DNA from: Arthrobacter dokdonellae
Lineage (GTDB): Bacteria > Actinomycetota > Actinomycetes > Actinomycetales > Micrococcaceae
Assembly: GCF_003268655.1 (NCBI RefSeq)
Contig: NZ_CP029642.1
Span: forward strand, 868,001 to 932,000
DNA: 64,000 nucleotides
Direction of reading: 5' to 3'
Part shown: positions 1 through 64,000 of the stretch, piece by piece
How the letters are laid out: each line of letters opens with the position of its first letter
Position numbering within the stretch: the stretch's first letter is position 1
Made by a program: the position numbers and the translations under genes
Notes under the pieces: model-generated
The model's database searches: none
The model's input: the letters and a program-made list of their open reading frames with translations, nothing else
What the model was told of the DNA's origin: nothing

Positions 1-2860
1 CGATTTCCTGCGCCATCGCCACCAGCTCCGCAATAACCTCGGCGGACGTGAGCTGCTGGTTCGTGTACTTGCGCATCAGTTCGGTGATGCGTTCGGAGAA
101 GGCACGCTGGCGCACAATGTTGTTCCGCGTGGTCGCCACCGACTCCTCGGACACCAGCTTCCGCAGCGCCTCGATGGCCAGCTGGGGGTTCCGGGCGCCC
201 TTCGTCTTGGCGATGAACTCGGGGGTGAGGTCGTCCAGCGACGGCTTGGGCATGCCGGCCGCCGAGTAGATGTCCAGCACCTCGCCCGACTGCGTCGCCC
301 CCGCGATCAGCTCGCCCAGCAGCCGCTGGATGTCCTCGGGGATGGGCTCGCCCGAGGCCTGCCGGTCGGCGGCATCGTACTTGGCCATCCACACGCGGAT
401 CTCCTCGTACATCTGCACCTCGGGCCGCAGCTGGGCGAGGGCGGCCGAGCCCGAGCACAGGGCCCAGGCCCGCGAGAGCTGACCACTGTAGCGGCGGTAC
501 CTGGCGGCCAGGGTTTCCTCCCCGTCCGACGGCGCGTTCCCCGGTGTTGCCGGGCTGCGCAGGTAGGCGGTGGCCCCGGTGGCGGCGTTGATCCAGGCCT
601 TCGGGCCACCCCTGTTCAGCACGGACTTCCAGTCGTAGCCGGCCAGCAGCTGCCCGAGGGTCCCCAGCAGGGTGACGGTCATGGCGATGGCCTCGTCCAC
701 GTTCCTGCCCACCGGCTTGTTCGCCTGGTCGGACTGCGTGTATTCGCCCAGCGCCTTGGCGAGGTTGTCGGCCAGCGGCGCGTAGGCCACCAGCAGCCCG
801 TCCTCCTTGCCGCGGAAGGTGCGGTTCACCCGGGCCAGGGTCTGCATGAGCAGCGCGCCCTTCAGCGGCCGGTCCAGGTACAGGGTGTGCAGCGGCGGGG
901 CGTCAAAGCCGGTGAGCATCATGTCCTTGACGATCACCAGTTCCAGCTCGTCGTCGGGGTTCTTGAGCCTGGCCTTGATGGCGGCGTTCAGCGAATCGCG
1001 CCGCACATGAAGGGACACCGGGGGCGTGTCCGTCGCGTCGCCGGAGTAGACCACCTTGATCCTGCCGGCGTCGAGCTCGTCGGAGTGCCAGCCGGGCCGC
1101 AGTTCCACGATCGCCGCATACAGCCTGGCGCAGATCTCCCGGGTGCCGGCCACGATCATGGCCTTGCCGGGCCCCTCGATGAACTTGTGCATGACGGCCC
1201 GGCGGCCCTCCCAGTGCGCCACCAGGTCCCCGGCCAGGGCGGCGATGCGCTCCGGCGCGCCGTACACGGCGTTGACGACGGCGACGCTCGCCTCGATGCG
1301 GGCGCGTTCGGTCATGTCCAGGCCCACGGTCGCGTCGTCGGCCGCGGCGTCCAGCTGCTCCTCGGTCACGGACCCGGCCAGCCCCACCTTGATCAGGCGC
1401 GGCTCGAAGTAGACGGGCACGGTGGCGCCGTCGTCCACGGCCCGGGTCAGGTCGTAGATGTCGATGTAGTCGCCAAAGACGTCGCGGGTGTTGCGGTCCT
1501 CGAAGGAGATCGGCGTGCCGGTGAAGGCGATGAGTGTTGCGTGCGGCAGGGCGTCGCGCAGGTGCCGGGCGTAGCCGTCCAGGTCGTCGTAGTGGCTGCG
1601 GTGGGCCTCGTCCACCACCACGATGATGTTCCGCCGGTCGCTGAGGAGCGGGTGGTCCGTGCCGGCCTCCTTCTCGGCCTGGCTGCGGCCAAACTTCTGC
1701 AGGGTGGTGAAGTAGATGCCGCCGGTGGTGCGGTTGCTCAGCTCATCGCGAAGTTCCGAGCGGCGCCGGACCTGGCGCGGCTTCTCGGGCAGCAGCTGGC
1801 TTTGCGCGAACGTCTCGTACAGCTGGCCGTCGAGTTCGTTGCGGTCCGTGATGACCACCACCGTCGGGTTTTTCAGCCGCGGGTGGCGGATCACGCGGTT
1901 GGTGTACAGCTCCATTTCCATGGACTTGCCAGATCCCTGGGTGTGCCAGACGACGCCGGCCTTCCCGTTGGATTCGACCGCCTGGACCGTGTTTCCCACT
2001 GCCTTGGTGACGGCGAAGTACTGGTGCGGCTTGGCGATGCGCTTGCTCAGCCCGTCAGCGTTTTCGTCGAAGGCGGTGAAATCGTTGAGCAGCTGCAGGA
2101 ACCGGTCCTGGTTGTACAGGCCCATCAGGGCCGTCTCCATGCCGGTGACAGCCTCCCCGTCCAGGGTGAAGCCCGGCGGAACGGGGACGCCGTCGTCGTC
2201 GACGTTCCAGGGGGAGAAGTGGTTGAACGGGGTGAAAGGGGTGCCGTACTTGGCCTGGATGCCGTCGCTGGCGAGGGTGAAGACGCAGAAGCGGAAGGCC
2301 ATGGGGAATTCGCGCAGGTAGGTTTGCAGCTGCGCGTGGGCGGCGGCGAGGTCGGCGTGGGCGCTGCCGGCCTTCTTCAGCTCGACGATGCTGACGGGCA
2401 TGCCGTTGCAGTAGAGGACCAGGTCGAAGCGGCGCTTGTAGTCCCCCGCCACGAGGGTGACCTGGTTGACGGCAAGCCAGTCGTTCCGGTCCGGGTCGGC
2501 GCTGAGCAGGTGGATGGTGGCGTTGACGTCGGACCCGTCGCTGTCGATGTAGCTGAGCCGGTAGCCGTGGACCAGGTAGGCGTGGATGCGCTGGTTTTCG
2601 GTGATGGCGTCATTGGACGTGGGGGCGGTGATTTCCGCGAGCGCCTGCTTGAGGTACTGCAGGGGAACCGTGGGGTTGAGCTTTTGCAGGGCGGCGAGAA
2701 TGCGGGGGCGGATGAGCAGCTCCGACCACGATTCGCGCTCGTCCCTGCCGGGCGCGATCTCCTCGCCGGGCTTGGGCCGCCAGCCCAGCGGCTCGGCCAG
2801 CTGCTCAAGGGCAAGGCCCTCCCAGTCGGCCTCGGAAAAGCCGGTGCCTGCCACTGCCAT
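1..2860 (-). CDS. hsdR: Type I restriction endonuclease subunit R (HsdR), 3' end cut by window edge
   Basis: Motor and nuclease subunit of a type I restriction-modification complex: it translocates DNA by ATP hydrolysis and cuts unmodified DNA together with HsdM and HsdS. The frame is open from ATG 2860 to base 1, giving 953 codons; family members are usually about 1000-1100 residues, so only the C-terminal tail is missing. Visible motifs are the PD-(D/E)xK nuclease site (D146, E160-L-K162), Walker A GSGKS (309-313) and the DEAH helicase box (417-420), followed by a second RecA-like half (LTGFDAPPLHTLYLDR, then QTLARVNR). It lies 6.6 kb away from hsdS/hsdM, with unrelated genes between; normally the three genes form one operon. 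Family identity is certain. That it works with the hsdM/hsdS of this window is inferred from orientation and proximity. Confidence 0.96.
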   Translation of the reverse strand, partial: MAVAGTGFSEADWEGLALEQLAEPLGWRPKPGEEIAPGRDERESWSELLIRPRILAALQKLNPTVPLQYLKQALAEITAPTSNDAITENQRIHAYLVHGYRLSYIDSDGSDVNATIHLLSADPDRNDWLAVNQVTLVAGDYKRRFDLVLYCNGMPVSIVELKKAGSAHADLAAAHAQLQTYLREFPMAFRFCVFTLASDGIQAKYGTPFTPFNHFSPWNVDDDGVPVPPGFTLDGEAVTGMETALMGLYNQDRFLQLLNDFTAFDENADGLSKRIAKPHQYFAVTKAVGNTVQAVESNGKAGVVWHTQGSGKSMEMELYTNRVIRHPRLKNPTVVVITDRNELDGQLYETFAQSQLLPEKPRQVRRRSELRDELSNRTTGGIYFTTLQKFGRSQAEKEAGTDHPLLSDRRNIIVVVDEAHRSHYDDLDGYARHLRDALPHATLIAFTGTPISFEDRNTRDVFGDYIDIYDLTRAVDDGATVPVYFEPRLIKVGLAGSVTEEQLDAAADDATVGLDMTERARIEASVAVVNAVYGAPERIAALAGDLVAHWEGRRAVMHKFIEGPGKAMIVAGTREICARLYAAIVELRPGWHSDELDAGRIKVVYSGDATDTPPVSLHVRRDSLNAAIKARLKNPDDELELVIVKDMMLTGFDAPPLHTLYLDRPLKGALLMQTLARVNRTFRGKEDGLLVAYAPLADNLAKALGEYTQSDQANKPVGRNVDEAIAMTVTLLGTLGQLLAGYDWKSVLNRGGPKAWINAATGATAYLRSPATPGNAPSDGEETLAARYRRYSGQLSRAWALCSGSAALAQLRPEVQMYEEIRVWMAKYDAADRQASGEPIPEDIQRLLGELIAGATQSGEVLDIYSAAGMPKPSLDDLTPEFIAKTKGARNPQLAIEALRKLVSEESVATTRNNIVRQRAFSERITELMRKYTNQQLTSAEVIAELVAMAQEI

Positions 2861-3035
2861 GATTGTTCTCCCCGCGTGCGTCTGGACTTGATGTTGACGG
2901 TACCAGCAGGGGGTGCTTCCTGCTCCGTTGCGGGCCGGTAGGAGGGGTTATCAGCGTCATGGGCGGGCATCCTGAAGGACGATTTCGGCGGCCCTTCCTG
3001 AAGGCGGATCCGCCCTCTCGCCTGCCAGCACCCGT

Positions 3036-3348
3036 TGCCCAGTTCCGCTTCCAGGAGTTCGACGCTCAGCAGCGTGGATTTGAACTCCTTCGGCAGGGAG
3101 GCCGTGATTTGGGTTTTCCATTCGGCCACGCCAATCGGTGCGCTGTCACCGCGCAGGGCGTATGCGGCCACCACGTTGTTATTGCTTCTGCATAGCAGCA
3201 GGCCCATGGTCGGCTTGTCGTCCGGGTGGGGCACCAAGTCGTCCAAGGCAGCCATGTGCATGCCCAGCTGGCCGGAATGCCCGGGATCGAACGTGCCGGC
3301 CTTAAGTACAATCACCACAAAGCTGCCAAGCCGGAAGTGGTAGAACCA
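3036..3348 (-). pseudogene. Remnant of YhcG/DUF1016 PD-(D/E)xK nuclease-domain protein
   Basis: About 100 codons match the C-terminal part of DUF1016/YhcG proteins, as I recall the family: FYHFRLGSFVVIVLKAG, then GQLGMHMAALDDLVPHPDD, GLLLCRSNNNVVAAYALRG and a terminal LEAEL. Intact members have about 350 residues; the N-terminal DUF1016 domain and the acidic residue before FYH are absent. The conserved acidic residue of the E/D-x-K pair is replaced by V (VIVLK). The frame has no proper stop and runs on into an unrelated frame of hsdR. So it is 5'-truncated, lacks both catalytic acids and has lost its end. It lies just 5' of hsdR on the same strand, a common place for this family within type I loci. 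Confidence 0.8.
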
Positions 3349-3489
3349 CGGACGACTGCCGCTGGGTACCATTTGCCCATCCATCTTTTTCCTGGCGGGT
3401 GAGGATGTCACGGCCAAAGCTCTTGACCGGTTGGTCAATCAGGAGTAAATCTGAAGATGTCAACGACCTATTAGAGGAAGGTGAGGTCG

Positions 3490-3858
3490 ATGAAAAAGTG
3501 GACCAAATGGCAGAACTGGGTGGCCGTCGCGGCTGGCTTGTATGCTGCCTTGGCACCGATCTGGACAACGAGTGACGGCAAGGCCGCAACGACGCTGGTC
3601 GTATTGGGGATTCTCACGATCATTGCGGGACTGGTCAATCTGTCCATGCCGCGCATGCCGTCGGTGGAATGGGCCCAAGGAGTCCTGGGCGTGCTGCTCT
3701 TTATCTCTCCGTGGGTGCTTGCCTTCACGGCCATGACGGGGGTCGCCGTCACTGCCTGGATTTGCGGCATTGTCACCATTGTCGTCACGGCATGGGCTTT
3801 GCCCTCGCTCATGAAGGCACGCGAAGACCAGCACCATCACCGTCCGGCAGCCGCCTAA
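3490..3858 (+). CDS. SPW-repeat integral membrane protein
   Basis: A 122-residue membrane protein with four hydrophobic segments (about residues 9-27, 34-52, 62-82 and 84-103). Two related halves each end in a short polar stretch; ISPWVLAF carries the SPW motif that names the family, and APIWTTSD takes the same place in the first half. Start ATG 3490 is chosen because AGGAAGG sits 7 bases upstream; GTG 3481 overlaps that ribosome binding site. The tail is rich in His (QHHHR). Function of the family is unknown. A TetR gene follows in the same direction about 110 bases downstream. Confidence 0.85.
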   Translation: MKKWTKWQNWVAVAAGLYAALAPIWTTSDGKAATTLVVLGILTIIAGLVNLSMPRMPSVEWAQGVLGVLLFISPWVLAFTAMTGVAVTAWICGIVTIVVTAWALPSLMKAREDQHHHRPAAA

Positions 3859-3872
3859 GTCCGCCTACCACA

Positions 3873-3900
3873 GGGCTCCGGCCTCCCGGGGCTGGAGCCC
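3873..3900 (+). terminator. Hairpin after the SPW gene
   Basis: GGGCTCC and GGAGCCC form 7-bp arms around a GC-rich 14-base loop, 14 bases after the stop of the SPW gene. No U-tract follows, so this is a weak terminator call. Confidence 0.4.
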
Positions 3901-3970
3901 CATGCCAACAGGGAACGATTGAGGAGCCTTGGTTCCACAGGCCCCTAAAACTGTTCCCGGGGCACGAGGA

Positions 3971-4609
3971 ATGGAGGAGACGGTGGGCACAAATCGGTTT
4001 CGGGAACACCCCGAACAACGCGGGGACGCCAGGGCGCTCATTCTGGATTCCGCTGAGGACCTTATCGCCCAACACGGTTTCAGCGCCACGTCCACGGCCT
4101 CGATCGCCCGGTCCGCCGGGGTTGCGAAGGGGCTGCTCTTCTATTATTTCCCGGCCAAGGCCGACGTGTTGGTGGCTCTCATGGCCGAGCGGCTGCCGGC
4201 TACCCACCTGGACGCCGAGCTACTAGCTGTTCCGGGGGACCCTGCTGCCGGACTGATCGGGACGTTGGATGCCTTGAACCTCAGCGACCACAAATCTGCC
4301 GTGCTGCGCGTGATCCTCTGGCGCGAGGCTGATACCCACCCGAAGGTACGTGCCCAACTACGCAGGCTCCAACGGAATCTGGAACGCGACACCGCTGCCA
4401 TATTGCGTCGTTGTCTGCCCGACATCGCCGATGCCCAACGGATCAAGGACTGCGCCGTGACATGGGTCAGTACGATTTTTTCCGCAGCCACTGAAGACAG
4501 GCTTTCCGACCTCGACGGGCTCCCCCGCCGCGGCAGGGAGCACCTCAAGGCTATGGCCAACATCTTGGCCGCGAGCCTGCACGGGCCTGGCCTCGCACCG
4601 GCTACATGA
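3971..4609 (+). CDS. TetR-family transcriptional regulator
   Basis: A 212-residue one-component repressor-like protein. Residues about 17-65 form the TetR N-terminal HTH (ALILDSAEDLIAQHGF, then STASIARSAGVAKGLLFYYF and the following KADVL), with the typical G-x-LFYYF recognition-helix end. The rest is a helical ligand-binding domain with no recognisable ligand motif. The start is uncertain: ATG 3971 has only a weak upstream GAGG, GTG 3983 lies right after GGAGGAG, and GTG 3929 is in frame. A monocistronic position downstream of the SPW gene leaves its target open. Confidence 0.9.
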   Translation: MEETVGTNRFREHPEQRGDARALILDSAEDLIAQHGFSATSTASIARSAGVAKGLLFYYFPAKADVLVALMAERLPATHLDAELLAVPGDPAAGLIGTLDALNLSDHKSAVLRVILWREADTHPKVRAQLRRLQRNLERDTAAILRRCLPDIADAQRIKDCAVTWVSTIFSAATEDRLSDLDGLPRRGREHLKAMANILAASLHGPGLAPAT

Positions 4610-4670
4610 GGCCCGGGACCAACCCAAGCCCTTTCATGTTCTAAGTTGAAATCCCTTCAAGGAGGCAGTC

Positions 4671-4871
4671 ATGAGTGAGGTATTCGAACCGTTGGACCCC
4701 GTGGACGCAGCGGCCCTGGCCGACGGGACCATAGCCCCCGACGACGCCAGGGCCATGGATGAACAGGACCCCGAACCTGGCCTGGACAGTGAGCGGCCCG
4801 TGGTGCTCGAGGACGAGCCCGGGAATGCGACGAACCCGGAGGGGAACTCCGATCAAGGCCTGGACCAGTAG
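4671..4871 (+). CDS. Small acidic hypothetical protein (66 aa)
   Basis: A very acidic, proline-containing 66-residue protein with no hydrophobic segment and no cysteine; likely disordered. ATG 4671 has a strong ribosome binding site (AAGGAGG, 6 bases upstream), which is the main reason to call it. It contains many D/E-P pairs (EPLDPVD, DEQDPEPGLD). I do not recognise a family. It stands alone between the TetR gene and the HspR-like gene. Confidence 0.65.
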   Translation: MSEVFEPLDPVDAAALADGTIAPDDARAMDEQDPEPGLDSERPVVLEDEPGNATNPEGNSDQGLDQ

Positions 4872-5077
4872 AAGGCCTGCCGCCTAATCCAGGCTTAACC
4901 TTTCACCCTTCCGGGTCTCGAATCAGCGGGGGGATCCGACAACATGAACGATTAGAGCAGGCAGGGGCGACGGGGGGCCATCTGGCGCGCAGGGCCGCAT
5001 CGCCTCACAGTGGTGCGGCCCATCGCAGGATCCACAATTTTCCGCTGGCAGCCCGTGACCACCATGCGTACATGAGG
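4872..5077. other. Intergenic, nothing recognised
   Basis: The 206 bases between the small acidic gene (+) and the HspR-like gene (-) are convergent. I see no strong hairpin, coding frame with a ribosome binding site, or RNA gene in it. Confidence 0.5.
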
Positions 5078-5419
5078 TCACCGCGGCTCAGTTGCATCTG
5101 TCTTGTTCCGGGTTTGCCGTGGCGTAGCTCCGGGGTCGGCAGCCCGGTCAAGGAGTTGTGACCGCAAAGACTGGTTTTCGTTTTCCAGGGTCAGGACGAG
5201 GCGGATGCCGGAGAGGTTGAGCCCCTGCCCGAGCAGTTCCGCGATCCGCCGCAGGGTCACCAGATCATCCTCGCTGTAGCGCCGCGTGCCGCCTTCGGTG
5301 CGCCCCGGCTCCAGCAGTCCCCTGCGTTCGTAGAGCCGGAGGTTTTGCTGGCCTGTGCCGACAAGTTCTGCCGCGACGGAGATCGCATACACGCCACCTG
5401 TGTTCGGATTGAGTACCAC
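5078..5419 (-). CDS. hspR: HspR-like MerR-family heat-shock repressor
   Basis: A 113-residue MerR-type regulator. The N-terminal winged HTH (YAISVAAELVGTGQQNLRLY then RRGLL) is followed by the wing GGTRRYSEDDL and the HspR-like segment GLNLSGIRLVLTLENE that leads into a short helix. Actinobacterial HspR represses dnaK/clpB/hsp20-class genes. Divergent transcription from an hsp20 gene 177 bases away supports this job. No exact HAIR palindrome (CTTGAGT-N7-ACTCAAG) is visible in the shared promoter region, so its operator differs or is degenerate. The call as HspR rather than another short MerR protein rests on the NLSGI segment and context. Confidence 0.8.
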   Translation of the reverse strand: MVLNPNTGGVYAISVAAELVGTGQQNLRLYERRGLLEPGRTEGGTRRYSEDDLVTLRRIAELLGQGLNLSGIRLVLTLENENQSLRSQLLDRAADPGATPRQTRNKTDATEPR

Positions 5420-5465
5420 GATAGTTCGCTCCCTGATTGTCTTCTGATTTGCGAAGAAATGCCCC

Positions 5466-5494
5466 TTGCATCAGTATGCCTGTCGTGTTATAAA
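5466..5494 (+). promoter_or_regulatory. Sigma-70-like promoter for hsp20
   Basis: TTGCAT (5466-5471), a 17-base spacer and TATAAA (5489-5494) form a good housekeeping-type promoter about 100 bases upstream of the hsp20 start, in the hspR/hsp20 divergent region. The local AT-richness stands out from the surroundings. Confidence 0.6.
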
Positions 5495-5596
5495 AAATCT
5501 ATGTCAGTCACGATAGGTCGTGGCGGGCATGCGAGAACTGAACACACGAACAAGCGACACTGAGATCAAATGGCGTTGTAAAGGAGTGAATAAGCC

Positions 5597-6046
5597 ATGT
5601 TGATGCGTACAGACCCGTTCCGTGAACTCGACCGGCTCGCCCAGCAGGTGCTGGGAACCGCAGCCCGACCGGCAGCCATGCCGATGGACGCGTGGCGCGA
5701 TGGGGACACCTTTGAGGTTGAATTTGACCTCCCGGGCGTGGCCCCGGAGTCCATTAACCTGGATGTGGAACGCAACGTCGTCACCGTGCGGGCCGAACGT
5801 CCGGCGCTGGACGGGGAGAAGGAGATGCTCGCAGCCGAGCGGCCCCGGGGCGTGTTCAGCCGCCAGCTGGTCCTGGGCGAGAACCTGGACACGGAGAACA
5901 TCCAGGCCAGTTACGACTCCGGTGTGCTGACCTTGCGCATCCCGGTGGCCGAGCAGGCCAAACCGCGCAAGATCGCGATCACCACGAAGGCCGGTGACCG
6001 CCAGGCCATCACGAAGGACGGTGACCGCCAGTCCATTAATGCCTAA
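5597..6046 (+). CDS. Hsp20/alpha-crystallin family small heat-shock protein
   Basis: A 149-residue ATP-independent holdase that binds unfolding proteins in the cytoplasm. The alpha-crystallin domain spans about residues 30-125: [26 protein letters not shown] in the first sheet, [20 protein letters not shown] and the conserved A/G-x-L-like [10 protein letters not shown] near the end, followed by the short C-terminal tail with KPRKIAI. AAGGAG lies upstream of ATG 5597. It is divergent from the HspR-like gene and probably repressed by it; a J-domain gene follows after a hairpin. Confidence 0.95.
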
Positions 6047-6186
6047 ACTGCCCTGGGGCAAAGGCATTTCCCGAGACCGGGACGGCAGCGCAGCGGCTGT
6101 CATAAAAAAGGGGCGGTAGCCATACGGCACGCCACAGCGCCTTACGCGCAATGAAAAGTGGCCGCTGGTCCCTGCCTTCCCGTACC

Positions 6187-6219
6187 GGCGGTCCCCGGCC
6201 CCCATGGCTGGGGACCGCC
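6187..6219 (+). terminator. Hairpin after hsp20
   Basis: GGCGGTCCCC (6187-6196) pairs perfectly with GGGGACCGCC (6210-6219) around a 13-base loop, 140 bases after hsp20 and 67 before the J-domain gene. It probably separates the two transcripts. Confidence 0.6.
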
Positions 6220-6286
6220 TCAACCACCAATGGACGCCTCGCGTTGGTGCAGGGGGCCACGAGGCTGAGAGGACGTGTGAGCAATC

Positions 6287-6649
6287 GTGACTGGTTCGCC
6301 GGACTTTTATGCTGTGCTGCATTTGGGTCCCGAGGCCACCGGCGCAGAAGTGCACCGCGCCTACAGGTCCCTGATGCGCCGCCACCATCCGGACACCCGC
6401 CCGTCGCCGGCCACAGCCGAGCAAGCGTCCCGCGAGCGTGAGCAGCTGGCGCAGATCATGGACGCCTACACCGTGCTGGCAGACCCGGTCCAGCGGGACC
6501 GCTATGACCGCGGCCAGCTGGCAAAAGCGGGCGCAGCGGCATTCCATCCCGGCCCGTCCAACGGGGCGCGCGTGTACAAGCCGGGCGCACCTACGCATGG
6601 GCAGCCGCCCATCGTCGCTGGTCCGCTGCAGTGGGAACCACCCCGGTAG
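6287..6649 (+). CDS. Short J-domain (DnaJ-like) protein
   Basis: A 120-residue protein whose residues 6-75 form a J domain: YAVLHLGPEATGAEVHRAYR, the HPD motif (34-36) that triggers DnaK ATP hydrolysis, and helix IV with YTVLADPVQRDRYDRG. The G/F, zinc and substrate-binding regions of full DnaJ are absent; a proline/glycine-rich tail follows. It could be a DnaK co-chaperone for a special client. Start is GTG 6287 with GAGAGGA upstream. The next gene begins 13 bases downstream, so the two are probably co-transcribed. Confidence 0.85.
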   Translation: MTGSPDFYAVLHLGPEATGAEVHRAYRSLMRRHHPDTRPSPATAEQASREREQLAQIMDAYTVLADPVQRDRYDRGQLAKAGAAAFHPGPSNGARVYKPGAPTHGQPPIVAGPLQWEPPR

Positions 6650-6662
6650 GAAGGACACATAA

Positions 6663-7037
6663 ATGAGTGCATGGCACCGCTTCGACTCTCCCTTGCTGCC
6701 GGTTTTCCAGGAACGCTTCGAGCAGCGTTGGGGCAAGGGCACCGCACCGTTCCTGGATCCGGAACTCCACGAAGAGCCGTTGCCCCGGGCTCAGTGGATC
6801 AACGCCGACACCGGGGCCGCGTTGGCCGTCGTCCCGGTATGGTCCGACGACGACGACATTCGCCGCTCGTTCGCAGTGCTCTACCTGCCACCGGCAGGGG
6901 ACATCTGGCTGCTACGACCTGGGATAACCAATTACATCCAATCCCCACGCAAGGACCACATCACCCTGCGCAATGACGCCTTCAAAAAGGCTGTCGACCA
7001 TGCCGAAGCCTTCATCCATGGCCCCGGAGGCCACTAA
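6663..7037 (+). CDS. Hypothetical protein (124 aa) linked to the J-domain gene
   Basis: A soluble 124-residue protein with no membrane segment and no signal peptide. It has an acidic SDDDDIRR patch and a C-terminal helix (NDAFKKAVDHAEAFI). ATG 6663 is preceded by AGGAAGGA. It follows the J-domain gene by 13 bases in the same direction, so it may be a client or partner. I do not recognise a family. Confidence 0.7.
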   Translation: MSAWHRFDSPLLPVFQERFEQRWGKGTAPFLDPELHEEPLPRAQWINADTGAALAVVPVWSDDDDIRRSFAVLYLPPAGDIWLLRPGITNYIQSPRKDHITLRNDAFKKAVDHAEAFIHGPGGH

Positions 7038-7150
7038 CCGATTCACGGAACTTGGGCTGTTGCCCGTGGACAAGAAAAATTCTTCCAGCACGGCACGTCC
7101 CACCGGCCGCGGCACCCTGGGATCAATGCCGAGAACACGTTGCCTGGCGA

Positions 7151-7486
7151 TTATTGTGCGCCGGGGAGCAGCGGTGCCTTGGCCCGGGCAGCGGTACGGG
7201 CGCTGGTGGGCATTTCCCCCGGACCCTCTGGAGCCTTGTCAGTGACTGCGGGACTGGCCCGGCGGGCGCTGAGGTGGACCAGGACCGAGGCCCGGCCACA
7301 ATGTGGGCATATAGTTTCACCCGGACCCGTGGGATCGGGGCATTGAACCCCGTCGCGAAAGAAATAGTCCCGCGCGTGGCCGTGGCCATCCTCCACATGC
7401 TGGGCGTCATAGTCGGCCACCCAGGCATGCCCACAGCCGGTGCAGGTAAAAATGAACCGTTCAACTGAAATTTCCTTAAGAATCAT
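7151..7486 (-). CDS. Zinc-ribbon hypothetical protein
   Basis: A 111-residue protein with two CxxC knuckles (C15/C18 in CTGCGH, C60/C63 in CPHCGR) 42 residues apart, which form a zinc ribbon. A His/Asp-rich stretch (HVEDGHGHARDYFF) lies between them; the C-terminus is basic and Ala-rich. GGGGAGGGGAGG before ATG 7486 is a strong ribosome binding site. The ribbon suggests nucleic-acid or protein contacts; no specific function can be assigned. It is convergent with the preceding hypothetical gene. Confidence 0.7.
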   Translation of the reverse strand: MILKEISVERFIFTCTGCGHAWVADYDAQHVEDGHGHARDYFFRDGVQCPDPTGPGETICPHCGRASVLVHLSARRASPAVTDKAPEGPGEMPTSARTAARAKAPLLPGAQ

Positions 7487-7648
7487 GGTCCTCCCCTCCC
7501 CATCACCCCGTCAGGTCTCGTGCGCCAAGGCGGCCGCGCCCGACGTGTTGCCTCGCGCCATCGGCGCCCTCTCATCCATCATGCCACCATGACGGCGTTA
7601 AATCTATATCGACGACCATAGGTCTGTTCCCGTTGGAGCTGGTCAGAA

Positions 7649-7679
7649 GGATCGGCCTTCGACAGCCACAGGCCGATCC
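7649..7679 (-). terminator. Terminator hairpin of the APC permease gene
   Basis: GGATCGGCCT (7649-7658) and AGGCCGATCC (7670-7679) form a perfect 10-bp stem with an 11-base loop, 39 bases after the permease stop on the minus strand. Confidence 0.7.
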
Positions 7680-7717
7680 GCCGCCCACGTTTCGTCGCTA
7701 TTGATTGCCTGGAAGGA

Positions 7718-9184
7718 CTATGAACCGGGCCGTTCGACGGCGGGGGCGGCGTCGAGTTCGCTGTGCCGGGGGCTGTCCGGGTTCATCAGCGAGTGCTTGC
7801 GGCTGTACGTGAAGTAGATGACCAGGCCGATCGCCAGCCACACCACGAAGCGAAGCTTGGTTTCCCAGGACAGCTGCCAGATCAGGAACAGCGAGAACAG
7901 CACGCCCACCGCGGGGACGGCGGGCATGAACGGCAGCCGGAAGGTGCGCGGCGCATCCGGCTTGGTGTAGCGGAACACGATCACGGAAATGCAGACCACC
8001 ACGAATGCGGCCAGAATGCCGATGTTTGTCAGGTCGGCCACCAGGCGGATGGGGAAGACGCCGGCCAGGAAGGCTGAGCCCAGCCCGGCAATCCACGTGA
8101 CGCGCCTGGGTGTGCCGCGGTGGTCCACCTTGGAGAACCACTTGGGCAGCAGCCCGTCGCGGCTCATGGAGAACCAGACGCGGCTGACGCCGAGCAGGAA
8201 GGTCAGCATCACGGTCAGGATGGACAGCACGGCGAAAACGGAGATGATGCTGGCTATGACCGGCAGGCCGACGCCGGTGAAGGCGGAGGCGAACCCGGCC
8301 GTGGGGTCGATGTTCTTGTAGTTCTGCATGCCGGTCAGCACCAGGGTCGCGGCGACGTAGAGCAGCATGGCGATCACCAGGGACATGATGATGGCCTTGG
8401 GCATGTGCTTCTTGCCGTCCTTGGCTTCCTCGGCCGCCGTGCTCATGGCGTCGTAGCCGAACACGGCGAAGAAGACGGTGGCCGCGCCCGTGACGACCGG
8501 GCCGAAGCCGCTGGGCATGAACGGGTTGTAGTTGTGCGCGTTGACGTAGAACATGCCCAACCCCACGATGAACAGGATCAGCACAATCTTGATGGCCACG
8601 GCCGCGAGTTCGAACCGGCCCAGCGCCTTGGTGCCGCGGCTGAGGATCCAGGTGACCAGCAGGCAGACGAGGATGGCGGGCAGGTTGATCAGGCCGCCGT
8701 CTTCCGCGGTGGCGGATATGGCGTGTGGCAGGTGCATGCCGAAACCGCCGAGGAAGGCGTTGATGTAGCCGGAGATGCCGATGGCGACGACGGCGACAAT
8801 GGCGATGTACTCCAGCAGCAGGTCCCAGCCGATGAACCAGCCGGTCAGCTCGCCCAGCGCCACGTACCCGTAGGTGTAGGCGGAGCCTGCCCGTGGGATC
8901 ATGCCCGCGAATTCCGCGTAGGACAGCGCGGCGGCGGCGGAGGCCAGCCCGGCGATGAGGAAGGAGATCAGCACGGCCGGCCCGACGCCGGGATGGCTCG
9001 GGTCGCCGTGGGCCACGAGCCCGGCGAGCGAGAAGATGCCGACGCCGATGATGCCGCCGACGCCGATCGCGGTCAGCTGCCACAGACCCAGGGATTTGAG
9101 CAGGCCGCTCTTTGCGCTCTCAATGTCCATCTCGGCGATCGGCTTGCGCCGCCAGACGGACTGTGGGTTTGGGGTTGTTGCCAT
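7718..9184 (-). CDS. APC-superfamily amino acid permease (cationic amino acid transporter type)
   Basis: A 488-residue inner-membrane transporter with about 12 hydrophobic segments. The first helix carries the APC signature GVGGIIGVGIFSLAG; next come SYAEFAGMIPRAGSAYTYGY (helix 3) and GYDAMSTAAEEAKDGKKHMP (helix 6/7). This pattern is typical of the cationic amino acid transporter branch, but the substrate cannot be read from the sequence. ATG 9184 has AAGGAG 9 bases upstream. It stands alone, bounded by a terminator and a structured leader, between hsdS and the stress block. Confidence 0.9.
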   Translation of the reverse strand: MATTPNPQSVWRRKPIAEMDIESAKSGLLKSLGLWQLTAIGVGGIIGVGIFSLAGLVAHGDPSHPGVGPAVLISFLIAGLASAAAALSYAEFAGMIPRAGSAYTYGYVALGELTGWFIGWDLLLEYIAIVAVVAIGISGYINAFLGGFGMHLPHAISATAEDGGLINLPAILVCLLVTWILSRGTKALGRFELAAVAIKIVLILFIVGLGMFYVNAHNYNPFMPSGFGPVVTGAATVFFAVFGYDAMSTAAEEAKDGKKHMPKAIIMSLVIAMLLYVAATLVLTGMQNYKNIDPTAGFASAFTGVGLPVIASIISVFAVLSILTVMLTFLLGVSRVWFSMSRDGLLPKWFSKVDHRGTPRRVTWIAGLGSAFLAGVFPIRLVADLTNIGILAAFVVVCISVIVFRYTKPDAPRTFRLPFMPAVPAVGVLFSLFLIWQLSWETKLRFVVWLAIGLVIYFTYSRKHSLMNPDSPRHSELDAAPAVERPGS

Positions 9185-9199
9185 GCGCGGGTCTCCTTA

Positions 9200-9286
9200 G
9201 TGGACGGCGCCATCCGGTACCTCTAGGGGAGTGCCGGTCTGGCCGTCGCGTGATCTAAATTACTGCCTCTTTAGTTTGCCGTCCAC
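9200..9286 (-). promoter_or_regulatory. Possible structured leader of the APC permease mRNA
   Basis: In the minus-strand transcript GTGGACGGC (9286-9278) can pair perfectly with GCCGTCCAC (9208-9200), enclosing about 70 nt. The 3' arm ends right before the TAAGGAG ribosome binding site of the permease gene, so folding could influence translation. It matches no riboswitch class that I recognise. Confidence 0.3.
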
Positions 9287-9429
9287 CATCCATTATGAAA
9301 AGTGACTTCTCTTAAGTAGTATTCGTAAGCTGTGCTCACTTATCTGTCTGCATCTGCTTGCACGGCGCTAACGGTCGCGGGCGGTTCTGGCGCCGACAGA
9401 GGAGCTTTCGGTGGCATATCCCGTCAGCC

Positions 9430-9477
9430 GGCCTGGAAACCACGTCCAGGCCGTCCACTGCCAACGGCTATTGGCAG
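9430..9477 (-). terminator. Double hairpin after hsdS
   Basis: Two stems lie back to back just after the hsdS stop: CTGCCAA/TTGGCAG (9458-9477) and GGCCTGGA/TCCAGGCC (9430-9452, perfect 8-bp arms). They mark the end of the hsdM-hsdS transcript. The rest of 9185-9487 holds the permease promoter region and no gene that I can see. Confidence 0.6.
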
Positions 9478-9487
9478 TTCCCCGCCC

Positions 9488-10687
9488 TTAAACCGCTGCA
9501 GCGACAAGGGCTTGGGCTTCCTTGACGCGGAGTTTGCCGGACATCAGCTGCGGAAGCAGCGCGTCGCGGGTGGCGCCGAGAGTTCGGTTTTCTGCTCGCG
9601 TTGTGGCCACCCTTGCTCCAATTGCAGTAACTTGTGCCAACACTGAAATGGGTATTGAACTTGGGCTTGGAACCAATGTTGCTAGCAAGTCGCTGGGTCT
9701 CACCCGCTGATGGCTGCTAGAGGTGCCTGCAACTTGGGTTTCAAGCGAAGCGCTGAATGAAGGCTGCGAAAGCATGGCCCAGATGACTGCCGTGGACACT
9801 TGCTTCGGTTCCAAGACCAGGAACTCAGTAGACGCGAGCGAGGGGATATCTGGCATAGTCGCGACGTCCCAGACCCTTGGGAAGCGCGGGTTTAGCTTAG
9901 AAATGAGAACGGACGGCCGCTCGATCAAGAACTTATTGCTCTTGATGGTTGAGGGTTCGCAGAATTCCGGGCTTTGGTCCACGTCGAAGGCAGGCAAACT
10001 GAAGTGAGCCACTTTGTCCACAGGCATCGACTCCGGATTGGTCGACGTCTTGCGATGCTCAACGATTTCGGAAATCGGCACAGTGGCTGGATAGGCCGTC
10101 AACAATGTCGTCATCAGGCCAGTTGCTGTGTCAGCAAGTTTGGTGTTGGCGGCGATCTTGTCGTCGAGGGCGCCCAGGACTTCTGCGATGGCGCATTGCT
10201 CCTGCAAGGGGGGGAGCAGAAGAGTATGGGCCTTGACGATGTCTGTCTTCAAATTAGTGAAGATAGAGCCGTTCCCCTGACCTGCCAAGTGCTTTCTGTC
10301 ATTCAAAAATATATAGTAGAAGAATTTAGGATCGATGCCTCGAAGATTTCGGAGCAGTAGCCAGCCATCGTGAATGCAGGCTTCGATTCCTAAGATTTTC
10401 GGAATGCCTGGTGTCGCGCTGTTGGACAGGATTAGATCGCCGGGACGAACTACAACACTCTTACTTCGTCCCTCATGGCGGATAAATTCGCGCGTCCTTG
10501 TTATGTACCTCGAGGGATCTGCTGTGGCGTCAGCGATTTTGATCCATGGTGTCCCCTCCGGCACTATCCATTCGTGGATCGGACGTGGAGAGGCTCCTCG
10601 GGTTACATCGCAAAGCTCATCTACCCGTTTCAAAGGCCATTCGGGCGTGATATCAAATAAGTAATTGAACGAATCTGGAAGGCTCAT
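9488..10687 (-). CDS. hsdS: Type I restriction-modification specificity subunit S (HsdS)
   Basis: A 399-residue subunit that sets the target sequence of the HsdM/HsdR complex. It has two target-recognition domains, each followed by a conserved helix: TRD1 about residues 15-150 ending in LLLPPLQEQCAIAEVLGALDDKI-type sequence, then TRD2 and the closing helix LGATRDALLPQLMSGKLRV, which is the classical HsdS end. Its ATG overlaps the hsdM stop (ATGA), so translation is coupled. The gene is visibly AT-richer than its neighbours (for example near 10300-10340), as expected for exchanged recognition domains. Confidence 0.95.
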   Translation of the reverse strand: MSLPDSFNYLFDITPEWPLKRVDELCDVTRGASPRPIHEWIVPEGTPWIKIADATADPSRYITRTREFIRHEGRSKSVVVRPGDLILSNSATPGIPKILGIEACIHDGWLLLRNLRGIDPKFFYYIFLNDRKHLAGQGNGSIFTNLKTDIVKAHTLLLPPLQEQCAIAEVLGALDDKIAANTKLADTATGLMTTLLTAYPATVPISEIVEHRKTSTNPESMPVDKVAHFSLPAFDVDQSPEFCEPSTIKSNKFLIERPSVLISKLNPRFPRVWDVATMPDIPSLASTEFLVLEPKQVSTAVIWAMLSQPSFSASLETQVAGTSSSHQRVRPSDLLATLVPSPSSIPISVLAQVTAIGARVATTRAENRTLGATRDALLPQLMSGKLRVKEAQALVAAAV

Positions 10688-12444
10688 GAAACCCTCCCCA
10701 GCTGCTCGCGCACAACCGCCGCAAGGCGCTCGGACTCGTCGAATTGGGCAAAGAGCTCGGCGGAGAGCCGTGCAATCTTTTCCTCGATCGGCTCGCCGTC
10801 GTCCTCCACGTCGGCGGCGCCAACGTAGCGGCCCGGGGTCAAGGCGTAGTCGGCGGCCTTGATCTCGGCGAGGGAGGCTGAGTAGCAGAAGCCGGGGACG
10901 TCGGCGTAGGGGGTTTCGGCAGGGCTCTGGGCCTCCGGGTCTCGACGCGCTCGCAGAGCTCGCTGCTCGACCACCGGGAGGGTCTCGACAGGCTCGACCA
11001 CCGGGAGGGTCTCGACAGGCTCGACCACCGGAGGCTCGACCGGCGGGGATGGCTCGACCACGGGCGGGGTGCCGCGCCAGGCGTGGAAGGTGCCCGCGAT
11101 CTTGGCAATGTCCTCGTCGGAAAGGGCCCGTTCGGCACGGTCGACCATGTGGCCCAGGTTTCGGGCGTCGATGAACAGCACCTGACCGGTCCTGTCCACA
11201 GACCCGCCAGAGCCGGCAGTCTTGTCCTTCGCAAAGAACCACGTGCACACGGGGATGCCGGTGGAACGGAACAGCTGGGTGGGCAGCGCCACCATGCAGG
11301 AGACGAGGTCCGCCTCCACGAGCTGGGCGCGGATCTCGCCCTCGCCGCCGGAGTTCGAGGACATGGAGCCGTTGGCCATGACCACGCCGGCGGAGCCGCC
11401 CGGGGCCAGCTTGGAAATGATGTGCTGGATCCACGCATAGTTCGCGTTTCCGGCCGGCGGGACGCCGTACTTCCAGCGGGGATCCGACTCCGAACGCGCC
11501 CAGTCCTTGATGTTGAACGGCGGGTTGGCCATGATGAAGTCGGCCTGCATGTCCGGGTGCTGGTCGCGGGCAAAGGTGTCGCCCCAGCGCGAGGCCAGGT
11601 TGCCGTTGAGCCCGTGGATGGCCAGGTTCATCTTCGCCATCCGCCAGGTGCGCTCGTTGAGCTCCTGGCCGTACACGGAAATCTCCGAGCCCTCCTTGTT
11701 GTGGGCCTCCAGGAACTTCTCGGCCTGGACGAACATGCCGCCCGAACCACAGGCGGGGTCGTACACGCGGCCGTGGTCCGGGCGCAGCACCTCGACGAGC
11801 ACGCGGACCACGCCGGCGGGGGTGTAGAACTCGCCGCCGCGTTTGCCCTCGGCGCGGGCGAACTTCTCCAGGAAGTACTCGTAGACCTCGCCGAGGAGGT
11901 CGCGGGCCTTCGTGGCGCCCTGGCCGGTGAACTTGGCCGAGTTGAACAGGTCCAGCAGCTCGCCCAGGCGGCGCTGGTCCACGTTGTCCTTGTTGAAGAT
12001 CATCGGCAGCGTTGCCGCCAACGACGGGTTCGAGCCCATCACGTACGCCATGGCGTCGTCGATGAGCTCGCCGATGCTCTTGGCGTGCTCGTCCAGGGTG
12101 GCCTGGGTGCCCTTGGCGTTCTGCGCCAGGTACGTCCAGCGGGCGCGGGCCGGGACCCAGAACACGCCGCGGCCGGTGTATTCGTCGACGTCGTCGATGA
12201 GCTGGCCGATCTGCTCCTCGTTCAGGCCGTCGGCCTCCAGTTCGGCGCGGATCTGCTCGCGGCGCTCGTCAAAGGCGTCGGAGACGTACTTCAGGAACAC
12301 GAGCCCCAGGATGACGTCCTTGTACTGTGAGGCATCCATGGACCCGCGCAGCTTGTCCGCGGCCTTCCACAGGGTGTCCTTGAGTTCCTTCATGGTGGAC
12401 GGGGCGGCGTCCAAGTTCTTCGCGGTGCTTTTCTTCGGGGGCAT
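10684..12444 (-). CDS. hsdM: Type I N6-adenine DNA methyltransferase subunit M (HsdM) with in-frame repeat insert
   Basis: A 586-residue methyltransferase that, with HsdS, methylates adenine at the recognition site. The N-terminal HsdM helical domain (KELKDTLWKAADKLRG) is followed by the N6-MTase fold: SAM motif DPACGSGG at 229-236 and catalytic NPPF at 307-310. Between AWRGT and YADVPGFC, about residues 461-503, sits an extra low-complexity segment with VVEPVETLP twice, encoded by a dispersed DNA repeat. The usual C-terminus (LTPGRYVGA) continues after it, so the frame is kept. AAGGAAG lies 7 bases before ATG 12444. It is 15 bases downstream of the HTH/methylase-like gene. Confidence 0.96.
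   Translation of the reverse strand: MPPKKSTAKNLDAAPSTMKELKDTLWKAADKLRGSMDASQYKDVILGLVFLKYVSDAFDERREQIRAELEADGLNEEQIGQLIDDVDEYTGRGVFWVPARARWTYLAQNAKGTQATLDEHAKSIGELIDDAMAYVMGSNPSLAATLPMIFNKDNVDQRRLGELLDLFNSAKFTGQGATKARDLLGEVYEYFLEKFARAEGKRGGEFYTPAGVVRVLVEVLRPDHGRVYDPACGSGGMFVQAEKFLEAHNKEGSEISVYGQELNERTWRMAKMNLAIHGLNGNLASRWGDTFARDQHPDMQADFIMANPPFNIKDWARSESDPRWKYGVPPAGNANYAWIQHIISKLAPGGSAGVVMANGSMSSNSGGEGEIRAQLVEADLVSCMVALPTQLFRSTGIPVCTWFFAKDKTAGSGGSVDRTGQVLFIDARNLGHMVDRAERALSDEDIAKIAGTFHAWRGTPPVVEPSPPVEPPVVEPVETLPVVEPVETLPVVEQRALRARRDPEAQSPAETPYADVPGFCYSASLAEIKAADYALTPGRYVGAADVEDDGEPIEEKIARLSAELFAQFDESERLAAVVREQLGRVS
10937..11060. repeat. Dispersed GGTCTCGACAGGCTCGACCACCGGG repeat cluster inside hsdM
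   Basis: Two identical 27-bp units lie in tandem at 10981-11007 and 11008-11034 (each begins GGTCTCGACAGG and ends CACCGGGAG). They are preceded by a longer variant (10937-10980, with CGCGCTCGCAGAGCTCGC in the middle) and followed by partial units. Read on the minus strand the unit keeps the hsdM frame as VVEPVETLP. Related copies occur at 19575-19650 and 33056-33078. Confidence 0.9.
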
Positions 12445-12458
12445 TGAACATCTTCCTT

Positions 12459-14501
12459 TTACGTTAAATCGATCGTAGCGTCCACGGCGAGCCCGCCGGC
12501 GCTGACGCCGTCGCGCAGGAGCGTGGTGAGTTCGGTGAGGCGGTCGAGCCTGAGCTGGGCGGCGCCCCGTTCCTGATCCAGGAGTCCCAGGGCGTGCTGC
12601 AGCTGCCGTGCCGCGGCGTGCGGCACCAGCCGGAGCGCCCAGTGCCGCCAGTCCTTGGAGGCGGCGGCATTGATGTCCGCGGCGACCAGCTCCGGCATGA
12701 GCCCGCCGGGATCGGCGCCGCTGATCCGCAGCACCCGGGCGGGATATTCGACGACGGCCCCGCCCCCGGCGTCGACGGCCGCCGCGGGTGTGGGGACGGT
12801 GGCGAAGACGACGTCGCCGGGCTCGGTCAGCCGCGCGTTGGGGTGGTTGGCCGCCAGGACCAGGCGGTCGATCCTCCTGACAGCCGTGCCGCGGCGTCCC
12901 TGCCCCGCGCCGCGCCCAAGGTCCGCGGGCCCGAGGACCCGGGCGCCGCCGTCGTCCGCCAGCGGCAGACCGGCGGCGAGGCGCACCCCCTGGACGTAGC
13001 GCAGGTGGCCCTGCGACAGCAGCACGTCAACCATTTCGGTGTTGGGGGTGCCGTGGCCCAGCGACACCCCGACGGACAGGGGCGCCGGGGCCGCCGCGGG
13101 ATCGTTGAGCCGGGCGAGGAGCCGGTCCGCCCGCACCGCCTGCTCGGCAGCGGCGGGCCCGTCGCGGCGGGCCGCGGCGTGACGGACCAGCGCGCCGCGG
13201 CGGGCGAGCAGGCGGGAGGTGGGCACGGTGCGGGCAAAGCGCATGGCGTGGGAGCGGATCAGGCCCGCCGTTCCCAGCGAAACGGCGAGGTCGCCCACTA
13301 GGTCCTGCACGGCGTCGGCGGTCAACGGGGTGTCGGTGAGGTCGGCGACCATGGTCCAGCGCTCGGCGATCGGCACGGACGCGTGGGCGGGGCCGAGCAC
13401 CCAGAGGGCCAGCGACTGGCGGGCCTTGGCGGGGACCAGGCCGGCGGGGAGGCGGACGATGGCGCGCACCCGGCCCGAGCGGAGCAGGTCCGAGCGCACA
13501 TCGGCGGCCCTCGCGTCGTCGAGGGCGTCCGTAAGCACCGACGCCGGAGCCATGAAAACCCCGCGCTGCGAATCGTCCATCTGCAGGACGGTGTTCTCAA
13601 TGTCCGCCAGAATGTCCGGCGCCGCCAGGTCCGGGGCGCCGGGCGGCGGGTACGACGCCACATGGACGGCCGGTTCCCCGACCGCGAACTGGCCGCCATC
13701 CGACACGGCCAGCGGCCTGCGGCGCGCGCCGTGGACCAGCAGGCGGCGCAGGGCGGTCCGCGACGCCTGGTCCCGCCCGTCGCGCGTCAGGATCAAGGGA
13801 TCCGCATCTTCGGGCAGCCGGTCCAGCACGGCCGTGAGCAGGTCACTGCCGCCGGGGGTGGAATCGACAAACACGGGCCTCCCGGTCCCGTTGCCCGCGG
13901 CCAGTTCGACGGCGGTCCCCGCCGCCAGCTCGACGGCCGGTTGCGCGAGGGCAGTATCCGCCTGGCCGCGCAGCCCGGCCCGGTGGCGGCCGCCCAGGAG
14001 CTGTTCCAGTGCGGCGGCGGGGGAGTAGGCGGCGTCCACCAGCTGGTCGGCGTGCGCCGCTGCCTCCGGGGCCGTCCGGCCCAGGGCCTCGATTTCCGAG
14101 TAGAGGAACTCGTCGTCCGGGTCGGCCTCGTCGGCGGCGTCAAGCAGGTCGTCAAGGTCCAGGCCGGCCAGCGGACCGCCCGTCAGCCGGCGCAGCGTGA
14201 TGAGCGCGGTCTGGGCGGCAAACGCCGCTTCTGGATCCGTCCGGGCGGAATCCCGCCGGGCGAAGGCAGCCATGTCCGCCGCAGCCTGGGGATTGTTGCC
14301 GTGCCGGGTTGACTCGAGCCAGGCCCCCACCTCGCCGGCGTCAAAAAGCTGCTGGCCGCGGATGACGCGGACCGGTTCGGGGAACGGGGTGGAGGTGGTC
14401 CTGCTGCGGCTGCGCCACATCGACACCACCGGGCGCTTCACCTGCGTCAGGGCCGCGATTTCCGCCAACGAGATGCGGAGGGCCGTTGCCTGTTGGTTCA
14501 C
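12459..14501 (-). CDS. HTH / degenerate N6-methylase / specificity-like fusion protein upstream of hsdM
   Basis: A 680-residue protein. Residues 9-62 form a HTH (SLAEIAALTQVKRPVVSMWR, then LFDAGEVGAWL). About 95-420 align by order with an HsdM-type domain (…RSDLLRSGRVRAIVRLPAGL, like the region after NPPF), but the SAM motif is DSTPGGSD from 213 instead of DPACGSGG, and SYPPPGAP near 284 stands where NPPF is expected. About 490-680 resembles an HsdS recognition domain (LTEPGDVVFATV, ARVLRISG, then a closing helix). GTG 14501 is chosen for its GGGGAGG site; earlier in-frame codons lack one. It ends 15 bases before hsdM, so the two are co-transcribed. Catalysis is doubtful; a regulatory or DNA-scanning role is inferred. 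Confidence 0.8.
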   Translation of the reverse strand: MNQQATALRISLAEIAALTQVKRPVVSMWRSRSRTTSTPFPEPVRVIRGQQLFDAGEVGAWLESTRHGNNPQAAADMAAFARRDSARTDPEAAFAAQTALITLRRLTGGPLAGLDLDDLLDAADEADPDDEFLYSEIEALGRTAPEAAAHADQLVDAAYSPAAALEQLLGGRHRAGLRGQADTALAQPAVELAAGTAVELAAGNGTGRPVFVDSTPGGSDLLTAVLDRLPEDADPLILTRDGRDQASRTALRRLLVHGARRRPLAVSDGGQFAVGEPAVHVASYPPPGAPDLAAPDILADIENTVLQMDDSQRGVFMAPASVLTDALDDARAADVRSDLLRSGRVRAIVRLPAGLVPAKARQSLALWVLGPAHASVPIAERWTMVADLTDTPLTADAVQDLVGDLAVSLGTAGLIRSHAMRFARTVPTSRLLARRGALVRHAAARRDGPAAAEQAVRADRLLARLNDPAAAPAPLSVGVSLGHGTPNTEMVDVLLSQGHLRYVQGVRLAAGLPLADDGGARVLGPADLGRGAGQGRRGTAVRRIDRLVLAANHPNARLTEPGDVVFATVPTPAAAVDAGGGAVVEYPARVLRISGADPGGLMPELVAADINAAASKDWRHWALRLVPHAAARQLQHALGLLDQERGAAQLRLDRLTELTTLLRDGVSAGGLAVDATIDLT

Positions 14502-14562
14502 GCGGCCTCCCCTCGATCGGCATGTTCGGTGCGTGTACAGCTTATGTCGCATTCCACAACTT

Positions 14563-14586
14563 GGGGACAACATGTTGATAAGTCCC
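14563..14586. promoter_or_regulatory. Palindromic site upstream of the hsd operon
   Basis: CAACATGTTG (14568-14577) is a perfect 10-bp palindrome, set within GGGGAC...GTCCCC arms (14563-14586), 62 bases upstream of the HTH/methylase-like start. It is a candidate operator for that HTH protein or another regulator. The rest of 14502-14676 shows nothing else clear. Confidence 0.4.
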
Positions 14587-14676
14587 CTTATCAGCTGGTT
14601 TCATCGGAGATCGCTCTTGGAGGGGCTTAGCTTGGTTCTGTCAACGCAGGACAACCACCCATTGGGGGGCACCACC

Positions 14677-14895
14677 GTGGAAAGCACCAAGCCGGACGAA
14701 GGTCCGGGCAAGGAAACCGGCCGGCTCGTCTTCAGCTCTTACGGCCACGTGCTGGGCCTGACCGACGGGGTGTTGTTCGGCGCCAAGCGGCCGCCTCGAC
14801 AGCAGGGGACCGCTGCCTCACCGGGGAAAGCGCCCACGGCGGAGCCAGTCCGCGATCCCGGGCACAGCCCGCACAGGGACGCACCGCACGGCTGA
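14677..14895 (+). CDS. Possible small protein (72 aa)
   Basis: A GTG-started 72-codon frame with GGGGGG 6 bases upstream. The product begins VESTKPDEGPGKE, has a short hydrophobic stretch (LVFSSYGHVLGL) and a basic, Pro/His-rich tail. Its start context (GGGGGCACCACCGTGGAAA) resembles that of the next gene (GGGGACCAACCATGGAAA), which suggests a duplicated leader. No family is recognised; it may not be expressed. Confidence 0.35.
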   Translation: MESTKPDEGPGKETGRLVFSSYGHVLGLTDGVLFGAKRPPRQQGTAASPGKAPTAEPVRDPGHSPHRDAPHG

Positions 14896-14985
14896 GCCGC
14901 CCCCGACCGTGGGGTGGCCATTCATTGGGGGACGGCCACTCCACGCCCACTTTTCATCACTCACAGGCTTCTTAGGGGACCAACC

Positions 14986-15642
14986 ATGGAAATCAGCACC
15001 AGCCCTCAACCCACCGATCCGGCGCCACCAGTCGAAGGCGGCCCGGCCACAAAAGGCGCCGCCGGGCGCACATGGAAACTGAAGACGCTCGCGGTCGGGG
15101 GAGCCGCCGTCGTGCTCCTCGGCGCTGGCACCTGGTTCGGCACCACGCTCCCGGACCCCACCGCCAGCGACGCCTATGTGCAGCTGGCGCAGGGCAAGGC
15201 GGGCGTGGACGAAGCCCTCAGCAATTCCAGGGACGCGTACCGGAAGCTGGACGGCGAGTATGCCACCCTGCAAAGCCAAATCAAGGGTCGCGAGGACGCG
15301 GTTTCGGGGCGGGAAAGTGCCGTGGGTGCCGCCGAAAAGAAGGTGGGGGAGGCCGAGGCCGCGGTGAAGAAGCGTGAGGACGCCGTCACAGGGGCGGAGA
15401 AGGCAAAGGCCAAAAACACCATTGACGAAGGCACCTGGGCTGTCGGTCGGGATATCGCGCCGGGCACCTACGTGAGCGCCGCGGCCGTCGGTTCCGACTG
15501 CTACTGGGCCATCCTGGCCGGTGGCAGCAACGGCTCCGACATCATCGAAAACGACATCCCGGGCGGCGGGCGTCCGTCCGTGACGCTCAGCGCCGGGCAG
15601 GACTTCAAGTCCTCCAGCTGTGGCACCTGGACCAAACAGTAG
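14986..15642 (+). CDS. Single-pass membrane protein with extracytoplasmic coiled coil and C-terminal beta domain
   Basis: 218 residues. A cytoplasmic proline-rich start (about 1-30) is followed by one membrane helix (LAVGGAAVVLLGAGTWFG, about 35-53). A charged coiled coil comes next (about 75-145), with E/K/A heptads such as GAAEKKVGEAEAAVKKRED. The C-terminal domain carries the motif GTWAVGRDIAPGTYVS plus two cysteines (DCYW and SSCGTW) that could form a disulfide outside the cell. This C-terminal motif occurs in many uncharacterised actinobacterial secreted proteins. ATG 14986 has AGGGGA upstream. Function unknown; probably envelope-associated. Confidence 0.8.
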   Translation: MEISTSPQPTDPAPPVEGGPATKGAAGRTWKLKTLAVGGAAVVLLGAGTWFGTTLPDPTASDAYVQLAQGKAGVDEALSNSRDAYRKLDGEYATLQSQIKGREDAVSGRESAVGAAEKKVGEAEAAVKKREDAVTGAEKAKAKNTIDEGTWAVGRDIAPGTYVSAAAVGSDCYWAILAGGSNGSDIIENDIPGGGRPSVTLSAGQDFKSSSCGTWTKQ

Positions 15643-15729
15643 GCCCCGCCCTCACCCGCCCGCCGCACTCCGCGGCACTCAGAACATCCGACGCGGCGTC
15701 ACCCGCCGCGTCAACGAAAGGAAACGACC

Positions 15730-16503
15730 ATGACCCACACACTCCACCCCGGGGCCCCGTCCCTGCAGCCCGCTCCGCTGGGCCACGCCGGCGTCGGCAC
15801 CAAGTCCTTCGTCACCACGTGGGTGCTCGCCCTCCTGCTGGGCGGCCTGGGCATCGACAGGTTCTACCTGGGCAAGGTGGGCACCGGCATCCTCAAGCTC
15901 GTCACCCTGGGCGGACTGGGCGTCTGGACGCTCGTGGACCTCATCCTCACGCTTGCCGGCAGGCAGCGGGACAAGCAGGGGCTCCTGCTGGCCGGCTACG
16001 CCAAGCACAGGGTGCTGGCGTGGATCGTCACCGCCGTGCTGGTCGTGGCGGGCGCCGTGTCCGGCGGGGCCGCGGGTTCCGGAGCGGGCACGGCCGCTGA
16101 TCCGTCCGCGGCGCCCGCGGCCCCGGCCGCCGCGGCGCCCGCAAAGGCACCGGCAGCAATGGCTCCGGCACCCGCGAAGGCCGCCGCGCCGGCAGCCAAG
16201 AAGTGGACGACCGTCCAGTCACTGCTGGGGACGAGTGATTCCGCCAGCCAGGTTTTTGAGTTGACGGGGTCGGAGGCCCAGCTGAGCTACGACTTCAAGG
16301 GCGGCGCCGACATGGTGGTTGCGGCGATCTACCTGGAACCGGAAGGCAAGGACATTTCCAAGGACGGGGGCATCCCGCTCGTCATGCTCAGCAAGACCGG
16401 GGCCAGCACGACGGCACTGCACAAAACTGCGGGCAGGTACTACCTTGACGTGCGCGCCGCCAACGTCGACTCGTGGACAGTGACGGTCCAGGAAAAGCGG
16501 TAG
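15730..16503 (+). CDS. TM2-domain membrane protein
   Basis: 257 residues. Residues 22-80 form a TM2 domain: two membrane helices joined by the DRFYLGK turn (LLGGLGIDRFYLGKVGTGI, then LGGLGVWTLVDLILTLAGR). A third hydrophobic segment (LAWIVTAVLVVAGAVSG) follows. An Ala/Pro-rich linker (about 120-160) leads to a soluble C-terminal beta domain (VFELTGSEAQLSYDFKGG to SWTVTVQEKR). GAAAGGAAA precedes ATG 15730. The C-terminal domain is probably extracytoplasmic. Family function is unknown; the neighbour upstream is also an envelope protein of similar layout. Confidence 0.85.
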   Translation: MTHTLHPGAPSLQPAPLGHAGVGTKSFVTTWVLALLLGGLGIDRFYLGKVGTGILKLVTLGGLGVWTLVDLILTLAGRQRDKQGLLLAGYAKHRVLAWIVTAVLVVAGAVSGGAAGSGAGTAADPSAAPAAPAAAAPAKAPAAMAPAPAKAAAPAAKKWTTVQSLLGTSDSASQVFELTGSEAQLSYDFKGGADMVVAAIYLEPEGKDISKDGGIPLVMLSKTGASTTALHKTAGRYYLDVRAANVDSWTVTVQEKR

Positions 16504-16522
16504 GTGCTGGCGGGCATACAAG

Positions 16523-16567
16523 GCCGGGAGCCGGCGTCGTACTTCAAGAACGACGCCGGCTCCCGGC
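16523..16567. terminator. Bidirectional terminator hairpin, GTCGTACTT family
   Basis: GCCGGGAGCCGGCGTCGT (16523-16540) and its exact complement (16550-16567) form an 18-bp stem with a 9-base loop between two convergent genes. The GGCGTCGTACTT core recurs beside other hairpins in this window. Confidence 0.8.
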
Positions 16568-16592
16568 TTGGAACTGATGCAAAGGGCCGATT

Positions 16593-17870
16593 CTAGGATT
16601 CCCCGCTGTCGCAGTGGAGCCACGCAGCCAACTCCTGCTTCTCGGACTCATCCACCTCGAGTCCTGCCAGTTCCGCTTGACGCAATACGCTGATAAAGAA
16701 GGCGCGGGCTATGGCTGCGGCGTCCGGAGAAGGATCGGCATTCAAGTTGGCGCCCCCGTCCCGACATGCACGAACAACAAATGAGAAGGCCCGGCGTGGA
16801 ATTTCCAGGCCCTGCCCCGCCACCTGGTCCCGGGACCATTTGGACGCTTCCGTGAAGTTGAAAACGTGCATCGCCGCATAGGTGGCAAGTGTTTCAAACA
16901 CCACAGGCCAGTGGCTCGAAGATAGTGTGGGCATTCCGGTGACTTCCGAGAAGTGCATCACCGTGGCGGGCAGGGCGGGCCGCGGGGCGGACATGGATGC
17001 GGGTGGCTCGATATGGCGCGTCGGATCCCAAAGGTGGTACTGGGAAAACTGCGCATTGGGAAGTTCCAGCATCTGAAGCGCTCGAACGAAGGTACGCGCC
17101 CCATACCAGGTACCGTCCTCCAGACCTGCCCCGGATGCAGCCTTCAGGTCCGACGACAAGCGCGCCAAATTGATGGGATCGTTCGCTTTTGAATAAATGG
17201 ACCTGACCTCCCGGGCGAAGTCGTCGTAACCGGTCTTCGCTTTCAAGACGGAGCCAAGGTCGACCGTCGGCGGCGCGTGGCCGTCCAATTCCCGCGCAAT
17301 CTGGTCGTCATTGATTTCCGCATCGGTCTCAGGATCCATCGAGGACAACTCGAAGATGTCCTGCTCATCGAGGAATCGGTCGGCAAGGGATTCGTAGGCC
17401 GTTGCCGTTGATGAGGTTGCGATAACTGTTATGCGACGGTCATCCGCACGCAAGACTTGAAGGAGTGGCGTGAAATCGGCGTCTGCTGACGCGAGGACGA
17501 ACTCGTCATATCTGGTGTTACTACTCAGGGCGGTCATCACATCGATGACGATGCGGATGTCGGCACCGTTCTTTGACCCTTTGGTCAGGGCAGGACAGTC
17601 CACTACTTCAACCCCCGCCTGGGTGAAGAAAGGCCGGAGCTTGGAAAAATAGACTCGTTCGCCTGGTTTGCCAGGGTCCGGGAGTGAACCCGCAGGGTTC
17701 ATATAGCAGCGTAGGACCAGCCATCGACGTTCATCTCCGTCGGCGTACATGGTGCGTAGTTTATGCAGCCACCGGGACGGGCTTTTAGCCAGCTCCATGG
17801 CTGACGTGGGATCGGCTGACATCAGGCCGCTGAAGAAATTGTCGAAATCGAGAAACAGGGCTGACTTCAT
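16593..17870 (-). CDS. NYN-domain protein (PIN-like ribonuclease fold)
   Basis: 425 residues. Residues 1-165 match the NYN/LabA-DUF88 fold: LFLDFDNFFSG near the start, KGSKNGADIRIVIDVM, and FVLASADADFTPLLQVLR. These give the conserved acidic residues (D-x-D-N, then two Asp) of metal-dependent PIN-like nucleases. The part from about 200 on (DFAREVRSIY..., GTWYGARTFVRALQMLEL) looks like one or two small helical winged domains, as in LOTUS-type companions. Start ATG 17870 is uncertain; in-frame GTG 17882 and ATG 17909 are alternatives and spacing to GAGAGG is poor for all. Likely an RNA-processing or RNA-defence protein; substrate unknown. Confidence 0.85.
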   Translation of the reverse strand: MKSALFLDFDNFFSGLMSADPTSAMELAKSPSRWLHKLRTMYADGDERRWLVLRCYMNPAGSLPDPGKPGERVYFSKLRPFFTQAGVEVVDCPALTKGSKNGADIRIVIDVMTALSSNTRYDEFVLASADADFTPLLQVLRADDRRITVIATSSTATAYESLADRFLDEQDIFELSSMDPETDAEINDDQIARELDGHAPPTVDLGSVLKAKTGYDDFAREVRSIYSKANDPINLARLSSDLKAASGAGLEDGTWYGARTFVRALQMLELPNAQFSQYHLWDPTRHIEPPASMSAPRPALPATVMHFSEVTGMPTLSSSHWPVVFETLATYAAMHVFNFTEASKWSRDQVAGQGLEIPRRAFSFVVRACRDGGANLNADPSPDAAAIARAFFISVLRQAELAGLEVDESEKQELAAWLHCDSGES

Positions 17871-18064
17871 GATTGTGACCACGGGCCTCTCTTGTTCTGT
17901 TGGCCTCATCCTGCCACCCCGCGAGAGGAGCCTACAAGGTAGGAACGCGTGGTTGGTCGGTGGCCCGCATTGATGCCGGCATTGGGACGACTGAGGGGAC
18001 CGCCCAAGGCGGGGTGCCGGGTGCTGCGGAGAGCCCGCGCAAGGCCGGGTGCCGGCGTCGTACT

Positions 18065-18448
18065 TCAGTCCTGGCCGCGGAGCCTGTCCATGTCGCGGCG
18101 GTCCTTCTTGGTGGGGCGGCCGGCGCCGCGGTCCCGCTGCGGCAGTCCGAGCGCCGGAAGCACCGGCCGAGGGGGAGTGTGGTCTGTGAAGCAGTGCGAT
18201 GCCGCCTCCGCACCCACGCGCTTGTTGATCAGGCGCCGGACCTCCAGGATCCGTTCCCAGCCGGATTCACGGACCCGGACGGTGTCGCCCGGGACCACGG
18301 TGTGGGCTGCCTTGGCGTTGACGTCGTTGAGCTTCACGTGGCCGGCACGGCAGGCGGCGGTGGCCACGGAACGCGTCTTGTACACGCGGATTGACCACAG
18401 CCAGGCGTCAATGCGCACGGATGCCGGCGCGTTCTTCGGAATGCTCAT
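18065..18448 (-). CDS. S4-domain RNA-binding protein, Hsp15 (HslR)-like
   Basis: 127 residues. The S4 domain fills the N-terminal half (RIDAWLWSIRVYKTRSVAT, then HVKLNDVNAKAAHTVVPGD and TVRVRESGWERILEV), and the basic tail GRPTKKDRRDMDRL is typical of Hsp15 proteins. Hsp15 binds stalled 50S subunits with attached nascent chain and helps recycle them. The start is ATG 18448. Just after the stop the minus strand carries a one-armed copy of the AGTACGACGCCGGC terminator element. Confidence 0.88.
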   Translation of the reverse strand: MSIPKNAPASVRIDAWLWSIRVYKTRSVATAACRAGHVKLNDVNAKAAHTVVPGDTVRVRESGWERILEVRRLINKRVGAEAASHCFTDHTPPRPVLPALGLPQRDRGAGRPTKKDRRDMDRLRGQD

Positions 18449-18507
18449 AGTGGCTTCGAGTCTAGCGCCGGCCGTGCGCACCTGCCGGAGCTGCCAGTGC
18501 CGGGAGC

Positions 18508-19509
18508 TCAGTCCTGGTTGCTGAACGCCGCGTCGAAGGAGAGCTCGGACGGGGCGAAGTTGAACTTCTTCAGTGCGGCCAGGGCCTCGGGCGCGCCTTG
18601 GAGGCGGTCCATGCCGGCGTCCTCCCATTCAACAGAGATGGGTCCGTCGTAGCCGATGGCCGTCAGGGCGCGGAACGCCGACTCCCAGGGCACGTCCCCG
18701 CGTCCGGCGGAGACAAAGTCCCAGCCGCGGCGCGGATCGCCCCACGGCAGGTGGGAGCCCATGACGGTGTTGCGGCCTGTCATGCGCAGCTTCGTGTCCT
18801 TGCAGTCCACGTGGTAAATCCGGTCCTTGAAGTCCCAGATGAAGGAGACCGGGTCGATGCCCTGCCACATGAAGTGGGAGGGGTCCCAGTTCAGGCCAAA
18901 CGCCTCCCGGTGGCCGATGGCCTCCAGCGTGCGCACGGTGGTCCAGTAGTCGTAGGCGATCTCCGACGGATGGACCTCGTGGGCGAAGCGGACGCCGCAC
19001 TCGTCAAAGACGTCCAGGATCGGGTTCCAGCGGTCCGCGAAGTCCTGGTATCCGGCGTCGATCACGGATTCGGGGACGGGCGGGAACATGGCCACATACT
19101 GCCAGATCGAGGAGCCGGTGAAGCCGACCACAGTCTTCACGCCCAACGCCCGGGCGAGGCGGGCCGTCAGCTTCATTTCCTCGGCCGCGCGCTCCCGCAC
19201 CCCCTCGGGGTCGCCGTCGCCCCAGACCTTGGAGCCCACGATTGCCTGGTGGCGGAAGTCGATGGGGTCATCGCACACGGCCTGGCCCTTGAGGTGGTTG
19301 GAGATGGCCCAGACCTTCAGCCCGTACTTCTCCAGCACGGCGAGCTTGCCCTCGACATAGCCGGGCTCATCCCAGCGCCACGGGTCAAGGTGGTCGCCGG
19401 AGCAGGCGATCTCCAAGCCGTCGTAGCCCCATTCGGAAGCTAGCCGGGCCACTACCTCGAAGGGCAGGTCGGCCCACTGGCCGGTAAACAAGGTGTACGG
19501 ACGGGGCAT
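18508..19509 (-). CDS. Xylose-isomerase-like TIM-barrel sugar isomerase/epimerase (large type)
   Basis: A 333-residue AP-endonuclease-2/xylose-isomerase-like barrel. Putative metal ligands are in the usual places: Glu in YDGLEIACSGDHLD, His/Glu in FAHEVHPSEIAYDY, Asp/His in GLNWDPSHFMWQ, His in YHVDCKDTKL and Glu in ISVEWEDAG. Members isomerise, epimerise or eliminate keto sugars. ATG 19509 lies 2 bases after the stop of the upstream Gfo/Idh gene, with GGAGC in that gene's end, so it is the last gene of the operon. The four-gene set suggests one step of a 3-keto-sugar pathway; substrate unproven. Confidence 0.9.
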   Translation of the reverse strand: MPRPYTLFTGQWADLPFEVVARLASEWGYDGLEIACSGDHLDPWRWDEPGYVEGKLAVLEKYGLKVWAISNHLKGQAVCDDPIDFRHQAIVGSKVWGDGDPEGVRERAAEEMKLTARLARALGVKTVVGFTGSSIWQYVAMFPPVPESVIDAGYQDFADRWNPILDVFDECGVRFAHEVHPSEIAYDYWTTVRTLEAIGHREAFGLNWDPSHFMWQGIDPVSFIWDFKDRIYHVDCKDTKLRMTGRNTVMGSHLPWGDPRRGWDFVSAGRGDVPWESAFRALTAIGYDGPISVEWEDAGMDRLQGAPEALAALKKFNFAPSELSFDAAFSNQD

Positions 19510-19511
19510 GC

Positions 19512-20801
19512 TTAGCTCCTTGAGGCAGTGGCGGACGGGGATGTGGCGGTGCTGGTGGTTTCGGCGGGCCCAACCACCGGGGCAGGCTCGACCACCGGGG
19601 GGCCGGGTCTCGACGCGCTCGCAGGGCTCGCTGCTCGACCACCGGGCCCAACCACCGGGACCGTGGCGCCGCCGGCGGCGGAGGAGGCCTCGATCGCGGC
19701 CAGGACGCGCTGCACGCCGAAGCCTTCCTCGAACGACGGCGACGGGTCGGTGCCGCCGTCGATGGCCAGCAGGAAGTCGCGGATCTGGTGGGTGAAGCTG
19801 TGCTCCCAGCCCAGCACGTGCCCCTGCGGCCACCAGCCCGAAACATACGGGTGGCCGGGTTCGGTGACGAGGATGCGCCGGAAGCCCTGAACGTCGATGG
19901 GATCGGTGCCGTCGAGGAAATACAGCTCGTTCGGGTTTTCCAGGTTGAAGGTCAGTGACCCCGTTGTGCCATAAACCTCCACGCGGAGCGCGTTCTTCTG
20001 CCCAAGGGCCACGCGCGACACGTCCACTCCCGCCACTGCGCCGCCGGCCAGGGACAGCGTGGCCCAGGCCGCGTCGTCGACCGTGACGGGTTCCGGGCCG
20101 TCCGGTCCGGGCCGCTCGGTGACAAAGGTGTGCAGCTTTCCGGAGACGGCGGTGACGGTGTCGCCAAGGAGGTATTGGACCTGGTCGACGGCGTGGGAGG
20201 CGATGTCCCCCAGCGCGCCCGAGCCGGCGGTTTCCTTGCGCAGCCGCCAGGTCATGGGAGATCCGCCGTCCACCAGCCAGTCCTGCAGGTACGACGCGCG
20301 GACCTGCCGGATGGTGCCCAGCTTGCCGTCCGCGATGAGCTGGCGGGCCAGCGAAAGCGCGGGAAGCCTGCGGTAGTTGAATCCCACCATGGACCGCACG
20401 CCCGCCAGCCGTGCGGCCTGGGCGGCGCGGACCATGGCCTCGGATTCGGCCAGGGAATTGGCCAGCGGCTTCTCCACCAGGACGTGCTTGCCCGCGGCCA
20501 GGGCCGCCGTCGCGATTTCCGCGTGCAGCCAGCCGGGGGCGCAGATGTCGACGATGTCGATGTCGTCCCGTTCCAGGACCGAGCGCCAGTCCGTGGCGGA
20601 TTCGCTCCAGCCATACTTCCGGGCCGCCGCCGACACAGCTTCGGCGTGCCGGCCCACCAGGACCTTCTGCTCAAAGGCCGGCACGTCAAAGTGGTTGGCC
20701 ACGGTGCGCCAGGCATGGGAATGGGCCTGGCCCATGAAGGAGTAGCCAATGGCCGCCACGCCCAGCGGGCGTGGTCCGGCCGGGGCCTGGTGGGAGGTCA
20801 T
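19512..20801 (-). CDS. Gfo/Idh/MocA family NAD(P)-dependent sugar dehydrogenase with repeat-derived C-terminus
   Basis: 429 residues. The Rossmann fold opens with GVAAIGYSFMGQAHSHAW, and EKPLANSLAE holds the catalytic-site Lys of the family. The substrate domain carries FNYRRLPALSLARQLI, then YLQDWLVDGG and GSGALGDIASHAVDQ with the expected Asp and His. This layout resembles levoglucosan-type 3-dehydrogenases as I recall them. After residue about 385 the protein ends in a low-complexity tail (PVVGPGGRAASPASASRPG, PPVVEPAPVVGPAETT) encoded by the dispersed GGTCTCGAC-type repeat; relatives normally stop earlier. AGGAAG lies before ATG 20801. Third gene of a four-gene operon. Confidence 0.9.
   Translation of the reverse strand: MTSHQAPAGPRPLGVAAIGYSFMGQAHSHAWRTVANHFDVPAFEQKVLVGRHAEAVSAAARKYGWSESATDWRSVLERDDIDIVDICAPGWLHAEIATAALAAGKHVLVEKPLANSLAESEAMVRAAQAARLAGVRSMVGFNYRRLPALSLARQLIADGKLGTIRQVRASYLQDWLVDGGSPMTWRLRKETAGSGALGDIASHAVDQVQYLLGDTVTAVSGKLHTFVTERPGPDGPEPVTVDDAAWATLSLAGGAVAGVDVSRVALGQKNALRVEVYGTTGSLTFNLENPNELYFLDGTDPIDVQGFRRILVTEPGHPYVSGWWPQGHVLGWEHSFTHQIRDFLLAIDGGTDPSPSFEEGFGVQRVLAAIEASSAAGGATVPVVGPGGRAASPASASRPGPPVVEPAPVVGPAETTSTATSPSATASRS
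19575..19650. repeat. GGTCTCGACGCGCTCGC repeat inside the oxidoreductase gene
   Basis: CAACCACCGGGGCAGG, GGCTCGACCACCGGGG, then GGGTCTCGACGCGCTCGCAG and CTCGCTGCTCGACCACCGGG: the same variant units as those in hsdM (10937-10980), here at the 3' end of the coding region. Confidence 0.85.
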
Positions 20802-20811
20802 GGTGGGCTTC

Positions 20812-21936
20812 CTAGAGGGTTGCTTCGGTGGGGTTCCAGTCCGCGGGGAGCGGATCGGAGGGCGCGGCCGTGCTCTCGACGGTGACGAAGTCCCCGCCAT
20901 CCACGGATTCGGCGATCGAGACCATGGCGTCGAGGACATGGTAGGCAAGCTCCCCCGGCGCGCGGTGGGGAACGCCGGCGCGGAGGGAGCGGGCCAGGTC
21001 CAGCACGCCCATGCCGCGGCCGTTTGCGGGCCCTTCGGAGGGAATGACGGTCCAGTCCTCCTCGCCGCGCCTGCACAGGCGGATGTCGCCGTCGAAGTTG
21101 TTCGGATCCGGCAGGGCGATGGTGCCTTCGGTCCCGGTGATCTCCACGAATCCCATGCGGGCGCGGGGGGACTCGAAGCTGAAGACGCTGTGCGAGGAGG
21201 CGCCGGACTCAAACTGGGCTATCGCGCTGACATGGGTCGGGACCTCGACGTCGAACACTTCCCCTGCCTTGGGCCCGGAACCGATCGTCCGGGTCGGGAA
21301 GGCGGTGGAGCCGACGGCGGCCACCTTGGCGATGGGGCCAAACGCCTGGATCAGGGTGGTGAGGTAGTACGGCGCCATGTCGAACAGGGGGCCGGCGCCG
21401 GTCTGGAACAGGAACGCGGGGTTCGGGTGCCAGGATTCGGGGCCGGGCGACTGGAACATGGTCAGCGCCGTCAGCGGGGTGCCGATTTCACCCGCGTCGA
21501 TCAGCCGTCGGGCGGTCTGCAGGCCGGCTCCCAGGAACGTGTCCGGGGCGCAACCGAGCCGGACGCCGGCGGCCTGGGCTTCCTTGAGCAGGCCCAGGCC
21601 GCTTTCCCGGTCCAGTGAAAAAGGCTTCTCGGTCCAGACGTGCTTGCCCGCCCGCACGGCCGCCGTCGCGACCTCGACGTGGGCGGCGGGGATGGTCAGG
21701 TTGACCACAATCTCGACGTCGGGATGGTTCAGGGCTGCGTCCACGCCGCCGAAGGTCCCGATGCCGTACTCCGCGGCGCGGGCCGCGGCCGCCTCCTCGA
21801 AGAGGTCGGCGATGACCAGGACCTTGAGGTCGGGGAAGGTGGTCAGGTGGTCCAGGTACTGCTTGCTGATGTTACCGGCGCCGATGACGGCGACGCCGAC
21901 CGGCCCGCTCTTGGGGGTGGCAGTCATGGGGGTCAT
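20812..21936 (-). CDS. Gfo/Idh/MocA family oxidoreductase (second copy)
   Basis: 374 residues. The Rossmann motif is GVAVIGAGNISKQYLDHL; TEKPFSLDRE gives the family Lys; the second domain has GPLFDMAPYYLTTLIQAFG with an Asp in the expected substrate region. It is only distantly like the 20801 protein and so probably acts on another intermediate. It overlaps the upstream TIM-barrel gene by 4 bases (ATGA) and is followed by the next dehydrogenase after 10 bases, so it lies inside the operon. Confidence 0.92.
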   Translation of the reverse strand: MTPMTATPKSGPVGVAVIGAGNISKQYLDHLTTFPDLKVLVIADLFEEAAAARAAEYGIGTFGGVDAALNHPDVEIVVNLTIPAAHVEVATAAVRAGKHVWTEKPFSLDRESGLGLLKEAQAAGVRLGCAPDTFLGAGLQTARRLIDAGEIGTPLTALTMFQSPGPESWHPNPAFLFQTGAGPLFDMAPYYLTTLIQAFGPIAKVAAVGSTAFPTRTIGSGPKAGEVFDVEVPTHVSAIAQFESGASSHSVFSFESPRARMGFVEITGTEGTIALPDPNNFDGDIRLCRRGEEDWTVIPSEGPANGRGMGVLDLARSLRAGVPHRAPGELAYHVLDAMVSIAESVDGGDFVTVESTAAPSDPLPADWNPTEATL

Positions 21937-22667
21937 GCCTTTCCGCGGTTGAGGAAGGCAAGGCTTTGGGCGATGCCGTCAAAGATGTCCCCGGCGTAGT
22001 CGTCAAACTCCACGACGCCGACTTCCAGCGACTTCGCCGCGCCAATGACGTCCCAGACCGGGACCTCGCCCTGCCCGGCGGGCAGCTGGGCCTTGGTGTC
22101 GGTGGTCAGCGGGCCGTCCTTGATGTGGATGAACTTTACGCGCTCGCCCAGGCTGGTCAGCACGTCCACGGCGTTGGCGCCGCCCACGGAGACCCAGTAG
22201 GTGTCCACTTCCAGCACCAGTTCGGGGTCCAGCAGGGTCTCGAAGTATTCCAGCGCCGTGGTGCCGTTGATCGTGGACTCCAGTTCCCAGGAATGGTTGT
22301 GGTAGCCAACGCGGATGCCGTACTCGGCGCCCTTCTTGGCCGCGGCGTTCAAGCCGGCCGCGGTCTTTTGGATGTCCTTGGCGTTCTGCCACTGTTCGGC
22401 GGGGACGAACGGGTCGATGACGGTGGTGATGCCCAGCTTCTTCGCGGCCCGGAAGATCTCGTCCTGGTCGTCCTTGAGCAGGGGGGCGTGGCCGGACGGG
22501 GCGGTGATGCCGTTCTCGGCAAATGCGGCGGCCAAGGCGTCGGCAGTGGCCACAAAGTTGTACGGCTCCACCTTCGTGAAGCCGAGTTCTGCCACCCGGG
22601 CAATGGTGCCGGGCAGGTCGTCCTCGAGGGGCTTGCGCACGGTGTACAGCTGCAGGGAATACGTCAC
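21933..22667 (-). CDS. Xylose-isomerase-like TIM-barrel protein (small type), first gene of the sugar operon
   Basis: A 244-residue sugar phosphate isomerase/epimerase-like barrel: VTYSLQLYTVRKPLEDDL at the start, GFTKVEPYNF, GYHNHSWELE (metal-site His/Glu), LVLEVDTYWVSVGG (Asp) and KFIHIKDG (His, Asp). GTG 22667 is chosen because GAGGAG lies 7 bases upstream; the TTG at 22688 has no site. It heads the minus-strand operon and is divergent from the ROK gene across a 137-base control region. Confidence 0.88.
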   Translation of the reverse strand: MTYSLQLYTVRKPLEDDLPGTIARVAELGFTKVEPYNFVATADALAAAFAENGITAPSGHAPLLKDDQDEIFRAAKKLGITTVIDPFVPAEQWQNAKDIQKTAAGLNAAAKKGAEYGIRVGYHNHSWELESTINGTTALEYFETLLDPELVLEVDTYWVSVGGANAVDVLTSLGERVKFIHIKDGPLTTDTKAQLPAGQGEVPVWDVIGAAKSLEVGVVEFDDYAGDIFDGIAQSLAFLNRGKA

Positions 22668-22719
22668 TGGGGGTCTCCTCGAAGTCAAAGATGGTGTTCA
22701 CTCCAAGCTAAGGGAACTT

Positions 22720-22733
22720 TTGACGAGCGTCAA
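22720..22733. promoter_or_regulatory. TTGAC-GAG-CGTCAA operator candidate between the sugar operon and the ROK gene
   Basis: TTGACGAGCGTCAA is an inverted repeat (TTGACG/CGTCAA around AG) in the divergent promoter. A near copy, TTGACCATCGTCAT, occurs before the ABC transporter genes (25314-25327), so both may be sites of the ROK repressor encoded next door. Confidence 0.55.
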
Positions 22734-22804
22734 GCAAAAGTTGGGCACCAATTGACTTTCATTCGAATTGTGACAGATAGAAGCCCGTGTGTTATTTATT
22801 GTGG

Positions 22805-24046
22805 ATGCCCAAGTCCCCAGCAACGCCCCTTGCGCCATCGCCAGGTTTCAACAGCGCCGCCGGTGCGGCCGGCGTCGCGGCGTCGCGCGCGGGGGACGTG
22901 TTCCAGCTCCTGCGCGACGGCCACGCCAGGACGAGGGCCGAGCTGGCGGACATCACGGGGCTGGCACGCTCCACCGTTGCCGCGCGGATTGACGCGCTGG
23001 CCACCTCGGGCCTCATCGGCCCCGCCGGCGAGGCGGTCTCCTCCGGCGGGCGCCCGCCGTCGCGCTTTGCCTTTCAGTCCACGGCGCGCGTGGTCCTGGC
23101 GGTCGACGTCGGCGCCACCCATGTGCTCATCGGCCTGACCGACCTCAGCGGCAAGCTGCTCGCGGAGCTGCGCGAATCCATCGACATCTCCACGGGGCCG
23201 GTGGCCGTGCTGGACGCGGTCCTGGAGCACGCCGGGCAGCTCCTGGCCCAGGCGGGCCGGCACGAGCGCGAGCTGGTGGGGATCGGGATCGGCCTGCCGG
23301 GGCCCGTGGAGCATTCCACCGGCCGCCCGGCGAGCCCGCCCATCATGCCCGGATGGGACGGCTTTGACGTTCCGGCGTACGTGCAGCGGCGGTTCAGGAC
23401 GAACGTGCTGGTGGACAACGACGTCAACATCATGGCGCTCGGTGAGCGCGCGGTCTACTGGCCCGAGGCGGACAACCTGCTCTTCATCAAGGTCGCCACG
23501 GGCATCGGCGCCGGCATCATCAGCGGCGGGCTGCTGCAGCGCGGCGCGGACGGGACGGCCGGGGACATCGGCCACGTCCGGGTCCCGCGCGGCGGCGACG
23601 TGCTGTGCCGCTGCGGAAACCACGGCTGCCTGGAGGCCATGGCGTCGGGGCCGGCCGTGGCCGCGGCCCTCGCCGCGGGCGGCGTGCCGGCGGCAACCGG
23701 CGAGGACGTGCTGGAACTGGCCCGGCGCGGCAACCTGGCCGCCATCCAGGCCATGCGCCAGGCCGGCCGCGACGTCGGGGACGTCCTGGCCGCCTGCGTC
23801 AACCTGCTCAACCCGTCCGTCATCGTCATTGGCGGCGGGCTCTCCTCCGCCGGCGAATACCTGATGGCGGGCGTGCGCGAGATCGTCTACCAGCGCTCCC
23901 TTCCGCTGGCCACGGCGCGCCTGCGGATCGTCCAGTCCATGGCCGCGGACCACGCCGGCGTCCTGGGCGCCGCCCGCATGGTGATTGACTACGTGCTGGC
24001 CCCGGCCGGCGTCGAACATCTCCTGGCGGAGCAGCAGCAGCCATGA
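22805..24046 (+). CDS. ROK-family transcriptional repressor
   Basis: A 413-residue sugar-responsive regulator. The N-terminal winged HTH (VFQLLRDGHARTRAELADIT, then ARSTVAARIDAL) precedes a ROK fold: DVGATHVLIGL (phosphate-binding region), GIGIGLPGPVE, VDNDVNIMALGE and the zinc cluster CRCGNHGCLE. HTH plus the zinc motif indicate a NagC/XylR-type regulator rather than a kinase. No good ribosome binding site precedes ATG 22805; GTG 22787 is possible. The lacI gene overlaps its end, so both regulators are made from one transcript that diverges from the catabolic operon. Confidence 0.93.
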   Translation: MPKSPATPLAPSPGFNSAAGAAGVAASRAGDVFQLLRDGHARTRAELADITGLARSTVAARIDALATSGLIGPAGEAVSSGGRPPSRFAFQSTARVVLAVDVGATHVLIGLTDLSGKLLAELRESIDISTGPVAVLDAVLEHAGQLLAQAGRHERELVGIGIGLPGPVEHSTGRPASPPIMPGWDGFDVPAYVQRRFRTNVLVDNDVNIMALGERAVYWPEADNLLFIKVATGIGAGIISGGLLQRGADGTAGDIGHVRVPRGGDVLCRCGNHGCLEAMASGPAVAAALAAGGVPAATGEDVLELARRGNLAAIQAMRQAGRDVGDVLAACVNLLNPSVIVIGGGLSSAGEYLMAGVREIVYQRSLPLATARLRIVQSMAADHAGVLGAARMVIDYVLAPAGVEHLLAEQQQP

Positions 24047-25113
24047 GCGGGGGCGGCCCGGCCGGAAAAGTGACCATCGCTGGCCTGGCCGGACGCCTCG
24101 GCATGTCCAAGGCCTCGGTCTCCTACGCCCTGAACGGCCAGCCCGGTGTCAGCGAACCCACCCGCGCCCGCGTCCTGGCACTCGCCGCCGAGCTTGGCTG
24201 GTACCCGAGTTCCAGCGCCCGCGCGCTCTCGCAGTCCCGCAGCGACGCGGTGGGAATCGTGCTGGCGCGCTCCCCGGAGGAGGTGGGCTCGGAATCGTTC
24301 TACATGAACGTCCTGGCCGGGATCGAGTCCGTCCTCAGCGAGCACGACATGAACCTGATGCTGCGCATGGTCACCCCGTCTCCGGCCCGCCTGGACCTGG
24401 ACGTGTACCGGCGGTGGGCGGGGGAGCGGCGCGTGGACGGGGTGATCGTCTTTGACAGTTTCAGCGACGATCCCCGGCCCCCGCTGCTCTCCGGGCTGCG
24501 GCTGCCGCACGTGTTGGTCGGGGCGGCCGGGGATGCCGGTCCCACGCCGTTCGGCGCCCACACCACGGTGGACCAGGGTGCCGACGCGGCGACGGTGGTG
24601 GAGGCCTTCCACGCCCGCGGACACCGGCACATCGCCTATGTGTCCGGCCCGCTGGGGCTGACGCATGAGGCCGCCCGCCGCGCGGGAATCCATTCCCATG
24701 CGAGCCGGCTGGGCATGACGGCCGTGTTCAGCGCCTCGGACTACACCGCGGACGACGGCGCTAAGGCCACCACCGCCGTTGTCGCCGGGCTGGCGCCGGG
24801 GTCCCCGGACTTTCCCACCGCGATTGCGTATGGCAACGACCTCATGGCCATGGGCGGGCTTCGGGCGCTCAAGCGCCTGGGGATGTCCGTTCCCGGCCAG
24901 GTGTCCGTCCTCAGCTGGGACGACTCCATCCTGTGCCAGCTCAGCTCGCCCAGTGTGGCCGCCCTGGCCCGGAACACGATGGAGCTGGGGCGCCGCTCCG
25001 CCGCCCTGCTGCTGGAGACGATCGCCGGGCACCAAGCGGCGAACGTCGCCATGCCCGCAGGCGTGCTGCATGCGCGCGAAAGCCTCGGGGAAGCGGTCCA
25101 GGCAGCCCCGTAA
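24043..25113 (+). CDS. LacI-family transcriptional regulator
   Basis: 356 residues. The LacI HTH and hinge are clear: VTIAGLAGRLGMSKASVSYA, NGQPGVSEPTRARVLALAAE and LGWYPSSSARALSQSRS. The periplasmic-binding-like domain follows (VGIVLARSPE, FYMNVLAGIESVL, DGVIVFDSFSDD, GRHRHIAYVSGP-like AYVSGPLGLTHE, and SVLSWDDSILCQLSSP). Its ATG overlaps the ROK stop. A perfect CTGAACCGGTTCAG palindrome lies 33 bases after the gene and upstream of the ABC importer, the likely operator. Two sugar regulators in one overlapping pair is unusual. Confidence 0.94.
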   Translation: MSGGGPAGKVTIAGLAGRLGMSKASVSYALNGQPGVSEPTRARVLALAAELGWYPSSSARALSQSRSDAVGIVLARSPEEVGSESFYMNVLAGIESVLSEHDMNLMLRMVTPSPARLDLDVYRRWAGERRVDGVIVFDSFSDDPRPPLLSGLRLPHVLVGAAGDAGPTPFGAHTTVDQGADAATVVEAFHARGHRHIAYVSGPLGLTHEAARRAGIHSHASRLGMTAVFSASDYTADDGAKATTAVVAGLAPGSPDFPTAIAYGNDLMAMGGLRALKRLGMSVPGQVSVLSWDDSILCQLSSPSVAALARNTMELGRRSAALLLETIAGHQAANVAMPAGVLHARESLGEAVQAAP

Positions 25114-25145
25114 TCTCATAACAAAGCGGTAACAATGCGCCTGTG

Positions 25146-25159
25146 CTGAACCGGTTCAG
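25146..25159. promoter_or_regulatory. LacI-type operator CTGAACCGGTTCAG
   Basis: A perfect 14-bp palindrome with the central CG typical of LacI/GalR sites, between the lacI gene and the ABC importer. In the 316-base gap 25114-25429 I also see GGCACC/GGTGCC arms (25195-25236) and the ROK-like site, but no gene. Confidence 0.75.
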
Positions 25160-25313
25160 TTATTCTGGTCACAGGGAATTCCCGGTCCTCGGGGCACCAA
25201 AAACCGCGTGTTTCCGGCGTCTTCGGCGCGCGGTGCCGCGGTCTTGGAGGGTTGGCCGACGGAGATCTGCCGGTTGCAATTCAATAGCTGAAAAAACTCA
25301 TCCTAACTTTTGA

Positions 25314-25327
25314 TTGACCATCGTCAT
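25314..25327. promoter_or_regulatory. Second TTGAC-N3-CGTCA site upstream of the ABC importer
   Basis: TTGACCATCGTCAT differs from the 22720 site at three positions, all in the centre or the last base, and both follow an AACTTTTGA tract. It is a candidate ROK operator 103 bases before the substrate-binding protein gene. Confidence 0.45.
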
Positions 25328-25429
25328 AAGTTCATCTAGGTTTGGATTCACGATGAGAAACGGGCCCGCCCAGACGGCTCTGGCGCCGACGATTGGGCCT
25401 CCAACAACAAGGACAAGGAAGTCGCGAAA

Positions 25430-26737
25430 GTGAAAATTCGTACTTTTGCCGCAGCGGCGGCAATCGCAGCGCTGGCCATTACCGCCACGGGCTGCAGTGG
25501 GGGCACCAGCGGCGGCAGTTCCGCCAGCGGCGGCGGAAAGACCCTCACCTACTGGGCAAGCAACCAGGGGACCAGCCTGGACAACGACAAGCAGGTCCTG
25601 ACCCCGGAGCTGCAGAAGTTCCAGGACCAGACCGGCATCAAGGTCAACCTCGAAGTCATCGGGTGGAACGACCTCCAGACCCGCATCCAGACGGCCGTCA
25701 CCTCGGGCCAGGCGCCCGACGTGCTGAACATCGGCAACACGTGGGCCGCTTCGCTGCAGTCCACCGGTGCGTTCATGCCGTTTGACTCCGCCGCCTTCAG
25801 CGCGATCGGGGGCAAGGACAAGTTCGTCAAGACAGCCATGGACACCGGCGGCGTCCCGGGGCAGGACCCCACCTCGGTGCCCCTCTACGGGCTGGCCTAC
25901 GGCTTGTACTACAACAAGGCAATGTTCAAGGATGCCGGCCTGACCCCTCCCACCACGTGGGAGGAAATGGTCGCCGATGCCAAGAAGCTGACCAAGGGAT
26001 CCGTCCACGGCATGACCCTGGCGGCAGGCAGCTACACCGAAAACTCGCACTTTGCCTTCATTAACGCGGCACAGAACGGCGCGGAATTCTTCGATTCCTC
26101 GGGCAAGCCGACGTTCACTTCGGACGGCGTCGTCGACGGCATCGCCCGCTACCTTGACCTGATGCAGACGGACAAGGTCGTCGACCCCGGCAACGCGCAG
26201 TATGACAACGGCACCCAGGCCATCAACGACTTTGCCAACGGCAAGGCCGCCATGGTCCTGAGCCAGAACAACGCCAACAGCTCCATCGCCTCCCAGGGCA
26301 TGAAGGCCGACCAGTTCGGCGTCGTCGCGTTCCCCGCCCCGCAGGGCGGCAAGGACATCGCCACCATGGTGGCCGGCATCAACATGTCCATCTTCAAGAA
26401 CACGAAGAACAAGGACGCCGCCCTCCAGTTTGTGAAGTTCATGACCAGCGAGGCCACCCAGGCCACGCTCGACAAGTCCTTCGCCGCGCTGCCGGTCCTG
26501 GCCGGCGTCACGCCGAGCTTCACCACCGACACGGCGCTTGCCAAGACGTTCGAGGACATCTACGCCAACAAGTCCAAGCCCCTCCCGCTGGTGGCGGCCG
26601 AGGACCAGTTTGAAAGCACCGTGGGCAAGGCCATGAACCAGATGTTCGCCAAGGTCGCCTCCGGCGGCACCGTTTCCAAGGCGGACATCAAGGCGGCATT
26701 GACCACCGCACAGCAGGCCGTCGAAGCCGCCGGCTGA
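25430..26737 (+). CDS. ABC sugar transporter substrate-binding lipoprotein
   Basis: A 435-residue family-1 extracellular solute-binding protein. The signal peptide ends in a lipobox (ALAITATGC), so Cys 22 becomes lipidated. Characteristic stretches are YWASNQGTSLDND, GIKVNLEVIGWNDLQTRIQTA, GLAYGLYYNKAMFKDAGL and GKAAMVLSQNNA. GTG 25430 has AAGGAAG 8 bases upstream. It binds a sugar or sugar derivative outside the cell and delivers it to the two permeases encoded downstream. A hairpin follows the gene, which usually raises the level of the binding protein over the permeases. Substrate unknown. Confidence 0.93.
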   Translation: MKIRTFAAAAAIAALAITATGCSGGTSGGSSASGGGKTLTYWASNQGTSLDNDKQVLTPELQKFQDQTGIKVNLEVIGWNDLQTRIQTAVTSGQAPDVLNIGNTWAASLQSTGAFMPFDSAAFSAIGGKDKFVKTAMDTGGVPGQDPTSVPLYGLAYGLYYNKAMFKDAGLTPPTTWEEMVADAKKLTKGSVHGMTLAAGSYTENSHFAFINAAQNGAEFFDSSGKPTFTSDGVVDGIARYLDLMQTDKVVDPGNAQYDNGTQAINDFANGKAAMVLSQNNANSSIASQGMKADQFGVVAFPAPQGGKDIATMVAGINMSIFKNTKNKDAALQFVKFMTSEATQATLDKSFAALPVLAGVTPSFTTDTALAKTFEDIYANKSKPLPLVAAEDQFESTVGKAMNQMFAKVASGGTVSKADIKAALTTAQQAVEAAG

Positions 26738-26760
26738 CCACCGTCACCACACTCGGCATT

Positions 26761-26797
26761 GAAGGGGCGGGGCCCGCATCACAGGCTCCGCCCCTTC
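26761..26797 (+). terminator. Intercistronic hairpin after the binding-protein gene
   Basis: GAAGGGGCGG (26761-26770) and CCGCCCCTTC (26788-26797) form a perfect 10-bp stem 23 bases after the stop. It is probably a partial terminator or mRNA stabiliser inside the transporter operon. Confidence 0.65.
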
Positions 26798-26833
26798 GCA
26801 AATCAACCCCTCCCAGAAAGGTGCGTGCCCGCA

Positions 26834-27808
26834 GTGACTGCCACCACCACCACCCGCAAGTCCGGAGCCGCCGGCAAGGCGCCCAGACGCGGGAACCGCA
26901 AAACCCGCCGGGCCGGCTGGTGGCTGCCTTACGCGCTGCTCGCCCCCGCCGTCCTCTTTGAACTGGTCATCCACGTCATCCCGATGGCCACCGGCATCTG
27001 GATCAGCTTTCTCAAGCTCACCAAGATGTACATCGCCAACTGGGGCAACGCCCCGTTCTCCGGGCTCAAGAACTACCAGCTCGCGCTCGACTTCAACTCC
27101 GCCGTTGGATCCGGGCTGCTCAAGTCCTTCCTGATCACCGCAGCCTTCACCGTCCTGGTGGTCGCCATCTCCTGGGGGCTGGGCATGGCCGCCGCCGTGG
27201 CGCTGCAGAAGTCCTTCTTTGGGCGCGGATTCTTCCGCACCCTGTTCCTGATTCCCTACGCGCTGCCCATGTACGCCGGCGTCATCGCGTGGAAGTTCAT
27301 GCTGCAAAAGGACAACGGCGCGCTGAACCACTTCCTTTTTGACAACCTGGGCCTGCCGGGTGACAAGCCGTTCTGGCTGATCGGCGACAACGCGTTCGTC
27401 TCGGTGGTCATCGTGGCCATCTGGCGGCTCTGGCCGTTCGCCTTCCTCATGCTGATGGCCGGCCTGCAGTCGATCCCCAACGACGTGTATGAAGCCTCCG
27501 CCGTGGACGGCGCGAAGCCGCTGCGCCAGTGGTCGGCCATCACCTTGCCCATGCTGCGCCCCGTGAACATGGTGCTGCTGCTGGTCATGTTCCTGTGGAC
27601 GTTCAACGACTTCAACACCCCGTTCGTGCTGTTTGGCGGCTCCCAGCCCCCCGCCGGCGACCTGATTTCCTTCCACATCTACAACGCCTCCTTCCTGACC
27701 TGGAACTTCGGCTCCGGCGCGGCCATGTCGGTCCTGCTGCTGCTGTTCCTGCTGCTGGTCAGCGGAATCTACCTACTCTTCATGAACCGGAGGAAAGACC
27801 GTGCATGA
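26834..27808 (+). CDS. ABC sugar transporter permease (MalF/UgpA type)
   Basis: A 324-residue inner-membrane permease. It has a basic N-terminus, six hydrophobic segments starting with WLPYALLAPAVLFELVIHVI, and the EAA loop facing the ATPase (YEASAVDGAKPLRQWSAITL). The start is GTG 26834 or GTG 26825; AGAAAGG lies just upstream and the spacing does not decide. It ends 8 bases inside the next permease gene. No ABC ATPase gene is in the cluster; a shared MsiK-type ATPase elsewhere is usual for these importers in actinobacteria. Confidence 0.93.
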   Translation: MTATTTTRKSGAAGKAPRRGNRKTRRAGWWLPYALLAPAVLFELVIHVIPMATGIWISFLKLTKMYIANWGNAPFSGLKNYQLALDFNSAVGSGLLKSFLITAAFTVLVVAISWGLGMAAAVALQKSFFGRGFFRTLFLIPYALPMYAGVIAWKFMLQKDNGALNHFLFDNLGLPGDKPFWLIGDNAFVSVVIVAIWRLWPFAFLMLMAGLQSIPNDVYEASAVDGAKPLRQWSAITLPMLRPVNMVLLLVMFLWTFNDFNTPFVLFGGSQPPAGDLISFHIYNASFLTWNFGSGAAMSVLLLLFLLLVSGIYLLFMNRRKDRA

Positions 27809-28640
27809 GACCACCGGTGCCAAGACCTTCAGGATCGTCAGCATCACGCTGCTGAGCATCTTCACGATCGTGCCCATCTGGGTCATGGTCATCTCCGGCC
27901 TGAAGCCGTTGAAGGACGTCCAGGGCGCCTTTTCCTGGTGGCCCAAGACCCTGACCATCCAGCCCTACATCGACATGTGGCGGACCGTGCCGCTGGCCAG
28001 CTACTTCGTCAACTCGGTCATCGTCTCCAGCGTCGCCACGGTGCTGTCCCTGATCATCGCCATTTTCGCCTCCTACGCCATCTCCCGGTACAACTTCCGC
28101 GGACGCTCGGTGTTCTCCACCACGGTCCTCTCCACGCAGATGCTTCCCGGTGTGCTGTTCCTGCTGCCGCTGTTCCTGATCTTCGTGAACATCAACACGA
28201 ACTTCGGCGTCCAGCTCGTGGGCACGCGGCTGGGCCTGATCATCACCTACCTGACGTTCTCGCTCCCGTTCTCGATCTGGATGCTGGCCGGCTACTTCGA
28301 CGGCATCCCGCGCGAACTTGACGAGGCCGCCAAGGTGGACGGCTGCGGCCCCATGCGCGCCCTGTTGACGGTCATCCTGCCGGCCGCCCGGCCGGGCCTG
28401 GTGGCGGTGGCCATCTACAGCTTCATGACCAGCTGGGGCGAGGTCCTGTTTGCCTCCGTCATGACCACCGACGCGAACCGCACCCTGGCCGTGGGCCTGC
28501 AGCTGTACTCGACGCAGACCAACGTGTACTGGAACCAGATCATGGCCGCGTCCGTGGTGGTCAGCGTTCCGATCGTCATCGGCTTCCTGCTGCTGCAAAA
28601 GAACTTCGTGGCCGGCCTGACCGCGGGCGCCGTCAAGTAA
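27801..28640 (+). CDS. ABC sugar transporter permease (MalG/UgpE type)
   Basis: A 279-residue partner permease with six membrane segments and the EAA motif ELDEAAKVDGCGPMRALLTVI. GTG 27801 overlaps the previous gene and has GGAGGAAAG 4 bases before it. Together the two permeases form the channel. The operon ends at the hairpin 28670-28717. Confidence 0.93.
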   Translation: MHETTGAKTFRIVSITLLSIFTIVPIWVMVISGLKPLKDVQGAFSWWPKTLTIQPYIDMWRTVPLASYFVNSVIVSSVATVLSLIIAIFASYAISRYNFRGRSVFSTTVLSTQMLPGVLFLLPLFLIFVNINTNFGVQLVGTRLGLIITYLTFSLPFSIWMLAGYFDGIPRELDEAAKVDGCGPMRALLTVILPAARPGLVAVAIYSFMTSWGEVLFASVMTTDANRTLAVGLQLYSTQTNVYWNQIMAASVVVSVPIVIGFLLLQKNFVAGLTAGAVK

Positions 28641-28669
28641 CGCCGCCCGCGCCGGGCATCGAGACCAAG

Positions 28670-28717
28670 GACGCCGGCACCCGGGTTGGCTTTCCCGCCC
28701 GCCCGGGTGCCGCCGTC
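28670..28717 (+). terminator. Terminator of the ABC importer operon
   Basis: GACGCCGGCACCCGGG (28670-28685) pairs with CCCGGGTGCCGCCGTC (28702-28717) with one mismatch, 30 bases after the permease stop. It shares the GACGCCGGC arm with the other GTCGTACTT-family hairpins. Confidence 0.75.
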
Positions 28718-28749
28718 GTCCATCCGGGCAGTCCATCAGGGAGGCACAC

Positions 28750-28938
28750 ATGACCAGAGACCCGGAGAACGTCGAGGTCCTGGTGCGCCTGCGCGAAGCC
28801 GACGGCACCCTCCGTGACCTGGCGCGAGTCCTTGGCGGCCAGGGCACCATGAACGTGCCGAGCTGGGACCCAACAGGACGGAAGATCGCAATCGTCGGCT
28901 ACCCGCTTGAGGCGCAGCCGTCCGGGCCGCCGCGCTAG
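28750..28938 (+). CDS. Small protein resembling one PD40/TolB beta-propeller blade
   Basis: 62 residues. The segment LARVLGGQGTMNVPSWDPTG followed by KIAIVGY resembles the last blade of TolB/PD40 proteins (GGQGT-N-PSW-P-G pattern). A whole propeller needs about six such blades. AGGGAGG before ATG 28750 is a good ribosome binding site, so it may be made. It could be a truncated remnant of a larger sugar-cluster gene or a small stand-alone protein. It overlaps the convergent DsbA-like gene by 4 bases. Confidence 0.5.
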   Translation: MTRDPENVEVLVRLREADGTLRDLARVLGGQGTMNVPSWDPTGRKIAIVGYPLEAQPSGPPR

Positions 28939-29642
28939 ACGGCGCAGCCGTCCGGGCCGCACACCTCGCCGGCGTCCGAGCCCGCAGCAGCCACCATGGT
29001 CAGCGGGTTGGCTTCCTTCCAGGCCTCGTCGAGGGCCTGCGCAAACAGTTCGGACGGCTGGGCGCCGGAGATCCCGTACTTACGATCGATGACGAAGAAA
29101 GGGACGCCGCTGACGCCGAGCGCCCGGGCCTCGGCAAAGTCATGGCGGACGTCGTCGGCGTACTTGTCCGTGTCCAGCGCCTCGTTGATCTCGCCGGCGT
29201 CCAGGCCGGCGGCCGCTCCGGTACGGACCAGGAATTCGCGGCTGCCGATGTCCTCACCGTGCTCAAAGTGGGCTGAGAGCAGGGCTTCCTTGACGGCGTC
29301 GGCCTTCCCGTGTGCGGCAGCGAGGTGCAGCAGCTGGTGGGCGTTGAAGCTGTTGGCGACCACCACGCCGTCGAACTTGTAGTCCAGGCCCTCCCCGGCC
29401 GCCTGCTCGGTGACGTGGGCAAACATGCCCGCAACCTGGGCCGGGTCCATGCCCTTGCGCCCGGCCAGGTAGCTCAGCTCGGTGCCGTCGTAGTGCTCGG
29501 GGAGGGTGGGGTCCAGCTGGTAGCTGCGCCACTGCACCTCCACGGAATCCCTGTGCGGGAAGGCCTTCAGCGCGGTTTCAAAGCGGCGCTTGCCGATGTA
29601 GCACCACGGGCAGGCGACGTCGGACCAGATCTCAATCTTCAT
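28935..29642 (-). CDS. DsbA/FrnE-family oxidoreductase
   Basis: A 235-residue thioredoxin-fold protein with a helical insert. The redox motif is CPWC in IWSDVACPWCYIGKRRFE, and the cis-proline loop is GVSGVPFFVIDRKYGISGAQ. FrnE-type proteins act in the cytoplasm (no signal peptide here) as disulfide isomerases or 2-hydroxychromene isomerase-like enzymes. Two extra cysteines close the protein (EVCGPDGCAV). ATG 29642 is the first convincing start; upstream in-frame sequence is repeat DNA. Confidence 0.92.
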   Translation of the reverse strand: MKIEIWSDVACPWCYIGKRRFETALKAFPHRDSVEVQWRSYQLDPTLPEHYDGTELSYLAGRKGMDPAQVAGMFAHVTEQAAGEGLDYKFDGVVVANSFNAHQLLHLAAAHGKADAVKEALLSAHFEHGEDIGSREFLVRTGAAAGLDAGEINEALDTDKYADDVRHDFAEARALGVSGVPFFVIDRKYGISGAQPSELFAQALDEAWKEANPLTMVAAAGSDAGEVCGPDGCAV

Positions 29643-29697
29643 ACTGGCGGCAACGGGCACCGCGCGGCCGTTATTCCGCGGACCCCCTAGACACCTC

Positions 29698-29849
29698 GTT
29701 GAAGTTCGAGATAACCACCTAACCAAGAGTTGAGGTTCGAGATAACGACGCCTCCGGGCCACCGCGGAGGCGTCGTTATCTCGAACCTCAAAAAGTACGA
29801 CGGCGGTTGGCGGGTTTCCCATGAAACCCGCCAACCGCCGTCGTACTTT
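29698..29849. repeat. Tandem giant hairpins with GAGGTTCGAGATAAC and AAGTACGACGGCGG cores
   Basis: One single-arm copy GTTGAAGTTCGAGATAACC (29698-29716) is followed by a perfect 27-bp stem (29730-29756 with 29765-29791, 8-base loop). Directly after it comes another perfect 27-bp stem (29792-29818 with 29823-29849, 4-base loop). The first belongs to the GAGATAACCACC family (also 47777 and 60282). The second contains the AAGTACGACGGCGG element of the terminator family. The stretch 29643-29944 holds these and the aceB terminator, and no gene. Confidence 0.95.
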
Positions 29850-29868
29850 CTTAATGGTGCGGTATTAA

Positions 29869-29929
29869 GGCTGGCCCGCCGGAACCCGACCATCGGGCTG
29901 CAGTGGCGACGCATCCGGCGGGGCCAGCC
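29869..29929 (-). terminator. Terminator of aceB
   Basis: GGCTGGCCCGCCGG (29869-29882) pairs with CCGGCGGGGCCAGCC (29915-29929) with one bulge, starting 16 bases after the aceB stop. Confidence 0.65.
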
Positions 29930-29944
29930 AAACTTATGCGCTTC

Positions 29945-31609
29945 CTATGCGGCGGCCAACTCGCGCTTGCGGGACGTCTCCTGCGCGGGGGTTTCATGCA
30001 GGTAGTTGGCGTAGGCGGAGAGCGTCAGGAAGGTGGGGAACTCCTCGCCCAGGGCAACGGCCTCGAAGATCTCCAGGGCGTCGTCGAACCTGTCGGCGTC
30101 GAAGCGGGGCATCCTGGCGAACTCCTCTTCGAGCATTTCCTTCACCCAGTCGTAGGTAATGAGGTCGCCCTGTTCGGTGATGGCCTGGCTGTGGATCCAC
30201 TGCCAGATCTGCGAGCGGGAGATTTCCGCGGTGGCGGCGTCCTCCATGAGGTTGTTCAGGGCGACAGCGCCGTGGCCCCGCAGCCAGGATTCGATGTACT
30301 GGATGCCTACCCAGATGTTGTCCCTGATGCCCTGTTCGGTGATGGTGCCCTGGGTGCCGGCCACATCCAGCAGGGCGCGGTCGTCCAGCTCCACGTCGTC
30401 GCGCAGGCGGCTGATCTGGTTCGGGTTCCAGCCCAGCATGTCGTCAAAGACCTCCATGGCCACGGGGACCAGGTCCGGGTGTGCCACCCAGGAGCCGTCG
30501 AAGCCGTCGTTGGCCTCGCGGGTCTTGTCCGCGCGGACCTTCTCCATGGCGTTGGCGTTGGCTTCCGGGTCGCGGCGGTTGGGGACGAAGGCGGACATGC
30601 CGCCGATGGCCATGGCGCCGCGGCGGTGGCAGGCGCGGACCAGCTGCTCGGTGTACGCGCGCATGAACGGCGCCGTCATGGTGATCTGGTTGCGGTCCGG
30701 GAGCACAAAGCGGGGTCCGCGGGTGCGGAAGTTCTTGATGACCGAGAACAGGTAGTCCCACCGGCCGGCGTTCAGGCCGGCGGCGTGGTCGCGCAGTTCG
30801 TAGAGGATCTCCTCCATCTCGAAGGCGGCCGTGATGGTTTCGATCAGGACCGTGGCGCGGATGGTGCCCTGCGGAATGCCGAGCAGGTCCTGGGCCTGGA
30901 CGAAGATGTCGTTCCACAGCCGGGCTTCGAGGTGGTTTTCGATCTTCGGCAGGTAAAAGTACGGTCCCTTGCCCTGGGCGATCAGCCGGCGGGCGTTGTG
31001 GAAGAAGAACAAGCCGAAATCGACGATCCCGCCGGCCATCGGCTTGCCGTTGATGAGCAGGTGCTTTTCCGGCAGGTGCCAGCCGCGGGGGCGGACCACG
31101 ATGGTGGGCAGCTCCTCCGCCGGGTTCAGGCGGTATTCCTTGCCTTCGGGCGTCGTGAAGTCGATGCGGCGTTCCAGCGCGTCGATAAGGTTCACCTGGC
31201 CGCGGATCACGTTGCCCCACGTGGGCGTCGAGGAGTCCTCCATGTCGGCCAGCCACACCTTGGCGCCGGAGTTCAAGGCGTTGATGGCCATCTTTGCATC
31301 GACGGGGCCGGTGATCTCTACGCGGCGGTCCTCCAGCCCGGGCGCCGGCGGGGCAACGCGCCAGCGCGGGTCCTCGCGGATGCCGGACGTCTCACGCAGG
31401 TAGCGGGGGTCGGTGCCGCTGAGGATCTGGCGGCGGCGGGTCTGGCGGGCCTGCAGCAGCTCCTGGCGGCGCGCCGTCGTCGAACGGTTCAGCGCGGCAA
31501 TGAAGTCCAGTGCCTCGGGGGTCAGGATTTCCTCCTGGCGGTGGATGGGCGGCGCGGTGAGAGTGATGCCGTTAAACGTGAATCCGTTCAGGCTGTTTGT
31601 TGAGTTCAT
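29945..31609 (-). CDS. aceB: Malate synthase A
   Basis: A 554-residue enzyme that condenses glyoxylate with acetyl-CoA to malate, the second step of the glyoxylate shunt. The A-isoform pattern is plain: [87 protein letters not shown] and [12 protein letters not shown]. Length fits isoform A (about 530-560) rather than G. GGAGCAAAT precedes ATG 31609. It follows aceA after 102 bases on the same strand; both are likely controlled by the RamB-like regulator. Confidence 0.98.
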
Positions 31610-31711
31610 GGGATTTGCTCCAAGTCTGGTTCAACTGTGTTGCAGAAGGTGGACGAAATCCGGCGATTTCGGCGGAATCGGTCCAACATCTGCACCACAG
31701 ACGGAAGGCTG

Positions 31712-33034
31712 TTAGTGGAACTGCTGGGCTTCGGTGGAGCCTGCCAGTGCGAGGGTGCCGCTGTTCGGGTTCAGGGCGCTCGCCACCAGGTCGAAGTAGC
31801 CTGTGCCCACTTCGCGCTGGTGCTTGGTTGCGGTGTAGCCGCGTTCTTCGGAGCCGAATTCGCGCTCCTGCAGGTCGACGTAGGCGCTCATCCCGTTGCG
31901 GGCGTAGCCGTGGGCGAGGTCGAACATCGAGTAGTTCAGGGCGTGGAAGCCAGCCAGGGTGATGAACTGGAACTTGAAGCCCATGGCGCCGAGCTCGCGT
32001 TGGAACTTGGCGATGGTGGCGTCGTCCAGGTGCTTTTTCCAGTTGAACGACGGTGAGCAGTTGTAGGCGAGCATCTGGTCGGGGAACTGTGCGTGGATGC
32101 CTTCGGCAAACTTCTTCGCGTGCTCCAGGTCCGGCGTGCCGGTTTCCATCCAGATGAGGTCGGCGTGCGGCGCGTAGGCCAGGCCGCGGGCAATGCACGG
32201 CTCGATCCCGTTGCGCACGGTATAAAAGCCCTCCGCGGTGCGCTCCCCGGTCAGGAACGGCTTGTCGCGCTCGTCGACGTCGGAGGTGATCAGGGTGGCT
32301 GCCTCGGCGTCCGTGCGGGCAACGATGACCGAGGGGACGCCGGCGACGTCGGCGGCGAGGCGTGCGGCGTTGAGCGTGCGGACGTGCTGTGCCGTGGGGA
32401 TGAGGACCTTGCCGCCCAGGTGGCCGCACTTCTTTTCGCTGGCGAGCTGGTCTTCCCAGTGCACGCCGGCCGCACCCGAGGTGATCATCGACTTCATGAG
32501 CTCGTAGGCGTTCAGGGGACCGCCAAAGCCGGCCTCGGCGTCGGCCACGATCGGCACCAGCCAGTCCTCAACGCTCTGCTTGCCCTCGGAGAACTCGATC
32601 TGGTCGGCCCGCAGGAGCGCGTTGTTGATGCGGCGGACCACCTTCGGCACCGAGTCCACGGGGTAAAGGGACTGGTCCGGGTAGGTGTTGCCGTTGGAGT
32701 TGGCGTCGGCGGCAACCTGCCAGCCGGAAAGGTAGATCGCCTTCAGCCCGGCCTTGACCTGCTGGACGGCCTGGTTGCCGGTCAGGGCGCCGAGGGCGTT
32801 CGTGTAGCCTTCCGTGCCGGCGTTGCGCAGCTGGTCCCACAGCTTCTCGGACCCGCGGCGGGCCAGGGTGTGCTCCTCCTGGACCCGGCCGCGGAGCTTG
32901 ACGACGTCGGCCGCGGGGTAGGAGCGTTCCACACCCTCCCAGCGGGGGTTGGCCGCCCACTCGAGTTCGAGGGCGGCGGCTGCCTCGGCGTTGGACTTTT
33001 CCGGCGTCTTTGCGGGTTCAAATGCTGCGCTCAT
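31712..33034 (-). CDS. aceA: Isocitrate lyase
   Basis: A 440-residue enzyme that splits isocitrate to glyoxylate and succinate. The catalytic signature KKCGHLGGK is present, as are [25 protein letters not shown] TIM-barrel strands (Asp in [10 protein letters not shown]) and the late YNCSPSFNW motif. Length fits the compact bacterial form (about 430). ATG 33034 is followed by aceB; its promoter region is shared with the divergent ramB-like gene and contains an AAGTGC-N11-GCACTT inverted repeat and one copy of the GGTGGTTGAGCCTGTCGAG repeat. Confidence 0.98.
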
Positions 33035-33055
33035 GATGGTCGCTCCTTTGCGTTA

Positions 33056-33078
33056 GGTGGTTGAGCCTGTCGAGACCC
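33056..33078. repeat. Intergenic copy of GGTGGTTGAGCCTGTCGAGACC repeat
   Basis: GGTGGTTGAGCCTGTCGAGA followed by CCC lies 21 bases upstream of aceA. It is the reverse complement of the unit found inside hsdM, with one changed base in GGTGGTCGAG. Confidence 0.85.
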
Positions 33079-33141
33079 GAGATCCACGTTCCTTCTTCGT
33101 GAAACCAACTATTCAGGGCTTTTCAAGGGCTTTCTAGGGGA

Positions 33142-33164
33142 AAGTGCTGGAAAGATTCGCACTT
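33142..33164. promoter_or_regulatory. Inverted repeat in the aceA/ramB promoter region
   Basis: AAGTGC (33142-33147) and GCACTT (33159-33164) are 11 bases apart, 20 bases before the ramB-like start. It is a candidate autoregulatory or aceA control site; it does not match the corynebacterial RamB consensus that I recall (AAAGTTTGCAAA-like). Confidence 0.4.
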
Positions 33165-33183
33165 CTTCCCGTATTCTCAAGAA

Positions 33184-34680
33184 ATGAACAATGCGAACTG
33201 GAACCTGGGCGACGGCACACCGCGAAACGGCCGCGGGGCCGAGCCGGACGGCGAGGTGGACCTGATCGCGCTGGGCCGCAGGGTGCGCCATCTGCGCAAG
33301 AAGCTGGGCATGACGCTTGATGACCTGAGCGCCAAGGTGGGCTCGGCGCCGTCGCAGTTGTCCTTGATTGAAAACGGGAAGCGGGAGCCCAAGCTGACGC
33401 TGCTTCAGCACCTGGCCGGGGCACTCCACGTCGGGCTTGACCAGCTACTCGGCTCCGAGCCGCCCAGCCGGCGGGCGGCCCTGGAAATCGAGCTGGAACG
33501 GGCCCAGCGCGGGCCCCTGTACCAGTCGCTGGGACTGCCCACGGTCCGCGTCAGCTCGCGGCTTTCCATGGAAATCCTGGAATCGCTCGTGGGGCTGCAG
33601 CATGAGCTTGAGCGGCGCCTGGATGAGCAGTCGGCCACGCCCGAGGAGGCGCGGCGGGCCAACTCCGAGCTGCGCGGCGAGATGAAGGCCCGGAACAACT
33701 ACTACCCGGAGATCGAGCGCCAGGCCCAGGAGCTGCTGGAGAAGGTGGGCCATGACCGCGGCCCGCTGTCCCACCACGTGGCCGCGGACATTGCCGAGCA
33801 CCTGGGATTTGACCTGCACTATGTGGGCGACCTGCCCCATTCCACCCGCTCGGTGACGGATTTGAAGAATCACCGAATTTACCTCACGCACGGCCAGCGC
33901 TCCGACCACGACCCGCGCTCCGTGCTCCTCCAGGCGCTGGGGCACTACGTCCTGGGGCACCAGACGCCGCGCGACTACGCGGATTTCCTCCGGCAGAGGG
34001 TCTACACGAACTACTTTGCGGCTGCCCTGCTCATGCCCGAGCACGCCACGGTGGACTTCCTGAAGGAGGCGAAGTCCGCCAAGGAGCTGGCCATCGAGGA
34101 CATCCGCGATGCGTTTGCCGTGTCCTACGAGACGGCCGCGCACCGCTTCACCAACCTCGCCACCGAGCACTTGGGCATCACCACGCACTTCCAAAAGGTG
34201 CACGAATCCGGCATCATCCACAAGGCCTACGAGAACGACGGCGTGAACTTCCCCGCCGACCACACGGGCGCCATCGAGGGGCAGGCCGTGTGCCGGTTCT
34301 GGACGTCCCGCGCGGTGTTCGACGTGCCGGACAAGTTCCGCGCCTTCAACCAGTACACGGACACGGCCGCGGGCACGTACTGGTGCACGGCCCGCACGGA
34401 ACGGCATTCCTCGGGGGAGTACTCGCTGAGCATCGGCGTGCCCTACGAACACGTGAAATGGTTCCGCGGGCGGGACACCACCGAGCGCTCGCAGTCCCGC
34501 TGTCCGGACCCGGACTGCTGCCGCCGGCCGCCCGCGGAGCTGTCCGCGCAGTGGGCCGGCCACGCCTGGCCGTCGACCCGGGCGAACTCGCACCTGCTCG
34601 CCGCGATGCCGCAGGGCGCCTTCCCGGGCGTGGACGAAACCGAGGTGTACACGTTCCTGGCCGCGCACCAGGGGCGGTGA
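33184..34680 (+). CDS. ramB: RamB-like transcriptional regulator of the glyoxylate shunt
   Basis: 498 residues. An XRE-type HTH (LGRRVRHLRKKLGMTLDDLS, SAPSQLSLIENGKREPKLTL, about 30-90) is followed by an IrrE/ImmA-like region. There the peptidase motif HExxH is degenerate (QALGHYVLGHQTP). A DUF2083-type C-terminus has clustered cysteines (CPDPDCC). This layout is that of RamB of Corynebacterium and Mycobacterium, which controls aceA/aceB in response to acetate metabolism. Divergent placement next to aceA supports the role. ATG 33184 follows an A-rich leader without a strong ribosome binding site. Confidence 0.92.
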   Translation: MNNANWNLGDGTPRNGRGAEPDGEVDLIALGRRVRHLRKKLGMTLDDLSAKVGSAPSQLSLIENGKREPKLTLLQHLAGALHVGLDQLLGSEPPSRRAALEIELERAQRGPLYQSLGLPTVRVSSRLSMEILESLVGLQHELERRLDEQSATPEEARRANSELRGEMKARNNYYPEIERQAQELLEKVGHDRGPLSHHVAADIAEHLGFDLHYVGDLPHSTRSVTDLKNHRIYLTHGQRSDHDPRSVLLQALGHYVLGHQTPRDYADFLRQRVYTNYFAAALLMPEHATVDFLKEAKSAKELAIEDIRDAFAVSYETAAHRFTNLATEHLGITTHFQKVHESGIIHKAYENDGVNFPADHTGAIEGQAVCRFWTSRAVFDVPDKFRAFNQYTDTAAGTYWCTARTERHSSGEYSLSIGVPYEHVKWFRGRDTTERSQSRCPDPDCCRRPPAELSAQWAGHAWPSTRANSHLLAAMPQGAFPGVDETEVYTFLAAHQGR

Positions 34681-34722
34681 CCCGTCCCGCGCCCGGCCTG
34701 TGACCCGTCCCGCGCCCGGCCG
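34677..34722. repeat. 23-bp tandem duplication at the ramB stop codon
   Basis: GTGACCCGTCCCGCGCCCGG plus CCT (34677-34699) is repeated with one final change at 34700-34722. The first copy includes the ramB stop codon; the second supplies an extra TGA. The rest of 34681-34892 shows no gene. Confidence 0.85.
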
Positions 34723-34892
34723 GCAGTGAACCACGCGCCGGGCAGTGTTGTGCGCACGGGCGTTGCGGTCCGCTGCGCATAACAGGGCGGCCGGGCGGTG
34801 ACGCGCCAGCAGGCCCCTTGACCTTGGCCGCGATCCAAAGCAAGCTGGCAAGTGTCCGTCCCGGCAGCTGTCCGGGCGGTGGAGAGGACAGC

Positions 34893-35666
34893 ATGGGCGG
34901 CAACTGCCGGCGGTTGGAAGGCAAGACGGCCATCGTCACGGGCGCCAGCAGGGGGATCGGCCTGGCCATCGCCCGGCGGCTTGCCGACGAAGGGGCCAAG
35001 GTGGCCATCACCGCACGCGGGGCGGAACGGCTCAAGGAAGCCGCGTCAACGTTTGCCGCAGGCACCGCGATCACCTTTGCCGGGCACGCCGATGACCCGG
35101 CGCACCGCGCGGAGGTGCTGGACGGCGTCGTCCGTGTCTGGGGCGGCCTGGACATCCTGGTCAACAACGCCGGCATCAACCCCGCGTACGGCCCGCTGGA
35201 AGCCGCGGACATGGGCGCGGCGCGGAAAATCTTCGACGTCAACGTCCTCGCCACCCTCGCGTGGACGCAGGCCGTGCTGGCACATCCGGGGCTGGCGTTC
35301 CGGGAGCGCCGCGGCACTGTGGTGAATGTGTCCTCCGCCAGCGGCGAAGTCCCGGCCCCGGGCATCGGCCTGTACGGCATCAGCAAGGCCGCCGTCTCCC
35401 ACCTGAGCCACACGCTGGCCATTGAACTGGCGCCGGAAATCCGCGTCAACGCCGTGGCGCCGGCCGTGGTCAAGACCAGCTTTGCCCGCGCCCTGTATGA
35501 AGGACGCGAGGATGAAGTGGCCGCCGCCTACCCCCTGAAGAGGCTCGGAACGCCCGACGACGTCGCCTCCGCCGTCGCCTTCCTCGCCTCCCCGGACGCC
35601 GGCTGGGTGACAGGACAGGTGCTCACACTCGACGGGGGCCTGCTCAACGCCGGCGGACTCGGCTAG
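34893..35666 (+). CDS. Short-chain dehydrogenase/reductase
   Basis: A 257-residue classical SDR. Cofactor motif TGASRGIG, structural NNAG in LVNNAGINPAYG, catalytic Ser in NVSSASGEV, and Y-x-x-x-K in LYGISKAAVSH are all present. The usual end (SPDAGWVTGQVLTLDGG) is complete. ATG 34893 has GGAGAGGA 6 bases upstream. It is followed after 36 bases by an acyl-CoA dehydrogenase and then an APH-type kinase gene. Such trios occur in 4-hydroxyacyl-CoA catabolism, where an SDR acts on the 3-hydroxy or 4-keto intermediate. Substrate unproven. Confidence 0.93.
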   Translation: MGGNCRRLEGKTAIVTGASRGIGLAIARRLADEGAKVAITARGAERLKEAASTFAAGTAITFAGHADDPAHRAEVLDGVVRVWGGLDILVNNAGINPAYGPLEAADMGAARKIFDVNVLATLAWTQAVLAHPGLAFRERRGTVVNVSSASGEVPAPGIGLYGISKAAVSHLSHTLAIELAPEIRVNAVAPAVVKTSFARALYEGREDEVAAAYPLKRLGTPDDVASAVAFLASPDAGWVTGQVLTLDGGLLNAGGLG

Positions 35667-35702
35667 ACCCGGCGGACCCGGCCAGACCCTAAGGAGCAGC
35701 GC

Positions 35703-36992
35703 GTGACCAGCACAACGTATCCCGGTGTTTATCCGGAGCAGGTCGAGGAGCTGCGCCAGCGCACCCGCGAGTTCATCCGAGGCACTGTCATCCCGTTGGA
35801 GCCGCGCCCCGGGCAGGCGCTGAACCTGACCGTTCGGCGGGAACTGGGCGAGGCCGCCAGGGCCGCCGGCGTCTATGCACCGCACATGCCACGCGAGTTT
35901 GGCGGGCAGGGGCTGGCCCTGGAACATTGCTCGCCGGTGTTCCAGGAGGCGGGCTATTCCCCGATCGGGCCGGCCGCGCTGAACTGCATGGCACCGGACG
36001 AAGGCAACATGCACCTGCTCAACCTGCTCGGCACCCCGGACCAAAAGCGGCGCTACCTGGCACCCCTGGCTGCGGGGACGGTCAGCTCCTGCTTCGCCAT
36101 GACGGAACCGCACCCCGGGGCGGGATCGGACCCGGCGGCACTGGCCACAACGGCCGTCCGGGACGGGCACCACTGGGTCATCACCGGCCACAAGCGCTTC
36201 ACCAGCGGCGCCACCTTCGCCGGCTTCGCCATCGTCATGGCCCGCACGCCCGAATCGCCGGCGCCGGCCGGGGGTGCGCAGGCCGGGAAGGACGCCGGCG
36301 GTGCGACGGCCGGGGCCACCATGTTCCTAGTGCCCATGGACACGCCTGGGGTCCATGTCGGGGCGTCCATCCACACCACGGACAAGTACCTGCCCGGCGG
36401 CCACCCGCATGTGCACTTCGACGGCGTCCGGGTGCCCGAGAACGCCGTGCTGGGCAAGGCCGGCCTGGGCTTCGCGCACGCCCAGGCGCGGCTCGGCCCG
36501 GCGCGGCTGACCCATTGCATGCGGTGGCTGGGGCTGGCCCGCCGCGCCCTGGACATTGCCCTGGACCGCAGCAGCACCCGTGAAATCTTCGGCGCCCACA
36601 TCTCGCAGCTGGGCATTGCGCAGGAGATGATCGCCGCGTCCGTGATCGACCTGGAGACCTCCGACGCCATCATCGGCAAGTGTGCCATGCTGCTCGGAAT
36701 CGACGCGAAGGCCGGTTCCGCGCTGTCCTCCGTGGCGAAGGTGCACTGTTCCGAGGCCGTCTACCGTGTCATCGACCGGGCCGTGCAGCTGTGCGGGGGA
36801 GACGGCGTCTCCGACGGGCTCCCGCTGGCGCAGTACCTGAACGAGGTGCGCCCGTTCCGGATCTACGACGGCGCCACCGAGACCCACAAGTGGGCCATCG
36901 CCCGCCGCGCCTCCTCCGCCAGACGCCGCGAGGTGGAGGCCGGCGAACCTTTCCAGGGCGCGGCCCGCGTTGACGACGGGGAGCAGCAGTGA
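35703..36992 (+). CDS. Acyl-CoA dehydrogenase, ACAD10/11-like
   Basis: A 429-residue flavoenzyme. Family motifs are SSCFAMTEPHPGAGSDP (FAD/substrate contact), RFTSGATFAGF, and the C-terminal VQLCGGDGVSDGLPLAQYL. At the place where the catalytic Glu of medium-chain enzymes sits, this protein has RIYDGATETHKWAIARR. The Asp and the following E-x-H recall the DGPDE-VH signature of ACAD10/11 proteins. These process 4-phospho- or 4-hydroxyacyl-CoAs made by an APH-like kinase. The kinase gene follows here with a GTGA overlap. GTG 35703 has AAGGAG upstream. Confidence 0.92.
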   Translation: MTSTTYPGVYPEQVEELRQRTREFIRGTVIPLEPRPGQALNLTVRRELGEAARAAGVYAPHMPREFGGQGLALEHCSPVFQEAGYSPIGPAALNCMAPDEGNMHLLNLLGTPDQKRRYLAPLAAGTVSSCFAMTEPHPGAGSDPAALATTAVRDGHHWVITGHKRFTSGATFAGFAIVMARTPESPAPAGGAQAGKDAGGATAGATMFLVPMDTPGVHVGASIHTTDKYLPGGHPHVHFDGVRVPENAVLGKAGLGFAHAQARLGPARLTHCMRWLGLARRALDIALDRSSTREIFGAHISQLGIAQEMIAASVIDLETSDAIIGKCAMLLGIDAKAGSALSSVAKVHCSEAVYRVIDRAVQLCGGDGVSDGLPLAQYLNEVRPFRIYDGATETHKWAIARRASSARRREVEAGEPFQGAARVDDGEQQ

Positions 36993-38071
36993 CAGGCATC
37001 CAGGACGTGGCCCGGACGGCGGCCGAGGCGGAGCGGATGGACATCCCACCGCTGCTGGTGGTGGACCGGGTGGAGGAATACCTGGACGCGGCCGGGGTCG
37101 GCGCCGGGCCCCTGCACTGGCACCGCATAGGCGGGGGACAGTCCAACGTGACGTTCCGGATCAAAAGGCGGGGTGCCGACGTCGTCCTTCGGCGCGGACC
37201 GCGGCCGCCGCTGCCGCCGTCGACGCACGACATGGTCCGCGAGGCCCGCATCCAGCACCTGCTGGCGCCGCTGGGCATCCCCGTGCCCAAGATCCTCGCC
37301 GTCTGCGCGGACACCCACGTGCTGGGCGTGCCGTTCTACCTCATGAACTTCCTGGACGGCGACGTCGTCACCGACACCGTCCCGGCGCATCTGGACCCGC
37401 CCGGGCAGCGGCGTGAAACCAGCGAGGCCGTGGCGGACATGCTGGTGCGGCTGCATTCGCTGGATGTCAGCCGCGGCGGGATTGCCGAGATCGGGCGGCC
37501 GGAGGGCTACCTGGGCCGGCAGCTGAGGCGGTTTGCCGGCCTGTGGGAGCAGGGCGCCACGCGGGAGCTGCCGCAAGTGGGGCAGCTGGCGCGGTGGCTG
37601 GAGGCCAACCGGCCCGCGACGCAGCGGACCTCCCTGATCCACGGCGACTACCGGATGGGGAACCTGATGTTCCGGCGCTGCGGGCCTGTGCGGGTGCAGG
37701 CCGTGCTGGACTGGGAGATGGCGACACTGGGCGACCCGCTGGCGGACCTGGGGTACCTGACGGCCACCTACGCCCAGGCGGGATCGGCCGGGACCTTCAT
37801 GGAACTGACCGCAGTGACGGCGCAGCCCGGCTACCTGACGCGGGAGGAACTGGCGCTGCGGTACAACCAGTCGTTCGGGCTGGACCTGTCGGCGCTGCCC
37901 TGGTACCAGGCGCTGGCGCTGTGGAAGGCCGCGATTTTCAGCGAGGCGATCTACACGCGCTGGAAGCAGGGCGAAAGGCGCGATGGCGGCCCCGGGCTGG
38001 GTGCCGTGCTGGAGTCCGGTGTGCCGCGGCTTTTGGACGCCGCCGAGGGGTTTGCGCAGCGGCTCGACTAA
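36989..38071 (+). CDS. APH-family phosphotransferase (ACAD10/11 kinase-domain type)
   Basis: A 360-residue protein kinase-like enzyme. Nucleotide loop GGGQSNVTFRI, Lys/Arg strand VVLRRGP, the HGDYRMGN catalytic motif and the metal-binding DWEMATLGDPLADLGYL are all intact, so it should be active. Proteins of this branch phosphorylate the 4-hydroxyl of hydroxyacyl-CoAs in ACAD11-type and levulinate pathways rather than aminoglycosides. The start GTG overlaps the acyl-CoA dehydrogenase stop, so the two products probably act in sequence. It overlaps the convergent membrane-protein gene at its 3' end by 4 bases. Confidence 0.92.
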   Translation: MTGIQDVARTAAEAERMDIPPLLVVDRVEEYLDAAGVGAGPLHWHRIGGGQSNVTFRIKRRGADVVLRRGPRPPLPPSTHDMVREARIQHLLAPLGIPVPKILAVCADTHVLGVPFYLMNFLDGDVVTDTVPAHLDPPGQRRETSEAVADMLVRLHSLDVSRGGIAEIGRPEGYLGRQLRRFAGLWEQGATRELPQVGQLARWLEANRPATQRTSLIHGDYRMGNLMFRRCGPVRVQAVLDWEMATLGDPLADLGYLTATYAQAGSAGTFMELTAVTAQPGYLTREELALRYNQSFGLDLSALPWYQALALWKAAIFSEAIYTRWKQGERRDGGPGLGAVLESGVPRLLDAAEGFAQRLD

Positions 38072-38874
38072 GCCTCCTGGACGCCGGCCCGCCTGCGCTG
38101 CTTGGCGGCCAGCACCGCCACGAGCACCGCGATGGCCGCGGCCCAGCCGATGCTGACCTGGGCGGTGCCCCAATCCAGGCCGCCGCGCTCATGGGAGACG
38201 CCCATCCAGTCGGCGAAGGACGCACCCAACGGGCGGGTGACGATGTAGGCCGCCCAGAACGCGGGGATGGCCCTCAGCCCAAACTTCCAGTACGCGAGCG
38301 CCGGAATGGCAATGACGACCGCGAACAGCACGCCGGATCCGAGATATCCGAGGTGCAGCGTGACGGCAGTGAGGTCCCCTGCCGCGGTACCCAAGGCAAA
38401 GGTGGCCAGCACGGCGGCCCAGTAAAACATTTCGCGCCGGGGCGTGTGGATGCTGTGGATGGACAGGTTCCGTTCCATGCGGTGCCACAGCAGGAACACT
38501 GCGGCCAGCACCGCGGCATAGAAAATGGTGGACACCAGGTAGGGGACGCCGAGGCCAACATGCAGCACGTCGGCCGCCATGGTGCCAAAGACGCTGACCA
38601 TGGCCACGGCCAGCCAGTACACCCACGGTATGTACCGCTTCACGCAGAACTGCAGGGCAAGGGCTCCGGCAAAGCACAGTGCGCCGATGCCCACGGCAAT
38701 CACGGGATCGAGGGTGTGGGCCAGGTAGTCGCTGGTGGTCTCGCCCATCCCGGTGGTCAGCACCTTGATGATCCAAAACAACGCCGTAATCTCCGGCACC
38801 TTAGACACCAGGGTGCGGGGCCGGGCGTCAACGGGGGCGGGCATGGTCCTATCCGGTGAAAAGTCCTCAAGCAT
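38068..38874 (-). CDS. COG4705-type integral membrane protein
   Basis: A 268-residue membrane protein with about seven to eight hydrophobic segments. VPEITALFWIIKVLTTGMGE, TTSDYLAHTLDP and TRPLGASFADWMG are conserved features of the uncharacterised COG4705 group, in which each half carries a short D-x-x-polar motif (TGMGETTSD; GTAAGDLTA). This repeats a transporter-like core. No function is established. ATG 38874; a CAAAACCGGTTTTG palindrome lies 60 bases upstream. Confidence 0.82.
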   Translation of the reverse strand: MLEDFSPDRTMPAPVDARPRTLVSKVPEITALFWIIKVLTTGMGETTSDYLAHTLDPVIAVGIGALCFAGALALQFCVKRYIPWVYWLAVAMVSVFGTMAADVLHVGLGVPYLVSTIFYAAVLAAVFLLWHRMERNLSIHSIHTPRREMFYWAAVLATFALGTAAGDLTAVTLHLGYLGSGVLFAVVIAIPALAYWKFGLRAIPAFWAAYIVTRPLGASFADWMGVSHERGGLDWGTAQVSIGWAAAIAVLVAVLAAKQRRRAGVQEA

Positions 38875-38933
38875 GGTTGCATTCTCCAGCCGCCGGCTGG
38901 GAGGTTTCCGGGAACACGTGCCCGAACTTAAGC

Positions 38934-38947
38934 AAAACCGGTTTTGT
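38934..38947. promoter_or_regulatory. CAAAACCGGTTTTG palindrome
   Basis: A perfect 14-bp palindrome in the divergent region between the COG4705 gene and the metallo-hydrolase gene, within a locally AT-rich stretch. It is a candidate operator; the cognate regulator is not evident. Confidence 0.55.
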
Positions 38948-39035
38948 TGCCTAGTTATAACCGTTTTTCAACTGCTGGGAATTGGCGCACGATGGGTGCT
39001 GGAAGTGATCCACGGCATAGTTGCAGGAGTAGCGC

Positions 39036-40106
39036 ATGAACGGGCAGTCAACAGAGACCACACCGCGGGTGGTCACCCTCGGCACCGCCGGCGGGCCCCG
39101 GTGGTGGACCGGCGAAAACGCCGGGAAGCGCTCGGGGATCGCAACCGCCGTCGTCGTTGGCGGTGCCACCTACCTGGTGGACGCGGGGCACGGGGTGGGC
39201 CGGCAGATGATGCTGGCCGGTCTGCCCGTCAATTCGCTGCGCGGGATCTTCGTCACGCACCTGCACTCGGACCACACCATCGACCTGGGCTCGCTGGCCA
39301 TCTTCGGCATGTTCACCTTCGGGCCCGACCAGCACGCGATCCACCTGGTCGGCCCCGGCGACCGCGGCGAACTGCCCCCGGTTTCCCCGCGCGCCACCGT
39401 GCCGCCGGCCCCCGTGTTCCCGGACAACCCGACCCCCGGCATCACCGGCATGTTCCACCACCTGATGGCCGCCTACGCGACCGACCTGAATGACAGGATC
39501 CTGGACAGTCTGCGGCCGTCGCCCTTTGACTACTTTGTGCCGCGGGACATCACCATCCCGAAGGAGGCGGGCTACTCGCCCAACGGCAACCCCACGCCGT
39601 CGGGCATGGAACCGTTTGAAATCTACTCCGACGAGCTGGTGACGGTCACGGCAACGCTGGTGGAGCACCCTCCCATAGCCCCGGCCTTCGCCTTCCGCTT
39701 CGACACCGCCGCCGGCTCCGTCACCATCTCCGGCGACACCGCGCCCTGCGAAAACCTGGTCCGGCTGGCCCGCGGCACCGACCTGCTGCTCCACGAGGCC
39801 ATCGACTTCGACTGGGTCAACCGGACGTACGGAAGTTCCGCCAACGGCACCGGCCGCGCGTCGGCAGACCACCACCGCAAGTCGCACACCAGCGCCGCCG
39901 AGGCCGTGGCGCTGGCAACGCGGGCCGGCGCCAAGGCCCTGGCGCTGCACCATTTGGTACCAGGCACCACCCCGCTGTCAGTGTGGCAGGCGGCGGGGGA
40001 GGCCTTCCCCGGGGACTACCACGTCCCCGACGACCTGCAATCAATCCCCTTTGGCCAGACCACCGCAACGACGCGGATAATGGAAGAAATGGTGTCCTCG
40101 AGATGA
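39036..40106 (+). CDS. Metallo-beta-lactamase-fold hydrolase
   Basis: A 356-residue MBL-fold enzyme. Zinc ligands are visible in THLHSDHTIDLG (HxHxDH), SGDTAPCENLV (Asp), LLHEAIDF and the late ALHHLVP (His). It has no signal peptide. Arylsulfatase-, lactonase- and phosphodiesterase-like members share this pattern, so the substrate is open. It overlaps an MHS-family transporter gene by 4 bases (ATGA), which suggests that the imported compound is its substrate, perhaps an ester or lactone of an organic acid. Confidence 0.9.
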   Translation: MNGQSTETTPRVVTLGTAGGPRWWTGENAGKRSGIATAVVVGGATYLVDAGHGVGRQMMLAGLPVNSLRGIFVTHLHSDHTIDLGSLAIFGMFTFGPDQHAIHLVGPGDRGELPPVSPRATVPPAPVFPDNPTPGITGMFHHLMAAYATDLNDRILDSLRPSPFDYFVPRDITIPKEAGYSPNGNPTPSGMEPFEIYSDELVTVTATLVEHPPIAPAFAFRFDTAAGSVTISGDTAPCENLVRLARGTDLLLHEAIDFDWVNRTYGSSANGTGRASADHHRKSHTSAAEAVALATRAGAKALALHHLVPGTTPLSVWQAAGEAFPGDYHVPDDLQSIPFGQTTATTRIMEEMVSSR

Positions 40107-41446
40107 CAATGGAAACCCACACAAAGAGCTCCCCGACACGACGGCCCGCCAGGGAAGACAGCCTCAACACCACCGCCATGCGGCGGATCCTGGCCTCGAG
40201 TTTCATCGGCAGCGCCATCGAGTTCTATGACTTTGTGCTGTACGCAACGGCCGCCAGCCTGGTGTTCAACAAGGTCTTCTTCGCCAACGTCCCGCCCGCC
40301 GTGGGCCTGTTCGCGTCCTTCGGCACGCTCGCGGTGGGGTACGCCGCCCGCCCGCTCGGCGGCGCCATCTTTGGCCACTTCGGCGACCGGCTGGGCCGCA
40401 AAGGCTGCCTGATCGTCTCCATGGTCATGATGGGCGTGGGCACCACGGCCATCGGCCTGCTCCCCGGCACGGCCCAGATCGGCCTGACCGCCCCGGTGCT
40501 GCTGGTGGTGCTGCGGCTGGTCCAGGGCATCGCCGTCGGCGGCGAATGGGGCGGCGCCATGCTGGTGGCCCTCGAACACTCGCCGGCCAAGCGGCGCGGA
40601 TTTGCCGCCAGCTTTGCCAACATGGGCGGGCCGGCCGGCGCGGTCATGGCCACCTTGATGGTGTCCGCGTTCAGCCTGATGCCGAAGGCGCAATTCCTCG
40701 CCTGGGGCTGGCGCGTGCCGTTCCTGGTCAGCCTGGCGCTGGTGGGCGTGGGCCTGGTGATCCGCCTGAAAGTCGCCGAGACCCCGCTGTTCCTGGAACT
40801 GGAGGAAAAGGCCGAAAAGAAGCGCGTGCCGCTGCTGGAGGTCTTCACCAAGTACCCCAAGAACCTCATCCTTGGCACCCTGGCCGGCATGAGCTCCTAC
40901 ACCGTGCAGGGCCTGATGACGGTCTGGGCCATCTCCTACGCCGTGGACCACGGCGTCAACCAGACCGGCGTGCTCAACGTCAAGGCCATCGGCGCCACGC
41001 TGACCATCGTGGGCATCTGGTTTGCGGCCCGGCTCAGCGACAAGTACGGCCGCCGGCCCGTGATGTTGGCGGGCATGATTGCCGGCGCGGTGCTGGCCTA
41101 CCCGATCCTCTGGCTCCTGCAGACCCACACCCTGCTGGGCTTCGCGATTGGCCTGTTCCTCGCCAACGGCATCATCCAGGGCGTCATCTTCGGGCCGTTC
41201 GGTGCGTACGTGGCCGAACTCTTCCCCACACGCATCCGCTACACCGGCGCCTCGCTGACCTACCAGTCCTCCTCCACCTTGGGCGCCGGCTTTACGCCCC
41301 TGATCGCCAGCAGCCTGGTCCTGCTGGCAGGCGGTTCGCTCTGGCTGGTGGGCCTGGCGTGGGTGCTTGCCTTTGTGGTGGCCGCCGTCTGTGTGCTGGC
41401 GACCAAGGAAGGCCGGGACAGCGACCTCAGCGGGGACATGCGCTGA
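40103..41446 (+). CDS. MFS transporter, metabolite:H+ symporter (MHS) family
   Basis: A 447-residue transporter with 12 predicted membrane segments. MHS markers are SFIGSAIEFYDFVLYATAAS in helix 1, RPLGGAIFGHFGDRLGRKG in loop 2-3, and GGEWGGAMLVALE in helix 5. Members import organic acids or betaines with protons. Start ATG 40103 overlaps the metallo-hydrolase stop; ATG 40109 is also possible. A perfect terminator follows. Substrate probably an organic or aromatic acid. Confidence 0.93.
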   Translation: MTMETHTKSSPTRRPAREDSLNTTAMRRILASSFIGSAIEFYDFVLYATAASLVFNKVFFANVPPAVGLFASFGTLAVGYAARPLGGAIFGHFGDRLGRKGCLIVSMVMMGVGTTAIGLLPGTAQIGLTAPVLLVVLRLVQGIAVGGEWGGAMLVALEHSPAKRRGFAASFANMGGPAGAVMATLMVSAFSLMPKAQFLAWGWRVPFLVSLALVGVGLVIRLKVAETPLFLELEEKAEKKRVPLLEVFTKYPKNLILGTLAGMSSYTVQGLMTVWAISYAVDHGVNQTGVLNVKAIGATLTIVGIWFAARLSDKYGRRPVMLAGMIAGAVLAYPILWLLQTHTLLGFAIGLFLANGIIQGVIFGPFGAYVAELFPTRIRYTGASLTYQSSSTLGAGFTPLIASSLVLLAGGSLWLVGLAWVLAFVVAAVCVLATKEGRDSDLSGDMR

Positions 41447-41460
41447 CCGCGGTATGAAGT

Positions 41461-41510
41461 ACGACGGCGGCCGGCCACCTCTCCCCTGGAACGTGGCCGG
41501 CCGCCGTCGT
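41461..41510. terminator. Bidirectional terminator with AAGTACGACGGCGG arm
   Basis: ACGACGGCGGCCGGCCAC (41461-41478) pairs perfectly with 41493-41510; GAAGT precedes it. It separates the MFS gene from the convergent LysR gene. Confidence 0.85.
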
Positions 41511-41635
41511 GCCGTCCCGCCCGTTCGCGGCCTCGCAAGCCTCGCGAGCCCGGCTTGGGCTATGGGAGCCTCTCTCATGGGACGCCCGGCGGGTGAGGTC
41601 ACGCCGGCCAGGTTCACGTAAAACGCGCCAGCCTT

Positions 41636-42544
41636 TTATGGGCCGGCCGGTGGGGAATACGCGGCGCAGTAGTCGATGAGCGCCTGCAGCTTGCGGCTGG
41701 GCTTTTGCCGGGCCGGGTAGGCGAAGCAGATGTCGCTGTGGCCGATGGGGCCCTCGATGGGCAGGACGACCACAGGCAGGCCCTCGTAGCTGATGTCGTG
41801 GGGCGGGCGCTGGACCAGGACCGTGTAGCCCAATCCACGCGCCACCATGCCACGCACCGCCTCGAAGCTGGTGGACCGCCAGGCGATTTTGGGGTCCAGT
41901 CCGGACGCGCGCAGATTGGGCAGCTGGTTGTCGCGGACGGTGGGAATGTCCAGCAGGACCATGTCGTCGTCCGCCAGTTCAGCCAGCCGCACGCCCTTGC
42001 GTCCGGCCAAACGGTGCCCCGGACCGACCAATACGTAGGGCCGGCCGGCGCGGACAGCCTGGAACTCGGCGCCCTCAACGATGTGCCTGGTGTGGGTCAG
42101 GACGGCGTCGAGCCTGCCCTCGAGCATGTCCTGCTGAAGCCTCCGCGGCGGACCCTCGGTGATGGCGAGGGTGATGTGCGGATGGGCTGCGGCGAATCCG
42201 GCGGTGATGGGCGGCACCCAGAAGGCGGCCAGGGTGCTGTAGCAGCCGATGTCCAAGGAGCCGGCGAGGGTGCCGGGCGCCTCCACCGTGGTGGCCTGCA
42301 GCTCGTCCGCCTGACGCAACAGCATCCGTGCGTCGGAAAGGAACCGCCGCCCGGCACTGGTCAGCGTGATGCCCTTCGCCTTTTGCCGGACCGCCAGCTG
42401 CACGCCCAGCGCCTTTTCCAACTCCGTCAGGGCCAGTGACATCCCGGCCTGCGACACATGCGTGGCCTCTGCGGCAGCCCGGATGGATCCGTGGTCGGCG
42501 ATCGCGACAAAGTGGAGTACCTGCCGCAAGGTGTAGCGAAACAT
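41636..42544 (-). CDS. LysR-family transcriptional regulator
   Basis: 302 residues. The N-terminal HTH (LRQVLHFVAIADHGSIRAAA, THVSQAGMSLALTELEKALG) is standard, and the effector domain follows (SLDIGCYSTLAAFWVPP, EGRLDAVLTH, GYTVLVQRPP). It is divergent from the flavin hydroxylase gene 250 bases away, which it most likely activates in response to the aromatic substrate. A long inverted repeat (42715-42743) in between is the candidate binding site. Confidence 0.94.
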   Translation of the reverse strand: MFRYTLRQVLHFVAIADHGSIRAAAEATHVSQAGMSLALTELEKALGVQLAVRQKAKGITLTSAGRRFLSDARMLLRQADELQATTVEAPGTLAGSLDIGCYSTLAAFWVPPITAGFAAAHPHITLAITEGPPRRLQQDMLEGRLDAVLTHTRHIVEGAEFQAVRAGRPYVLVGPGHRLAGRKGVRLAELADDDMVLLDIPTVRDNQLPNLRASGLDPKIAWRSTSFEAVRGMVARGLGYTVLVQRPPHDISYEGLPVVVLPIEGPIGHSDICFAYPARQKPSRKLQALIDYCAAYSPPAGP

Positions 42545-42714
42545 GATGGAAGCCTACAGGCGGCGGCCCCGGCATGGGCAGCGGCCAGGATGACGAAACG
42601 GACATTTGAGGCTGATTTATCGGGATCAATTGTCCGAATCGTCATCCGCGGCCTTCCCGGTGTGCGTGGCCGCTGCCTTGCGTGAGCTGGCGCACTCGCC
42701 TTATGCTTAGTGTG

Positions 42715-42743
42715 CGTTATTAGAACCGTGTGTTCAAATAACG
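42715..42743. promoter_or_regulatory. 12-bp-arm inverted repeat upstream of the flavin hydroxylase
   Basis: CGTTATTAGAAC (42715-42726) and GTTCAAATAACG (42732-42743) match at 11 of 12 pairs around a 5-base spacer, 52 bases before the GTG start. The AT-rich arms stand out in GC-rich DNA. Likely LysR operator. Confidence 0.65.
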
Positions 42744-42794
42744 AATTTTGAATGGTGGTGAACACGCCGCCCACGATGAAGTGAGGAGATACTT

Positions 42795-44693
42795 GTGCAG
42801 TTCCACCACCACGGCTATGTTTCCGGTGACCCGCGTATCCAGCCCGCGGCGGGGACCGGCATCGACCGGCCCGAGCAGCTTCCGGATGAAGTGGATGTGC
42901 TCATCGTGGGTTCCGGCCCGGCGGGAATGCTGGCCGCCGCCCAGCTGGCCCAGTTTCCAGACATCACCACCCGCATCGTCGAACGCCGCGGCGGGCGGCT
43001 GGAGATCGGCCAGGCTGACGGGATCCAGGCCCGCAGCGTGGAAACGTTCCAGGCCTTCGGCTTTGCCGAGCGGATCATTGCCGAGGCCTACCGGATCACC
43101 GAAATGGCCTTCTGGCGCCCCGACACCGAAAATCCACACAATATTGTCCGCGGCGGCCGCGCCGTCGACGACGCCACCGGCATCAGCGAGTTCCCGCACC
43201 TCATCGTCAATCAGGCCCGGGTCCTGGACTACTTTGCCGAGGTGGCCGCCCATGCGCCCACCCGGACAACCCCCGACTACGGATGGGAATTCCGTGCCCT
43301 GGACGTGGCGGACGGCGGCGACCATCCCGTCACGGTCACGCTGGTCCGCAGTGCCGGCCCCGACGCGGGCACGGAGCGCACGGTCCGCGCCAAGTACGTG
43401 GTGGGCTGCGACGGCGCCCGCAGCAGCGTCCGCGCCTCGATCGGCTGCACCATGGCCGGCGACAAGGCCAACCACGCCTGGGGCGTCATGGACGTGCTGG
43501 CCCGCACCGACTTCCCGGACATCCGCACCAAGTGCGCCATCCAGTCGCACGACGGCGGGTCCATCCTCCTGATCCCGCGCGAGGGAGGGCACCTCTTCCG
43601 CATGTACGTCGACCTCGGCGTGGTGCCGGACGATGACAACGGCGCCGTGCGCAACACCCCGATGGAGCAGATCATCGCCAAGGCCAACCAGATCCTCCAC
43701 CCCTACACGCTGGACGTGCGCAACATCGCCTGGCACAGCGTGTACGAGGTGGGCCACCGCCTTACGGACAGGTTCGACGACGTCGTCCCCGAACAGCTCG
43801 GCTCCCGCACGCCCCGCGTCTTCATCACCGGCGACGCCTGCCACACCCACAGCGCCAAGGCCGGTCAGGGCATGAACGTGTCCATGCAGGACGGCTTTAA
43901 CATCGCCTGGAAGCTTGGCCACGTCCTGGAGGGCCGCAGCCCGGCATCCCTGCTGGCCACCTACTCGGCCGAACGCCAGGTGGTGGCCAAGAACCTCATC
44001 GACTTCGACAAGACGTGGTCGACCATGATGGCCAAGAAGCCCGAGGAATTCGACGACCCGGCGGAGCTCGAGGACTTCTACGTGCGCACCGCGGAGTTCC
44101 CGGCCGGCTTCATGACCGAGTACGCGCCGTCGCTGATCACGGGGGCCGCCACGCACCAGGGGCTGGCCACGGGCTTCCCGGTCGGCAAGCGCTTCAAGTC
44201 GGCCATGGTGTCCCGCGTGTGCGACACCAACCCGATGCACCTGGGCCACCATGCCACGGCGGACGGCCGGTGGCGCATCTACGTCTTCGCCGACCGGTCC
44301 CCGGCCGGTGCCGCCTCGCCCGTCGCCGACTTCGCACAGTGGCTTTCCACCGCGCCGGACTCGCCGCTGGCGGCCACGCCGGAGGGGCTCGACGCCGACG
44401 CCTGGTTTGATGTGAAGGTCATCTACCAGCAGCCCCATGAGGACATCGACATCAACGCCGTGCCCGCGGACTTCAAGCCCTTCGTGGGGCCGTTTGAGCT
44501 CACCGACTACGAAAAGGTCTACGGGACGGTTCCGGGGGATGACATCTTCGAGGTCCGCGGGCTGAGCCGCGACGGCGTGGTCGTCGTCGTCCGCCCCGAC
44601 CAGTACGTGGCCAACATTTTGCCGCTCACGGCCACCGCGGAACTCGCCGAATTCTTCGCGCGGATCCTGAACACGCGGCAGGCGGCCCGCTAG
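42795..44693 (+). CDS. FAD-dependent aromatic hydroxylase, MobA (3-hydroxybenzoate 4-monooxygenase)/phenol hydroxylase type
   Basis: A 632-residue class A flavin monooxygenase. GxGxxG is VDVLIVGSGPAGMLAAAQLA; the DG fingerprint is YVVGCDGARSSVRASIG; the second FAD motif is RVFITGDACHTHSAKAGQGM. The C-terminal thioredoxin-like domain (from about 450) is that of the phenol/3-hydroxybenzoate hydroxylase branch, whose members are about 630-660 residues. It would ortho-hydroxylate a phenolic acid with NAD(P)H and O2. GTG 42795 has GAGGAG upstream. No protocatechuate ring-cleavage genes are near; it could serve 3-hydroxybenzoate or a hydroxyphenylacetate. Exact substrate unproven. Confidence 0.88.
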   Translation: MQFHHHGYVSGDPRIQPAAGTGIDRPEQLPDEVDVLIVGSGPAGMLAAAQLAQFPDITTRIVERRGGRLEIGQADGIQARSVETFQAFGFAERIIAEAYRITEMAFWRPDTENPHNIVRGGRAVDDATGISEFPHLIVNQARVLDYFAEVAAHAPTRTTPDYGWEFRALDVADGGDHPVTVTLVRSAGPDAGTERTVRAKYVVGCDGARSSVRASIGCTMAGDKANHAWGVMDVLARTDFPDIRTKCAIQSHDGGSILLIPREGGHLFRMYVDLGVVPDDDNGAVRNTPMEQIIAKANQILHPYTLDVRNIAWHSVYEVGHRLTDRFDDVVPEQLGSRTPRVFITGDACHTHSAKAGQGMNVSMQDGFNIAWKLGHVLEGRSPASLLATYSAERQVVAKNLIDFDKTWSTMMAKKPEEFDDPAELEDFYVRTAEFPAGFMTEYAPSLITGAATHQGLATGFPVGKRFKSAMVSRVCDTNPMHLGHHATADGRWRIYVFADRSPAGAASPVADFAQWLSTAPDSPLAATPEGLDADAWFDVKVIYQQPHEDIDINAVPADFKPFVGPFELTDYEKVYGTVPGDDIFEVRGLSRDGVVVVVRPDQYVANILPLTATAELAEFFARILNTRQAAR

Positions 44694-44713
44694 CCGCGTG
44701 CGGGCGGTCCCCT

Positions 44714-44754
44714 GCGGCCCACCCCGGACCGGGTCCCGGGCCGGGGTGGGCCGC
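44714..44754. terminator. Bidirectional terminator
   Basis: GCGGCCCACCCCGG (44714-44727) pairs perfectly with CCGGGGTGGGCCGC (44741-44754) between convergent genes (hydroxylase + and aldo/keto reductase -). Confidence 0.85.
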
Positions 44755-44816
44755 GAGTTTGGGCATGCCGTTCCCCGCCTGCGCCGGCGGCTGTCCGCGC
44801 AGGCGGGTCCAGGGGG

Positions 44817-45710
44817 CTACTGCTGCGTGGATGCCCGCCGGTATTCGGCACGCCCTGCCGCGTCCAGTTCGTCGAACGTTTCCCGGTCCAGGCGCAGCGC
44901 CGCGGCGCCGAGGTTCTCTTCCAGGTGCCTGACGGAGGACGTGCCCGGAATCGGGAGCATGGCGGGGGAGCGCTGCAGCAGCCAGGCGAGGGCCACCTGC
45001 GAAGCCGTGGCACCCAGCCGCTGCCCCGCCTCCTGCACCGTGCCGCCGGGCTCGGCCAGCCTCCCGGCGGAAATCGGGGCCCACGGGATGAACGCAATGC
45101 CGTTTGCCTCCGCGTAGTCCAGCACGTCTTCGGAGGAGCGGTCGGTGAGGTTGTACCGGTTTTGCACGCTCGCCACCGTGAAATACCCGGCCGCGGTTTT
45201 CAGTTCCGCCACCGAAACCTGCGAGAGTCCAAGGGCCCTGACCTTGCCTTCGTCCTGCAGCGCGCGCATGGTCCCGAATTGCTCTTCCACCGGCACCTTG
45301 GTGTCGATGCGGTGCAGCTGGAACAGGTCCAGGGCCTCCACCTTGAGTTTGCGCAGGCTCAGCTCGACCTGTTGGCGCAGGTATTCGGCCCTGCCGAGGG
45401 GAACCCACTTGTGGGGCGCGGGCCGCGCCTGGCCGGCCTTGGTGGCAATGCGCAACCCCGCGGGGTAGGGGTGCAGCGCCTCGGCGATGATGCGTTCGGA
45501 CACGTCTGGGCCGTAGGAGTCCGCAGTGTCAATGAAATCGACGCCCAGTTCGACGGCCCGCCGGACCGTGGCGACGGCTGCGGCATGGTCGGCGGGTTCG
45601 CCCCAAACGCCTTCCCCGGTAATCCGCATGGCGCCGTACCCCAGCCGCTGGACAGTCCCAAGATCCTTGATGTCGATGGTGGCCGCTGCATGTTCCATGT
45701 TCTGCGTCAT
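44817..45710 (-). CDS. Aldo/keto reductase
   Basis: A 297-residue NADPH-dependent oxidoreductase with an (alpha/beta)8 barrel. The catalytic tetrad positions are visible: Asp and Tyr in VDFIDTADSYGPDVSE, Lys in GLRIATKAGQAR, His in DLFQLHRIDTKVP. The cofactor end is MLPIPGTSSVRHLEENL. This is the AKR11/YdbC-like soluble type; the physiological carbonyl substrate is not evident. It may act on aldehydes of the neighbouring aromatic pathways, but nothing in the sequence proves it. Confidence 0.92.
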   Translation of the reverse strand: MTQNMEHAAATIDIKDLGTVQRLGYGAMRITGEGVWGEPADHAAAVATVRRAVELGVDFIDTADSYGPDVSERIIAEALHPYPAGLRIATKAGQARPAPHKWVPLGRAEYLRQQVELSLRKLKVEALDLFQLHRIDTKVPVEEQFGTMRALQDEGKVRALGLSQVSVAELKTAAGYFTVASVQNRYNLTDRSSEDVLDYAEANGIAFIPWAPISAGRLAEPGGTVQEAGQRLGATASQVALAWLLQRSPAMLPIPGTSSVRHLEENLGAAALRLDRETFDELDAAGRAEYRRASTQQ

Positions 45711-45786
45711 ATTCGGGCCAACCGGCGCCGTGCTGGCAATATTCCGGGAATTGCCGTGAACCTGCGCATCGTTGGCAGCGTGGCGT

Positions 45787-45807
45787 GCGCCACTTCAGAA
45801 GTGGCGC
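45787..45807 (-). terminator. Hairpin after the MhuD-like gene
   Basis: GCGCCACTT-CAG-AAGTGGCGC is a perfect 9-bp stem with a 3-base loop, 46 bases past the stop of the MhuD-like gene and upstream of the aldo/keto reductase gene. Confidence 0.6.
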
Positions 45808-45853
45808 GGCGTTGGAGCTGAACGGTGCGCCGGTTCACGGGGCCGTGCCGGGC

Positions 45854-46144
45854 TTAGCCCAGGTCGACGACGTCGAACTCGAGCAGGTCCATGCCGCTGG
45901 CCACCGGCGCCTGGGCGGCGTGGTCATGGCCGGCCCGCTGGGCACGCCAGTTCTCAAAATCCTCCCGGGTGGCCCACTGCGTGTAGACGAAGTAGCGCTC
46001 CTCCCCGGCGACGGGGCGCAGCAGCTGGAAGCCCTCGAATCCGGGGGAGCCGTCCACGGAATGCTTGCGGGCCGCGAAACGCGCCTCCAGTTCGGAACCG
46101 GCCTCGACGGGGACCTTGAGTGCGTTAATGACGACGATGGACAT
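45854..46144 (-). CDS. MhuD/IsdG-like heme-degrading monooxygenase (ABM fold)
   Basis: A 96-residue dimeric ferredoxin-like alpha/beta barrel protein. N7 (VVINALKVP), W66 (EDFENW) and H75 (GHDH) match, at the same numbers, the heme-contact and catalytic residues of mycobacterial MhuD. SPGFEGFQLLRPVAGEERYF is also typical. MhuD breaks heme into iron and mycobilins without releasing CO. It may give iron from host or environmental heme, or supply iron for the metal-rich enzymes nearby. A good AGGAGCACCC site precedes ATG 46144. Confidence 0.85.
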   Translation of the reverse strand: MSIVVINALKVPVEAGSELEARFAARKHSVDGSPGFEGFQLLRPVAGEERYFVYTQWATREDFENWRAQRAGHDHAAQAPVASGMDLLEFDVVDLG

Positions 46145-46212
46145 GGGTGCTCCTTCCGGGCCCGGAACGGCCGGGCCGCCTGTCCCTCCACGCTAGCGCA
46201 CTGCGCGCCACA

Positions 46213-46252
46213 GCAGTGCGGTCCCCAGCCATCAGGCCGGGGACCGCACTGC
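46213..46252 (-). terminator. Terminator of the hpa operon
   Basis: GCAGTGCGGTCCCC (46213-46226) and GGGGACCGCACTGC (46239-46252) form a perfect 14-bp stem 22 bases after the gabD stop. Confidence 0.85.
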
Positions 46253-46274
46253 GGGGCTGGAAGCTGAGGCCTGC

Positions 46275-47753
46275 TTACGCGTACGGGTCGGCGATGCCGA
46301 TGTACTGCGTGCTGGTGTATTCGGCAATGCCTTCCGAGCCGCCCTCGCGGCCCAGGCCCGAGTGCTTGACGCCGCCAAACGGTGCGGCCGCGTTGGAGAT
46401 GACACCGGCGTTGAAGCCGACCATGCCAAATTCCAGCTGCTCGCTGACCCGCAGGAGGCGGGAGAAGTCCCGCGTGTACAGGTACGCGGCCAGGCCGTAT
46501 TCGGTGGAATTGGCGCTCCGGATGGCGTCGTCCTCGTCGGTGAACGTGGTCACGGGGGCCACGGGGCCGAAGATCTCCTGCGCCAGGATGGCGGCACCGT
46601 TGGGCACGTTGCCCAGGACGGTCGGCTGGTAAAAGTACCCGTCGCCTGCCACGACGTCACCGCCGGCCAGGACGGTGGCTCCCTCGGCGACGGCGGCCGT
46701 CACCAGTGCGTGGATGCCGGCGCGCGCCTTTTCCTCGATCATGGGTCCGACGTCGGTCCCGGCCTCCGTGCCGCGGCCCACCGTGAGTGCCCCGATGCGG
46801 GCGGCAAGCTTGGCGGTGAACTCCCCGGCCACGGACTCGTGGACCAGGAAACGGTTCGCCGCGGTGCAGGCTTCGCCCATGTTGCGCATCTTCGCGGCCA
46901 TGGCGCCGTCCACCGCCTTGTCCAGGTCGGCGTCGTCGAACACGATGAAGGGGGCGTTGCCGCCCAGTTCCATGGAAGTACGCAGCACGTTGTGGGTGGC
47001 GTCGGCCATGAGCTGCTTGCCCACCGCAGTGGAGCCGGTGAAGGAGACCTTGCGCAGGCGCGAGTCCTTCAGCAGGGGCCCGGAGATGGCCGCGGCGCTG
47101 GAGCCGGAGACCACGTTCAGGACGCCGTCGGGCAGTCCGGCCTCCTGCATGACCTGCGCAAACAGCTGCGCGGTCAGCGGCGTGAGCTTGGCGGGCTTGA
47201 GCACCATGGTGCAGCCCGCGGCGACGGCGGGTCCCACCTTGCGCGTGGCCATCGCCAGCGGGAAGTTCCATGGCGTGATCAGCAGGCACGGGCCCACGGG
47301 CTTGTGCTGGACCAGGATCTTGTTTTTGCCTTCCGGCGTGGTCACGTACCGGCCGTAATCGCGCACGGCCTCCTCCGAATACCAGCGCAGGAACTCCGCC
47401 CCGTAGGCGACCTCGCCGCGGGCCTCCGCCAGCGGCTTGCCCATTTCCAGCGTCATCAGCAGGGCGAAGTCCTCCGCCCGTTCGGTGACGAGTTCAAAGG
47501 CCTTGCGCAGGATCTCGCCGCGCACACGCGGGGCTGTCCGGGCCCAGCCGGCCTGCGCCGCGGCCGCCGCGTCGAGGGCGGCGAGCGCGTCCTCGCTGCC
47601 GCCGTCGGCGATGGCGGCCAGGACCCGGCCGGTGGCTGGATCGTGGACGTCCAGGGTGCGCCCGCCGGCGGCGTCGCGCCACTGGCCATTGATGAGCAGC
47701 CCGGTAGGGACGGAGGCGAGCAGCTCGGATTCGCGGTCAACTGTGATGGTCAT
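46275..47753 (-). CDS. gabD: NAD(P)-dependent succinate-semialdehyde dehydrogenase
   Basis: A 492-residue aldehyde dehydrogenase. NWxxP site is TPWNFPLAM, the nucleotide turn is VSFTGSTAVGK, the general base Glu is in TSMELGGNAPF and the catalytic nucleophile is C296 (GEACTAANRF). GabD-like features are FNAGVISNAAAPFGG followed by GLGREGG. It oxidises the succinate semialdehyde released by HpaI to succinate. AAGGAG lies before ATG 47753. Last gene of the hpa operon, separated from hpaI by a 112-base gap with a perfect 28-bp hairpin. Confidence 0.93.
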   Translation of the reverse strand: MTITVDRESELLASVPTGLLINGQWRDAAGGRTLDVHDPATGRVLAAIADGGSEDALAALDAAAAAQAGWARTAPRVRGEILRKAFELVTERAEDFALLMTLEMGKPLAEARGEVAYGAEFLRWYSEEAVRDYGRYVTTPEGKNKILVQHKPVGPCLLITPWNFPLAMATRKVGPAVAAGCTMVLKPAKLTPLTAQLFAQVMQEAGLPDGVLNVVSGSSAAAISGPLLKDSRLRKVSFTGSTAVGKQLMADATHNVLRTSMELGGNAPFIVFDDADLDKAVDGAMAAKMRNMGEACTAANRFLVHESVAGEFTAKLAARIGALTVGRGTEAGTDVGPMIEEKARAGIHALVTAAVAEGATVLAGGDVVAGDGYFYQPTVLGNVPNGAAILAQEIFGPVAPVTTFTDEDDAIRSANSTEYGLAAYLYTRDFSRLLRVSEQLEFGMVGFNAGVISNAAAPFGGVKHSGLGREGGSEGIAEYTSTQYIGIADPYA

Positions 47754-47776
47754 GCAGGTGCTCCTTGAGACGTTGT

Positions 47777-47855
47777 GTTGTTGAGGTTCGAGATAACCAC
47801 CTCTCCGGCGCCCCCAGGGCGCCGCCCAGAGGTGGTTATCTCGAACCTCAACAAC
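47777..47855. repeat. Perfect 28-bp-arm hairpin between hpaI and gabD (GAGATAACCACC family)
   Basis: Left arm 47777-47804 begins GTTGTTGAGGTTCGAGATAA; right arm 47828-47855 is its exact complement; the loop holds a GGCGCC/GGCGCC mini-stem. It shares its core with the elements at 29698 and 60282. Confidence 0.95.
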
Positions 47856-47865
47856 GGGGGAGGGG

Positions 47866-48681
47866 TCAGTAGCTGGCGGGGGTTTCGGCAGGCCCACCCA
47901 GCGGCGGCAGATAGCGGGCGGCCAGGGCTTCGCTGCCGCGGGCCAGCATCGCCACGTCCGCACCGACGAGGATGAAGTCCACGCCGGCCGCCAGGTAGCG
48001 GTGCGCGGTGGCCTCGGCAAAGGCGTTCACGCCCACCGGCTTGCCGGCCGCCTTGGCGACCTTGATGCAATGCTCGACGGCGGCCACGACGTCCGGGTGT
48101 TCCTGCTGTCCCAGCACGCCCATGGACGCGGCGAGGTCGGACGGGCCGATGAACACGGCGTCGATCCCGTCCACGGCCGCGATCTCCGCCGCGTTGTCCA
48201 CGGCCTCGCGCGACTCGATCTGGACGATCACGGTGATGGTGTCCGAGGCCCGCGCCAGGTAGTCCGGGATGCGGTTCCAGCGGGCCGACCGGGCGAGGGC
48301 CGAGCCCACGCCGCGGACCCCGCGCGGCGGGTAGTGGGCCGCGGACACCGCGGCAGCAGCGTCGTCGGCCGTATGGACCATGGGGATCAGCAGCGACTGT
48401 ACCCCCAGGTCCAGGTACTGCTTGATGAGCACGGTGTCGTTGGCGGGCGGGCGCACCACGGCCTTCACCGGGTAGCCGTGGACGGCCTGCAGCTGGGCAA
48501 GGATCCCTTCCAGACCGTTGGGGCTGTGCTCGGCGTCGATCAGCAGCCAGTCCAGCCCGGCCCCGGCGCAGATCTCGGCCACCAGCGGGCTGCCGGAACA
48601 CACCCACATGCCGGCCAAGGGTCGGGCGGCAGCCGCCAGGGCGTCCTTGAAGGATGTCTCCGCGGTTACGCGAATTGGCAT
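47866..48681 (-). CDS. hpaI: HpcH/HpaI aldolase (4-hydroxy-2-oxoheptane-1,7-dioate aldolase)
   Basis: A 271-residue class II pyruvate aldolase. The family's catalytic His and Arg are in LLIDAEHSPN (H52) and AVVRPP (R77); metal ligands are in VIVQIESREAV (Glu) and VFIGPSDLAASMG (Asp). GVNAFAEATAHRYLAAGVDF is also typical. It splits 4-hydroxy-2-oxoheptanedioate into pyruvate and succinate semialdehyde. It overlaps hpaH by 16 bases; gabD lies downstream. Confidence 0.95.
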   Translation of the reverse strand: MPIRVTAETSFKDALAAAARPLAGMWVCSGSPLVAEICAGAGLDWLLIDAEHSPNGLEGILAQLQAVHGYPVKAVVRPPANDTVLIKQYLDLGVQSLLIPMVHTADDAAAAVSAAHYPPRGVRGVGSALARSARWNRIPDYLARASDTITVIVQIESREAVDNAAEIAAVDGIDAVFIGPSDLAASMGVLGQQEHPDVVAAVEHCIKVAKAAGKPVGVNAFAEATAHRYLAAGVDFILVGADVAMLARGSEALAARYLPPLGGPAETPASY

Positions 48682-49451
48682 GTGATGGTCCCCAGCTTTC
48701 CGTAGTCCGCAAAAACGGTGTCCCCTTCATTGACCCACAGGGGGCGGGTGAAGGAGCCGGCCAGGATGAGCTCGCCGGCCTTGAGCGAGTCGCCGTGCGG
48801 GGCGATCTTGTTGGCCAGCCAGGACACGCCCTGCGCCGGGTGGTTCAGCACGCCGGCCGCCACGCCGGTCTCCTCGATGGTCTGGTTCTTGAACAGGATG
48901 GCGGAGACCCAGCGCAGGTCCAGGGCATCCGGCTTGACCGGAGTGCCGCCCACCACCATGGCGCCCATCGCGGCGTTGTCGCTGATGGTGTCCACGATGG
49001 TCCTGCCCTCCATCTCAATTCGTGAATCGAGGATTTCCAGCGCCGGCACCACATATTCAGTGGCGCGCAGCACGTCGAAGAGGGTGGCATCCGGGCCGCT
49101 GATGTCCTTCTTGAGCAGGAACGCCAGTTCCACCTCAATGCGCGGGTGTGAGTACTGCTTCCACTCCACCGTGCAGCCGTTCTCCAGGATCATGTCCTTG
49201 AAGATGATCCCGTAGTCGGGCTCCGTGATGCCCGTGGCGTACTGCATCGCCTTGGACGTCAGGCCGATCTTGTGCCCGCCCAGCACCCGCCCGGCAGCCT
49301 CGCCGCGCTGGCGCCACAGGCTTTGCACGCGGTAGGAGTCTTCCACCGTCATGTCCGGGTGGCGCCGGGTCAGGCGGGGAACCGGCACGCGGCTCCGGCC
49401 GGCCTCCACGAGTTCGTCGGCAATCGATGCAATGGTGTCGTCATCAAGCAT
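48666..49451 (-). CDS. hpaH: 2-oxo-hept-4-ene-1,7-dioate hydratase
   Basis: A 261-residue hydratase of the FAH-like MhpD/HpaH group. Conserved segments are HKIGLTSKAMQYATGITEPD, HPRIEVELAFLLKKDISGP, EILDSRIE and LAGSFTRPLWVNEGDTVFADYG. The R-x-E-x-E metal site is in RIEVELAF. It adds water to 2-oxohept-4-enedioate to make the HpaI substrate. GAGGAG precedes ATG 49451. It lies between a long structured spacer after hpaD and the overlapping hpaI. Confidence 0.95.
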   Translation of the reverse strand: MLDDDTIASIADELVEAGRSRVPVPRLTRRHPDMTVEDSYRVQSLWRQRGEAAGRVLGGHKIGLTSKAMQYATGITEPDYGIIFKDMILENGCTVEWKQYSHPRIEVELAFLLKKDISGPDATLFDVLRATEYVVPALEILDSRIEMEGRTIVDTISDNAAMGAMVVGGTPVKPDALDLRWVSAILFKNQTIEETGVAAGVLNHPAQGVSWLANKIAPHGDSLKAGELILAGSFTRPLWVNEGDTVFADYGKLGTITCQFA

Positions 49452-49502
49452 GTTTGGTCTCCTCAGTATCGAAAGTCGGGTGCCGGCGCCCTGACCGCCT
49501 CC

Positions 49503-49631
49503 GCCGGCGGGGCATTTACCCGCCGCCCGCTTCGCGGGTGCCCGAAAGGTAGTTGCCGCGGGGCCCCATTCGAGCTTGCGAGACTGGGGAAGGCAACTAC
49601 CGCACTCCCGCGGGCAAAATGCCCCGCCGGC
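49503..49631. repeat. Nested palindromic element between hpaD and hpaH
   Basis: Outer arms GCCGGCGGGGCATTTACCCG (49503-49522) and 49611-49631 pair with one interruption. Middle arms GGTAGTTGCC (49548-49557) and GGCAACTACC (49592-49601) pair perfectly. An inner CCCCA/TGGGG stem and a side hairpin CCCGC-TTC-GCGGG complete it. The whole could fold into one branched RNA of about 130 nt inside the hpa transcript. Confidence 0.85.
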
Positions 49632-49668
49632 TCCGTGCGGTCAGCGCGCAGGAGTCGGCGGTTGTGCG

Positions 49669-50742
49669 TCAGAGCTGGTTGCCCATCTTGAAACCGCGCT
49701 CCTCGTTGGGCTCACGGGTGTAGGAGAATCCGTCCGCGCCTACGGTGACGGCCATTTCGGAGGATTCGGTCCGCTTGATGACGGGCTGCGGGTTGCCGTC
49801 CAGGTCCAGGACCAGGGAGGCCTCGGTGTACCAGGACGGGACCACGGGGTTCCCCCACCAGTCGCGGCGCTGGTTGTCGTGGACGTCCCAGGTGACCGTG
49901 GGGTTGTCCGGGTCCCCGGTGTAGTAGTCCTGCGTGTAGATCTCCACCCGGTGGTCGTCCGGGTCCAGGATGTACAGGTAGAAGGCGTTGGAGACGCCGT
50001 GGCGGCCGGGGCCGCGCTCGATCCGGTCGGAGATGCGCAGCGCGCCCATCTTGTCGCAGATCTGGATGATGTTGTGCTTCTCGTGCGTGGCGAAGGCGAT
50101 GTGGTGCATGCGGGGGCCGTCTCCGCCGGTCAGGGCGGTGTCGTGCACGGTCTGCTTGCGGTGCATCCAGGCGGCGTAGGTGACGCCGTCGGAGTCCTTG
50201 ATGTCCTCGGAGACGCGGAAGCCCAGGTCCTCGAGGTACTTGCGGCCGCGGGGGACATCGGGGGTGACCTGGTTGAAGTGGTCCAGGCGGACCAGCTCGC
50301 CCGCCGTGTAGAGGTCGTAGCGCTGGGTGAGGCGCTCCACATGGGTGGTTTCGTAAAAGAATTCGTAGGGGAAGCCCAACGGGTCCTCCACGCGGACGGC
50401 GTCGCCGATGCCCTTGACGAAGCCGTCCTTGCGGCGTTCGGTGCGGCAGCCCAGCTCCTTGTAGTAGGCCTCGGCGGCGTCCACCTCGGCGGGGGACTTC
50501 ACCCGGAAGGCGGCGGCGGCGATGGCGGCCACGGGGCCCTGGCGCAGCACCAGGTTGTGGTGGATGAACTCCTCCAAGGAGCGCAGGTAGATGGTGTTTT
50601 CATCTTCCTCGGTGACGTGCAGGCCCAGCACGTCCACGTAGAACGCGCGGGATCTGGCCAGGTCGGTGACGACCATTTCCATGTAGGCGCAGCGGACGAT
50701 GTCCGGTGCGGGGACGGAGGGTGTGGGGATGAAGTCGGTCAT
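49669..50742 (-). CDS. hpaD: Homoprotocatechuate (3,4-dihydroxyphenylacetate) 2,3-dioxygenase
   Basis: A 357-residue extradiol dioxygenase with two vicinal-oxygen-chelate domains. Metal ligands H155, H214 and E267 and active-site residues N157, H200 and Y257 fall at exactly the numbers known for the Brevibacterium Fe-HPCD and Arthrobacter Mn-dependent MndD enzymes. So it belongs to that type and probably keeps its activity; Fe or Mn use cannot be told. It opens the ring of 3,4-dihydroxyphenylacetate to 5-carboxymethyl-2-hydroxymuconate semialdehyde. GAGGAG precedes ATG 50742. It follows hpaE after 27 bases. Confidence 0.97.
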   Translation of the reverse strand: MTDFIPTPSVPAPDIVRCAYMEMVVTDLARSRAFYVDVLGLHVTEEDENTIYLRSLEEFIHHNLVLRQGPVAAIAAAAFRVKSPAEVDAAEAYYKELGCRTERRKDGFVKGIGDAVRVEDPLGFPYEFFYETTHVERLTQRYDLYTAGELVRLDHFNQVTPDVPRGRKYLEDLGFRVSEDIKDSDGVTYAAWMHRKQTVHDTALTGGDGPRMHHIAFATHEKHNIIQICDKMGALRISDRIERGPGRHGVSNAFYLYILDPDDHRVEIYTQDYYTGDPDNPTVTWDVHDNQRRDWWGNPVVPSWYTEASLVLDLDGNPQPVIKRTESSEMAVTVGADGFSYTREPNEERGFKMGNQL

Positions 50743-50769
50743 GGGGAACTCCTCGATGAGTAAGTGTGG

Positions 50770-52275
50770 TCAGTTGGTGGCGGAAGCGCCGAATTTGGGG
50801 GTGTGGACGCTGCCAAGCGTGATGTGCACGGCCTGCTGGTCGGTGTAGAAGTCGATCGAGCGGAAGCCGCCCTCGTGGCCCAGGCCGGAGGCCTTGACCC
50901 CGCCGAACGGGGTGCGCAGGTCGCGGACGTTGTGGCTGTTCAGCCACACCATGCCGGCCTCGACGTTCTGGGCGAAGTTGTGTGCCCGGGTGAGGTTCTG
51001 CGTCCAGATGTAGGCGGCCAGGCCATACTTGACGCCGTTCGCCAAGGTGAGCGCCTCGTCGTCGTTCTCAAAGGGCGTGATGGCCACAACGGGGCCGAAG
51101 ATCTCCTCCTGGAAGATCCGCGCGTCGGGCTTCACGTCGGCGAACACGGTCGGGGCCACGTAGTTGCCGTGCTCCAGCCCTTCGGGGCGCCCGCCGCCGG
51201 CCAGCAGCCGGCCCTCGGACTTGCCGATCTCCACGTAGGACATGACCTTGTTGTAGTGCTCGGGATGGACCAGCGCGCCCACCTCGGTCTTGGGGTCGTG
51301 GGGGTCGCCGACGACGATGTTCTTGGCCCGGGCGGCGTACTTTTCGCAGAATTCGTCGTAGATGCTGCGCTCCACGAGAATGCGGGAGCCGGCCGTGCAG
51401 CGCTCGCCGTTGAGGGAGAAGACGCCGAACAGGGCGGAGTCGATCGCGGCGTCGAGGTCGGCGTCGGCGAAGACCACGCAGGGGCTCTTGCCGCCGAGTT
51501 CCATGGACAGGCCCTTGAGGGACGTGGCGGCGTTGCGGAAGATGGTCTGCCCGGTGGTGGTCTCGCCGGTGAAGGAGATCAGCGGCACGTCCGGGTGTTT
51601 GACGAGGGCGTCGCCGGCGTCCTCGCCGAGGCCGTTGACGAGGTTGAACACGCCGTGCGGGAGGCCGGCCTCTTCAAAGATGGTGGCCCAGAGCGAGGCC
51701 GAGAGGGGGGTGAACTCGGCGGGCTTGAGCACCACGGTGCAGCCGGAGGCGAGCGCGGGGGCCAGCTTCCAGGACTCGAGCATGAACGGCGTGTTCCAGG
51801 GCGTAATGAGGCCAGCGACGCCGATCGGCTTGCGGTTGACGTAGTTGATCTGGGAGCCGGGGACCTTCATGGCGTCGTCAAACTGGGCCACGATCAGGTC
51901 CGCGAAGAAGCGGAAGTTCTCGGCAGCGCGCAGCGCCTGGCCGCGGGCCTGGGTGATGGGCAGGCCGGAGTCGAAGGTCTCCAGCTCGGCCAGCCGGGCC
52001 TCCTGGGCCTCGACGGCGTCGGCGATCTTGTTCAGGACGCGGGCGCGCTCGCGCGGCTTCATGCGCGGCCACGGGCCGTCGGTGAATGCCGTGGTGGCGG
52101 CGGCGACGGCGAGGTCGATGTCCGCCTTCTGCCCGGCCGCGGCCGTGGCGTAGGTGCTGTTGGAGACGGGGTCCAGGACGTCAAAGGTCTCGCCGCCGAC
52201 GGAATCGACAAATTTGCCGTCGATGTAGTGCTGGATGTGCGTGGGCAGGTTCTCCGGAAGGTAGTGCTCAGCCAT
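50770..52275 (-). CDS. hpaE: 5-Carboxymethyl-2-hydroxymuconate semialdehyde dehydrogenase
   Basis: A 501-residue NAD-dependent aldehyde dehydrogenase. TPWNTPFMLE, SFTGETTTGQTIF, SMELGGKSPC and the nucleophile C293 (GERCTAGSRIL) are present. HpaE-like features are HLITPWN-type GVAGLITPWNTP and VWLNSHNVRDLRTPFGG near the end. It oxidises the HpaD ring-cleavage aldehyde. AAAGGA precedes ATG 52275. It lies between the GntR gene and hpaD, which fixes its assignment among aldehyde dehydrogenases. Confidence 0.95.
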   Translation of the reverse strand: MAEHYLPENLPTHIQHYIDGKFVDSVGGETFDVLDPVSNSTYATAAAGQKADIDLAVAAATTAFTDGPWPRMKPRERARVLNKIADAVEAQEARLAELETFDSGLPITQARGQALRAAENFRFFADLIVAQFDDAMKVPGSQINYVNRKPIGVAGLITPWNTPFMLESWKLAPALASGCTVVLKPAEFTPLSASLWATIFEEAGLPHGVFNLVNGLGEDAGDALVKHPDVPLISFTGETTTGQTIFRNAATSLKGLSMELGGKSPCVVFADADLDAAIDSALFGVFSLNGERCTAGSRILVERSIYDEFCEKYAARAKNIVVGDPHDPKTEVGALVHPEHYNKVMSYVEIGKSEGRLLAGGGRPEGLEHGNYVAPTVFADVKPDARIFQEEIFGPVVAITPFENDDEALTLANGVKYGLAAYIWTQNLTRAHNFAQNVEAGMVWLNSHNVRDLRTPFGGVKASGLGHEGGFRSIDFYTDQQAVHITLGSVHTPKFGASATN

Positions 52276-52315
52276 TGAGAATGTCCTTTTCTTCGGGTGT
52301 TCGGGTGGGGGTCTG

Positions 52316-53032
52316 TCAGTACGTGGGCGTCAGCGGGGCGTGTGCCCGCTGGTCGGGGCTGCTGCGGGCCAGATAGGCGTCCAGGGTGGCGCCGCGGTGG
52401 GCGCGCGCCGCGCGTTCCACGGTTTCGGCGTCCGCGCCGCCTTCGAGCAGGTTCAGCAATGCCTCGTGTTCAGCCACGGATTCCCGGGCGCGGCCCGGGA
52501 CGTAGTTGAAGGTGGAGGAGCGCAGTGCCTGCAGCCGGTTCCAGCCGCGGTGGACCAGGTCCAGGATGTGCGGGTTGGGGCAGTTTTCAAACAGGACGCT
52601 GTGGAAGTCCAGGTTCAGCGCCGTGAAGCGGACGGGGTCAAAATGCTCCAGGCACTCGCGCATGGCCGCGTTGACGGCCCTGGCCCGGACGATGTCCTCC
52701 GGCGTGATCAGGGGGGCGGAGAGGGCGGTGGCCGCCCCCTCCACAATGCTGAGCGTCTGCATCGTGTACAGGTACTCGGTGGGGTCGATTCCCGCGACTG
52801 TGGCGCCCACGTTGCGCTCGAAGGTGACGAAGCTTTCGGCCTCCAGGCGGCGGATGGCCTCGCGGACGGGCACCACGCTGAAGCCGAGGTCCTCGGCCAG
52901 CTTGGCCAGCACCAGCCGGTAGCCCGGCGTGTATTCGCCGCCGAGGATTTTCTCCTTGATGGCGGCGTAGGCGCGCTCCGACTTGCTGCCAGCCGTCTCG
53001 CCTGGCCGGTTCCCGGCCGCGGGCGTGGTCAC
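52316..53032 (-). CDS. GntR-family (FadR/FCD) regulator of the hpa operon
   Basis: 238 residues. A winged HTH (SERAYAAIKEKILGGEYTPG, LAEDLGFSVVPVREAIRRLE, AESFVTFERNVGATVAGI) is followed by an FCD helical ligand domain with metal-site His residues (LNLDFHSVLF, SVAEHEALL, RAHRGATLD). The GTG start overlaps the FAH-RraA stop (GTGA), so regulator and enzymes are co-transcribed. The perfect palindrome ATCGTATACGAT upstream of the operon has the GTATAC core expected for this class. Confidence 0.93.
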   Translation of the reverse strand: MTTPAAGNRPGETAGSKSERAYAAIKEKILGGEYTPGYRLVLAKLAEDLGFSVVPVREAIRRLEAESFVTFERNVGATVAGIDPTEYLYTMQTLSIVEGAATALSAPLITPEDIVRARAVNAAMRECLEHFDPVRFTALNLDFHSVLFENCPNPHILDLVHRGWNRLQALRSSTFNYVPGRARESVAEHEALLNLLEGGADAETVERAARAHRGATLDAYLARSSPDQRAHAPLTPTY

Positions 53033-54501
53033 GGCTGCGCCGCGGGGTTCGGATGCGTGAGCGCCCACTCGGCGAACTTCGCCTTCCAGGCCGCGTTCAT
53101 CGGGTAGAGGCCGTCCACGCCGTGGCCCTCCGCGACCATCTCCGCAATGAACGTCTCCTCGTGCTCCTGGGCGATGGCGTCGTCGGCCACTTCCTCCGCC
53201 AACGACGGCGGGATCACCAGCAGGCCGTCCGAGTCGCCGACGATGACGTCCCCGGGCTGGACGGTGGCGCCGCCGCAGGAGATGGTCAGGTCGGTGTCCC
53301 ACGGAATGTGCTTGCGGCCCAGCACGGCGGGGTGGGCGCCGGTGTAGAAGGTGGGCATGTCCAGCGCCGCCACGGCGGCCACGTCTCGCACGCCGCCGTC
53401 GGTCACGATGGCCGCTGCCCCGTTGATTTGGGCGCGCAGGGCCAGGATGTCCCCGACGGTGCCGGTGCCGGGTTCGCCGCGGGCCTCCATGACGAGGACG
53501 TCGCCGTCGTTCAAGGTGTTGATGATGCGCTTTTGGGCGTTATAGCCGCCCCCGTGGACCTTGAACAGGTCCTCCCGGTTGGGCACGTAACGCAGCGTGC
53601 GGGCGGTGCCGGCGATCCGCAGCTCCGGCCGGGTCGACTTCAGGCCGTCGATGCTGACATTGTTCAGGCCGCGCTTGCGAAGCTGGGAGCTGAGCGTGGC
53701 GGTGCCGACGCTGGTCAGCTTGCGCTTGAGCTCGGCGCTCAGGCCCTTCGGGGCCAGTCCGGCGGCCTCGGCGGAGCCCCACGCGTCCTCGCGGTCGGCG
53801 TCGGTGGCTTTCGGCACGTTGCCAAACTCCGCCAGCTCCCCGGTGCCCTGGACGACGGCGGTGCGCAGCCGCCCGGTGGTGAGCCCGGACTCCGGGGCGT
53901 CGACCTCAACCTCGATGACGTCGCCCGGGACAGCAACTGAAGATCCGGCCGGGGTGCCGGTGAGGATGATGTCGCCCGGTTCGAGGGTCATCAGCTGGGA
54001 CAGGTCCGCCACGATCTGGCGGAACGGGAAGATCAGGCCTTTGGTGGTGTCATCCTGGACGAGCTGGCCATTGACCCAGGTGCGCACGCGCAGGGCGGAG
54101 GGATCGACGTCGGCCGCGGGGATCAGGGCCGGGCCGAAGGGGGTGAAGCCGTCGCCGGACTTCGACCGGACGTTGGAGCCCTTGTCCGCGTACTTGAGGT
54201 CGTAGACGCCGAGATCGTTGCTGGCGGTGACGTGCCCGACGTGCTGCCAGGCATCGTCCGGGCTGACGCGGCGCGCCGCCGTGCCGATGACCAGGGCGAT
54301 CTCACCCTCGTAGGCGAGCAGCTCGCAGCCGGCCGGGCGCTCAATCTCCGAGCCGCTCAGGCTCAGGGAGGACGACGCCTTCAGGAAGTAGGACGGCTTG
54401 GCAGGGGTGCGCCCGCGCTGGTCGGCCCGGGACTGGTACGCCAGATGAACGGCGATGACCTTGCCGGCCTGCTTGAGCGTGGCTGCGGTGACTTGTTCCA
54501 C
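53029..54501 (-). CDS. FAH-family / RraA-family fusion enzyme of homoprotocatechuate catabolism
   Basis: 490 residues. Residues 1-215 form a fumarylacetoacetase-type domain: YEGEIALVIGTAARRVS with the metal Glu pair, ASNDLGVYDLKYADKGSNVR, KSGDGFTPFGP and LEPGDIILTGTPAGS. Residues about 230-490 form an RraA-like domain: TATLSSQLRKRG, ILALRAQINGAAAIVTDGGV followed by RD, GATVQPGDVIVGDSDGLLVIP and the closing PMNAAWKAKF. Classical HpaG fuses two FAH domains for decarboxylation and isomerisation; here the second partner is RraA, a fold that includes decarboxylases and aldolases. GTG 54501 has AGGAG 6 bases upstream. First gene of the operon. Confidence 0.92.
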   Translation of the reverse strand: MEQVTAATLKQAGKVIAVHLAYQSRADQRGRTPAKPSYFLKASSSLSLSGSEIERPAGCELLAYEGEIALVIGTAARRVSPDDAWQHVGHVTASNDLGVYDLKYADKGSNVRSKSGDGFTPFGPALIPAADVDPSALRVRTWVNGQLVQDDTTKGLIFPFRQIVADLSQLMTLEPGDIILTGTPAGSSVAVPGDVIEVEVDAPESGLTTGRLRTAVVQGTGELAEFGNVPKATDADREDAWGSAEAAGLAPKGLSAELKRKLTSVGTATLSSQLRKRGLNNVSIDGLKSTRPELRIAGTARTLRYVPNREDLFKVHGGGYNAQKRIINTLNDGDVLVMEARGEPGTGTVGDILALRAQINGAAAIVTDGGVRDVAAVAALDMPTFYTGAHPAVLGRKHIPWDTDLTISCGGATVQPGDVIVGDSDGLLVIPPSLAEEVADDAIAQEHEETFIAEMVAEGHGVDGLYPMNAAWKAKFAEWALTHPNPAAQP

Positions 54502-54565
54502 GGAACACTCCTGTGATGGGTTTGCTGTGCGGGCCCTTGCCTGCGGCCCCGATATCAAGTACGAA

Positions 54566-54577
54566 ATCGTATACGAT
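54566..54577. promoter_or_regulatory. GntR-type operator ATCGTATACGAT
   Basis: A perfect 12-bp palindrome 65 bases upstream of the hpa operon start, in an AT-rich promoter-like stretch (AAATCGTATACGATTATCCT). Confidence 0.75.
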
Positions 54578-54702
54578 TATCCTAGCGTGGTGGCCTCGGT
54601 CACGTCAAGCCCCCGCAGCGGTCGTTTTCGGAGCCGCCGCTGGAGCGCATCGGCCCTTGCGGTGATTGAAAATGCAGCTGATGCGGTTTGGTGGCCAATT
54701 TA

Positions 54703-54784
54703 AGCGCATCTGCTGCCGTTTCGATCTGGATCCGGGCCGGCGCAGCGCATCTGCTGCAGTTTCGATCCTGATCCGGGGCGGCGC
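54703..54784. repeat. Two tandem 41-bp repeats
   Basis: AGCGCATCTGCTGC followed by GTTTCGATC, GATCCGGG and CGGCGC repeats at 54703-54743 and 54744-54784 with a few changes. A weaker half copy (CAGCTGATGCGGTTT) lies just before. Copy 2 ends 14 bases before the IclR stop. Confidence 0.85.
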
Positions 54785-54797
54785 CAGTCGCCAGGGA

Positions 54798-55526
54798 CTA
54801 TTGCAGCTGTCCTTCGATGGCGCGGGCGCTGGCGGCCAGCCGCGCGCCGATGGCGGCCGGATCCGCGCTGGGCCCGAGCGAGACCACGCAGATGGCCGCC
54901 GGCATGCCGCCGGGGATGTGGATGGGTGCGGCGATCGCGGCGACGCCGGGGAGGACCTCGTCGTGGCTGGTGGCGAATCCGGCCGTCCGGGCCGCGCGTG
55001 CTTCGGGCCGGTAGGGCAGGCCGGGTGCCAGCCGCTCCCAGGCGTCTTCGCTGATGGCGGACTGGATGGCAATGCCGGGCGCGCCGGAACTGAAGGAGTG
55101 GCGCGTGCCCGGGCGTTGGGCCAGCGTGGCACCGGAATGACGCGGCTCCACTGTCAGGAGGGTGACGGAATCGCGGTGGTCCCACACGGCAATAAACGCC
55201 GTCATGGACAGTTCGTTGGCCAGTTCGGTCAGTTCAGGCAGTGACGCCGTCTGGAGGTCGCGGTTGACACCCCGGGCGAGCGCCGCCAGCCCGGGGCCAG
55301 CCTGGACGCGGCCGGCGTCGTCCCGCATCAAGAGCGAGTGGTCCTCCAGCGTGCGCAGGATACGGTAGGCGATGGAGCGGTGCACGCCCAGCGCCTCGGA
55401 GAGCTCGGCGATCGTCAGGGGGGACTGGGCCTCGGCCAGGATCTCCAACGCCCGGATGCCGCGGGAGAGGGTCTGGGAGTGGGCGGGTACTTTCGCCGGG
55501 CGGCTGTCCATTGCGTCTGTGCTCAC
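54798..55526 (-). CDS. IclR-family transcriptional regulator
   Basis: 242 residues. N-terminal winged HTH (SRGIRALEILAEAQSPLTIA, LSEALGVHRSIAYRILRTLE) and C-terminal IclR effector domain (LANELSMTAFIAVWDHRDSV, HSFSSGAPGIAI, GVAAIAAPIHIPGGMPAAI). GTG 55526 start. It lies upstream of the hpa operon on the same strand and may control it or the permease gene. A GTTCG-N5-CGAAC site (55653) is 127 bases upstream. Confidence 0.93.
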   Translation of the reverse strand: MSTDAMDSRPAKVPAHSQTLSRGIRALEILAEAQSPLTIAELSEALGVHRSIAYRILRTLEDHSLLMRDDAGRVQAGPGLAALARGVNRDLQTASLPELTELANELSMTAFIAVWDHRDSVTLLTVEPRHSGATLAQRPGTRHSFSSGAPGIAIQSAISEDAWERLAPGLPYRPEARAARTAGFATSHDEVLPGVAAIAAPIHIPGGMPAAICVVSLGPSADPAAIGARLAASARAIEGQLQ

Positions 55527-55652
55527 GTCATCTTCCTGTCCAGCGGCCTGCAGGCGGTCGCGGCATGCGGTGCGGTCTACACGCCGATACCTGCGCGGGC
55601 CTCGTTGTTGTGGTTGCCCTCACAATCAATTTATCCCATATTAGGACACGTG

Positions 55653-55667
55653 GTTCGGATATCGAAC
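55653..55667. promoter_or_regulatory. GTTCGGATATCGAAC inverted repeat
   Basis: GTTCG/CGAAC arms around GATAT in the promoter region upstream of the IclR gene; size and form fit an IclR-family operator. Confidence 0.5.
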
Positions 55668-55707
55668 TCTGCCTCGAGCGGCAGGCGCGGCCGGTCTCAC
55701 AACGGAA

Positions 55708-55735
55708 GGGCGTCCCGGCGGATGCCGGGACGCCC
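55708..55735 (-). terminator. Terminator of the APC permease gene
   Basis: GGGCGTCCCGGC (55708-55719) and GCCGGGACGCCC (55724-55735) form a perfect 12-bp stem with a 4-base loop, 21 bases after the permease stop. Confidence 0.85.
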
Positions 55736-55755
55736 AGAAGCGCGTGCCGAAGCCC

Positions 55756-57258
55756 TCAGTCGGAGGTGTCCGGCGCCCCGCCGAAGCCGATTCCCCGGTA
55801 AATCTCCGGGCGGTCGCGCTTCAGCCGCAAGCCCCAGAAGAGGCCGGCAATGCCCGGCACCACCACCAGCGCCGGCAGAATGACCGAAAGCGGGGAAAAG
55901 CCTTCGGTTCCGATCAGCACATTGAAGTTCACCACGATCAGCACAAACACCGCGCCCAGGCTCAGCGTGGCCAGGGCGGGCGCCACCAGCCGGGTCCACA
56001 GGGAATACCCGGCCGCGTGCTTGCGGAAGTAGCCAATGACGGCCACCGAGATCAGGACCAGCAGCAGCACGAGGCCGAAGGCCGCCGTGTTGGTCAGCCA
56101 CGTGAAGAAGGTCAGGACCGGGTACAGCTCGCCGAGCGATGAACCAATCCCGGCGACGGCAAACACTGCCAGCATGACCAAGGCCAGCGCGGACTGGGTC
56201 AGCGAACCGGCGACAGGGGCGTGCCGGGCATTGACACGGGCAAACCCGCGCGGCAACACGCTTTCGCGGCCCAGCGAGAACACATACCGGGCCACCGCGT
56301 TGTGGAACGCGATCAGGGCCGCCAGCAGGCTCGTGATGAACAGCACCTGGGCGATGTCGGAGACAATCACCTCGCCATGGCCGGACAGGAAGACAAACAA
56401 CAGGTCCGGACCAAATTTCTGCGACTCGGCGATGATCTTGCCGGGACCGGTGCCGATGGTCATGGCCCAGCCGGAGAATGCGTAGAACAGGGAGATGATG
56501 CCCACGGCAATGTACGTGGCGCGGGCGATGGACCGGGCCGGGTCCTTTGCTTCCTCGCTGTAGATGGCGGCCGACTCAAATCCCATGAAGGCCGCCATGC
56601 TGAACGCCAGTGCGGCGCCAACGCCGGCCGTGAACAAGTTCGACGGCGCCAAACCAGCACCGCTGACACCTTCCGGACTCACTGCGAAGGCGACCAGGTC
56701 GAAAACGATGACCGCCACGAACTCCAGCCCCACGAGGATGCCGATGATCTTGGCGGACAGGTCAACCTTGTTGATGCCCAGCCAGCCGACAATGACGAAG
56801 CCCACCAGTGCCGTGACCCACCAGGGGACGTTGAGCCCCAGCTTGGCATTGACAAAGGACGCCGACGCAAAGCCGAAGAGGCCGTAGATGCCGATCTGCA
56901 TCGCGTTGTAGGAGACAAGCGCCACCCAGGCCGCGGCCACCCCCGTGGCCCGGCCAATCCCCTGGGCAATATAGGCGTAAAACGCGCCGGCATTGCGGAT
57001 GTGGGCGCTCATTGCCGCGTAGCCGACGGCGAAGAGGACCAGGCAGACGCCGAGGACGATGAACGACAGAGGGATGCCGACGTTTCCCGTGACCGCAAAG
57101 TTGCTGGGGATGCCGCCTGCAACCACCGTCAGCGGCGCCGAGGCGGCGATGATCATGAAGACGAGGGCGGGCACGCCGAGCGTGCGCTTGCTTAGGCCTT
57201 GGGTGTCCCCGTTGCCGGCGGCGGGGCCGGCGGACGGAAGGGTCTTTTCGTGTGACAT
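55756..57258 (-). CDS. APC-family amino acid/amine permease
   Basis: 500 residues with about 12-13 membrane segments. APC features are FMIIAASAPLTVVAGGIPSN in helix 1, HIRNAGAFYAYIAQGIGRAT in helix 3 and FMGFESAAIYSEEAKDPARS in helix 6/7. This subgroup often sits beside amine oxidase or aldehyde dehydrogenase genes. GGAGG 5 bases before ATG 57258. Together with the aldehyde dehydrogenase, FeaR-like regulator and amine oxidase it suggests uptake of an aromatic amine; amino acid uptake cannot be excluded. Confidence 0.9.
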   Translation of the reverse strand: MSHEKTLPSAGPAAGNGDTQGLSKRTLGVPALVFMIIAASAPLTVVAGGIPSNFAVTGNVGIPLSFIVLGVCLVLFAVGYAAMSAHIRNAGAFYAYIAQGIGRATGVAAAWVALVSYNAMQIGIYGLFGFASASFVNAKLGLNVPWWVTALVGFVIVGWLGINKVDLSAKIIGILVGLEFVAVIVFDLVAFAVSPEGVSGAGLAPSNLFTAGVGAALAFSMAAFMGFESAAIYSEEAKDPARSIARATYIAVGIISLFYAFSGWAMTIGTGPGKIIAESQKFGPDLLFVFLSGHGEVIVSDIAQVLFITSLLAALIAFHNAVARYVFSLGRESVLPRGFARVNARHAPVAGSLTQSALALVMLAVFAVAGIGSSLGELYPVLTFFTWLTNTAAFGLVLLLVLISVAVIGYFRKHAAGYSLWTRLVAPALATLSLGAVFVLIVVNFNVLIGTEGFSPLSVILPALVVVPGIAGLFWGLRLKRDRPEIYRGIGFGGAPDTSD

Positions 57259-57434
57259 TAAAACCTCCAGTGGGAGAATAAAGATACCTTCAGTGTGGCA
57301 GGTGTCACAGGGCGTGTCTTGTTGTTCGCGGCACCGCGATTGACTTCCAGTGCAGGCTTCCCGGCCCCGCCGCGAAAGCGCCAGCGGTGAAAACGTTGTC
57401 GAAGCGCAGGCCCGGGGGAGACGGGCAGGAAAGA

Positions 57435-57465
57435 GGACCGCAACCCCAGAATGTGGTCGCGGTCC
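57435..57465 (-). terminator. Terminator of the aldehyde dehydrogenase gene
   Basis: GGACCGCAACC (57435-57445) pairs with GGTCGCGGTCC (57455-57465) with one mismatch, 82 bases after the stop. The remaining sequence of 57259-57546 shows only the permease promoter region. Confidence 0.6.
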
Positions 57466-57546
57466 CTCCCCGGCCTCCAAGCGCCCCCCGGCCTGCAAAG
57501 CCGCCGTCGGGGCCGTCCGGACCTCGGGCCCGCCGGCGGCGGCAGA

Positions 57547-58956
57547 TCAGCCGGTGATGACCTGGGGCACGCCGAGGGCCTTGAGCCCCTCGACGCCAAA
57601 TTCAAGTCCGTAGCCGGACTGCTTGGCGCCGCCGAAGGGAATGCGGGGGTCTACGGCACCGTGCTTGTTGATCCAGACCGTGCCGGCCTGGATGCGGGCG
57701 GCGACGGCGCGGGCCTGGGCCGGGTCGGAGGACCAGACGGAGGCGCCGAGACCGACGTCGAGCGCGTTGGCCATCTCCACCGCCTCGTCGACGGTGCTGT
57801 AGCGGATGATCGGCAGGGCGGGGCCGAACTGTTCCTCGGCCACGAGCGGGTTGCTGTTCTCGATGTCCGCGACCAGCGTGGTCGGGTAGAAGTAGCCTGG
57901 CTGGTCCGCCTGCGGATTTCCCCCGAGCAGGACGCGCGCCCCGGAGTCCCTGGCCGCGTCCACGAGCCGGGACACGATGTCGAACTGGGCCTTGTTTTGC
58001 AGGGGGCCGAGCAAATTGTTCTCGTCCAGGCCCACGCCCATGGGCATCGCGGTGGCGACTTTCGTGAGCGCCTCGCAGACGGCGTCGTAAATGTCGTCGT
58101 GGACGTAGAGGCGCTTGAGGGCGGCGCAGGTCTGGCCGGTGTTGATGAACGCGCCCCAGAACAGGTCCTCCGCGATGGCCGCCGGATCGGCGTCCGGGAG
58201 CACGATTCCGGCGTCGTTGCCGCCGAGCTCGAGGGTCAGGCGCTTGACCGTGCCGGCCGAGGACTTGATGATGGCCTTTCCGGTGGCGGTGGAACCGGTG
58301 AACATGATCTTGCCGATCGCGGGGTGTTCGGCCAGGCGGGCGCCGACGTCCCGGCCGCCGCAGACCACCGAGAGCAGGCCCTCGGGCAGTTCCTGGTTGA
58401 TCACGCCGGCCAGCGCCAGCACGCTCAGCGGCGTGTATTCGGAGGGCTTGACGACGACGGCGTTGCCCATGCGCAGTGCCGGGGCGATCTGCCAGACGGT
58501 GATCATCATCGGCCAGTTCCACGGGCCGATCGCGCCGACGGTGCCGATGGGCCGGTAGTGGAGTTCGGCGTGCGTTTCGCCGTCGTCCACCACGGTCTCC
58601 GGAGCCAGTTCGGTGGCGGCAGTGGCGCGGAGCCAGGCGGCGCAGGCGCCCACCTCGAAGCGGGCGTTGGGGCCGTTGAGCGGCTTGCCCTGCTCGCGGG
58701 AGAGCAGCACGGCCAGGGCCTCGGCGGATCGTTCGACGGCGTCCGCCGCCCGCAGGAGCGCGGAGCTGCGGGCCGCGTGGCCGAGGGCTGCCCAGGCGGG
58801 CTGGGCGGCGGCGGCGGCAGCGACGGCGCGTTCCAGGTCCTCGACGGTGTGCACGGGGGCTTCCCCGACGGGCTCGCCCGTGGCCGGGTCGAGCAGGGTC
58901 CGTGTTGTCCCGGAGGCCGGTGCAATGGACGTGAGGATGTCAGCGTACGTTTCCAT
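57547..58956 (-). CDS. NAD-dependent aldehyde dehydrogenase (likely arylacetaldehyde dehydrogenase)
   Basis: 469 residues. GPWNWPMMI, MFTGSTATGKAI, LTLELGGNDAGIV and nucleophile C277 (TGQTCAALKRLYV) are all in place, so it should be active. It belongs to the AldA/DhaS-like branch that includes phenylacetaldehyde-type enzymes. It lies next to a FeaR-like AraC gene and near the amine oxidase, so oxidation of phenyl-, 4-hydroxyphenyl- or 3,4-dihydroxyphenylacetaldehyde is the best guess. Generic aldehyde substrates remain possible. Confidence 0.93.
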   Translation of the reverse strand: METYADILTSIAPASGTTRTLLDPATGEPVGEAPVHTVEDLERAVAAAAAAQPAWAALGHAARSSALLRAADAVERSAEALAVLLSREQGKPLNGPNARFEVGACAAWLRATAATELAPETVVDDGETHAELHYRPIGTVGAIGPWNWPMMITVWQIAPALRMGNAVVVKPSEYTPLSVLALAGVINQELPEGLLSVVCGGRDVGARLAEHPAIGKIMFTGSTATGKAIIKSSAGTVKRLTLELGGNDAGIVLPDADPAAIAEDLFWGAFINTGQTCAALKRLYVHDDIYDAVCEALTKVATAMPMGVGLDENNLLGPLQNKAQFDIVSRLVDAARDSGARVLLGGNPQADQPGYFYPTTLVADIENSNPLVAEEQFGPALPIIRYSTVDEAVEMANALDVGLGASVWSSDPAQARAVAARIQAGTVWINKHGAVDPRIPFGGAKQSGYGLEFGVEGLKALGVPQVITG

Positions 58957-59132
58957 GAAAACTCCACTTCGAGTCGGTGGTGGGGGGGTGAAGGTCTAAT
59001 GGCTCCAGTGTGCCGGGACGAACGTGTGCCGTCTTGTCTTTGAGCGTAGGACTGTTGACGGCCGGCGAACGGAGGCGACAGGGGGGTTGGAACCGCGCAG
59101 CGGCTCTCGGCCAGGGCCGCCGGGCGCGGCTT

Positions 59133-60110
59133 CTAGCCGCGGACGGGCCGGCGGTATCTGCTGGGCGGCTCGCCAAATGCGTCACGGAAGATGCGGCTGA
59201 AGTGTGCTGCGTCGACAAAGCCCCAGCGGGCCGCAATGGTGCTGACGGCCCGGTGGCCCTGCAGGGGATCGCGCAGTTCGCGCCGGCAGTTCTCCAGTCG
59301 CCGCGTGCGGATCCACTGCGCCACGGTGGTGCCCGCCTCCTGGAAGACATTGTGCAGGTGGCGGGTGGAGATGAAATGCGCCGCGGCAACGCCTGCCGGG
59401 GACAGCCCGGGATCGGCCAGGTTGGCCTCGATGAAGCGGCGGATCCGGCCCAGAAGTTCGGCGTGCGGATGTGCCGTGTTGTCCGGGCGCCGGTCAAGCT
59501 CGGAGGCGAACATGGTGCTGAGCAGGTCCACCGTGTTGTGGGCCAGCCGGTGCCCGCTGGGGCCGGAAAGGACCTCTAGATTTTCCGCCAGCTGGGTCAT
59601 GAAGGGGCTGATCATCCGCCCCAGCCCTTCGTCGGCGGCCATCCGCGTGGCTGTCAGCCCGGCCACGGAACCGGCCGGCAGGTCCAGGGCGTCGTGCGGG
59701 AACATCAGGACCAGCGTGCGGAAATCGGATTCGAAGCCGAGCGTGTAGGGGCGGTGGGTGTCATAGACGGCCAGGTCCCCGGGGCGGAGGACGGCCTCAC
59801 GGTTGTCCTGCACCAGGATCCCGGTGCCGGCCAGCTGGAGGTTGAGCTTGTAGTACAGCCTGTCCGATAGTGCGATCAGCGACGGGGTCCGGTGGACGCT
59901 GTGCCCCATGGCCGTGACCTCCACAATGGACAGTTCGTCCAGGAGGCGGGAGCGCAGCTGTCCGCGGAAGTGGTCGGGGTCGCCGGAGCGGACATACAGC
60001 GGCACGAATGATTCCGAGATGAGATCGTGCCAGGCGGAGAATGAATCGGCGACGGCGGTGTGGACTGCGTCGGCAATGTCGGGTGTGGAGGTGTCGAGGG
60101 AGGTGGTCAT
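59133..60110 (-). CDS. AraC-family regulator, FeaR-like
   Basis: 325 residues. The N-terminal AraC-binding-like domain (LYYKLNLQLAGTGILVQDNR, GDLAVYDTHRPYTLGF, LVLMFPHDAL) resembles the type found in FeaR. The two-HTH AraC domain is at the end (RRFIEANLADPGLSPAGVAA, STRHLHNVFQEAGTTVAQWI, GFVDAAHFSRIFRDAFGEPP). FeaR activates amine oxidase and phenylacetaldehyde dehydrogenase genes in enteric bacteria; here the same two gene types flank it. AAGGGA lies before ATG 60110. Confidence 0.9.
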   Translation of the reverse strand: MTTSLDTSTPDIADAVHTAVADSFSAWHDLISESFVPLYVRSGDPDHFRGQLRSRLLDELSIVEVTAMGHSVHRTPSLIALSDRLYYKLNLQLAGTGILVQDNREAVLRPGDLAVYDTHRPYTLGFESDFRTLVLMFPHDALDLPAGSVAGLTATRMAADEGLGRMISPFMTQLAENLEVLSGPSGHRLAHNTVDLLSTMFASELDRRPDNTAHPHAELLGRIRRFIEANLADPGLSPAGVAAAHFISTRHLHNVFQEAGTTVAQWIRTRRLENCRRELRDPLQGHRAVSTIAARWGFVDAAHFSRIFRDAFGEPPSRYRRPVRG

Positions 60111-60281
60111 TGACAAAATTCCCTTGGAGCGAGGGCCGGTGTGGCGGGAGCGTGCCGACCGGGAGGGCGTCGCAGCCGAGTGGCCGGGGCCCGGAGGTGT
60201 GTCGGACGACACTTTTCATCACCTTAGCGGCTGTTGTGGCTGCTGTCACTTATTTTCGACAATCGGCGAATATCCCGGCCG

Positions 60282-60480
60282 CCCCGTTGACGTTCGAGAT
60301 CACGACCCCCCGCCCCGTTGACGTTCGAGATAATCCCCTCCTTGACGGTTTTGGGAGGTGGTTATCTCCAACCTCAGCGGGGGGAGAGGTGGTTATCTCC
60401 AACCTCAGCGGGGGGAGGGGTGGTTATCTCCAACCTCAGCGGGGGGAGGGGTGGTTATCTCCAACCTCAACGGAGGCGGG
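60282..60480. repeat. 31-bp repeat array in both orientations (GAGATAACCACC family)
   Basis: Two units read CCCCGTTGACGTTCGAGAT (starts 60282 and 60313) and four read GGTGGTTATCTCCAACCTCA (starts 60357, 60388, 60419, 60450); all intervals within each orientation are exactly 31 bases. The second type is the diverged reverse complement of the first, so the array can fold into long hairpins. It fills most of the 379-base gap 60111-60489 and ends near the TetR stop. Confidence 0.95.
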
Positions 60481-60489
60481 AAGCGGGGG

Positions 60490-61080
60490 CTAGGGGTGGA
60501 GGAGCAGGAGGTAGGCGTCCAGGGCTGCGTCCAGCTGGGCAGGCAGGTGTTCCCCGGGAGACATGGCGGCGACGATCTGGGCCCCGAGCAGCATGCTCAT
60601 CAGCTGGTTGACGATGTCCTCGTCGCCCACGGCGGTGGTGACCTCCCCGCGGTCCCGCGCCTGGCGGAGGTGTCCTTGAAGTGCGGAGCGCCACTGGTTC
60701 ATGGAGGTTTCGTGCAGTTCGGCCTTTTCGGGGTCGGTCAGGGCCTTCTGCCAGAAAGGAATGACGATCCGGGCCTCGTTGATGCGGTCCTCGTCCAGGG
60801 GCAGCACTTCCCGACAGAATCCCCGCAGCGCCTCCAGGCCCGCCTTGCCGGCGGAGGTGCCGGCGATGCGCTGGTTGGTCCGGTTGAACACATGCCCGAA
60901 GGCGAAGGTGATGAGGTCATCCTTCGTGGGGAAGTAGGGCTTCAGCGCGCCGTTGGCGAAGCCGGCCTCGAGGGCAATCTCACGCATCGTGGCGCCCTCG
61001 ATCCCGTGCCGGGCGATGATGCGCCAGGTGGCGTCCACCAGCTCAAGGCGGCGCTGGTCGTGGTCCACAATCTTGGGCAC
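60490..61080 (-). CDS. TetR-family regulator divergent from the amine oxidase
   Basis: 196 residues. BetI-like TetR protein: LVDATWRIIARHGIEGATMR, EIALEAGFANGALKPYFPTK and the following DDLITFAFGHV form the HTH. GTG 61080 is chosen for its AGGAG site at 7 bases; upstream in-frame codons run into promoter DNA. The perfect ACAAGGGG-CTGA-CCCCTTGT palindrome between it and the amine oxidase gene is the likely operator for both. Confidence 0.92.
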   Translation of the reverse strand: MPKIVDHDQRRLELVDATWRIIARHGIEGATMREIALEAGFANGALKPYFPTKDDLITFAFGHVFNRTNQRIAGTSAGKAGLEALRGFCREVLPLDEDRINEARIVIPFWQKALTDPEKAELHETSMNQWRSALQGHLRQARDRGEVTTAVGDEDIVNQLMSMLLGAQIVAAMSPGEHLPAQLDAALDAYLLLLHP

Positions 61081-61112
61081 TGAGGTTCTCCTGGCGGGCC
61101 GTGGCGGCAAAT

Positions 61113-61132
61113 ACAAGGGGCTGACCCCTTGT
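61113..61132. promoter_or_regulatory. TetR-type operator ACAAGGGG-CTGA-CCCCTTGT
   Basis: Perfect 8-bp arms with a 4-base spacer, 33 bases upstream of the tetR start and 87 before the amine oxidase start. Confidence 0.75.
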
Positions 61133-61151
61133 GATGCATCTTACGTGGAGG

Positions 61152-61173
61152 TATTCTCTACAATCATAGAATA
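61152..61173. promoter_or_regulatory. TATTCT-N10-AGAATA repeat and likely promoter of the amine oxidase
   Basis: Inverted TATTCT/AGAATA arms 10 bases apart, in an AT-rich stretch; TAGAAT (61167-61172) fits a -10 box 46 bases before the ATG. It may be a second regulator site, for example for the FeaR-like protein. Confidence 0.4.
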
Positions 61174-61218
61174 AAAACGAGGGCTGCCGCGCGGCCGCCC
61201 GCCACGGAAAGAGAAGCC

Positions 61219-63186
61219 ATGACAGCCGAAACCGCCGTCGAAACCTCCCCCCACCCCCTGGCCAGCGCCGCGGAAATCAAATCCGTGCGGGACATCCTGC
61301 AGCGTGAAGGGCTGCTGGGGGAGTCGGCTCGCATCGCCTACCTCGGCCTGCTTGATCCGCCACGCGGCGCCACCGAATTCGACCGCCGCTTCCGGGTGTT
61401 CCTGCACGACGTCTCCGGTGCCGCCCCGAGGGACGCGGTGGTCTCCGTGACAAGCGGAGCCGTGGAATCCGCCGTCGAACTTGACACGGCGACCTCGGGT
61501 GAGCTGCCCGTGCTGGAGGAGGAGTTCGAGGTCGTGGAGGAAATCCTGGCCAGCCATCCCGACTGGCTGAAGGCCCTCAAGGCCCGGAACCTCGACGTCG
61601 CCAAGGTGCGCGTGGCCCCGCTCTCCGCCGGCGTCTTCGAGTACCCGGAGGAGAAAGGCCGCCGCATCCTGCGCGGGCTGGCTTTCGTCCAGGACTTCCC
61701 CGAGGACAGCCCGTGGGCCCACCCGGTGGACGGCCTCGTGGCGTACGTCGACGTGACCCACAAGAGCGTCGACGCCGTGGTGGACTACGGAGTGGTCCCC
61801 GTTCCGGCCGAGCACGGCAACTACACCGACCCGGAACTGACCGGGCCCATGCGGGAAACGCAAAAACCCATCAACATCACCCAGCCCGAGGGGCCGAGCT
61901 TCACCGTCACGGGCGGCAACCACATCGAGTGGGAGAAGTGGAGCCTTGATGTGGGCTTTGACGCCCGCGAAGGCGTGGTCCTGCACAACCTGGCGTTCGA
62001 CGACGGCGGCCGCCGCCGCTCCATCATCAAGCGCGCCTCGATCGCCGAAATGGTGGTGCCCTACGGCGACCCGTCCCCCGTGCGGTCCTGGCAGAACTAC
62101 TTTGACACCGGGGAATACCTGGTGGGCCAGTACGCCAATTCCCTGGAGCTGGGCTGCGACTGCCTCGGCGAGATCACCTACCTGAGCCCGGTCATCAGCG
62201 ACGCATTCGGCAACCCGCGCGAGATCGGCAACGGCATCTGCATGCACGAGGAGGACTGGTCCATCCTCTCCAAACACTCGGACCTGTGGACCGGGATCGA
62301 CTACACGCGACGCAACCGCCGCCTGGTGGTCTCCTTCTTCACCACGATCGGCAACTACGACTACGGCTTCTACTGGTACCTCTACCTGGACGGCACCATC
62401 GAGTTTGAGGCCAAGGCCACCGGCGTGGTCTTTACCAGCGCCTACCCGGGCAAGGGCTACCCCTACGCCTCGGAACTGGCACCGGGCCTGGGCGCGCCGT
62501 ACCACCAGCACTTGTTCGGCGCGCGCCTGGACGTGGCCCTGGACGGCTTCGCGAACCGCGTCGAGGAGGAGGACGTGGTGCGCGTGCCGATGGGCGAGGG
62601 CAACGAGCGCGGCAACGCCTTTACCCGCAAGCGGACCGTCCTGGCCAGGGAGTCCGACGCCGTCCGGGAGGCGGACATGCGCGCCGGCCGGACCTGGGTG
62701 GTCACCAATCCCGGCTCCCTGAACCGCCTCGGCGAGCCGGTGGGCTACAAGCTGCACCCCCAGGGCCAGCCCATGCTGCTGGCCGATCCGGCCTCCTCCG
62801 TGGCCCGACGTGCCGCCTTTGCCACGAAGGACCTCTGGGTCACCCGCTTCGCGGAAGACGAGCGCTACCCGACAGGCGACTTCGTCAACCAGCACGGCGG
62901 CGGGGCCGGCCTGCCAGCGTACATCGAGGCGGACCGCGAGCTGGACGGCCAGGACATCGTCCTCTGGCACACGTTCGGGCTGACCCACTTCCCGCGCGTG
63001 GAGGACTGGCCGATCATGCCCGTCGACTCCGTCGGGTTCAAGCTGCGCCCCGAGGGCTTCTTTGACCACAGCCCCGTGCTTGATGTGCCGGCCAGCAGCA
63101 AGGGCGGGCACGGGGCCGCGGGCCAGGCGGATCATCACGCCGGCGACCAGGGCGGGGCCGACGGTGGCGATCACTGCCAGTGCTGA
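61219..63186 (+). CDS. Copper- and topaquinone-containing primary amine oxidase (AGAO/phenylethylamine oxidase type) with His/Cys-rich tail
   Basis: 655 residues. Topaquinone precursor Y380 sits in GNYDYGFYW, the catalytic base is D296 ([11 protein letters not shown]), and copper ligands are H429, H431 ([11 protein letters not shown]) and H590 (THFPRVED). All lie exactly two positions before those of Arthrobacter globiformis phenylethylamine oxidase (382, 298, 431, 433, 592). It oxidises primary arylalkylamines to aldehydes with H2O2 and ammonia. The C-terminus continues past the usual end with a His/Cys-rich tail ending DHCQC. AAAGAGAAG precedes ATG 61219. The next gene overlaps its end by 23 bases. 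Confidence 0.97.
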
Positions 63187-63673
63187 CACGGGGAACCGCG
63201 TCAGCCCCGTGAGGCGGGCCGGGTTCCCGGCCCGCCTGTGCGCCGCCGTCGCCCTGGGCTCCGTCGGCGCACACGTCTGGATGGCGTGGGAACACCGCGG
63301 CGTGCCGTGGGAGGCGGCGCTCATGTTCCTGATGGCCGCGGCCTGCCTGCCGTGCGCCGTGTCGGTGTGGCGCCGCGGCCACGAGCGGGCCGTTCAACTG
63401 CTCTTCGGGATGGCGCTGGCCATGGTGGGCGTGCACGCGGTCCTGCTCCTGGCGCCGGGCTCCATGGCAGGGCACGGCCACGGTGGCATGGGCGCCATGG
63501 CCTCCATGCCAGCCATGCCAGCCATAGCCTCCATGCCAGCCATGGCCGACGGCGGCCTGGCCGGTGCGATGTCCCAGCCGGCCTCGATGCTGTGCATCGT
63601 GGCCCTGGAGCTGGCCGTGGCCATGCTGGCCGCGTGGGTGATGCGGCGCTCGCGGACCTGCGTCGCGGATTGA
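63164..63673 (+). CDS. DUF5134-like membrane protein with Met/His-rich loop
   Basis: 169 residues with about four to five hydrophobic segments ([74 protein letters not shown]). Between the third and fourth lies [20 protein letters not shown], then SMPAMADG, a loop rich in Met and His like copper-binding sequences. It overlaps the copper amine oxidase gene, so a copper-handling role is attractive. Start GTG 63164 has only a weak GGGGC site; translation may be coupled. The family as such is uncharacterised. Confidence 0.75.
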
Positions 63674-63754
63674 CCGCGGGTCCGGCACTGTCTGCGCATA
63701 CCACGGCTTGTTGTGAGTTCGCCCACAATTCGTGGTACGCTGGCTCGATTGGTA

Positions 63755-63776
63755 TTACCGTCCGAACGGTCGGTAA
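63755..63776. promoter_or_regulatory. TetR-type operator TTACCGTCCG-AA-CGGTCGGTAA
   Basis: 10-bp arms with one mismatch around AA, 48 bases before the MFS start. ACCGACCGGT-like half sites are typical of TetR repressors; the cognate regulator may lie beyond the window. Confidence 0.65.
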
Positions 63777-63824
63777 CTTTCCACCTGAAGAATCCGCGAT
63801 TACGCGCTGAACGATGGAGTTCGC

Positions 63825-64000
63825 ATGGCCCCCTCCCCAACAGTGGCACCGTCCCTCCCCAAGGAGGCCCGCCGGGTCCTGGCCGGCACGCTGGTCGGCA
63901 CCACGATCGAGTGGTACGACTTCTTTATCTTTGCCCAGCTCACGGCAACGCTGCTGACACCGTTGTTCCTCAAGCCGCTGAGCGAGAGCAACCCGGGGCT
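63825..64000 (+). CDS. MFS transporter of the MHS family, 5' part only
   Basis: 58 codons are visible before the window ends. After a proline-rich start, GTLVGTTIEWYDFFIFAQLT matches helix 1 of metabolite:H+ symporters (I-E-W/F-Y-D-F), as in the MFS gene at 40103. ATG 63825 is preceded by GGAG at 8 bases; ATG 63814 is in another frame. Its promoter carries a TetR-type palindrome. Substrate unknown. Confidence 0.85.
   Translation, partial: MAPSPTVAPSLPKEARRVLAGTLVGTTIEWYDFFIFAQLTATLLTPLFLKPLSESNPG

Follow-up and report, generated by a model that had tools for sequence, protein, structure and literature searches.

A helix-turn-helix joined to a predicted inactive HsdM-HsdS fusion, a probable autoregulator of type I restriction-modification genes in Arthrobacter dokdonellae

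What might a protein do that joins a helix-turn-helix (HTH) to a degenerate modification module and part of a specificity module, and whose gene stands directly before an intact hsdM? The question is raised by a 680-residue protein of Arthrobacter dokdonellae, here called X, which is encoded with a GTG start in the 64-kb stretch of DNA that we analysed (the window). An earlier note had proposed that X could be a DNA-reading regulator of the type I restriction-modification (R-M) system, assembled from worn-out M and S modules. X and its parts are as follows:

12459..14501, minus strand: X, an HTH + pseudo-N6-methyltransferase + HsdS-half-like protein (open reading frame, profile comparisons, motif alignment)
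14316..14480, minus strand: helix-turn-helix at the N-terminus of X (residues 8-62), HTH_17/MerR-like and better conserved than the rest of the protein
13092..13889, minus strand: HsdM-like domain of X, residues 205-470 (aligned by hhalign over 210-469; PDB profile matches)
12495..13043, minus strand: X residues 487-669, HsdS-half-like region, a target recognition domain (TRD) plus helix (hhalign)

Used as a single sequence, X gave no match at E <= 1 in Pfam, NCBIfam or PADLOC and no Methylase_S match in Pfam, and a PDB search returned only a chance-level match (E 0.7). Weak HTH_17 and MerR_1 Pfam matches, below the cut-off, were found in some relatives of X and none in X itself. A protein-database search yielded 475 relatives at E <= 1e-3 among 8000 scored candidates, and a profile of distant members 423 (in each case with 120 among the matches listed). 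When profiles of X relatives were compared with the PDB, DNA methylases predominated, the best match being 3lkd, an M chain of a type I system (E 0.0017 and 5.6e-5); the weak matches included unrelated proteins such as aminopeptidases, and no HsdS chain was among the matches. We then aligned deep profiles with hhalign, using 160 rows for X (window X twice, 34 locus frames and 125 database proteins, about every second one), 43 for HsdM and 36 for HsdS. Residues 210-469 matched HsdM with Prob 95.5 and E 1.6e-8 (full-length X: Prob 93.7, E 2e-7), and residues 487-669 matched one HsdS half with Prob 93.7 and E 1.9e-7 (full-length X: 88.5, E 2.7e-6). Every control stayed below Prob 1, both for the middle of X (against HsdS, HsdR and reversed HsdM) and for its C-terminus (against HsdM, HsdR and reversed HsdS). 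Since the single sequence had no family match and a shallow-alignment hhalign run gave Prob 1.8 and E 0.027 for the corresponding HsdM region, detection of the homology needed deep alignments. The three-part architecture suggested earlier is thus borne out by profile comparisons with controls: the methylase domain appears homologous to HsdM, and the C-terminus to a TRD plus helix, that is, to one HsdS half only.

The HsdM-like domain has lost the motif on which catalysis would depend:

13842..13865, minus strand: degenerate motif I, DSTPGGSD, X residues 213-220 (HsdM: DPACGSGG), from the alignment
13644..13655, minus strand: lost motif IV, SYPP, X residues 283-286 (HsdM: NPPF), placed under NPPF by hhalign

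Both substitutions had been pointed out from the single sequence, and the alignment upholds them across the family: an NPPF-type tetrapeptide, (N/D/S)PP(F/Y/W), occupies the motif IV position in none of the 160 rows (6 are gapped there), and the catalytic Asn is replaced by Gln in 123/160 and by Ser in 15/160. Nor did intact catalytic motifs turn up elsewhere in X; (N/D/S)PP(F/Y/W/H) was not found anywhere in the window protein, and among 249 proteins a single one carries an NPPF-type tetrapeptide, at residue 202, outside motif IV. In motif I, D213 is kept in 152 of the 160 rows, G217 in 144 and D220 in 147, and the motif is closer to the HsdM form in Glycomyces and other distant relatives (DPYAGSGA, DPAAGPGD). 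Against three near relatives dN/dS was 0.25-0.31 for X and 0.065-0.072 for HsdM. Purifying selection acts on X, and these ratios rule out a decaying pseudogene. The description of the modules as worn out was therefore right in one respect, the loss of catalytic motif IV, and went too far in another: because D213, G217 and D220 are mostly kept and Gln recurs at the lost Asn, X is, as far as catalysis can be judged from motifs, a constrained pseudo-enzyme rather than simply worn out.

The S-like domain likewise departs from its model. In 31 locus pairs with HsdM 88-97% identical, HsdS averages 31% identity and the X TRD 63%, and the rank correlation between the two falls from 0.30 to 0.01 once HsdM is taken into account, a partial correlation that rules out X tracking HsdS specificity. 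The hallmark of HsdS, hypervariable exchange of TRDs, is absent from X; as 63% identity is retained where HsdS has 31%, the S-like domain is independent of target-specificity exchange, and its role is more simply explained by a DNA target that stays fixed, or by contact with a protein. (Domain identities here and below refer to 35 loci, with L028, L031, L032, L035, L088, L086 and the window left out.)

These results bear on the idea of X as an additional subunit for modification or specificity, in an M1M2S-like arrangement, directing methylation or restriction to a target of its own. X does contain HsdM-like and HsdS-like domains, and one account describes non-canonical M1M2S systems (PMC9613975). 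There is also a set of cousins, actinobacterial HTH-N6-methylases picked up by the X profile, which like X combine an HTH with an N6_Mtase domain. In two of them, L103 and L110, NPPF is intact and the gene adjoins a second hsdM-like gene together with hsdS and hsdR matches; motif IV reads DPPF in L109, HPPF in six others and APPF in three. Unlike X, however, these cousins match N6_Mtase in Pfam down to E 1.1e-37, and the uniform lack of motif IV in the X family, together with a TRD that does not vary as that of HsdS does, makes a catalytic second M subunit or an alternative S subunit very improbable.

X is accompanied in the window by the genes of a type I system:

10684..12444, minus strand: hsdM with intact motifs (DPACGSGG, NPPF), from the open reading frame and family matches
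9488..10738, minus strand: hsdS, from family matches
2..2860, minus strand: hsdR, assigned to the X system, extending past the left end of the window, ~6.6 kb downstream of hsdS

Only 14 bases (12445-12458) separate the X stop codon from the hsdM start. The order M-S-permease had suggested an orphan methylase lacking hsdR. That possibility was discarded: the frame at 2-2860 (1092 codons in the genome) is the sole HSDR_N match in the genome, and its product is 79.8-82.1% identical to the HsdR proteins of the Micrococcales X-M-S-R loci L019-L025, L027, L030 and L032. Permease, DnaJ-like, Hsp20-like and TetR-like genes lie in the interval between hsdS and hsdR, along with a remnant that we take to be DUF1016-like.

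Operons of the form X-hsdM-hsdS(-hsdR), headed by X, occur in Arthrobacter, Pseudonocardia and Glycomyces, among others. X precedes hsdM in 47 of the 48 copies with enough flank, which answers the concern that its homologues might never accompany type I systems. The 47 comprise 20 loci of named genomes from the series L016-L037 (with frameshifts in L031 and L032), L042, L043 and the window, and further L079-L085, L087, L089-L094, L114, the short loci L006-L010, L012 and L013, and two plasmids. Judged by the frames, the distance from X to hsdM is about 100 bp or less, except in L094 (~750 bp). The sole exception to the linkage is L086, where X has a one-mismatch operator (see below) and hsdM was not found within ~8 kb. 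At L028, L035, L088 and L095, X is truncated, decayed or at a contig end. Close HsdM relatives were present in 33 of 394 class genomes, and among 30 such loci compared, X was upstream in 15 and absent in 15; with so many HsdM relatives lacking it, X is dispensable for the existence of a type I system.

Such tight linkage could also be expected if X acted mainly on the restriction enzyme, as one of its subunits or as a modulator: its HsdS-like helix would bind HsdM (or HsdR), X would tune assembly by mimicking M-S in a dominant-negative way, and autoregulation would come second. The position before hsdM, the selection acting on an M plus S-half architecture and the retention of D213/G217/D220 would all suit a protein of this kind. 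A core subunit would nevertheless be expected to evolve with its partners, and X diverges far faster (46-59% identity by domain, compared with 83% for HsdM and 76% for HsdR, in 118 pairs). By itself this reading also leaves unexplained the conserved operator described below, and we regard it as unlikely.

Alignment of X promoters revealed a palindrome, TGATAAC-N4-GTTATCA, that is conserved where its flanks are not:

14576..14593, palindromic, no strand assigned: operator palindrome TGATAAG-N4-CTTATCA (family consensus TGATAAC-N4-GTTATCA), from promoter alignment and genome scans

We treat this as a conserved candidate operator to which X would bind. At up to 3 mismatches, the window contains one match to the TGATAAG-N4-CTTATCA form (0.20 expected), at 14576-14593, and at up to 1 mismatch the 4.53-Mb genome contains one site. 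When promoters were scanned over the 260 bp before X and its first 30 bp, allowing C or G at the two innermost positions, a site with at most 3 of 14 mismatches was present in 49/49 (no mismatch in 28, one in 14, two in 3, three in 4). This set excludes duplicate entries of genomes already represented (L002-L005, L011, L015, L039-L041), L095, whose N-terminus was not recovered, and the plasmid loci L147 and L148; it includes five incomplete X copies (L028, L031, L032, L035, L088). Because related loci are not independent observations, such counts overstate the number of evolutionary events. The half-sites are complementary at four positions in all 49 promoters and at three more in 46, 39 and 36.

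The site is rare elsewhere. No promoter of the 19 HTH-methylase cousins has an operator at <=3 mismatches (all have at least 4). Among 290-bp control windows taken from these loci, 31/5440 had a site at <=3 mismatches and 3/5440 at <=1, the latter three reflecting a second exact operator site in L114; these windows were masked for the operator locus by locus, replacing an unmasked control that had retained real operators (22/2879 windows at <=2 mismatches). Scanning for the exact site TGATAAN6TTATCA without a preset list of X genes gave 13 sites in 58 relatives, 12 of them at X promoters; full-length X occurs in 13 of the genomes, of which 11 had an exact site, and the other two, G009 and G019 (L026, L016), had one-mismatch sites. 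The 394 class genomes held 20 exact sites, 12 at X promoters (2 before truncated X) and 8 not, 3 of the latter in loci of 41-48% GC. Sixteen class genomes have X at E <= 1e-60: in 9 the site at X is exact, and in 7 the X promoter has one with 1-3 mismatches. At 15 hsdM loci lacking full-length X there was no site at <=2 mismatches within the ~1.5 kb of upstream sequence that these loci include; as this falls short of the place expected for the operator were X there, the result was given no weight, and the genome-wide scan described below takes its place. The displaced hsdR of the window has no operator at <=3 mismatches, so X could not control it through such a site.

The promoter palindrome reported in the earlier note, at 14563-14586, is a different element. 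The inverted repeat, GGGAC...GTCCC around CAACATGTTG, is indeed present and overlaps 14576-14593, and it is the latter palindrome that is conserved. One arm of the repeat is not kept in four compared relatives (X 72-91% identical), and at <=1 mismatch CAACATGTTG is near chance in the window (3 seen, 1.26 expected). The repeat is mostly retained in the near clade and not outside it, and was rejected as the operator.

Does the operator belong to X or to some other regulator of the host, with X a passenger or pseudo-enzyme having no DNA-binding role at its own promoter? Co-inheritance of operator and X as a single cassette could produce the association. Against it, the exact sites lie mostly at X promoters, and none was found genome-wide in the 18 class genomes that have a close HsdM and lack full-length X. 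The operator core also changes along with the X HTH: GTTAAG coincides with the recognition helix RQAV (L091, L092), GATAGC/GATAGT with KDVVHN (L036, L037) and the one-sided core GGTAAC with RPVP (L082, L087), a covariation made up of three clades of two loci each. A weaker trend links the seventh base of the operator with a neighbouring helix residue, with L080 and L093 as counterexamples. In all four distance bins the HTH is the best conserved domain of X (in the bin with HsdM at 60-78% identity, made up of 359 locus pairs, the HTH has 45.9% identity and the methylase part 27.8%). Taken together, we consider a foreign owner of the operator most improbable. A conserved operator at its own promoter and linkage to R-M genes are the features that would identify an autogenous R-M regulator, and X appears to have both; its operator, rare elsewhere, and its place before hsdM-hsdS-hsdR thus favour the DNA-reading regulator proposed from the sequence.

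The layout of the promoter offers some indication of how X might act:

14539..14544, minus strand: deduced -10 box TAAGCT of the inferred promoter, 31 bp downstream of the operator

A TANNNT hexamer lies 31-34 bp downstream of the operator in 45/49 X promoters, and exactly 31 bp downstream in 25; the background was 64/2673 (2.4%) at other offsets of X promoters and 117/14700 at random places. The approximate distance from the operator to the X start is variable, from 31 to 172 bp. A longer form of X, beginning with an ATG at 14573, is unlikely because the deduced -10 box would fall within its frame. The -35 region contains little information; TTGACA was matched at 4/6 positions or better, at a spacing of 16-19 bp, in 15/45 promoters, and shuffled sequences reached 14%, about half that rate. 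Counted from the deduced start, the operator would lie near -52, directly before the -35 region. This location, the near-fixed spacing to the -10 box and the poor conservation of the -35 region lead us to favour activation slightly, perhaps with self-limitation, over pure repression. C proteins of AhdI and PvuII are described as activators when bound upstream of -35 (PMC5282649). The argument is weakened by the third of promoters that match TTGACA at 4/6 or better, and on the side of repression, RptR and HsdC (see below) are both described as repressors of their own operons.

We conclude that X is probably a dedicated transcriptional autoregulator of its type I R-M operon, with an HTH joined to what seems to be a catalytically dead HsdM-HsdS fusion. 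Since the operator is symmetric, we propose that a dimer of X binds TGATAAC-N4-GTTATCA through the HTH, and that bound X would set transcription of X-hsdM-hsdS, and of hsdR where it adjoins. The M- and S-like parts might serve to dimerise X, to report on HsdM/HsdS levels, on DNA or on S-adenosylmethionine (SAM), or both. A more elaborate version, which we put forward only as speculation and think rather improbable, is that a type I methylase (M plus an S half) has been turned into a sensor-switch: the dead pocket, with Gln for Asn and the D and G of motif I kept, would together with the S-like helix sense SAM, methylated DNA or free HsdM, X would adjust operon output to the sensed signal, and DnaA boxes, carried next to the operator by the promoters of some Arthrobacter-type loci, would tie R-M expression to replication initiation.

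How does the proposed autoregulator compare with known ones? Dual-function methylases of the SsoII/EcoRII type belong to the C5 class. As described, M.EcoRII, M.SsoII and Ecl18kI-type proteins are methylases whose N-terminal HTH recognises an operator in their own promoter, and catalytically inactive M.EcoRII goes on repressing provided that its sites have been modified by another methylase (PMC12707154, PMC3874152). X shares with them an R-M methylase-type protein, an HTH and an operator at its own promoter. According to these accounts, however, they are working type II methylases with sites over the promoter, whereas X is HsdM-like with an added HsdS-like half, comes first in a type I operon that encodes HsdM separately and has its site upstream of the deduced -35; with an HTH and no catalytic motif IV, X would not count as a working methylase fused to an HTH.

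The best-known control of type I R-M systems is post-translational, as in the destruction of EcoKI HsdR by ClpXP (PMC12255303), and we found few dedicated transcription factors in the literature. RptR, the RMS-proximal transcriptional regulator conserved in Gammaproteobacteria, resembles X in being encoded at the head of a type I operon and in having palindromic sites in its own promoter (PMC12255303). It is described there as a 9-kDa, single-domain, all-helical repressor with three TAGCTA repeats over the -10 and without a methylase or S part, a description that X, with 680 residues and TGATAAC-N4-GTTATCA upstream of the deduced -35, does not fit. HsdC, a transcription factor of the hsd operon in Mollicutes, also binds the promoter of its own operon; the account of it gives direct repeats, (GTGTTAN5)2, and mentions no M or S module, which by description sets it apart from X (PMC5282649). 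The parts consulted of a survey of BREX proteins contained nothing on X (PMC12839542). Type I regulators (RptR, HsdC) and HTH-methylase repressors are therefore known already, and we found no title or abstract opening describing an X-like protein in a search whose coverage left out most subscription journals and bioRxiv preprints.

If the proposed role is correct, X would be a pseudo-enzyme to which a new function can be assigned, and its single well-defined operator makes transcriptional control of type I systems in actinobacteria directly testable. Several hundred genes whose present annotation is 'hypothetical' or 'N-6 DNA methylase' could be named more precisely by the operator/X signature. 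Relatives were not found among viral contigs queried with the Glycomyces X, and X is present on three plasmids typed as conjugative; such plasmids are the setting in which control of establishment would count most.

At two loci from related genomes, L035 (~7941-10013) and L165 (1554-3018), X is reduced to its HTH end, which is followed by hsdR sequence. The operator is still present before both cut-down copies, and the loci appear to be remnants of X-hsdM-hsdS deletions. At L086 (7970-10021) X is full-length, its operator carries one mismatch, and no hsdM was found nearby. An exact operator-type palindrome also lies ~150 bp past the end of an hsdR gene (G315:C1:3690203-3690220; L178; L114 14704), in a genome that carries X too.

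The junction between hsdS and hsdR looks like a site of gene gain and loss, because a DUF1016-like remnant at window 3040-3345 stands ahead of the displaced hsdR (2-2860); this remnant is 67% identical to part of an L019 gene situated between hsdS and hsdR. No X operator was found before the displaced hsdR in a search allowing up to 3 mismatches. On the other side of the operon, a gene at 14914-15642 (+) is transcribed divergently from X. Its product has a weak, below-cut-off coiled-coil match (E2R135), and the neighbour recurs beside X in L017, L019, L021, L023, L027 and L029-L032.

Two loci of HTH-N6-methylase cousins combine several type I-like genes:

Cousin loci with type I-like genes
L103, 6264-10367: two methylase-like genes, with hsdS and hsdR matches
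L110, 3439-7904: two methylase-like genes, with hsdS and hsdR matches

At both loci the first of the two methylase-like genes encodes an HTH-N6-methylase with NPPF intact, which may represent the kind of functional enzyme from which X arose. In the HTH-N6-methylases at L096-L102, L104 and L115, His or Ala replaces the Asn of motif IV (HPPF, APPF), and no hsdM or hsdR matches were found near these genes; a weak hsdS match lies 3 kb away in L100. These loci are a candidate further group of pseudo-methylases.

Sequences matching the DnaA box (consensus TTRTCCACA) occur between the operator and the -10 of X promoters, with placement and strand varying from locus to locus. Perfect boxes are found in 8 of the 49 promoters within the 40 bp after the operator (background, 11 of 14700 40-mers), and boxes with at most one mismatch in 11 of 49 (background, 103 of 14700).

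X promoters whose first 40 bp past the operator contain a perfect DnaA box
L008, L009, L010, L012, L013, L026, L042, L043

The window promoter shows a weak resemblance at 14536-14575. These matches suggest that the X-hsdM-hsdS operon may be linked to replication initiation.
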